The position numbers were made by a program, and so were the translations under genes. The notes under the pieces are model-generated. The model was not told where the DNA came from. It did no database searches and worked only from the letters and a program-made list of their open reading frames with translations. Shown piece by piece: positions 1-20,973 of a stretch of 20,973 nucleotides of DNA. Source of the DNA: a virus; IMG/VR virus record IMGVR_UViG_3300017763_005647, positions 1-20,973 of that record; one strand, written 5' to 3'. Numbering within the stretch: position 1 is the stretch's first letter; the number at the start of each line of letters is the position of its first letter.

Positions 1-66
1 ATTCAATCATGGGATGAACGGCTCCGTTCCGCGACTTACTTGCGTCCCACAGAGTGGGATGAACGT
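1..66 (-). repeat. Hairpin-rich stretch with a 45-bp-period repeat
   Basis: The 11-mer TGGGATGAACG occurs at 10-20 and again at 55-65, exactly 45 bp apart. Two perfect short inverted repeats sit in the interval: GAACGG/CCGTTC at 16-21 and 24-29 with a 2-nt loop, and TCCCAC/GTGGGA at 45-50 and 54-59 with a 3-nt loop. The stretch lies just downstream of a strong leftward promoter, so it would form the 5' end of that transcript. It might be a structured leader or small RNA, or the edge of a longer array or of a gene beyond the left end. On the minus strand the region is open in one frame, so a coding role is not excluded. The window ends too soon to decide. Confidence 0.5.
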
Positions 67-74
67 CAGGTCTT

Positions 75-103
75 ATTATAGACCTTATGCATTATTTAGT
101 CAA
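75..103 (-). promoter_or_regulatory. Near-consensus sigma70-type promoter, leftward
   Basis: On the minus strand a -35 hexamer TTGACT (98-103) is followed after exactly 17 bp by a perfect -10 TATAAT (75-80). Transcription should begin near position 68 and run off the left edge. It lies in the gap after the stop codon of the gene at 133-402. In T4-like cyanophages such host-type promoters usually drive early genes. An inverted repeat, AGGTCT/AGACCT at 68-73 and 80-85, overlaps the -10 and the predicted start site and might be an operator or simply part of the leader. Confidence 0.7.
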
Positions 104-132
104 GTGTCTCAGTATCAACACAAGTTTGACAA

Positions 133-402
133 TTATTTCTTCTTTTTACTTTGAGGTGATTTATATCCCCACAGTTTTGGATTAACCCTACCCTCAGTCT
201 GAGTCATGTTTACAAATCTAGTTTTATATTTGTCCCAGTAGTAATCAAAAATATCTACTTTCTTGCCAGCAACACAGATATCAAATTTAGTTATATCACC
301 CTCAACATACTCAATCAAATATGCAGTATATGGAAGGGTCTTATCTTCTGACAATGATGCGTCACAGTCGGGATGGATTATTTTCAGGCTAGAACTACTC
401 AA
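133..402 (-). CDS. Small hypothetical phage protein
   Basis: About 89 residues, not assigned to a function. It is mixed in composition and ends in a lysine run (SPQSKKKK), which suggests nucleic-acid contact or a disordered tail. There is no ATG in the first half of the frame. I place the start at TTG 400-402 because it overlaps the upstream stop in a TTGA quartet (399-402) and has a GGGGG Shine-Dalgarno-like run 8 nt upstream. A second TTG at 415-417 (94 residues) lies directly after an in-frame TAA and lacks a ribosome site. It is the last gene of the leftmost minus-strand group, immediately before the leftward promoter. Coding is supported by the packed spacing; function is unknown. Confidence 0.6.
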   Translation of the reverse strand: MSSSSLKIIHPDCDASLSEDKTLPYTAYLIEYVEGDITKFDICVAGKKVDIFDYYWDKYKTRFVNMTQTEGRVNPKLWGYKSPQSKKKK

Positions 403-1016
403 GAACGGTTCCCCCAATTAATGTCAGGATATGCTTTAGATACAATATCTTTAGTAATCTTATATTTTGTTTCTAGTTTCTTATCTTTGATCAAACAGAC
501 AATTTGTGCTTCCAAAGGATGGAGACCAGAAAGAATATGAATAAACATAGTCTCTCTACGGAGATTACTCAGGGAAGCATTACCACCTTTTACAAAATTG
601 TAGAACTTTGTATATTCTTTTCGAAGAGTAGTTTTTCCTTGATCATTTGCACCAAGAGAATGTGTATTCAGTTCTTCCATCTTAGAAATGGCATCTTCAA
701 TCTTTTCAGTTAGAGTTCCATTAAAACCAGTCTCACCATCAATTGCGGCATAAGGAACATCACCTGGAGGTAGAAGAGATACTACAGTCTCATCAAAATT
801 CCAAATGAGGATGGTTTTAAGACAAGGGTGTTCAAATTTTTTCAGTGCCTCAACTTTCTTGACAGCAGACTTTTGATTTGAGACTATATCAAAGATCTCA
901 AATATAAAGGGATTTGCTGGAAGGTCGGGGATCAATGCAGGTGCTACCTTTTTTCTGGGAGTGGAAGGTTTGGAGTTTTTATCCTTCACCGTCGTCACTT
1001 TCTTCGTTGTCGTCAT
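399..1016 (-). CDS. Conserved T4-like cyanophage protein, lysine-rich N-terminus
   Basis: About 205 residues. The first 25 or so are rich in Lys, Thr and Pro (TTTKKVTTVKDKNSK), likely disordered and basic, followed by a folded, mostly helical domain. Two near-repeated short motifs with Lys/Glu-rich helices lie in the C-terminal half. I recall similar proteins throughout T4-like cyanophages under a DUF label (possibly DUF6433), but cannot verify the number here. The frame could start 8 codons earlier at 1040. I prefer ATG 1014-1016, since the preceding residues look like read-through of the upstream gene. Its 5' end overlaps the end of the membrane-protein gene by 38 nt, which indicates coupled translation. 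No enzyme motif is visible; role unknown. Confidence 0.75.
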   Translation of the reverse strand: MTTTKKVTTVKDKNSKPSTPRKKVAPALIPDLPANPFIFEIFDIVSNQKSAVKKVEALKKFEHPCLKTILIWNFDETVVSLLPPGDVPYAAIDGETGFNGTLTEKIEDAISKMEELNTHSLGANDQGKTTLRKEYTKFYNFVKGGNASLSNLRRETMFIHILSGLHPLEAQIVCLIKDKKLETKYKITKDIVSKAYPDINWGNRS

Positions 1017-1209
1017 AATAGTTTTCAAAATTAAATGCAATTACTTCATCAGGAATCAAGTTTCCTTGATTATCAAACATTTCGGGGTGAGGTCTAGGTA
1101 CTTCCCGATAATTCATCATATATTCTCTAGCAGTCCAACCTCCAATTAGTCCCACTAAAAGAAACAAGACGGTTAAGAATGAACCTAAGACTAAACTTAC
1201 TGCTAACAT
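979..1209 (-). CDS. Small single-span membrane protein
   Basis: 76 residues. Residues 1-26 form one hydrophobic helix (VSLVLGSFLTVLFLLVGLIGGW), followed by a soluble stretch with the pattern REYMMNYREVPRPHPEMFDNQGNLIPDE and a very acidic end (DDNEESDDGEG). The layout is a short N-terminal membrane anchor with a cytoplasmic acidic tail. Proteins with the same HPEM(F/Y)D-x-x-GNLIPDE pattern are, as I recall, widespread in T4-like cyanophages without a known role. A ribosome site AGAGG lies upstream of the ATG at 1207-1209. The 3' end overlaps the next gene by 38 nt. Confidence 0.8.
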   Translation of the reverse strand: MLAVSLVLGSFLTVLFLLVGLIGGWTAREYMMNYREVPRPHPEMFDNQGNLIPDEVIAFNFENYYDDNEESDDGEG

Positions 1210-1227
1210 TTTTCTTACCTCTGGGAA

Positions 1228-1446
1228 CTAATTTTTCTTCCTTGCCTTTAAGGAAAATTCAAAGTAGATAGTTACTTCCCTATTGAAGAAGGATACCATC
1301 TGATCAAATATAATATGAAATGGTTTTTTCTGCTTCTTTCCCCCGCTAAGAATAAGTTCAACTCCGCGATTTTCCTCACGGATGGTAGTTTTATTTATGT
1401 CTCGATCAGATAACTTTTTCTTCTTTGAGAAATTGAATGGTGTCAC
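1228..1446 (-). CDS. Small basic hypothetical protein with GTG start
   Basis: 72 residues, unassigned. It is strongly basic at both ends (FSKKKKLSD near the start, LKARKKN at the end), with a central beta-rich stretch. The start is GTG at 1444-1446 and is fixed by a perfect AGGAGG Shine-Dalgarno at 1452-1457, 5 nt upstream. That site lies inside the end of the glutaredoxin gene, which overlaps this gene by 41 nt. The strong ribosome site makes this a real gene despite the large overlap. A basic protein of this size could bind nucleic acid, but no known fold is recognisable. Confidence 0.7.
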   Translation of the reverse strand: MTPFNFSKKKKLSDRDINKTTIREENRGVELILSGGKKQKKPFHIIFDQMVSFFNREVTIYFEFSLKARKKN

Positions 1447-1642
1447 TACATCCTCCTAATTTTCGATCATTACAAAGAACTTGTGGAAAGGTAGAACCCT
1501 GCCCAAACTTATCATAGAATTCTTGTCCAGTAAAGTCTCTGCCTAGTTTGTACTCAACAAATTTCCTACCAGTCATTTCCAGTACCTGCATCACCTTATA
1601 GCAATACTGACATCCGTTTTTTGAATACACTAAAAATTTCAT
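1406..1642 (-). CDS. grx: Glutaredoxin
   Basis: 78 residues, the normal size for a small phage or bacterial glutaredoxin. The redox motif CQYC (Cys11 and Cys14) follows the first beta strand (KFLVYSKNG). The cis-proline motif TFPQV and the glutathione-binding GGCSD motif follow in the expected order, so the thioredoxin fold is complete. It would use glutathione to reduce disulfides, for example of phage ribonucleotide reductase, which many T4-like cyanophages carry elsewhere. In this window it could also matter for the cysteine-rich propeller proteins, but that is inference. It starts at ATG 1640-1642 behind an extended -10 promoter and overlaps the next gene by 41 nt. Confidence 0.93.
   Translation of the reverse strand: MKFLVYSKNGCQYCYKVMQVLEMTGRKFVEYKLGRDFTGQEFYDKFGQGSTFPQVLCNDRKLGGCSDTIQFLKEEKVI
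1452..1457 (-). promoter_or_regulatory. Perfect ribosome binding site deciding a GTG start
   Basis: CCTCCT on the plus strand reads AGGAGG on the minus strand, 5 nt before the GTG at 1444-1446. Most genes in this window have weak ribosome sites, so this one stands out and settles the start of the 72-residue gene inside the glutaredoxin reading frame. Confidence 0.75.
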
Positions 1643-1671
1643 GTGTTTTATTTCTTAGGGTAACTGAATAT

Positions 1672-1680
1672 ATTATACCA
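1672..1680 (-). promoter_or_regulatory. Extended -10 promoter for the glutaredoxin group
   Basis: The minus strand reads TGGTATAAT: a perfect TATAAT at 1672-1677 with the TGn extension at 1678-1680. No good -35 is present at 17 bp (CCGCAA), which fits an extended -10 promoter. The start site should be near 1665, about 23 nt before the glutaredoxin ATG. The gap 1643-1758 is divergent. A plus-strand promoter for the halogenase is less clear; TATAGT at 1725-1730 is the best candidate, without a recognisable -35. Confidence 0.55.
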
Positions 1681-1758
1681 CCATTTATCTGAATTGCGGA
1701 ATCCTATTTACTTTTAACGGGATATATAGTAGAGTGATGAATAAAATGATCTTACTAA

Positions 1759-3363
1759 ATGTATAAGTCTGATAGAATTGTAATTGTTGGTGGAGGAACT
1801 GCTGGATGGTTTTCTGCAACAACTTTAAAGAGATTTTTTCCAAATAAAGATATTACAGTAATTGAAAGTCCAAAAGTACCTATTGTTGGAGTTGGTGAAA
1901 GTACATTAGCATACTTTACCACTTGGTTGGCTTTGATGGGTATAGATGAGAAAGAGTTGTTCAAATATACTGATGCATCATATAAACTAAGCATTAAATT
2001 TACAGATTTCTTTAAAAAGGATTATGGTGCATATCACTATCCTTTTGGAAGACCAAACACTCCAGAAGAATCTTTTGCTGGTCTGGGTATTGATGCATGG
2101 TTACTTAAAAAATCATTTTATCCAGAAACACGTCCTGAAGATTATTGTAGGACAATTTTTCCTGCTATGCAACTAATTGAAAATAATAAAATTAGTAAAA
2201 ATGAAAATGGAGAGTTTGGTGATTACGAATTCAAACTAGCACATGCATATCATTTTGATGCAACTAGGTTTGGAATTTTCTTGAGAGATCATTATTGCAA
2301 ACCAAGCGGAATCAAACATATTGCAGCAGAAGTTAAAAAAGTAGTATCTGGTGCGGATGGTATTGAAGAAGTTGTATTGGACGATGGTACAATCATTACA
2401 GGAGATTTATATATTGATTGTACTGGTTGGAAGAGTATGCTTCTTGAGGGTGAAATGGGTGAAGAGTTTATCTCATACAACCATTTGATTCCAAACAATA
2501 AGGCATGGGCAACTAAACTTCCATATGTAGATAAAGAAAAAGAGTTAGAACCATACACCAATTCAACTGCTATTAATAATGGATGGGTGTGGAATATTCC
2601 TCTTTGGAGTAGAATTGGAACTGGATATGCTTATTCTGATAAGTACGTTGATAAAGAAGACGCTCTTGAAGAGTTTAAAAAGTACTTGGTATCAGATAAA
2701 ATGATAGTTCAAGATAAATCTAGAGTAGAGGATCTTGAATTTAAAGATATTTCTATGAAGATTGGTATTCATAGAAGAAACTGGGTAAAGAATGTAGTTG
2801 CAATTGGTTTATCTTCTGGATTTATTGAACCACTAGAAAGCACTGGATTGTTCACAGTTCATGAGTTCTTAATGAAACTAGTTACATCTCTTAATAGAGG
2901 AGATTACACCCAGTTTGATATTGATACCTACAATATTTCTGTTAGAGAAATGTTTGATGGTATGTGCAAATTTGTAGCATTGCATTACTCACTAAGTCAT
3001 AGAACTGACACTGAATACTGGAGGGATGTCACAAGAAGAGAATATATGGGAGATTTAGTTGATAATAGAAGTCCTGGTTCTGATATGTTCTCAGATCTAA
3101 TTCTTCGGAAAATGGTAACTCATAGTCACCAAGCAGATTCAGGAACACATTGCATATGTAATGGTATGAATTATAATGTTCTGACTATAGAGAATATGAT
3201 TAAAGCAGGTTATTATCATTACACTCCACATATAGATGAAGTAAGAAATACAATTGATCAGATGATTCCAATCTGGCAAGAAAATCAAGCAAAATGGAAA
3301 GAAGAGGCAGATAAATGCCCAACCCTATACCAATACTTGAAAGATAATTTCTACAATCAATGA
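1759..3363 (+). CDS. Flavin-dependent tryptophan-halogenase family protein
   Basis: 534 residues, the usual length of PrnA-type halogenases. These use FADH2, oxygen and halide to make hypohalous acid, which a lysine passes to an aromatic substrate. Seen here: the FAD-binding GGGTAGW at residues 11-17, Lys76 in the DASYKLSIKF segment at the place of PrnA Lys79, the family signature WVWNIP at 276-281 that blocks monooxygenase activity, and the FIEPLESTG segment at 355-363 carrying the acidic residues near the active site. The key residues look intact, so it is probably active. No flavin reductase is seen nearby; the host may supply reduced FAD. Such genes are known in T4-like cyanophages, but to my knowledge without a proven substrate. 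It reads against its neighbours and ends in an ATGA overlap with the epimerase gene. A weak ribosome site precedes the ATG. Confidence 0.93.
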   Translation: MYKSDRIVIVGGGTAGWFSATTLKRFFPNKDITVIESPKVPIVGVGESTLAYFTTWLALMGIDEKELFKYTDASYKLSIKFTDFFKKDYGAYHYPFGRPNTPEESFAGLGIDAWLLKKSFYPETRPEDYCRTIFPAMQLIENNKISKNENGEFGDYEFKLAHAYHFDATRFGIFLRDHYCKPSGIKHIAAEVKKVVSGADGIEEVVLDDGTIITGDLYIDCTGWKSMLLEGEMGEEFISYNHLIPNNKAWATKLPYVDKEKELEPYTNSTAINNGWVWNIPLWSRIGTGYAYSDKYVDKEDALEEFKKYLVSDKMIVQDKSRVEDLEFKDISMKIGIHRRNWVKNVVAIGLSSGFIEPLESTGLFTVHEFLMKLVTSLNRGDYTQFDIDTYNISVREMFDGMCKFVALHYSLSHRTDTEYWRDVTRREYMGDLVDNRSPGSDMFSDLILRKMVTHSHQADSGTHCICNGMNYNVLTIENMIKAGYYHYTPHIDEVRNTIDQMIPIWQENQAKWKEEADKCPTLYQYLKDNFYNQ

Positions 3364-4154
3364 TTATAATCACTGGATCATCTGGATTCATTGGTAATCA
3401 TTTTATCAAACATTTAGATGGGAAACAAAATCTACTATTAGTAGATCAGAAGGATGCTTGGAGATTATTCAATAAATTTGATCAATGGAATGATGTCACC
3501 TTAATATTGCATCAAGGTGCAATATCCTCAACGACAGAAAAAGATTTACAAAAACTTTGGCATTATAATGTAGCATTTTCTTGTGCTTTACTTAATAAAG
3601 CACTTGAATATGAAATACCAATTAAGTATGCATCATCCGCCTCAGTCTATGGTAATACACAGGGAGAAATAAATCCTTTAAACCAATACGCGATATCAAA
3701 ATTACAGGTTGATTATACTGTATTGGATAATCTTGATAAGTTTGAATTAGTTCAAGGATTTAGGTATTTCAATGTATATGGGGAAGGTGAAGAAAATAAA
3801 GGAGATCAAGCAAGTCCAGTAAGTAAATTCACACAACAATCGAGAGAAACTGGAAAGATAAGACTCTTTGATGGATCAGATAAATTTTTAAGAGATTTTA
3901 TTTGCGTTGATGATATAGTAGATATTGTATTGAACAATGATGCTGGTAGTGGAATTTATGATATAGGTACTGCAAATCCAATTTCCTTTCAAGAGGTTGC
4001 AGAATTAGTTGCAAAAAAAGAAGGGAGCGAGATTGAACTCATTCCCTTCCCAGATCATTTAAAAGGAAAATATCAGACTTACACTTGCGCTGATATGAAG
4101 TGGATTAAAAATTATAAATTCAAATCTATGAAAGAATATCTTAATCTCCCCTAA
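3360..4154 (+). CDS. hldD: ADP-L-glycero-D-manno-heptose 6-epimerase (HldD/RfaD-like)
   Basis: 264 residues, against about 310 in E. coli HldD. It is an extended short-chain dehydrogenase fold: NAD(P)-binding GSSGFIG at residues 6-12, HQGAISSTTE (HldD has HEGACSSTTE), ASSASVYG, catalytic Tyr110-x3-Lys114, then RYFNVYGEGEENKGD with Lys147 matching the HldD lysine in its HKGS motif, and IPFPDHLKGKYQTYT near the end, which is highly HldD-specific. It should convert ADP-D-glycero- to ADP-L-glycero-beta-D-manno-heptose, the last step of precursor synthesis. The missing ~45 residues are mainly in the N-terminal half, after the first strands. Its ATG overlaps the halogenase stop (ATGA at 3360-3363). 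Its 3' end overlaps the convergent cupin gene by 14 nt. A related NDP-sugar epimerase is the alternative. Confidence 0.85.
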   Translation: MIIITGSSGFIGNHFIKHLDGKQNLLLVDQKDAWRLFNKFDQWNDVTLILHQGAISSTTEKDLQKLWHYNVAFSCALLNKALEYEIPIKYASSASVYGNTQGEINPLNQYAISKLQVDYTVLDNLDKFELVQGFRYFNVYGEGEENKGDQASPVSKFTQQSRETGKIRLFDGSDKFLRDFICVDDIVDIVLNNDAGSGIYDIGTANPISFQEVAELVAKKEGSEIELIPFPDHLKGKYQTYTCADMKWIKNYKFKSMKEYLNLP

Positions 4155-4491
4155 TAATTCTATAACTATCTTCATCAAAATGTTGTGTAGAAAATTCAAA
4201 TAATTCTGTATCTTCTAAAGCTATCATTTGATGCCTAAGTCCTCTGTAAATGTGATGTGTGTCACCCTTACAGAGGACTATTTCTTTGGATTGGATTAAA
4301 TCATCATCATCCGAATATTTTAGAATGATTTTTCCAGATTGAACATAAAAAGTTTCATCTTTCAGTTTGTGATAATGCCATGAGCACTTCTTTCCCTCTT
4401 CAAAAAAGAGAAGTTTGCCGCAATACTCATCAGTATTTACAATCCATTTTTCATGCCCCCATCCCTTAGGAACGTATTTAATTTTATCCAT
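4141..4491 (-). CDS. Single-domain cupin protein
   Basis: 116 residues forming one cupin barrel. Motif 1 is perfect: G33-x5-H39-x-H41-x4-E46-x6-G53. Motif 2 is G76-x10-H87, with Tyr82 in place of the usual Pro. His39, His41, Glu46 and His87 are the expected metal ligands. The opening KGWGHEKWI resembles the C-terminal isomerase part of type II mannose-6-phosphate isomerase/GDP-mannose pyrophosphorylase. Given its place after the heptose genes, it may isomerise, epimerise or bind a sugar phosphate, but the substrate cannot be read from sequence. The start at ATG 4489-4491 is fixed by an excellent ribosome site at 4497-4504. It is the last gene of the sugar cluster and meets the epimerase gene tail to tail. 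Confidence 0.85.
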   Translation of the reverse strand: MDKIKYVPKGWGHEKWIVNTDEYCGKLLFFEEGKKCSWHYHKLKDETFYVQSGKIILKYSDDDDLIQSKEIVLCKGDTHHIYRGLRHQMIALEDTELFEFSTQHFDEDSYRIIRGD

Positions 4492-4496
4492 TACAT

Positions 4497-4504
4497 TCCT
4501 CCTT
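4497..4504 (-). promoter_or_regulatory. Strong ribosome binding site of the cupin gene
   Basis: The minus strand reads AAGGAGGA, 5 nt before the ATG at 4489-4491, in the 24-nt gap after the HAD gene. The distal gene of the cluster therefore has one of the strongest initiation signals in the window, suggesting it is translated independently of the overlapping genes upstream. Confidence 0.75.
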
Positions 4505-4515
4505 AAGAGTTTTCT

Positions 4516-4830
4516 TTATTTAAAGAAATCAATATCACTAATTCCTTTATCATCAATATAATAATCTCCTGTGGGTTTACCCATATAAAGATGATGATAC
4601 TTACAACCCCAATCTTCCAGTTGCTTTTTTGTTAATTTATGCCACTGAATAGTTGCTTTTGATGGTGTAGGATTTTCACTCATTCCTCTAGCAGTAAAAT
4701 ACCAAATTTCATGCCCCTCATCATATAATTTGTTTATCCCATCAATTCTATCTAGAAATGGAACTGCTTCTTCATACTTTCCATATGTATTACTACAAAT
4801 AGTTCCATCAATATCAACAACATATTTCAT
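4516..4830 (-). CDS. Small HAD-family phosphatase
   Basis: 104 residues, a minimal HAD fold without a large cap. Motif I is DIDGT (nucleophile Asp6, acid/base Asp8), motif II is FTARG with Thr46, and Lys85 followed by YYIDDK with Asp93-Asp94 gives motifs III and IV. All catalytic residues are present. HAD proteins of this kind (YFTARG...MGKPTGDYYIDD) are common in sugar and capsule clusters. GmhB, the heptose bisphosphate phosphatase, is a HAD enzyme of about 190 residues. This protein is much smaller, but it lies directly after the heptose kinase and could remove the 7-phosphate of heptose 1,7-bisphosphate. That is an inference from context. It overlaps the kinase gene by 17 nt. Confidence 0.85.
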   Translation of the reverse strand: MKYVVDIDGTICSNTYGKYEEAVPFLDRIDGINKLYDEGHEIWYFTARGMSENPTPSKATIQWHKLTKKQLEDWGCKYHHLYMGKPTGDYYIDDKGISDIDFFK

Positions 4831-5599
4831 TTACATCATCCTCATTAAGTACATAAGTTCCAAAATGTGTTACAGCAATTGCTGCTGCTTTATTTGCATA
4901 TGGAATAGCACAATCAATGCTACCAAGTAAAAGATAGAAATGCACCAAAGCTGCTAGGAACGTATCACCAGCACCTGCTACATCAAAGACTGGTACCTGA
5001 ATACCAGGAAAAGATTTACCATTATAAGTACAACCTTCAGAACCCTTAGTAATAATTAAATTTGGATAATCTCCTTCTAATTCTTGTGCTTCTCGATCAT
5101 TGATTTTTATATAGGATTGTTTGGGTAGTCTACTTTTTTTACTATCAATAAAGACAGGACCCTCAAACCAGTCCACCAGTTCTTGTATTTTTTCTTCTGA
5201 AAGAAACCCTTTATTATAATCGGAGATAACCATAACATCAAAATTTTCTTTAGGTAAGTCCCACACAAATTCTTCTGCTTCATCATTCTCATCCAACCTC
5301 ATAATTTGTTGGTTAGACTTAGAATCTACATATCGAGTCTTGGTGATATTTGCCTCATGAGTCATCATATAAACATCGTCCCCAAAGGACATCAGGTTCT
5401 CTCTGACGTTGTATGCCATACCTTTGGCACTTTCTACCCTATCATAAACCATGACTGGCACAGGTGCTTCTGGACTGATCCTAGTAATCTTACCATAGAC
5501 ATATCTGTCTTTACAGGTGTCACCGATAAGGAGTACCTTGAATTGTTTGGGTTGTAGAATAGTCTCCTTGTCGATCAAAAAACCGAACTGATTTTGCAT
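4814..5599 (-). CDS. D-glycero-beta-D-manno-heptose-7-phosphate kinase (HldE N-domain-like, PfkB family)
   Basis: 261 residues, shorter than the roughly 320 of the E. coli HldE kinase domain. It has the HldE hallmark GDTCKDRYVYGKITRISPEA (residues 26-45; HldE has GD..LDRY.YG..SRISPEAPVP), the segment AKGMAYNVRENLMSFG matching GGAANVA.N..SLG, and the PfkB anion-hole motif VAGAGDTF with catalytic Asp212. It should phosphorylate D-glycero-beta-D-manno-heptose 7-phosphate at C1 with ATP. Its ATG at 5597-5599 lies 80 nt inside the upstream nucleotidyltransferase gene; a TTG at residue 8 is a weaker alternative. In E. coli the two domains are one protein with the kinase first; here they are separate genes in reverse order. 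Its 5' half is visibly more GC-rich than its 3' half. Confidence 0.87.
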   Translation of the reverse strand: MQNQFGFLIDKETILQPKQFKVLLIGDTCKDRYVYGKITRISPEAPVPVMVYDRVESAKGMAYNVRENLMSFGDDVYMMTHEANITKTRYVDSKSNQQIMRLDENDEAEEFVWDLPKENFDVMVISDYNKGFLSEEKIQELVDWFEGPVFIDSKKSRLPKQSYIKINDREAQELEGDYPNLIITKGSEGCTYNGKSFPGIQVPVFDVAGAGDTFLAALVHFYLLLGSIDCAIPYANKAAAIAVTHFGTYVLNEDDVNEICC

Positions 5600-5918
5600 A
5601 GTGTGAACCTACTACTTCTTTTCCTTTCCAGTCAGAACCGACCACCATTGTATCAGGTTTGATCGATTCCAGCAACTCTTCTAGTTCTGTCTTGGTGTCA
5701 AATATATGAACAACATCAACATACTTAATGGAAGAGAGTATCAGCAATCTATCGGATTGTGAAAAAATAGGTCTTTCAAGACCCTTCATCTCTGCTACCT
5801 TCCTATCGGAATCGATAGCAACAATGAGATAGTCTCCGAAAGACTTAGCGTATTCCAGGAGTTTGATGTGTCCAGGATGAAGCACATCAAAACATCCATT
5901 TACAAAAGAGATTTTCAT
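5520..5918 (-). CDS. Heptose-1-phosphate nucleotidyltransferase (HldE C-domain-like)
   Basis: 132 residues, the expected length for a stand-alone HldE2 or TagD-type enzyme. It has the nucleotidyltransferase HxGH motif (HPGH, residues 14-17) in NGCFDVLHPGH, then AIDSDRKVAEMKGLERPI, close to the HldE pattern NSD...LKG..RP, then GSDWKGKEVVGS and a terminal YSTTQTI matching the STT..I motif. It should transfer AMP to heptose 1-phosphate, giving ADP-D-glycero-beta-D-manno-heptose. A CMP transferase such as glycerol-3-phosphate cytidylyltransferase is the alternative, but the KG..RP segment and the adjacent kinase favour the heptose role. It starts in an ATGA overlap with the upstream YkgJ gene (5915-5918). 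It has higher GC than its upstream neighbours. Confidence 0.87.
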   Translation of the reverse strand: MKISFVNGCFDVLHPGHIKLLEYAKSFGDYLIVAIDSDRKVAEMKGLERPIFSQSDRLLILSSIKYVDVVHIFDTKTELEELLESIKPDTMVVGSDWKGKEVVGSHYAKSVRFFDRQGDYSTTQTIQGTPYR

Positions 5919-6361
5919 GACTTAACATTAAAAAAGTCTAAAAATTCTTTAGATCCAAGATGATTCCATCCACTATCAACTTGATATATCAATGGAGTAT
6001 CAGTTTTAATACAAAAATTTATAATCCAAGAAAGAACTTTTGTATCATATTTTTGACCTGTTTCTATAACTTTTAATAGTTGATATTCTTTATTTGCCCC
6101 CCACCTCTCTACATTTACAATTGCATTAATTTTGTTTGGTTTCATCCATTGTGGAAGAACTCCTTGACTCCATGCACATTGATATCCTTTGCAAACTTCA
6201 GGTCTTTCCTGATGTATTGTGCAATTTTTTTCTTCACACAAGAAGAAGCATGGTTTTCCTGGTTTAACATCATGTCCATGAACGTCACTTATTGATAACC
6301 ATTTGCAACATTCATTGCATTCACCACATTCCCTGAAGTCAGTTTGAAAATCCTTTTCCAT
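5915..6361 (-). CDS. YkgJ-like cysteine-cluster protein
   Basis: 148 residues. The N-terminal half carries the YkgJ/UPF0153 cysteine pattern: Cys12, Cys15, Cys18-Cys19, Cys38, Cys42, Cys47, Cys57 and Cys62, including C-x2-C-x2-CC, RPEVC and CAW. These proteins are predicted to hold zinc or an iron-sulphur cluster. The biochemical role is unknown, but members often lie beside glycosyltransferase or protein-modification genes. The C-terminal half (from about residue 70) is a plain alpha/beta domain with no recognisable motif. It overlaps the heptosyltransferase-like gene by 23 nt upstream and the nucleotidyltransferase by ATGA downstream, so it is part of the same coupled group. Confidence 0.82.
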   Translation of the reverse strand: MEKDFQTDFRECGECNECCKWLSISDVHGHDVKPGKPCFFLCEEKNCTIHQERPEVCKGYQCAWSQGVLPQWMKPNKINAIVNVERWGANKEYQLLKVIETGQKYDTKVLSWIINFCIKTDTPLIYQVDSGWNHLGSKEFLDFFNVKS

Positions 6362-7328
6362 TTTTTTTCAGAGCATTAGATTTCTTCATTTGTTTCTTTG
6401 GATCTATTTCAGATCCTATAATTGAAAAAATTTCTTCAAGTTGTTTATCATCAAACTTCATAGCACCATCATTCTTCCTATCACTCAATTCAGAATCAAC
6501 ACCTCCTATTCTAATTGGATTGTATGAATTTTTAACATTATTATTTCTATAGAAATTGAAATAATCTGGATAGGAAACATTTTTTTCAAAGGTAGATCCC
6601 ATAATAATTAAACCTGGTTTATCAAATGCTCTTGCAATATGTTGTCCCACACTATCACATCCAATAAAATAATCACATTCATTTATCAATGCCATGTACA
6701 TTCTTAAATTTCCTCCAGGAGGATTGAATGAATATGTATCTTTTGAAAACTGGTATATATCTGGTGAACCAAAATAAATTACAGTTACATGCTCAGAAAG
6801 ATGAGAAACTAGTTTTACATAGTCTTCTGGATACATACTCCTTCCAGAAGAATCTGTAAAGCAATCATTTTCAACCATTGCTGAACTACCATATGGTTGA
6901 AAAACAACTAATTTCTCTTTTTTGGTTTGATCTGTAATATTTTTGAGATTCGCTTTCATCTTGCGAGACTCATCATAACTTATATAGAGATTTGGTTTAT
7001 CCAAATCACTGTGATCTGTGGTATTATTGATTTCTTCATCGAAAGCTTCTGCCAAAGATAATTCTTGATTATAATATCCCCAACGATGATAAGGTTCTGG
7101 AGATACAAGAATATTATCTTTCACAAATAATTCAAATGAACCTTTTTGATTTATATCAAATGTTCTATCTTGAAGCACTGGATGACTCCAATAAAGATCA
7201 CACCACCCATGAATCAAAACTTTGAAATCATCATCTGGATTTAATCTTGCATACTTTTCCAGTGCTGGAATTGCTGTTACAACTCTTCCAGCTCCACCAC
7301 TAAGCAAAAATGTAGTATTCCTTTTCAT
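6339..7328 (-). CDS. GT-B glycosyltransferase, GT9/heptosyltransferase-like
   Basis: About 329 residues, the length of WaaC/WaaF-type ADP-heptose:LPS heptosyltransferases. The N-terminus has the expected GGAGRVVTAIPALEKYARLN start of the acceptor domain. The middle carries the strand LVVFQPYGSS that opens the donor domain. The motif IGCDSVGQHIARAFDKPGLI matches the GT9 pattern (G-x-D-S-G-x-x-H-x-A-x-x-x-x-x-P). It would transfer a heptose or similar sugar from a nucleotide donor, in the cytoplasm or at the inner membrane face. I use ATG 7326-7328 because it makes an ATGA overlap with the preceding gene; a GTG at 7338-7340 is possible. The link to the heptose enzymes downstream makes ADP-heptose a natural donor, though this is inferred. 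Confidence 0.82.
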   Translation of the reverse strand: MKRNTTFLLSGGAGRVVTAIPALEKYARLNPDDDFKVLIHGWCDLYWSHPVLQDRTFDINQKGSFELFVKDNILVSPEPYHRWGYYNQELSLAEAFDEEINNTTDHSDLDKPNLYISYDESRKMKANLKNITDQTKKEKLVVFQPYGSSAMVENDCFTDSSGRSMYPEDYVKLVSHLSEHVTVIYFGSPDIYQFSKDTYSFNPPGGNLRMYMALINECDYFIGCDSVGQHIARAFDKPGLIIMGSTFEKNVSYPDYFNFYRNNNVKNSYNPIRIGGVDSELSDRKNDGAMKFDDKQLEEIFSIIGSEIDPKKQMKKSNALKKNGKGFSN

Positions 7329-7963
7329 AATGTATTCCACTGATTAATAACGTTTTTAGCAATTTTTAGAGATAAATCTCTGTCTCCCGTACCAGTATGT
7401 ATAAGGTAATCACGATGCCATTTTTCCCAAGTAATACCCGTATATCTTAATCCATATTTTGCAAGATTATGAGATAAAGAGTATTCATCTATATCACCTT
7501 TCCTCACAATAGTGAGTTTTTCTCCATTCTCTGGTGAAATTGTTAATGGTTCCCATAAACAATGAGTTGATTTATAAGATACTACAGCATTTGTAACAAC
7601 ACCAATGTTTCTACCATCACGCATAAAATAATCACGATTGTAGTCATTAATTGCAAATTTATCTGATGCTGTATAGTTATCATTAAAAGCAACATGATGT
7701 TCTGGTATGATATCATGAACATCGGGGAATTGTGGATGAATCAAGATATCAGCATCAACCAAAAAATTTAGATCTGCATCTTTTCCATCTTCCCATACCT
7801 GAAGTTTTTCATAATTAATGTGCCATTCTGGGTATTTTCTTTCAGTGATTAGATTAAATTCTGCACCAATACGATCAGCATATGCCTTTATCGTTGGGTA
7901 TGTATAATACCACAATTCAGGAAAAAAATCATTAATGTAAACGCAATGAACTATTCTTTTCAT
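7325..7963 (-). CDS. GT-A-type glycosyltransferase
   Basis: 212 residues. It begins with a strand typical of nucleotide-sugar binding (KRIVHCVYIND) and has a D-x-D metal motif, Asp70-Ala71-Asp72, in FLVDADILIHP. The stretch YEKLQVWED just before it fits GT8/GT77-like enzymes, where a tyrosine or lysine precedes the DxD strand. The C-terminal part (ITWEKWHRDYLIHTGTGDRD) has histidines that could close the active site. Donor and acceptor cannot be told. It is the first gene of the tightly overlapped group running from 7963 down to 4141, separated by 20 nt from the orphan upstream. No good ribosome site precedes the ATG. Confidence 0.75.
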   Translation of the reverse strand: MKRIVHCVYINDFFPELWYYTYPTIKAYADRIGAEFNLITERKYPEWHINYEKLQVWEDGKDADLNFLVDADILIHPQFPDVHDIIPEHHVAFNDNYTASDKFAINDYNRDYFMRDGRNIGVVTNAVVSYKSTHCLWEPLTISPENGEKLTIVRKGDIDEYSLSHNLAKYGLRYTGITWEKWHRDYLIHTGTGDRDLSLKIAKNVINQWNTL

Positions 7964-7983
7964 AACAAATTATAATTTTAAAA

Positions 7984-8445
7984 TCAAACCATAAGTTTTG
8001 GATAAGTCTCTCCTGATGGTTCTTTATGAAGACTTTTTGACATTCCATCATCCAATAGAATTTTTAAGATACTTTCTCTAGAAAGTTCTTCTTCATTTAA
8101 AATTAATTCTTCAGTTTTTTTAATTGGAAAATGATACATGTAAAACGTTGCAAATATTGAAACATATGAATTAATTAGGAATACATCATGATCCAAATCA
8201 TATTTAAAATTTAGACCGAATAGATCTCTACAATTAATCCTATCGTCAATAAGTGGATATGAGGGAGATAATTTACAGTATGTTGGTGGGTCTTTTATTT
8301 CTTCTAACTCAATATTTTTTTCTTTGCATTCTTTAACTATCTCTCTTAACCAGACAACACCATCTATGAACAATCCAACTAGATCATTGTCATAATCAGA
8401 AATTTGAAATTTATTGTAATACTTTTTATGTTCTTGTTTTTCCAT
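7984..8445 (-). CDS. Orphan protein in the glycosyltransferase cluster
   Basis: 153 residues, not recognised. It is acidic and soluble, with a predicted alpha/beta mix. The first part (KYYNKFQISDYDNDLVGLFIDGVVWLREIV) looks like a strand followed by a helix. The middle holds PPTYCKLSPSYPLIDD, and the C-terminal part is helical and charged (KKTEELILNEEELSRESILKILL). There is no signal peptide, membrane span or known catalytic motif. It sits between two glycosyltransferase genes with gaps of 20 and 17 nt, so it is probably co-transcribed and involved in the same process, perhaps as an accessory subunit. Confidence 0.65.
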   Translation of the reverse strand: MEKQEHKKYYNKFQISDYDNDLVGLFIDGVVWLREIVKECKEKNIELEEIKDPPTYCKLSPSYPLIDDRINCRDLFGLNFKYDLDHDVFLINSYVSIFATFYMYHFPIKKTEELILNEEELSRESILKILLDDGMSKSLHKEPSGETYPKLMV

Positions 8446-8462
8446 GATTTTAATTGTTTAAT

Positions 8463-9155
8463 TTAACCGTCCCACTCTTTATGTATAGTAGATTTAAACT
8501 CACCATCTTCAAAATAAGGATCATCAAATGCATAAAGATCCATTTGAATAATTGGAAATAAATCAGCTCTTATGTACATATCTAGAGATTCATAGATACC
8601 ATTTTTAATTACATATGAAACTAGATTTTTAGCAACAGCAGGATCTATAGAATATGCATGTGCTCTACATAAAGATCTAACATGTCCACTATATGCTGTT
8701 GCATGTGGGGGAATTGCAAATACTTCTTGCCCTTCTAATGCCTGCTCTCTTGATCCCAGATATACTATTGTAGCATATGAATTATGTAAATTATATGGTT
8801 TAACCATAATAGCATCATGCTCTAAAATTGCAATAGGTTTATCTATCTCAATACAATGACACCATAAACTAAAATGAGAAATGAAACAACCTACTTGTGT
8901 TGCAGATAGATCAAGATTATATAATTTTAACCAGCTCAAATAATCTTTATCTTTATGCATTTCTGGAACAATAATATTTCCAGAATTGCCATCAAATGCA
9001 TCCCAAATTTTGTACGATCTACCAACAGATTTGCATGAGTTTACACATCTGTTGGTAAATTTTTGGGATATTTCATTATCTTTTAGAGATATAATGTAAG
9101 CATCACTTATATTCCTATCATATTGATAGTGAAGCGTTTTATTAATATCAAACAT
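8463..9155 (-). CDS. Glycosyltransferase family 25-like protein
   Basis: 230 residues, the usual size of GT25 LPS/LOS glycosyltransferases. It has the family's opening strand AYIISLKDNE (residues 19-28), then YKIWDAFDG, then LSATQVGCFISHFSLWCHCIE, which is the GT25 signature (GxxGCxxSHxxxW). The metal motif follows in ILEHDAIM (Glu112-His113-Asp114); the family usually has EDDA here, so a histidine replaces the first aspartate. The enzyme should transfer a hexose from UDP-sugar to a lipo-oligosaccharide or, as in collagen galactosyltransferases of the same family, to hydroxylysine on a protein. Protein glycosylation is therefore possible, which is of interest beside a hydroxylase and repeat proteins. 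Confidence 0.82.
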   Translation of the reverse strand: MFDINKTLHYQYDRNISDAYIISLKDNEISQKFTNRCVNSCKSVGRSYKIWDAFDGNSGNIIVPEMHKDKDYLSWLKLYNLDLSATQVGCFISHFSLWCHCIEIDKPIAILEHDAIMVKPYNLHNSYATIVYLGSREQALEGQEVFAIPPHATAYSGHVRSLCRAHAYSIDPAVAKNLVSYVIKNGIYESLDMYIRADLFPIIQMDLYAFDDPYFEDGEFKSTIHKEWDG

Positions 9156-9176
9156 AGTATAAAAATTGTATTACTA

Positions 9177-10472
9177 TCAACTAAAACATCTAATTACGCC
9201 AGTGGCATGTCTGCCACTACCTCCACATACCCACCCACAATCAGGTCCTACTTGAACTGGACTGCACATTCTACTCTTACAACAAATACCTAGTTGACCA
9301 TAATCATTGTGACCCCACATCCACATTGCACAATCCTGATCAAATGCTAGACCACTATATCCAGCAAAACCATTCTGTCCCAGTTCTATCCATGTTTTAC
9401 TGCTGAAAATTTGAACTGGTGAAGATCTGGGGGCACTACTAGTATCTCCAAGTTCACAATGGGCATTGTATCCCCATCCCCACAGGGTGTTATCATTTTT
9501 TCTTGCATGAGTACCATGTGACATTGCACTAATTTCTATCCAGTTAGATCCTGGAATTTGAACAGGACACATTATATCTCCAGACCCCTGATTAATTCCA
9601 TTGGAACCATGCGAACCATGTCCCCATGACCATAATGTACCATCAGTTTTTAATCCATACATCCCATTACATCTAGTTTCAATACCAGTCCAATTAGTTC
9701 CTGGAATTTGTGTAGGAGAACTGAAGTGCGGACAGCTGCATGTAGTACAGGAACAACATGGTTGATAACATCCAGTATTGGTATTCATACAATTTGGACT
9801 GCAACAAGTTCCAGGATACTCACAACAAATACAACAAAGCCCTAATTGACCATGACTATTATGACCCCAAACCCACAAAGTTCCATCACATTTAATTCCA
9901 CCTGCAGAGTGACGTGTAGCTGAAACACATTTCCATGTATTTCCTCCAAGTTGAACTGGGCAGGCGTACCTACACCTACAACATCCAACACCTTCATCCC
10001 AGCAGCAACAACAACTAGTTTCAGTTAAACCTAACTGACCCCAGTTGTTATGACCCCACGCCCATAATGTACCATCCGTTTTCATTCCGAAAGACGTACA
10101 GTCTGAAGCAGACATGAAACACCAGTTGTTTCCTGGAAGTTGATTTGGTGATGACTGGGAGGTGCAACCACAATCACCTAATTGCGAGTGGTTGTTATAT
10201 CCCCATGCCCAACCAGTCCCATCTTGCTTTGTTGCAAGCATATGATGATTACCTATGGCAATATTATTCCAATTAGTACCTGGTACTTGATTTGGAGATG
10301 ATCTATAATTTCGTGTAGAATCAGCAAGTTCTCCATGACTATTATATCCCCACATCCAAAGTTGTTTATCACCAGGGTCTAGTGCTTTATACACACCAAT
10401 ACCACTTCGTGCTAAATCATAACTTTCTCCCAGTGTTAATGGTTTTTTCTTTATATTTTCGGATACTGCCAT
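9177..10472 (-). CDS. RCC1-repeat seven-bladed propeller protein A, cysteine-rich
   Basis: 431 residues. After an N-terminal segment (KKPLTLGESYDLARSG) come seven RCC1 repeats of the form W-x-WGxNxxGQLG...SSPxQxPGxxW...KxDGTLW, starting near residue 38 and continuing to the end, enough for one closed propeller. I count about 37 cysteines (over 8 percent). Most are in the outer loop between GQLG and the SSPVQ strand. In blade 3 the loop holds SCCCCW and GCCRCRYAC; in blade 4 it grows to about 40 residues with some 15 cysteines. Eukaryotic RCC1 binds chromatin, but phage and bacterial versions are more plausibly adhesins. No signal peptide. A late-promoter motif at 10501-10508 precedes it. Probable receptor-binding or virion surface protein; function not proven. 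Confidence 0.85.
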   Translation of the reverse strand: MAVSENIKKKPLTLGESYDLARSGIGVYKALDPGDKQLWMWGYNSHGELADSTRNYRSSPNQVPGTNWNNIAIGNHHMLATKQDGTGWAWGYNNHSQLGDCGCTSQSSPNQLPGNNWCFMSASDCTSFGMKTDGTLWAWGHNNWGQLGLTETSCCCCWDEGVGCCRCRYACPVQLGGNTWKCVSATRHSAGGIKCDGTLWVWGHNSHGQLGLCCICCEYPGTCCSPNCMNTNTGCYQPCCSCTTCSCPHFSSPTQIPGTNWTGIETRCNGMYGLKTDGTLWSWGHGSHGSNGINQGSGDIMCPVQIPGSNWIEISAMSHGTHARKNDNTLWGWGYNAHCELGDTSSAPRSSPVQIFSSKTWIELGQNGFAGYSGLAFDQDCAMWMWGHNDYGQLGICCKSRMCSPVQVGPDCGWVCGGSGRHATGVIRCFS

Positions 10473-10500
10473 TTTAATAAAGACTTAGACTTATTATTTT

Positions 10501-10508
10501 TATTTATT
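10501..10508 (-). promoter_or_regulatory. T4-type late promoter motif (AATAAATA)
   Basis: The minus strand reads AATAAATA, 7 of 8 matches to the T4 late consensus TATAAATA. It overlaps the TAA stop codon (10504-10506) of the TPR-glycosyltransferase. Transcription would start near 10495, giving a leader of about 23 nt before propeller A. The motif is AT-only, so chance occurrence is possible in this AT-rich genome. Confidence 0.45.
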
Positions 10509-11712
10509 CGAGTTCATCATCTAAAAACTCATATAACTGATTAATAGTTTCTGACCAATCATTATATGCACTCTGCTTGATAACTTTAACAGAATTATAC
10601 CATTCCAAATCTTCACATGACCAAATAAAGTATGGAACAAATGGAGGTAAAACAATTGTGGGTAAATTCATAGCACCTGCCAAATGAGCTGTACTTGTAC
10701 AACTTGTAATAAGCAAATCTAAACCACTAAAAATTGAATAAGTATCTTGCCAATCATTTATTAACTCAGAACAATTGGGAAAACTATCATCCTCTTCATC
10801 AATTTGAAGAGAAAATAATTGACCATATTTTTTTAAATCATAAAAATATTCTTTTGATATTGTTCTGAATTGATCGTGCTCAAATTCTGGATTTCCTTTC
10901 CACCGAATTCCAATTTTTCTTTTTCCATTTGCTAGCATATCCATTTGTCTTACAATATAAGGTTCGCAAATACTGTCAATATATGGAAATGTAACTTTAT
11001 CTTTTGGAGAACTTACATCAATAAAATTTGGTAGCGACATTGCTGGAACATATGCATCATACACAATATTTTCAATACAGTGTTTCGGATATGCATTATA
11101 TCCTGCATTAACTAAAAGTCTAAGTAATGACATATCACATACTACGATTAAATCATTACATTTAGTTTTTAAATAATTTGCCCATCTTAAAAAAATAAGT
11201 TCATCTCCTATACCACCCTCAAGACATAACATAAGAGTATTTACATGTTCACCATCCCATCTTTTAGATTCGTCAAGAGACCCTACTTCAATTAACGAGT
11301 ATTCATTTCCCCAAACTCTACAATCTTTTCCAAATGCAAGATGATGAAATCCCTTTTTAAAATTACCGTTTCTTAAATAATGCCAACCCTTATTAAACCT
11401 TATTCTTGAATCATTGCTATCATCTAATGATTCATATATTTTTAATGCGTCATCAAAATTCCCATATGCATTTTTATATAATGCATAATCTAACAATACA
11501 TCAGAATTTTTGTCCTCAACCTCTTCCATTAATTGTAAAGCCTTTTCTACTTTACTTGCATAATAATAACATTTAGCTAGATTTGGTTTGAGATAATTTG
11601 GAAAATTATCAATTGTTTCTAAACATTCTATAGCTTTATCAAATTCTTTATTTTCAAAATACTCATGAGCTTGATTATTTACATCTGATAGATGACGATC
11701 AGTTTCTTTCAT
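10504..11712 (-). CDS. TPR protein with C-terminal GT-B glycosyltransferase domain
   Basis: About 402 residues. The first 130 or so form about four TPR-like helix pairs (for example AHEYFENKEFDKAIECLETI and YGNFDDALKIYESL). The rest is a GT-B fold of the kind found in bacterial TPR-glycosyltransferases: CLEGGIGDELIFLRWANYL (usually EQGLGD...RY), GIRWKGNPEFEHDQFRTI, and the donor-site motif TSCTSTAHLAGAMNLPTIV, which resembles GT9 and O-GlcNAc-transferase-like proteins. TPR domains in such enzymes bind protein acceptors, so a fibre protein is a reasonable target. I chose ATG 11710-11712 with AAAGGA just upstream; ATG 11724 or TTG 11733 are alternatives. It overlaps the hydroxylase gene by 14 nt. 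Confidence 0.83.
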   Translation of the reverse strand: MKETDRHLSDVNNQAHEYFENKEFDKAIECLETIDNFPNYLKPNLAKCYYYASKVEKALQLMEEVEDKNSDVLLDYALYKNAYGNFDDALKIYESLDDSNDSRIRFNKGWHYLRNGNFKKGFHHLAFGKDCRVWGNEYSLIEVGSLDESKRWDGEHVNTLMLCLEGGIGDELIFLRWANYLKTKCNDLIVVCDMSLLRLLVNAGYNAYPKHCIENIVYDAYVPAMSLPNFIDVSSPKDKVTFPYIDSICEPYIVRQMDMLANGKRKIGIRWKGNPEFEHDQFRTISKEYFYDLKKYGQLFSLQIDEEDDSFPNCSELINDWQDTYSIFSGLDLLITSCTSTAHLAGAMNLPTIVLPPFVPYFIWSCEDLEWYNSVKVIKQSAYNDWSETINQLYEFLDDELE

Positions 11713-12277
11713 AAATCCTTTCATCTGTTTCAATCCAAGTTACTAATGTATATCTTGCACCCTTTGTCACAGGGTGTACTTGATGGGTAAATTCATAATA
11801 TGAAGGAAATGCTATGATCATTCCCTTTTTTGGTTTTATTGTAATACCAAAGAAATTAAATTCTAATTCACCTCCTTCATAGTCATCATTTAAATACGCT
11901 AAAATTGATACATCTCTATCAGTTTTTCGAACAGGTTTTCCATCAACCCAATCATCAGCATCATTGTGTATATCATATTTTCCACCAACTGGATATTCTA
12001 AAAGTTGTGGTGCTTCTACTTTTACAACATTCTTCTTATAAATTTTACGATACTCTTGCTCATACAAATTTGTAACAGATGTTTCTATTTTTTTTGCTAC
12101 ATCTTGTGGTATAGGAAACCAATTCGTGTTTCTATACTCCATATTAACATCTGTAGTCTCATCATCATAACCAACTAAAGCTGGAGATGATTCTCCAACT
12201 ATCAGTTGTTTTGTTAATTCTATAAATGGTTCTGGCAATGCATCAGGAATGATCTTAATATAATCGTAGTAATTCAT
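11699..12277 (-). CDS. 2OG-Fe(II) oxygenase, prolyl-4-hydroxylase-like
   Basis: About 192 residues from ATG 12275-12277 (a TTG at 12293-12295 is the alternative). The double-stranded beta-helix motifs are present: His104-x-Asp106 in YDIHND, distal His165 in FTHQVHPVTKG, and Arg175 ten residues later to bind 2-oxoglutarate. The segment VSILAYLNDDYEGGELEF is typical of P4H-type enzymes. It should hydroxylate a protein proline (or a related side chain) using oxygen and 2-oxoglutarate. Such genes are common in T4-like cyanophages, usually without a known substrate. Here it is directly coupled to a TPR-glycosyltransferase and flanked by propeller genes, so sequential hydroxylation and glycosylation of a structural protein is possible. 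Confidence 0.88.
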   Translation of the reverse strand: MNYYDYIKIIPDALPEPFIELTKQLIVGESSPALVGYDDETTDVNMEYRNTNWFPIPQDVAKKIETSVTNLYEQEYRKIYKKNVVKVEAPQLLEYPVGGKYDIHNDADDWVDGKPVRKTDRDVSILAYLNDDYEGGELEFNFFGITIKPKKGMIIAFPSYYEFTHQVHPVTKGARYTLVTWIETDERIYERN

Positions 12278-12299
12278 CAAAAAGATAATAATCAAATAT

Positions 12300-12307
12300 T
12301 ATTTATT
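12300..12307 (-). promoter_or_regulatory. T4-type late promoter motif (AATAAATA)
   Basis: AATAAATA on the minus strand, 7 of 8 to the late consensus, in the 47-nt gap before the oxygenase gene. The expected start near 12294 gives a leader of about 17 nt to ATG 12277. It also supports that ATG over the TTG at 12295, which would lie at the transcription start itself. Confidence 0.45.
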
Positions 12308-12324
12308 AGTCTCAGTAGATAATA

Positions 12325-13566
12325 TTATTGAGTGATAACACAACGACAATCATCATCTACAAGTCTCCGTCCACATGTAAAGAGCCAAGTTCCCTCTCTA
12401 CCACCTAACACATATTTCCAGTTACATCCTGGTAATTGAATTGGTGAGGAGAAATCCATTCCGCTACAATGAAATCTTTGGTTTGTAGTATTATGTCCCC
12501 ATCCCCACGCTGTACCATCATTTCTAATTGCAACAACATGACGACAACCAGAATCAACATATATCCAACACCCTGGAACTTGAACTGGTGAGGATTTGTT
12601 AGACGTACAATTTATACCTAACCGTCCATGATTATTATGTCCCCATGCCCAGAGAGTATTATCATTTTTAATTCCATACATCGCTTGTTGACCTTGACCA
12701 CCATCTGTTACATGTATCCAGGTTCCTGGAAGTGTTATGGGGGAGGAATAATTACTAGTATTATTATTACCTAATTGTCCATGGTTATTATGTCCCCAAA
12801 CCCAGTGACTTCCGTCAGTTTTCTTTCCAACTACTGGATATCCACCTTTAATGAAACACCAAGATCCACCAACTTGTACTGGTGAGGAATAGTAAGTAGT
12901 GTTATGAACTCCCAATTCTCCATGAGCACTATACCCAAATGAGTAAGCACAGTTACCAGCTCTAATTGCAAAATTTTGATGATAACCACCGTGAGCTTTT
13001 ATCCAATTAGTTTGAGTGCCAACTTGCAGCTTACAACTGTAAGATTGGTTTGTGTATGTACATCCTGGATGCACACACAATTGACAACCCGAAGAACACC
13101 ATAATCCTGCTTGACCATGGTTTCCATACCCCCATGTCCATAGTGTGCCATCACATTTAACTCCAATTCCGGATTGATGACCTAATGCTACATCGCACCA
13201 ATCCCCTGGAATTTGTGATGGTGATGATCTATGCCAACCACCTCTCTGCTCCATCCCAAGTTTATTATGACTATTTCCACCCCATGCCCAGAATGTTCCA
13301 TCAGATTTTTTTACAACTATTGCACAAACAGAACTATTCTTACCAGATCGATGTCGCCAGTCATTACCCTCTGCAGATGGTTGTGGATAACCTACATTAT
13401 CAGGGCATGTAGAACACCTACCAAATTGTCCATGATTACCTTTACCCATGCGATACATCTGCTCTTCATCAGAGTCTGTTGCACCATAACTCCAACAATC
13501 AGCAGCTAATCTATGATAAGCATCATCTAGAGTAAAAGTTCCTTTTTTTTGCTTAGAAACTGGCAT
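12325..13566 (-). CDS. RCC1-repeat seven-bladed propeller protein B
   Basis: 413 residues with the same plan as propeller A: an N-terminal segment KQKKGTFTLDDAYHRLAAD, then seven RCC1 repeats. Repeats 5 and 6 are the most regular (WVWGHNNHGQLG, WAWGHNNHGRLG). Repeat 3 has a longer loop with five cysteines (LWCSSGCQLCVHPGC...SYSC). I count 21 cysteines, about 5 percent. Repeat 1 and repeat 7 are degenerate, as expected where a propeller closes. After the last blade a short tail (RRLVDDDCRCVITQ) remains. A ribosome site (AAGG) lies upstream of ATG 13564-13566. Likely a virion surface or receptor-binding protein. It shares a 39-bp identical segment with propeller C. Confidence 0.85.
   Translation of the reverse strand: MPVSKQKKGTFTLDDAYHRLAADCWSYGATDSDEEQMYRMGKGNHGQFGRCSTCPDNVGYPQPSAEGNDWRHRSGKNSSVCAIVVKKSDGTFWAWGGNSHNKLGMEQRGGWHRSSPSQIPGDWCDVALGHQSGIGVKCDGTLWTWGYGNHGQAGLWCSSGCQLCVHPGCTYTNQSYSCKLQVGTQTNWIKAHGGYHQNFAIRAGNCAYSFGYSAHGELGVHNTTYYSSPVQVGGSWCFIKGGYPVVGKKTDGSHWVWGHNNHGQLGNNNTSNYSSPITLPGTWIHVTDGGQGQQAMYGIKNDNTLWAWGHNNHGRLGINCTSNKSSPVQVPGCWIYVDSGCRHVVAIRNDGTAWGWGHNTTNQRFHCSGMDFSSPIQLPGCNWKYVLGGREGTWLFTCGRRLVDDDCRCVITQ
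12766..12804 (-). repeat. 39-bp identical repeat, copy in propeller B
   Basis: Identical base for base to 15100-15138. It encodes WVWGHNNHGQLGN in blade 5 of protein B and in blade 3 of protein C. The two genes are otherwise clearly diverged, so the perfect match suggests recent recombination or gene conversion between propeller genes. Confidence 0.85.
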
Positions 13567-13586
13567 ATTTTTTTACCTTATTAAAA

Positions 13587-14336
13587 TTAAGTGCTAGCTA
13601 CACCGACTGGATTTTTATCTAAGTGGTCCATCCACCTATATCTAAGTTCTAGGTTTGGTGAATAATATCTAACCACTTCGGGAGTTCCTACATCACCGGG
13701 AGGTATACCATTTTCAGCGGTTGACACTCTACTTTCAATTAAGGTTTCTTCTTTTTCTTCCCATACTTGATGAGATGTCCAAGGATCATCTTGATCTAGA
13801 GTAAACGATTTAACTCTATCTGACAATTTTCCTCTGAGACCAGATATACTACTATCAATATCTCTAAATTCACCATACTTTCTAATAATTTTTTCACAAA
13901 GTTGTGCAACAGTAACTCCTCTTTTTTCTGCTTCTTTTGTTAAAGCAGAAGAAGCAACACCAGTGTCAGTAAATGTAACTGCTTCATTGTACTTTTGAAC
14001 TCCTGCAGTAGTTGCAGTTTCATGATAAGAAGAAAGTTGTGTATCTCTTAAAATCTTTTCTTCTTCATATAAGACTTCAATCGTATCTTTTTTTAGAAAT
14101 TCAATTTTTTGTGTTAATTCTGCAGTATATTCTTCTAATGTCAATTCATATATGTTATTATTTGGATCTGCAACAAAATCATCGGATGCATGACCATAAT
14201 ACCAATTACATTCAAAATCAACACAAAGATTTGTCAATCCAGGGATATCAGGAATACGTGCTCCTGCACTTGTTGCCTGTAACAGTGTGGAAACACCGGT
14301 TGTATCATCAACTGGATAAAACTTTACGTACTTCAT
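13587..14336 (-). CDS. Orphan structural-type protein between two propeller genes
   Basis: 249 residues, not recognised. It starts with a beta-rich domain (MKYVKFYPVDDTTGVS; NLCVDFECNWYYGHASDDF) to about residue 65. A long charged helical region follows, likely coiled coil, from about residue 68 to 100 (LTLEEYTAELTQKIEFLKKDTIEVLYEEE), then mixed alpha/beta. The end (RYYSPNLELRYRWMDHLDKNPVGVAST) is aromatic. There is no signal peptide or enzyme motif. Its place between propellers B and C, and its own late-promoter motif plus AAAGGAA ribosome site, suggest a fibre-assembly chaperone or an adaptor that joins the propellers to the tail. That is inference from context only. Confidence 0.7.
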   Translation of the reverse strand: MKYVKFYPVDDTTGVSTLLQATSAGARIPDIPGLTNLCVDFECNWYYGHASDDFVADPNNNIYELTLEEYTAELTQKIEFLKKDTIEVLYEEEKILRDTQLSSYHETATTAGVQKYNEAVTFTDTGVASSALTKEAEKRGVTVAQLCEKIIRKYGEFRDIDSSISGLRGKLSDRVKSFTLDQDDPWTSHQVWEEKEETLIESRVSTAENGIPPGDVGTPEVVRYYSPNLELRYRWMDHLDKNPVGVAST

Positions 14337-14359
14337 GCCATCTTCGTTCCTTTACTAGT

Positions 14360-14367
14360 TATTTATT
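14360..14367 (-). promoter_or_regulatory. T4-type late promoter motif (AATAAATA)
   Basis: AATAAATA on the minus strand, 7 of 8 to the late consensus, in the 37-nt gap before the orphan structural-type gene. The predicted start near 14354 leaves a leader of about 18 nt that still contains the ribosome site AAAGGAA, which is a good architecture for a late promoter. Confidence 0.5.
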
Positions 14368-14373
14368 AAAAAA

Positions 14374-15558
14374 TTAACAGCATACTATTGCATAGCTACT
14401 ATCACCAAATGCACTTATTTCAGTCCAACAAGTTAGTGCTCCAATGATATAAGGTGATGATCTAGGCGTAATACAACCTACACCCATTTGCCCATCAGCA
14501 TTATTTCCATGACCCCATATTCTATTCTCACAATCTTTAAGCAGTGTATGGTTTGCACCAGTAGCAACTGATACCCAACGTCTAGTTCCAGGAATTATAG
14601 TTGGAGAAGATCTGTGGCAACAGCAGTTTACGTGGTTACCCAATTGACCAAGACGGTTAGAACCCCAACCATATGCATCACACTCATTATTAATAGCCAT
14701 TGAATGCTCTCTTCCAGCACTTATATCAACCCAGTTAAATCCCTGGATTTGTACTGGTGATGATCTATGAGTTGTTGATCCTGAATCACGACATGCTCCA
14801 AGTTGTCCGAATGTATTACTTCCCCATGACCAAAGAGTTCCATCTCTCTTTGTTGCAAGAACATGTTCTCCACCACTATCAAAAGCATACCAATTGTTTC
14901 CTGGAATTTGTACTGGTGATGATCTATCAATTATATTATTTCGACCCAATTGTCCGTAACAATTAATACCCCAAGCCCACATTTGCCCATTGCAGACTTT
15001 TAAAGCATAAGAACTTTGATGCCCTGCGGTTACACAATCCCAATTACATGCTGTACCAACCTGAATTGGGGTAGATTTATCATCCTTAAGAGGATCTTGA
15101 TTACCTAATTGTCCATGGTTATTATGTCCCCAAACCCACAAAGTTCCATCGGTTTTAACTCCCAATGTATGATATCCACCAGCTGCAACTCCTTTCCAAC
15201 ACCCTGGAACTTGAACTGGTGAACACCTAGGAGTTGCTGTATCATCTCCCAATTGTCCATGATTATTTTTACCCCATGTCCATAAAGTGGAATCAGATTT
15301 GATTGCTGCAGCATGAAAATCTCCTCCAGCAATTCTCACCCACTGACTAGATGGTATTTGTACTGGAGAAGATCTTCTTATAGTAGTACCATCGCCAACT
15401 TGTCCGTCACTATTTTGACCCCAACCATACAAGCAACCTGGAACATCTTGAAGATATTCGTTTCCCCATGTGCCAGTACATAACTGACCCATGGCATCTT
15501 CCAGACTCCAAGAACCTTTATCTTGATATGATTTTAAACAATCATTTCTGATATCCAT
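14374..15558 (-). CDS. RCC1-repeat seven-bladed propeller protein C
   Basis: 394 residues, the most regular of the three. The N-terminal segment YQDKGSWSLEDAMGQL matches those of A and B. Seven repeats follow, each close to 50 residues, for example WTWGKNNHGQLGDDT...RCSPVQVPGCW...KTDGTLW. I count 19 cysteines (4.8 percent), including NCCCHRSSP in blade 6 and a terminal Cys-Cys. The loop before SSPVQ differs in every blade while the frame is fixed. Start ATG 15556-15558 behind a G-run ribosome site. It sits directly downstream of the fibre genes, which supports a virion role. Bacterial proteins of this type are annotated as alpha-tubulin suppressor-like, a label that says nothing about function here. 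Confidence 0.87.
   Translation of the reverse strand: MDIRNDCLKSYQDKGSWSLEDAMGQLCTGTWGNEYLQDVPGCLYGWGQNSDGQVGDGTTIRRSSPVQIPSSQWVRIAGGDFHAAAIKSDSTLWTWGKNNHGQLGDDTATPRCSPVQVPGCWKGVAAGGYHTLGVKTDGTLWVWGHNNHGQLGNQDPLKDDKSTPIQVGTACNWDCVTAGHQSSYALKVCNGQMWAWGINCYGQLGRNNIIDRSSPVQIPGNNWYAFDSGGEHVLATKRDGTLWSWGSNTFGQLGACRDSGSTTHRSSPVQIQGFNWVDISAGREHSMAINNECDAYGWGSNRLGQLGNHVNCCCHRSSPTIIPGTRRWVSVATGANHTLLKDCENRIWGHGNNADGQMGVGCITPRSSPYIIGALTCWTEISAFGDSSYAIVCC
15100..15138 (-). repeat. 39-bp identical repeat, copy in propeller C
   Basis: The partner of 12766-12804, about 2.3 kb away and in the same orientation. Recombination between the copies would swap blades between proteins B and C and delete the gene between them if it occurred within one molecule. 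Confidence 0.85.
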
Positions 15559-15592
15559 TTAATGATGCCCCCCTAAATTATGTTTAATGATA

Positions 15593-16702
15593 TCAAACAG
15601 TTTTTCCAGCAATCATTGCATGGAGTCTGCCACCAACATTTGCAGTTACTCTAACTTTATAAGTGTTTTGAATAAATTTTGGTGCTTCCAAAATTTCAAC
15701 CGTAGCATCTGCAGGAATAACTAATTCATAAACATAGTATCCTGATACAGCACCTGCACTATTAGTCCAAACAACTGTTGCTTTTACGTCAGATACTCCC
15801 TCAACGTTTGAAAGAAGAATACTTTCAACTACACTATCTGCTGATGCACTATACAAATCTGTTGTGTTTGTATCACTTAATGCTATACCTTGTCCAAAAT
15901 ATTTTGCCTCAGTTGTTGATTGATAAGTAATAGTTGCTTGAAGAATACTACCAACATCAGAAAGAAATCGTATTGCGTTACTAGGATGTATTACCTTTGG
16001 TTTTTTAAGAAGTTCAATAGTAAGACCTGGATCAAGTGGTATTGTTTTTGCTAAACTTATAGCCGAATAATTAGTTCCGTTTATGTCTACACTTAAATTC
16101 CCAGAATTGGTTGCGTGAGTATTTGTAACTTGTATTGAATGAACAATATACTTAATCCCTGCCGTATTTGGAGCAGTATATCCAGCAGCATTGGATGTAC
16201 TAACAGTATATCCAACAGCACCATTAACTGAGGAGTTGAAGAGTCCTAATCCAGATCCTGATCCACCGCCACCACCTCCGCCACCAGAAATGGTAACATT
16301 AGTGATGCCAGTAATTCTACCGTTAGCATCAACAACAATTTGAGCAGAATTTGATGCATCACCATAAGTAGCAGCAGAAGCACCAGTTAATCCAGTCAAT
16401 GAAGAACCAGATCCACTGAACGAAGTAGCAGTTACATTACCAGTTCCAGTAATATCATTACCATTAAGATCTAAGTCACCACCAAGTTGTGGTGTTGTGT
16501 CTTCAACAACGTTGTTGATTCCACCGCCGCCGCCACCGCCGCTAGATGTAGTTCCATCTGCCATCAGATACTGTGACGATGTACCACCACTCTTAACAAA
16601 TGTAGTTGCAGTAACTACTCCAGTAACTGAAACGCCATCAGGAAAGGATGGTGCTGATCCTCCAGCACGACTAGTAATACTATCAACTTTAAGTGTGGAC
16701 AT
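15593..16702 (-). CDS. Tail-fibre-like protein with two poly-glycine linkers
   Basis: 369 residues. The N-terminus (MSTLKVDSITSRAGGSAPSF) is the usual start of cyanophage fibre proteins. Seven glycines at 55-61 and eight near 140-147 act as linkers. Between them is the module PQLGGDLDLNGNDITGTGNVTATSFSGSGSSLTGL, found in many marine phage fibres. After the second linker comes a beta-rich globular domain of about 220 residues, which appears to be two related halves (IELLKKPKVIHPSNAIRFLSDVGS and VEILEAPKFIQNTYKVRVTANVGG), a likely internal duplication. Start ATG 16700-16702 with AAGGAAG at 16711-16717 and a perfect late promoter at 16724-16731. Probable trimeric receptor-binding or structural fibre. 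Confidence 0.85.
   Translation of the reverse strand: MSTLKVDSITSRAGGSAPSFPDGVSVTGVVTATTFVKSGGTSSQYLMADGTTSSGGGGGGGINNVVEDTTPQLGGDLDLNGNDITGTGNVTATSFSGSGSSLTGLTGASAATYGDASNSAQIVVDANGRITGITNVTISGGGGGGGGSGSGLGLFNSSVNGAVGYTVSTSNAAGYTAPNTAGIKYIVHSIQVTNTHATNSGNLSVDINGTNYSAISLAKTIPLDPGLTIELLKKPKVIHPSNAIRFLSDVGSILQATITYQSTTEAKYFGQGIALSDTNTTDLYSASADSVVESILLSNVEGVSDVKATVVWTNSAGAVSGYYVYELVIPADATVEILEAPKFIQNTYKVRVTANVGGRLHAMIAGKTV
16281..16436 (-). repeat. Fibre-module DNA repeat, copy 1
   Basis: An imperfect direct repeat of about 156 bp, matching 17000-17155 at a constant offset of 719 bp. It includes perfect 20-bp blocks at both ends (16281-16300 and 16383-16402). It encodes ATSFxGSGSSLTGLTGAS..TYG...AQI.VDAN..I..ITNVTISGG in two neighbouring fibre genes. 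Confidence 0.8.
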
Positions 16703-16723
16703 TTTTTCGACTTCCTTTTTTGT

Positions 16724-16731
16724 TATTTATA
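16724..16731 (-). promoter_or_regulatory. Perfect T4 late promoter (TATAAATA)
   Basis: An exact match to the T4 late consensus on the minus strand, preceded by C. The predicted start near 16718 gives a leader of about 18 nt that contains the ribosome site AAGGAAG before ATG 16702. This is the clearest late promoter in the window and marks the fibre genes as late, virion-type genes. Confidence 0.75.
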
Positions 16732-16743
16732 GTTAAAATTTAG

Positions 16744-17307
16744 TTAGAAAATATTAAGAATATTCATTCGTAATTCAGTTCCATCAGCTATTTGAAGAAC
16801 TGCACTACTACCAACAATAATCTCATCTAATTTGGTATATGCAATATTATTAGATCCCGAATCAGATTGAACAACTACAGTTGTACTATTAGGAATAGTA
16901 AATGATATTGGTGTTTTGTATATAACACTCAATATAGAAGTAGCATCACTAGATAATGCTGTTCCTATTCCTTCTGTAGTACTTCCTCCTCCTCCACCAC
17001 CACCAGAAATGGTAACATTGGTGATAGAACTTATTTTATTATTAGCATCGACCGTAATTTGTGCAACTTCAGTAGCACTTCCGTAAGTTCCTGAGGATGC
17101 TCCAGTTAATCCAGTCAATGAGGAACCAGATCCATCAAATGACGTTGCGGTAACAACACCAGCAGAAATTGTAACCGCAGTTCCTACTTTTACAGTACCT
17201 GCACTCACTGTGGATGCAGTTGCTATTCCAGTACTGTTGATGTTAATAACATTGGTAATATCTCTGTTGTTATTAACAACAGAAGTACCATTGACTTTTA
17301 AAGCCAT
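16744..17307 (-). CDS. Short tail-fibre-like protein
   Basis: 187 residues. The N-terminal half has the start MALKVNGTSVVNNNRDITNV, then the ATSFDGSGSSLTGLTGAS module and a seven-glycine linker after ITNVTIS, shared with the neighbouring 369-residue fibre. The C-terminal part is a small domain of about 70 residues (TALSSDATSILSVIYKTPISF...VVVQSDSGSNNIAYTKLDEI) that ends hydrophobic (LNIF). So it has the same stem as its neighbour with a much smaller head, as if by head-domain replacement. The gap 17308-17353 contains a weak late-promoter-like CCTAAATA at 17343-17350. Confidence 0.82.
   Translation of the reverse strand: MALKVNGTSVVNNNRDITNVININSTGIATASTVSAGTVKVGTAVTISAGVVTATSFDGSGSSLTGLTGASSGTYGSATEVAQITVDANNKISSITNVTISGGGGGGGSTTEGIGTALSSDATSILSVIYKTPISFTIPNSTTVVVQSDSGSNNIAYTKLDEIIVGSSAVLQIADGTELRMNILNIF
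17000..17155 (-). repeat. Fibre-module DNA repeat, copy 2
   Basis: The partner of 16281-16436, located in the 187-residue fibre gene. Divergence is mainly at third codon positions and in the middle part, while the glycine linker edge and the SLTGLTG segment are nearly identical in DNA. Confidence 0.8.
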
Positions 17308-17353
17308 TTTCGTACCCCCTAAGTACTAGGCATCCTCTTAATTATTTAGGTAT

Positions 17354-18865
17354 TTAAGAAAGTTTATTCAAAATAGTACTAAGAGTTTCTTTGATATTTT
17401 CATTTTCTACTTTAAGGTCATTAACTTGAGTATTCAGTTCTTTTACCGATTCAACTAAAACTCCAATTAAACCATTATAATTAACTTGTTTTGGATTTCC
17501 ATCTGTAACCAATTCTGGAAAAACTGCTTCAACTTCTTGAGCAATAACACCCAAAGATGGGGTTAATTTTTCTTTCCATGTAAATCGAACACCACGAATA
17601 GAAGAAATTAGTTCTACTGCATTTTCAATTGTAGAAATGTCAGTCTTTAAAGTAGCATCAGAAGTCGTGTTAAAATCTGCAGCACTTACTGTTTGGGATG
17701 CTTTAATATTTCCAGTAACATCCAGTGCTTCTGTAGGTGATTCATTACCAATTCCAAGTCTACCATTGGATCGATTAAAAACTGCAAATGCAGTCGATCC
17801 ATTTTTAATAGCAAAATCTGTTGCGGTATTTGAAAGTGTTAATCCAATACGATTTGCTGTTCCATCATATGATATAGAAACATCGTCACTATCACCAAAT
17901 CGTAATACATCACCATCGCCAAGATCAAGTGCTTCTCTTACATTTAAAACTTTAGTTGCGGTTAAAAGATTATCAACCGTAAGTTCAGTAAAGTGTCCGT
18001 GCGACCAACTATTACCAACAGTTCCAATAAATCCAGCACCACCAGTTGCTGGTTGAATAGCACTTATACTGAAAGTTTTACTTTCACTTAAATTAACAGT
18101 AGCAATACCAGAACTAATAACAGGAACACTGAAGTCGTCTGAATAATTAAATGTTCCGGCAGATCCAACTACTGTATTATCATTCTTAATCTGAATAGCA
18201 GAAAGACCTCCGCCGCCTCCGCCGCCTCCGCCTCCAGTAGCAGTAACAGTTACAGCACCACTTGTGCCAGTTATTTGAATTCCAGATCCGGCAACAAGTG
18301 ATGTAATAATGCCAGAAAGATTAACACCATTTCCGTTATTGAGAAGAAGTGTTCCAGAAGTTGCTGGAAGTTTTATAGTTGGATTACCACTAAAAGCACC
18401 ATGATCTGGTGCTTGAAGTCTCGCATAATGAGCATTGTTTGACTCACAATATAAATCAAGTCTACCAGAAGTTCCATCATCACTTTTGACAGAAACAATA
18501 TTTGTTGCTGTAACAATACCAGAAACATTTACAGAACCAGTATTAATATTTGAAGATGTATCATCAAGTAGTGCAGATGAAAGACTTGATTTAGTATTAC
18601 TGTCTATTGATGTTATATTTTTTAATTCTCTTGCCGAACTTATAACTTCCGTATTTCCCGCACCAGTTCCAATACTTACTGATGTTAAAATACCAACTGT
18701 GATATTACTAAGATCAGCCCTAGCTAACTCATATCCTCCAGTTTGAACGCCGTCATGAACTCTTAAAGAATTTGCACTCGTGTCTATAGAAAGTTCGCCA
18801 GAAGAACCCAAAAAGTTATTATTTTGGGTCTGCGTTCCCCTTCTAAACTGAACTATAGTTGGCAT
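17354..18865 (-). CDS. Tail fibre with S74 intramolecular chaperone
   Basis: 503 residues. The N-terminal 50 residues (MPTIVQFRRGTQTQNNNFLG, GELSIDTSANSLRVHDG) resemble the N-terminal domain of phage tropism determinants and other marine fibre proteins. A stem with SGI(V/I)TA-type repeats and a nine- to ten-residue poly-glycine linker follows. The region GGAGFIGTVGNSW...RFGDSDDVSISYDGTANRIGL...LGIGNESPTEALDVTGNI is the usual sheet before an S74 domain. The C-terminal 102 residues are the S74 chaperone: Ser402-Asp403 with Lys407 (S-x4-K dyad), then a coiled coil at the end (VESVKELNTQVNDLKVENENI). Self-cleavage before Ser402 would release the chaperone after trimer assembly. ATG 18863-18865 follows GAGGAAAA. 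Confidence 0.9.
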   Translation of the reverse strand: MPTIVQFRRGTQTQNNNFLGSSGELSIDTSANSLRVHDGVQTGGYELARADLSNITVGILTSVSIGTGAGNTEVISSARELKNITSIDSNTKSSLSSALLDDTSSNINTGSVNVSGIVTATNIVSVKSDDGTSGRLDLYCESNNAHYARLQAPDHGAFSGNPTIKLPATSGTLLLNNGNGVNLSGIITSLVAGSGIQITGTSGAVTVTATGGGGGGGGGGLSAIQIKNDNTVVGSAGTFNYSDDFSVPVISSGIATVNLSESKTFSISAIQPATGGAGFIGTVGNSWSHGHFTELTVDNLLTATKVLNVREALDLGDGDVLRFGDSDDVSISYDGTANRIGLTLSNTATDFAIKNGSTAFAVFNRSNGRLGIGNESPTEALDVTGNIKASQTVSAADFNTTSDATLKTDISTIENAVELISSIRGVRFTWKEKLTPSLGVIAQEVEAVFPELVTDGNPKQVNYNGLIGVLVESVKELNTQVNDLKVENENIKETLSTILNKLS

Positions 18866-18879
18866 TTTACGTTTTCCTC

Positions 18880-18887
18880 TATTTATC
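18880..18887 (-). promoter_or_regulatory. Late-promoter-like motif (GATAAATA), doubtful
   Basis: GATAAATA on the minus strand, 7 of 8 to the late consensus, abutting the TAG stop of the upstream gene. However, a normal start site near 18874 would cut off the GAGG ribosome site at 18876-18879. Either the start is closer than usual or this is a chance match. Confidence 0.25.
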
Positions 18888-19384
18888 TAGGTTAAAACCT
18901 GCAAATCAAAACTTGTGACTACATACTGTGGTTGCGTTAAACAATCAAAAGCATAAGATAATGCTACACCAAAAGCATCAGTTGTTACTGAGTTTAAATC
19001 TCCATAGTCACCAGTAGGAAATTCATCAACATCAACAGTTATTGTTGCAACACCTACACCGCTATTAATTGCAGTGATCCTCGGTCCTACTATATTTATC
19101 GTTGTAACAGCGGCACCGACTTGAGTACCTTCTTCCTGAATGAAGATTTCTCCGCCGCTGCCTGATGCGGAAACTCCTGTTAGTTGAGATCCATCACCAA
19201 AAAATCTTAATGCAGTGACAGTACCAATAAAATTTCCATCACCTGCAACATCTAACTTATATTCAGGAAATGTTACACCAATACCTACATTAAAAGTTCC
19301 TCCTGCACCAATAGCAATATTTTTATTACTATCATGAACAGATACTAACGAAGCGAATTGTGATATTTCCCGATTATTCGCCAT
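18887..19384 (-). CDS. Short tail-fibre-like protein
   Basis: 165 residues. It starts MANNREISQFASLVSVHDSNKNIAIG. The pattern VGIGVTFPEYKLDVAGDGNFIGTVTALRFFGDGSQLTGV is a classic phage-fibre stem module, a variant of the LGIG...LDV.G......A..F.GDGS.LTGV repeat. It ends in a beta-rich domain of about 75 residues (AVTTINIVGPRITAINSGVGVATITVDVDEF). No poly-glycine linker. It is smaller than its neighbours and could be a collar or hinge segment. A GATAAATA motif at 19460-19467 lies upstream, with a leader of about 70 nt. Confidence 0.82.
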   Translation of the reverse strand: MANNREISQFASLVSVHDSNKNIAIGAGGTFNVGIGVTFPEYKLDVAGDGNFIGTVTALRFFGDGSQLTGVSASGSGGEIFIQEEGTQVGAAVTTINIVGPRITAINSGVGVATITVDVDEFPTGDYGDLNSVTTDAFGVALSYAFDCLTQPQYVVTSFDLQVLT

Positions 19385-19459
19385 AGTTATAATACTTACA
19401 TATAGTATTTAGTAGTTTAATTATATGCAGATAAGAGATTTAAATTATCCAATCTTGAA

Positions 19460-19467
19460 TATTTATC
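19460..19467 (-). promoter_or_regulatory. T4-type late promoter motif (GATAAATA)
   Basis: GATAAATA on the minus strand, 7 of 8 to the late consensus, overlapping the TAA stop codon (19463-19465) of the upstream fibre gene. The predicted start near 19454 gives a leader of about 70 nt before ATG 19384, longer than for the other motifs. The gap 19385-19462 holds nothing else recognisable. Confidence 0.5.
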
Positions 19468-20973
19468 GAGCATTGGACTGTGCGCCATACAAGTTAAATG
19501 CTGGCGCTTTTGCCCATGCACAGTAGAGATAATAATCACCCGAACCACCTCCGGCGGCACCTTCATTAATTTCACCTACATTTGTTCTTATTTTAAATCC
19601 ATTACTTAAGAGATCAATATCAAAGGTGCCACTGTTAACATTATTACCACGTTTTCCCTCTTCAGCAGTGTTGTTAGCATAGAGTGGATTGTGGAATGGA
19701 TTGGACTTATCAGTTTCATCTGTAAAGATACACCATGATGTTGTGTTTGCTACATGGACGTATGACTTAATCCATAAGATAGCAGGTCTGAATCCGAGTT
19801 CTACAAAATTAGCATCGTTTCCACCCTGAGACAAATAGTCTCCAAATTTCTGTAGTCCAGGAACATCTGCCCAAGAATAGTAGATTACACTATCAGAAGC
19901 ATCATTATAAAATCCAGCATTAAATGTAAATGCGCTCGATGTTGGTGCAACGTTACCCCAAGGATCCTGACTATCAACAGCAGCAGTAGTAAATTGCAAT
20001 CTGTTTGAACCACCAGGGGTCGCATCTTTATGATAAATGTCCCAATTATAAGTATTAGTCAAAGACTTAGCCATGATAAAATCGGGAGTTTTTCCGAGTC
20101 CATGTGGGATACTAATATTACCTGATGCCGTACCAAGAGTAGCTTTAACTATGCTAAATCCTTGCTTGGTTCCAACAGAGGCACCAGTAGCAGCAATTGA
20201 TGGAACATTAGGAGGTGTCACTCCAGAGTCAACAAGTATTTTCCCATCAACTTCCACAGCCCACAACCTACCATGGGTAGATCCAATATCTGTCAGTGCG
20301 ATTTCGGATAATGAGGAATCTGAAATAGTGTACCAAACAGGACTATTAGTAACTGCTATATCAGTTCCATTTACAGAAACTTGTCCAGAACCACCACCAA
20401 TACCTGAAGCGTAAATACGTAAAGAACTATTTACCGTAATTGCTGAGTCAGGAGCCCACTTAACAGTTGTATTGCTAGCTGAATTGCTTGCATAATTGCT
20501 CATATCACCATTAAATGCTCTTGATCCATTATCAACACCTCCAGTAGAACCTGTTGCACCCCATTTACTTGTATAGGTGCCAGTTGTGTAAGCTTCACCA
20601 TTCTTACCACCAATATTCATTCCAACATCAGAGGCACTTGCATAACCTACATCATCAATATTATAAACATGAGAACCTTCAACTGTTAAAGTAGCGGCAT
20701 TTGCACCACCAGATAATGCAATTTGTTTTGAAATTACGATCTGTGCTGATCCATCGGTATCATATTGTGACCCCGTACTACTCCAATTAATTCCATCATC
20801 AGAAGTCCAAATATACTTATTAGCAGTGCTTGTAGAAACTGACCACTTTACAACTTTTCCACTTGAAGACTTGTACACCTGTGCTGAGTTTGCACCCATT
20901 GTTCCTCCAGGATGATTTTGGGGAGTTGTATATGATCCAAAAGTAAACCCAGTTGTATTATATGATCTGCTAG
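19463..20973 (-). CDS. Large tail-fibre-like protein, 5' end outside the window
   Basis: At least 502 residues. The first ATG (20897-20899) is unlikely to be the true start. The frame stays open for 24 further codons to the right edge, and they read like fibre protein (RSYNTTGFTFGSYTTPQNHP), with no stop. The C-terminal half (SIPHGLGKTPDFIMAKSL...YNWDIYHK, then LGFRPAILWIKSY, then GDYYLYCAWAKAP) matches a domain common in marine phage fibre proteins, pairing a TPDF(I/M) strand with a terminal (Y)xAWA strand; I recall it under a DUF label but cannot verify it. The central part has a GSRAFNGDMSNYASNSA carbohydrate-binding-like segment. Likely a virion adhesin, translated late. Confidence 0.83.
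   Translation of the reverse strand, partial: SRSYNTTGFTFGSYTTPQNHPGGTMGANSAQVYKSSSGKVVKWSVSTSTANKYIWTSDDGINWSSTGSQYDTDGSAQIVISKQIALSGGANAATLTVEGSHVYNIDDVGYASASDVGMNIGGKNGEAYTTGTYTSKWGATGSTGGVDNGSRAFNGDMSNYASNSASNTTVKWAPDSAITVNSSLRIYASGIGGGSGQVSVNGTDIAVTNSPVWYTISDSSLSEIALTDIGSTHGRLWAVEVDGKILVDSGVTPPNVPSIAATGASVGTKQGFSIVKATLGTASGNISIPHGLGKTPDFIMAKSLTNTYNWDIYHKDATPGGSNRLQFTTAAVDSQDPWGNVAPTSSAFTFNAGFYNDASDSVIYYSWADVPGLQKFGDYLSQGGNDANFVELGFRPAILWIKSYVHVANTTSWCIFTDETDKSNPFHNPLYANNTAEEGKRGNNVNSGTFDIDLLSNGFKIRTNVGEINEGAAGGGSGDYYLYCAWAKAPAFNLYGAQSNAR

Follow-up and report, generated by a model that had tools for sequence, protein, structure and literature searches.

A cassette of genes (T4-GC 304-308) is known from about 12 sequenced cyanophages, and its co-occurrence as 'LPS genes' was reported in 2010 (PMC3037559). 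The LPS set of P-SSM2, S-SM2 and S-SSM7 (T4-GC 304, 305, 307 and 308, with 306), as well as S-CAM1 and S-CAM3, has the same five genes as the window, by which we mean the whole 20,973-nt stretch of IMG/VR virus record IMGVR_UViG_3300017763_005647. Over the kinase and nucleotidyltransferase genes, S-CAM1 and window DNA are 84% identical. The divergent layout of the window is also found in S-CAM1, S-CAM3 and P-SSM2, and because the cassette recurs in this way and in at least 10 phage lineages, it is not a product of chance. The cassette as such is already known from cyanophages, and the new part is the probable role of the cupin in the isomerase step.

Heptose sugars build Gram-negative envelopes and yield ADP-heptose, which is sensed by animal immunity, and the first step toward these sugars is normally catalyzed by GmhA. 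A preliminary description of this DNA had placed an HldD-like epimerase, a HAD phosphatase, an HldE1-like kinase and an HldE2-like nucleotidyltransferase at 3360-5918, and all four genes are present there (Table 1). It had also called the pathway complete except for the isomerase, which was not borne out. A fifth gene, absent from that description, lies between the epimerase and HAD genes and encodes a cupin with sugar-isomerase-type active-site residues; because this cupin belongs to the cassette and appears to stand in for GmhA elsewhere, the exception for the isomerase is unsupported. The 3′ end of the cupin gene overlaps the epimerase gene, and that of the nucleotidyltransferase gene runs 80 nt into the kinase gene. 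We consider that the cassette probably encodes an ADP-heptose route with the cupin as isomerase, via the kinase, HAD, adenylyltransferase and epimerase assigned by homology.

Table 1 Cassette genes and a downstream glycosyltransferase gene in the window.
Feature	Position	Strand	Description
HldD-like ADP-heptose 6-epimerase	3360..4154	+	264 aa, short SDR; TIGR02197 3.9e-63
Cupin	4141..4491	-	116 aa, T4-GC 307; Cupin_2 4.6e-8; candidate sedoheptulose-7-phosphate isomerase
Short HAD phosphatase	4516..4830	-	104 aa, T4-GC 306, PHROG 1238; putative heptose 1,7-bisphosphate phosphatase
PfkB kinase, HldE1-like, shortened	4814..5599	-	261 aa, T4-GC 305; putative heptose 7-phosphate kinase
HldE2-like nucleotidyltransferase	5520..5918	-	132 aa, T4-GC 304; TIGR02199 2.6e-36
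GT9-like (heptosyltransferase-type) glycosyltransferase, weak assignment	6339..7340	-	PF01075 2.3e-4, just under cut-off

The ADP-heptose-type assignment of the epimerase, kinase and adenylyltransferase held up, as each has its best NCBIfam match there, yet none of them reaches its equivalog cut-off. In the HMM comparison that the preliminary description had proposed, the HldD/HldE families beat GalE, ribokinase and TagD. The epimerase best matches heptose_epim (TIGR02197), the next real rival being GalE (8.5e-12); its 213.5 bits are below the cut-off of 274.6 and far above all other families. It matches HldD in the PDB (1eq2, 4.2e-44), and its S93, Y110, K114 and K147 correspond to HldD S116, Y140, K144 and K178, which we take to be the catalytic residues; these equivalents are conserved in 28 of 28 phage-type epimerases. 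For the kinase, rfaE_dom_I (TIGR02198, 1.7e-39) is the best family, although the shortened protein reaches 135.8 bits against a cut-off of 345. It also matches HldA (4e84, 8.8e-18) with common RISPEAPVPV and GAGD motifs, and a ribokinase identity (5.3e-12) was rejected as scoring weaker than HldE1. The nucleotidyltransferase, 92% identical to its S-CAM1 counterpart, best matches rfaE_dom_II (TIGR02199), with 124.6 bits against a cut-off of 181.5. TagD, the CDP-glycerol enzyme, is disfavored at 70 bits (1.8e-19).

The phosphatase, on the other hand, is not of the GmhB type previously claimed, as the HAD protein falls in a different family. GmhB was ruled out by HMM and fold searches, the former giving no match to the GmhB family. 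Weak NCBIfam matches are to the EcbF/BcbF capsule phosphatases (29.6 bits) and HAD-IIIA (18.4 bits). The nearest solved structure is AfhF (9iqw), a phage D-arabinose 1,5-diphosphate phosphatase, followed more weakly by GmhB (4pnh). Catalytic D6/D8, T46, K85 and D94 are invariant among phage relatives. Public records label this HAD 'phosphoheptose isomerase', a name also given to PHROG 1238 that we reject, since the protein is a HAD without a SIS domain. The same records label the cupin 'cysteine dioxygenase', and our literature search found no paper giving the cupin a role.

In the cupin, the metal ligands H39, H41, E46 and H87 are invariant, and so are K26, K44, E99, D108 and R111. Its AF2 model (pLDDT 96) matches D-lyxose isomerase and phosphomannose isomerase in Foldseek, where its neighbors also comprise many non-isomerase cupins. 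No RmlC or FdtA-type epimerase is among its Pfam and NCBIfam matches. The active site of the D-lyxose isomerase TsLI consists of K62, H75, H77, K86, E88, H143, E156 and D163 (PMC8378251). These align to cupin K26, H39, H41, K44, E46, H87, E99 and D106, all invariant except D106 (D/E), which neighbors invariant D108. Thus the cupin has the D-lyxose isomerase pattern of HxH, E and H metal ligands with catalytic Lys and Glu.

Every one of the 35 phage records with the cupin also encodes a protein resembling heptose-7-phosphate kinases, which has either of two unrelated folds. None of the 31 cyanophage records that encode the HldE1-like kinase lacks the cupin. In the other four cupin records an HddA-like GHMP kinase takes the place of that kinase, and the cupin is followed downstream by an HddC-like transferase; the HddA-like kinases match NF049969 at 3e-85 and 7e-83 in two records, with AG-345-E15 75% identical. 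The HldE1-type and HddA-type heptose branches have only the GmhA and GmhB steps in common. GmhA, or its SIS-domain fold, was not found among the window proteins scanned, the cupin being of a different fold. Nor was GmhA (TIGR00441) found in 17 of 18 phage records with the cupin or the HAD, the sole exception being SynMITS9220M01, in which heptose genes form a second cluster as well. The cupin occurs on more than 500 viral contigs. In about 8 of the 80 viral loci with the cupin, no heptose kinase lies within 8 kb, and one such locus has nonulosonate-type genes.

Outside viruses, the cupin is fused to HldE1 in three Woesearchaeota genomes (L109/L205, L206 and L207), and GmhB, cupin and HldE2 share a single 504-aa frame in another Woesearchaeota locus (L111). 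In L206, three adjacent genes encode HldE1-cupin, HldE2-GmhB and HldD. A search for GmhA in the Woesearchaeota genomes with cupin fusions did not find it. Among sampled HldE2-bearing genomes, GmhA occurs in 1 of 28 with the cupin versus 64 of 82 without. By group, it is missing in 21 of 22 cupin genomes of the Binatota-type class and present in 56 of 71 others, while the nanoarchaeal class gives 0/5 versus 5/7 and picocyanobacteria 0/1 versus 3/4 (CMH p=6e-11 over the three groups). A stand-alone GmhA-size match is present in 5 of 28 cupin genomes. Because the Binatota cupin genomes have fused HldE in common, the contrast there may reflect one evolutionary event. The Binatota cupin usually adjoins GDP-mannose 4,6-dehydratase (Gmd), making a mannose role possible there. 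The adjoining SDR is this Gmd and not a heptose epimerase, the epimerase HMM used being too broad for bacteria.

From the co-occurrence with kinases, the fusions, the GmhA complementarity and the conserved lyxose-isomerase residues, we infer that the cupin is rather likely a non-orthologous sedoheptulose-7-phosphate isomerase replacing SIS-domain GmhA, also in some archaea and bacteria. With a little less assurance, we propose that it founds an unrecognized isomerase family common to marine phages, DPANN archaea, Binatota and other bacteria, which would serve both ADP-β and GDP-α heptose branches and make phages self-sufficient for activated heptose in hosts mostly lacking the pathway. The expectation of such hosts was supported by the previously suggested host search: among 151 Prochlorococcus/Synechococcus-family genomes, 118 gave no GmhA match at E<=1e-10; HldE2 exceeds 110 bits in only 5 of the 151, and LPS of two marine Synechococcus strains was reported to be without heptose (PMC4515613).

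In the proposed route, the cupin would convert sedoheptulose 7-phosphate to D-glycero-D-manno-heptose 7-phosphate. The local stereochemistry of this step is that of fructose-6-phosphate to mannose-6-phosphate, which small cupin phosphomannose isomerases carry out. Judged by homology, the PfkB protein would then phosphorylate O1 of heptose 7-phosphate, the short HAD would take off the 7-phosphate, the HldE2-like enzyme would attach AMP, and the HldD-like enzyme would invert C6. As a guess, the phage's own glycosyltransferases could move the product to virion fibers or the host envelope, the GT9-like protein being a possible user. A solved relative was not found for the downstream GT9-like proteins, this one included, and a BAHT-type heptosyltransferase identity was dropped for that reason. 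Incidentally, T4-type late promoters TATAAATA were uninformative, as 68 matches were counted with at most one mismatch where chance alone predicts 66, and an Rfam search gave no match.

The pathway could be real with the cupin acting instead as an NDP-heptose modifier, a phosphomannose isomerase or a sugar-binding protein, and the isomerase coming from the host or another gene. The Gmd neighbor in Binatota, the cupin loci without heptose kinases and the structural match to a small archaeal phosphomannose isomerase (7zvy) fit this reading, but we regard it as unlikely: most picocyanobacterial genomes gave no GmhA match, the cupin is fused with GmhB, HldE1 and HldE2 where GmhA was not found, in three groups it tends to occur where GmhA is lacking, and a mannose-activation gene was not seen in the phage cassettes examined.

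A kinase, a bisphosphate phosphatase and a nucleotidyltransferase might also make an activated pentose such as D-arabinose, used to glycosylate DNA or surfaces in the manner of T4-like phages that arabinosylate. T4-like phages carry the same HAD family, and AfhF is the nearest solved relative of the window HAD. The pentose reading seems quite improbable, as an epimerase that acts on C6 and bears the catalytic residues of HldD is sensible only for heptose, the GmhB fusions and HddA/HddC neighbors indicate heptose, and the window lacks the kind of SIS-domain isomerase that is a candidate in RB69 arabinosylation (PMC6024577). Sullivan et al. raised stuffer DNA as an option for these LPS genes (PMC3037559); that they are functional relics in large cyanophage genomes without a heptose product, or make another NDP-sugar, is very improbable given catalytic residues invariant across diverse phages, gene order kept in many lineages, and the abundance of viral cupin contigs.

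If the cupin is the isomerase, a second enzyme unrelated to GmhA would complete the pathway for many viruses, archaea and bacteria that seem to miss a step, two misnamed families would be corrected ('phosphoheptose isomerase' to phosphatase, 'cysteine dioxygenase' to cupin), and cyanophage LPS genes known since 2010 would gain a definite, testable product.

Compared with the HldE/GmhA/GmhB route, the window cassette has no GmhA, and its HAD is outside the GmhB family. Its kinase and transferase, unlike HldE, are separate small proteins in reverse order. The cupin-like fold is that of D-lyxose isomerase (7nzo, 2y0o), L-ribose isomerase (5avp) and T. kodakarensis phosphomannose isomerase (7zvy), which also match the window cupin in all four metal ligands and in the pattern of K26, K44, E46 and E99. 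Sequence identity to these enzymes is about 24%, and the proposed substrate differs, being heptose/heptulose 7-phosphate. Cyanophage SynMITS9220M01 (PMC7378029) has heptose genes and carries the cupin too, but differs from the window in having a true GmhA adjoining a GHMP kinase; in its second cluster, HddA- and HddC-like genes flank the cupin.

The five genes at 3360-5918 contain, in addition to the four heptose genes of the preliminary description, a small cupin that it left unmentioned, which we propose as a sedoheptulose-7-phosphate isomerase replacing GmhA. The window is a T4-like cyanophage record of 20,973 bases, and its region 4795-5918 matches Synechococcus phage S-CAM1 at 84% nucleotide identity. 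The cassette is flanked by tail-fibre-like genes and glycosyltransferases.

Gene layout and neighboring features of the heptose cassette
Feature	Positions	Strand	Basis
PrnA-like tryptophan halogenase	1759-3363	+	
Epimerase, HldD-like	3360-4154	+	gene call
Cupin	4141-4491	-	gene call
HAD	4516-4830	-	gene call
PfkB kinase, HldE1-like	4814-5599	-	gene call
Nucleotidyltransferase, HldE2-like	5520-5918	-	gene call
Kinase-transferase overlap	5520-5599	-	
GT9 (heptosyltransferase-type)	6339-7340		weak match
RCC1-like repeat protein	9177-10472	-	
TPR domain, then possible GT9-like region	10504-11733	-	no clear family match for the latter
RCC1-like repeat protein	12325-13566	-	
RCC1-like repeat protein	14374-15558	-	

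The halogenase overlaps the epimerase start by 4 nt, and a halogenase likewise adjoins the cassette in S-SSM7 (locus L007). An 80-nt stretch is shared, in different frames, by the kinase and transferase genes, an arrangement also present in S-CAM1; the kinase may be expressed from its predicted start at 5599, by coupling or by frameshift. The three paralogous Cys-rich proteins with RCC1-like 'WxWGHNxHGQLG' repeats sit among glycosyltransferase, 2OG-Fe(II) oxygenase and tail-fibre-like genes and are possible adhesins. The TPR protein is possibly a protein glycosyltransferase.

As first described, the cassette is already known in substance, because the same genes occur in S-CAM1, S-CAM3, P-SSM2, S-SSM7, P-TIM68, S-SM2 and Sf-FS3 (without the epimerase in Sf-CH5 and S-T4), and a 2010 study described T4-GCs 304, 305, 307 and 308 as LPS genes without a known function that are found together in three phages (PMC3037559). 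The cupin is T4-GC 307. In the open-licence literature, no paper was found joining 'cupin' to 'phosphoheptose isomerase' or to heptose and GmhA. The cupin's public name (PHROG 7851) is 'cysteine dioxygenase'.

ADP-heptose families are the best matches of the epimerase (HldD, 3.9e-63), kinase (HldE1, 1.7e-39) and nucleotidyltransferase (HldE2, 2.6e-36), which upholds their initial naming, though all three fall below curated equivalog cut-offs. Solved structures agree for the epimerase (HldD 1eq2, 4.2e-44) and kinase (HldA 4e84, 8.8e-18); the best solved relatives of the transferase are cytidylyltransferase-type proteins. The four HldD active-site residues are conserved in all 28 aligned phage-type epimerases. 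The 104-residue HAD, initially taken for a GmhB-type phosphatase, instead belongs to an EcbF/BcbF-like group, and among solved structures it comes closest to the phage phosphatase AfhF (substrate D-arabinose 1,5-diphosphate), with GmhB next; a GmhB identity was therefore rejected. Its catalytic residues are invariant, and its chemistry would be compatible with a sugar 1,n-bisphosphate phosphatase in general. This family (PHROG 1238, T4-GC 306) occurs in hundreds of T4-like phage records and is publicly annotated as 'phosphoheptose isomerase', with the SIS domain absent.

Hosts mostly lack the heptose pathway: most of 151 sampled picocyanobacterial genomes are without GmhA and HldE2, and heptose is reported absent from LPS of Synechococcus WH8102 and CC9311 (PMC4515613). 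The phage would therefore need to supply the entire route, which fits a predicted isomerase inside the cassette.

The cupin is present in 35 records of the phage collection, including all 31 cyanophage records with an HldE1-like kinase. The other four (Bellamy twice, SynMITS9220M01 and AG-345-E15) have a GHMP kinase immediately upstream, matching HddA in both records tested (3e-85 and 7e-83) and 75% identical in AG-345-E15, and an HddC-like transferase downstream. Kinases and transferases differ between the ADP-beta and GDP-alpha heptose branches, whose only common steps are those of GmhA and GmhB. An HMM search for GmhA in 18 related phage records came up empty in 17; only SynMITS9220M01 has the gene, within a second cluster that also encodes a separate GHMP kinase and a HAD-transferase fusion. 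That fusion (L015, 19027-19779) joins a short HAD to an HldE2/TagD-like transferase and adjoins the true GmhA. About 8 of 80 viral cupin loci are without a nearby heptose kinase; at L185, L195, L164 and L145 the cupin adjoins nonulosonate-type (KdgD, PseF; as at L185), RmlC-like or unassigned genes.

A genome scan gave 63 cupin loci. Woesearchaeotal loci carry the cupin as the C-terminal fusion partner of an HldE1 kinase (L109/L205, L206, L207; for L109/L205 TIGR02198 scores 341.9 bits, the cut-off being 345), or in GmhB-cupin-HldE2 order within one 504-residue frame (L111). At L206 the kinase-cupin gene is one of three adjacent genes, the others being an HldE2-GmhB fusion and an HldD-like gene, which leaves GmhA as the only step not named; GmhA was not found in the Woesearchaeota genomes with a fused cupin. 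Prochlorococcus single-cell genome AG-409-P03 (L062/L220/L221) has cupin, HldE2, HAD and kinase; GmhA was not found there.

Among HldE2-bearing genomes, GmhA occurs in 1/22 with the cupin versus 56/71 without it in a Binatota-type class (118 sampled), 0/5 versus 5/7 in a nanoarchaeal class (141 sampled) and 0/1 versus 3/4 in picocyanobacteria (CMH p=6e-11, a value that ignores shared ancestry). Nearly all Binatota cupin genomes carry fused HldE, and the contrast there may be a single event. A stand-alone GmhA-size match is also present in 5 of 28 cupin genomes. A mannose-6-phosphate isomerase, or GDP-heptose as the product, would also fit in Binatota, where the cupin adjoins GDP-mannose 4,6-dehydratase at the one locus tested.

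The cupin was modeled with high confidence (pLDDT 96). Its Foldseek neighbors are the CapF cupin domain and D-lyxose isomerases, with T. kodakarensis phosphomannose isomerase lower and many other cupins. The predicted fold is not by itself diagnostic; the residues say more. Thermofilum D-lyxose isomerase binds sugar and metal through K62, H75, H77, K86, E88, H143, E156 and D163 (PMC8378251), and these residues align with K26, H39, H41, K44, E46, H87, E99 and D106 of the window cupin; among 24 diverse cupins the first seven are invariant, position 106 is D or E, and the adjoining D108 is invariant.

What the first reader, a model, noticed from the sequence alone, without database searches (positions are those of the whole stretch)
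10504..12277. Hydroxylase coupled to a TPR-glycosyltransferase amid the adhesin genes
A P4H-like 2OG oxygenase (His104, Asp106, His165, Arg175 intact) overlaps a TPR-GT-B enzyme, with propeller genes on both sides. Hydroxylation followed by glycosylation of the hydroxyl is a known logic in collagen and plant cell-wall proteins. GT25, the family of collagen hydroxylysine galactosyltransferases, is also encoded here (8463-9155). A phage version acting on its own fibres would be new to me. Conserved SSPVQxPG segments in every propeller blade offer many proline sites.
Basis: inference. Interest (0 to 1): 0.7.

Follow-up and report, generated by a model that had tools for sequence, protein, structure and literature searches.

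The report
Phage hydroxylase and sugar-transferase adhesin pair
A marine phage carries, overlapping each other and wedged between its propeller-shaped adhesin genes, an enzyme that looks like a proline hydroxylase and one that looks like a protein sugar-transferase, and comparison with its relatives suggests that both decorate the phage's own adhesins.

Summary
A prolyl-4-hydroxylase-fold 2OG oxygenase (H104, D106, H165, R175 invariant in 16 of 16 rows) overlaps a TPR + GT-B gene, flanked by RCC1 propeller genes, with a GT25 gene nearby. The order recurs. The hydroxylase occurs in one clade of phage TPR-GTs, with one nested loss. Where present, RCC1 blades carry X-Pro-Gly (144 of 174 scored); without it, 0 of 184. 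This is the best evidence that it acts on the propellers, but it rests on one gain and one loss, and an unrelated P4H-less phage also has such blades.

TPR-GTs follow RCC1/fibre genes in 58 loci without the hydroxylase, so 'hydroxylate, then glycosylate that hydroxyl' is not supported for this pair; two modifications of one substrate is likelier. The GT domain is nearest in fold to GT9 heptosyltransferases.

In other phages the collagen logic looks literal: one protein with GT25, PLOD-GT and lysyl-hydroxylase domains; 35 of 39 such loci with 5 kb upstream have collagen-like repeats there.

I found no biochemistry for any of this.

The parts
11699..12277 (-). P4H-like 2OG-Fe(II) oxygenase, 192 aa, HxD...H...R intact
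   Evidence: PF13640; invariant H104 D106 H165 R175 in 16 rows; fold of prolyl hydroxylases, best Z 19.9 to PPHD 4iw3
10504..11733 (-). TPR + GT-B glycosyltransferase, 409 aa (TTG start; ATG at 11724 or 11712 possible), overlapping the oxygenase gene
   Evidence: TPR models; AF2 pLDDT 92.6; Foldseek SPINDLY/OGT top, GT domain best to GT9 3tov Z 16.5, WaaF, WaaC, TibC
12325..13566 (-). RCC1 propeller protein directly upstream of the oxygenase; proposed substrate
   Evidence: PF00415 E 7.8e-25; 4 of 6 S/C/T-P-x-x-[VIL] sites followed by PG
9177..10472 (-). RCC1 propeller protein directly downstream of the TPR-GT; proposed substrate; Cys-rich loops
   Evidence: PF00415 E 4.1e-29; 4 of 7 sites with PG; 37 Cys in 431 aa
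14374..15558 (-). third RCC1 propeller protein
   Evidence: PF00415 E 4.5e-66; 3 of 7 sites with PG
8463..9155 (-). GT25-family glycosyltransferase
   Evidence: PF01755 E 6.1e-15; no PDB match at E <= 0.1
6339..7340 (-). GT9-like (heptosyltransferase-like) protein, weak match
   Evidence: PF01075 E 2.3e-4, 21 bits against a cut-off of 22; phrog_8954
5520..5918 (-). HldE C-terminal-like adenylyltransferase
   Evidence: TIGR02199 E 2.6e-36, 124.6 bits, below the curated cut-off of 181.5
4814..5599 (-). HldE N-terminal-like heptose-7-phosphate kinase
   Evidence: TIGR02198 E 1.7e-39, 135.8 bits, below the cut-off of 345
4516..4830 (-). HAD phosphatase-like protein of the same run
   Evidence: TIGR01689 E 5.6e-7, below cut-off
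3360..4154 (+). HldD-like ADP-heptose 6-epimerase
   Evidence: TIGR02197 E 3.9e-63, 213.5 bits, below the cut-off of 274.6; 1eq2 E 4.2e-44
13587..14336 (-). protein between the first two RCC1 genes, conserved in the same place in relatives
   Evidence: cluster c8, 20 loci

Best explanation
The oxygenase hydroxylates the proline of X-Pro-Gly turns that recur in the blades of the neighbouring RCC1 propeller proteins, which by position are virion adhesins. The overlapping TPR-GT docks on the same proteins through its TPR arm and transfers a sugar, most likely heptose from ADP-heptose made with the phage's Hld-like genes, to hydroxyl side chains (Ser/Thr by analogy with OGT, SPINDLY and FlmG). These are two modifications of one substrate that alter or stabilise the receptor-binding surface. 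Shown: sequences, folds, gene order, co-variation of X-Pro-Gly with the oxygenase. Inferred: substrate, sites, donor and purpose.
For: Catalytic residues and fold. RCC1/fibre-cluster gene directly upstream of the P4H in 21 of the 22 P4H loci of the first set, the other being at a contig edge. P4H is confined to one TPR-GT clade (100/99) with one nested loss, 2 changes against 12.2 in shuffles. X-Pro-Gly in 144 of 174 scored blades of P4H+ loci against 0 of 184 in P4H- loci; in the lineage that lost P4H, 1 of 8. Blind reverse search with a DNA pattern for PVQIPGT: all 11 contigs of 40 kb or more with such RCC1 genes (about 6 distinct viruses) carry the P4H, two of them new. TPR-GT next to RCC1 or fibre-cluster genes, directly or through P4H/2OGx, in 80 of 85 loci. 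TPR + GT-B architecture as in SPINDLY/OGT, and GT9/TibC as nearest GT folds; Hld-like genes in the window and in 20 of 85 TPR-GT loci. FlmG, with the same TPR + GT-B layout, binds flagellin by its TPR part (PMC7591256, passages). Control: an RCC1-like ORF in 0 of 79 other phage 2OG loci.
Against: The co-variation rests on one gain and one loss, so common descent can explain much of it. X-Pro-Gly RCC1 blades occur without P4H in an unrelated 31-kb phage contig (G015), and in 2 more of the 12 such contigs of 20-40 kb, though all are fragments. In the window itself only 11 of 20 sites have PG, and in one P4H+ contig 11 of 22. The closest fold match is PPHD bound to EF-Tu, a different substrate. 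No model family names the TPR-GT a glycosyltransferase, and a profile comparison with the phage GT9-like proteins is not significant (probability 2.6). GmhA is not seen in the window. That RCC1 proteins are in the virion is inferred from position.
Confidence: 0.52

Rival explanations
1. Strict relay on one residue: the oxygenase makes hydroxyproline in the propellers and the TPR-GT (or the GT25) glycosylates that hydroxyl, as in plant extensins or collagen.
For: Gene overlap in the window clade and in L440; the P4H clade of TPR-GTs sits on a long branch (1.11), as a change of acceptor might give; other phages have enzymes for literal Lys hydroxylation plus two GT domains in one chain.
Against: TPR-GTs directly follow RCC1/fibre genes in 58 of 85 loci, all without P4H, and scored blades there have no X-Pro-Gly; in L016/L017 P4H is gone but TPR-GT and GT25 stay.
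Confidence: 0.17
2. The oxygenase hydroxylates a host protein, such as EF-Tu, to favour phage growth; its place among adhesin genes is incidental.
For: Best structural match is the Pseudomonas P4H in complex with EF-Tu, Z 19.9, 172 residues, 2.5 A.
Against: Neighbourhood with RCC1 is near invariable in its clade and not seen near other phage 2OG genes; X-Pro-Gly co-variation in RCC1. Matches to PHD2 and algal P4H are nearly as good (Z 18.7-19.5).
Confidence: 0.12
3. The oxygenase works on a small molecule or sugar in the same glycan pathway, or only draws down 2-oxoglutarate.
For: Further 2OG oxygenases sit among the sugar genes of many of these islands; Sullivan et al. 2010 proposed that cyanophage 2OG oxygenases modulate 2OG levels (PMC3037559, passages).
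Against: Fold and sequence go to protein prolyl hydroxylases first; does not explain the link to RCC1 and X-Pro-Gly.
Confidence: 0.12

Closest known systems
Prolyl 4-hydroxylases: PBCV-1 viral collagen prolyl hydroxylase (5c5t), P. putida PPHD (4iw3), algal Cr-P4H-1 (3gze), PHD2
   Same: Double-stranded beta-helix fold, HxD...H...R, Z about 18-20
   Different: 19-25% identity; encoded by a tailed phage, next to propeller genes and a TPR-GT; substrate untested
FlmG of Caulobacter (TPR + GT-B flagellin glycosyltransferase)
   Same: TPR N-terminus, GT-B C-terminus, soluble modifier of a surface filament protein (PMC7591256, passages)
   Different: FlmG needs pseudaminic acid; no hydroxylase partner known to me; no flagellin-like start seen by a regex within 4 kb in the 80 genome-contig loci, at least two of which read as phage contigs
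TibC / bacterial autotransporter heptosyltransferases and GT9 (WaaC, WaaF)
   Same: GT domain fold, Z 14.8-16.5; ADP-heptose donor plausible from Hld-like genes
   Different: TPR arm instead of TibC's own N-terminal part; no Pfam GT9 match for the TPR-GT
GT41: OGT and SPINDLY
   Same: TPR followed by GT-B in one chain; top Foldseek hits
   Different: No Pfam GT41 match; short TPR arm; whole-chain superposition poor (rmsd 11-17 for the OGT/SPINDLY rows)
Collagen lysyl hydroxylase/glycosyltransferases (LH3/PLOD3, COLGALT1; mimivirus L230 and R699, virus names recalled)
   Same: Same hydroxylate-and-glycosylate logic; sequence homologues exist in other phages, as one fused protein next to collagen-like fibres
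   Different: The window has a P4H-type, not LH-type, oxygenase, a separate GT25 without a PDB match, and propellers instead of collagen

Membership tests
Prolyl-4-hydroxylase-type 2OG-Fe(II) oxygenase | PF13640 above curated cut-off | tested here: met
   63.4 bits against 27
Prolyl-4-hydroxylase-type 2OG-Fe(II) oxygenase | HxD...H iron triad and 2OG-binding Arg | tested here: met
   H104, D106, H165, R175 invariant in 16 of 16 rows
Prolyl-4-hydroxylase-type 2OG-Fe(II) oxygenase | Fold nearest to protein prolyl hydroxylases | tested here: met
   Top rows are PPHD, PHD2, Trichoplax PHD, Cr-P4H, vCPH
Prolyl-4-hydroxylase-type 2OG-Fe(II) oxygenase | Hydroxylates peptidyl proline | not testable with these tools
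   Only indirect: X-Pro-Gly co-variation
GT41 (OGT/SPINDLY) | GT41 catalytic domain by sequence | tested here: not met
   No GT41 model among Pfam matches at E <= 0.1; resemblance is architectural and structural
GT9 (ADP-heptose transferases) | GT9 domain by sequence | tested here: not met
   No PF01075 match in the TPR-GT at E <= 0.1; hhalign with the phage GT9-like proteins not significant
GT9 (ADP-heptose transferases) | GT9 fold of the catalytic part | tested here: met
   3tov Z 16.5, 1psw 15.6, 2h1f 14.8, 4rap 14.8 over 223-236 residues
ADP-heptose pathway | HldE kinase, HldE adenylyltransferase, HldD | tested here: inconclusive
   All are best matches, none reaches its curated equivalog cut-off
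ADP-heptose pathway | GmhA isomerase | tested here: inconclusive
   Not recognised among the window ORFs scanned; the record is a 21-kb fragment
GT25 | PF01755 above cut-off | tested here: met
   56.1 bits against 24
Collagen galactosyltransferase (COLGALT) subset of GT25 | Closest to COLGALT | tested here: inconclusive
   No PDB match at E <= 0.1 for the window GT25
Hydroxylate-then-glycosylate-the-hydroxyl system | Glycosyltransferase depends on the hydroxylated residue | tested here: inconclusive
   Gene patterns argue against dependence; no biochemistry

The most novel reading that the evidence does not exclude
Marine phages mature their own adhesins by protein hydroxylation plus glycosylation in two parallel versions: a prolyl hydroxylase with a TPR heptosyltransferase acting on RCC1 propellers (this window), and a single COLGALT-PLOD-lysyl-hydroxylase protein that builds glycosylated hydroxylysine on Gly-X-Lys collagen fibres. 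In the boldest form the propeller sugar too sits on hydroxyproline.
Probability: 0.33. Interest if true: 0.92.

Novelty: new variant of a known kind. Interest (0 to 1): 0.72.

Why it matters
2OG oxygenases are common and poorly explained in marine phages: 14 of 16 cyanophage genomes had them in 2010, with the proposal that they act on 2OG levels (PMC3037559, passages). A paper on E. coli prophage collagens states that bacteria and viruses lack the prolyl hydroxylases needed (PMC3368898, passages). Here gene order, co-variation of a target motif, and fused homologues with matching substrates give a concrete, testable substrate: the phage's own adhesins. If true, receptor-binding proteins of ocean phages would carry hydroxylations and sugars that sequence-based or recombinant studies of them miss, and phages would offer compact one-chain collagen-modifying enzymes.

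Tried and rejected
Considered and dropped: (1) 'P4H and RCC1 were lost together in L016/L017'. Locally true, but whole-contig searches show RCC1 elsewhere in both contigs; what remains is that the blades of the L017 contig mostly lack X-Pro-Gly (1 of 8; 2 of 13 by the looser count). (2) 'TPR-GT is a GT41 or GT9 member': sequence tests not met. (3) A flagellin link for bacterial TPR-GTs: all 15 genomes searched have flagellins, but no flagellin-like start was seen in the 80 genome-contig loci within 4 kb. (4) 'SSPVQxPG in every blade': 11 of 20. (5) MW202512 (L005): the gene overlapping its TPR-GT reads by eye as an HNH-type endonuclease (annotated 'endonuclease'), not an oxygenase, so that isolate does not support the pair; BUCT-ZZ01 has the TPR-GT with a C-terminal extension that I read as methyltransferase-like (not tested), not an oxygenase, and no PF13640 match in its genome. 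S-SRM01 has a TPR-GT overlapping a PF13759 2OG gene beside RCC1, a different oxygenase family, and no X-Pro-Gly in its one scored blade.

Limits: the X-Pro-Gly score uses a regex that leaves blades unscored (24 of 198 and 32 of 216 unique blades), and isolates of other lineages gave 0-1 scored blades; a looser look found no such PG in 21 blades of 5 loci. L264 and L301 were found through the motif itself and are not independent. L006, counted as P4H-, is cut at the contig edge where P4H would lie. Only 80 of 318 TPR-GT relatives, 80 of 391 fusion relatives and 80 of 99 genome contigs relatives were kept by the tool. Many loci are near-copies (L013, L014, L015, L026, L054).

No listed paper, judged by title and start of abstract, describes a phage lysyl hydroxylase-glycosyltransferase or propeller hydroxylation; the library holds open-licence PMC papers only. 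In PMC11288001 I read passages only: it assigns phage 2OG oxygenases to DNA repair or modification.
Full report
1. What is there. The window is a 20,973-bp virus record, often a fragment. On the minus strand it reads, in transcription order: fibre-like genes, RCC1 (14374-15558), a conserved gene (13587-14336), RCC1 (12325-13566), the oxygenase (11699-12277), the TPR-GT (10504-11733), RCC1 (9177-10472), GT25 (8463-9155), two unnamed genes, a GT9-like gene, a CxxCxxCC protein, and split HldE-like, HAD and cupin genes; an HldD-like epimerase and a tryptophan-halogenase-like gene lie on the plus strand. The oxygenase and TPR-GT overlap by 35 nt with the TTG start, less with later ATGs.

2. Fold. 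The oxygenase model (pLDDT 89.6) matches prolyl hydroxylases: vCPH of PBCV-1, PPHD, PiuC, B. anthracis P4H, algal P4H, PHD2; by VIA-align, PPHD-EF-Tu Z 19.9, PHD2 19.5, algal P4H 18.7. The TPR-GT model (pLDDT 92.6) gives SPINDLY and OGT first by Foldseek, and for residues about 160-409 GT9 enzymes: 3tov Z 16.5, WaaF 15.6, WaaC 14.8, TibC 14.8. Sequence libraries name only its TPRs, so I call it GT9/GT41-like and not a member of either.

3. Relatives. A scan with TPR-GT rows kept 80 of 318 IMG/VR relatives; with the window and four phage records this gives 85 loci. The gene directly upstream of the TPR-GT is RCC1 in 41, a fibre-cluster gene in 17, a 2OG-like gene '2OGx' in 14, P4H in 8, other in 3, and a contig edge in 2. 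P4H occurs in 22 of 85, with an RCC1/fibre-cluster gene upstream in 21 and an edge in one; downstream comes TPR-GT (7) or 2OGx and then TPR-GT (15) (one search also lists 7 LH-like second copies). The order RCC1 - c8 - RCC1 - P4H - (2OGx) - TPR-GT - ... - RCC1 - ... - GT25 recurs, also in single-cell virus AG-345-E08. More pairs turned up later: L086, L264, L279, L301, two large contigs and two genome contigs records that read as phage DNA, L439 and L440.

4. Descent. On a 37-row TPR-GT tree the 16 P4H rows plus L016 form one clade (100/99); the label needs 2 changes, against 12.2 in shuffles; L016 nests inside (100/98, 96/91), which reads as one gain and one loss. The branch to this clade is long (1.11).

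5. The motif. In RCC1 blades I scored the two residues after S/T-P-x-x-[VIL]. P4H+ loci: PG in 144 of 174 scored of 198 unique blades; P4H- loci: 0 of 184 scored of 216. A second count over 41 chosen loci, contigs or isolates gives 259 of 306 in 13 P4H+ sources (two of them found through the motif), 0 of 153 in 18 P4H- TPR-GT loci, 1 of 8 in the contig of the lineage that lost P4H, and 0-1 scored blades in the other nine sources (sums mine). X-Pro-Gly as the usual target of collagen P4H is recalled, not from a call. Blind reverse test: a DNA pattern for PVQIPGT led to contigs with such RCC1 genes; all 11 of 40 kb or more carry P4H (about 6 distinct viruses), as do 9 of 12 of 20-40 kb, one of them with an inner stop (tallied by hand). 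Against: contig G015 (31 kb, an unrelated phage) has IPG blades and no P4H; in the window only 11 of 20 sites have PG. With one gain and one loss this is a strong lead, not proof.

6. Same residue or same protein? TPR-GTs directly follow RCC1/fibre genes in 58 loci, all without P4H, where X-Pro-Gly is absent from scored blades, and one lineage keeps TPR-GT and GT25 after losing P4H. So the TPR-GT acceptor is not hydroxyproline in general. I favour Ser/Thr, by analogy with OGT, SPINDLY and FlmG; FlmG's TPR part binds flagellin (PMC7591256, passages read). The donor guess, ADP-heptose, rests on GT9-like fold and Hld-like genes (in 20 of 85 loci); those genes score below NCBIfam's equivalog cut-offs.

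7. The literal collagen case, outside the window. PHROG 61 matched the window's oxygenase and its GT25 at opposite ends. Following this, S-CAM9, S-8S55 and CRP-6 encode one protein with GT25 (PF01755) and GT_PLOD (PF25342; E 4.5e-48 to 4.5e-28) domains and a C-terminal 2OG domain (the last is below the Pfam cut-off there but matches solved lysyl hydroxylases); S-PRM1 and AG-345-L05 proteins align along the whole length. PDB matches are LH3, R699, COLGALT1 and the lysyl hydroxylase 6ax6 (that R699 and 6ax6 are from mimivirus is recalled). The iron ligands are kept, but the usual 2OG-binding Arg (recalled) is replaced by an invariant Lys (my reading). Upstream lie fibres with 55-99 Gly-X-Y triplets in four isolates (PF01391 E 2.9e-46 in CRP-6). 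In IMG/VR 391 relatives were found and 80 kept: 49 of 80 have a run of 10 or more triplets, with Lys at Y in 32% of 4,542 triplets (a few minus-strand runs are in that sum). Among 39 loci with at least 5 kb upstream, 35 have such a run upstream, with Lys at Y in 14-77% (several near-copies). In TPR-GT loci 11 of 80 have runs and Lys is not among the eight commonest Y residues (the eighth is at 1.9%); in 2OG controls 3 of 80 have runs, with Lys 13% of 38 triplets. Stand-alone relatives of this lysyl-hydroxylase domain sit between c11 and RCC1 in some relatives of the window (L013, L020), the L013 one matching 6ax6 at E 1.1e-10.

8. Verdict. It is a new variant of known enzyme kinds in a new setting. 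Ten full-text searches showed no paper on it by title and abstract start (list in Tried and rejected).

Noticed in passing
L166:7621-9486, L167:7672-9513, L169:7669-9513, L170:5747-7516, L168:1835-3763; loci L359-L438: Cyanophages and a Roseobacter phage encode one protein with GT25, PLOD-type GT and lysyl-hydroxylase domains; collagen-like fibres rich in Gly-X-Lys lie upstream in 35 of 39 loci with at least 5 kb upstream.
   Followed up: partly
window 9177-10472, 12325-13566, 14374-15558: RCC1 propellers of the window are Cys-rich (37, 21 and 19 Cys), while those of relative L013 have 0-2.
   Followed up: no
window 3360-6361 and 6339-7340: Split HldE-like, HldD-like, HAD, cupin and GT9-like genes: an ADP-heptose-like route in a phage; Hld/rfaE-like genes in 20 of 85 TPR-GT loci.
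   Followed up: partly
window 1759-3363: Tryptophan-halogenase-family flavoprotein on the opposite strand to the adhesin genes (PF04820 E 4.2e-103).
   Followed up: no
L002:12723-23588: The single-cell virus AG-345-E08 island holds five ORFs with 2OG-oxygenase Pfam matches over cut-off plus two that look 2OG-like by eye or match DUF6445, next to RCC1, sulfotransferase, GT25 and Hld-like genes.
   Followed up: partly
L439 and L440: Contigs filed under bacterial MAGs (one 'Chlamydiae') read as phage DNA with RCC1-P4H-TPR-GT, so probably mis-binned.
   Followed up: no
window 11699-12277; PHROGs 274 and 2297: PHROG models named DNA endonuclease match the 2OG oxygenase of the window, which suggests mixed or wrong names in that library.
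   Followed up: no
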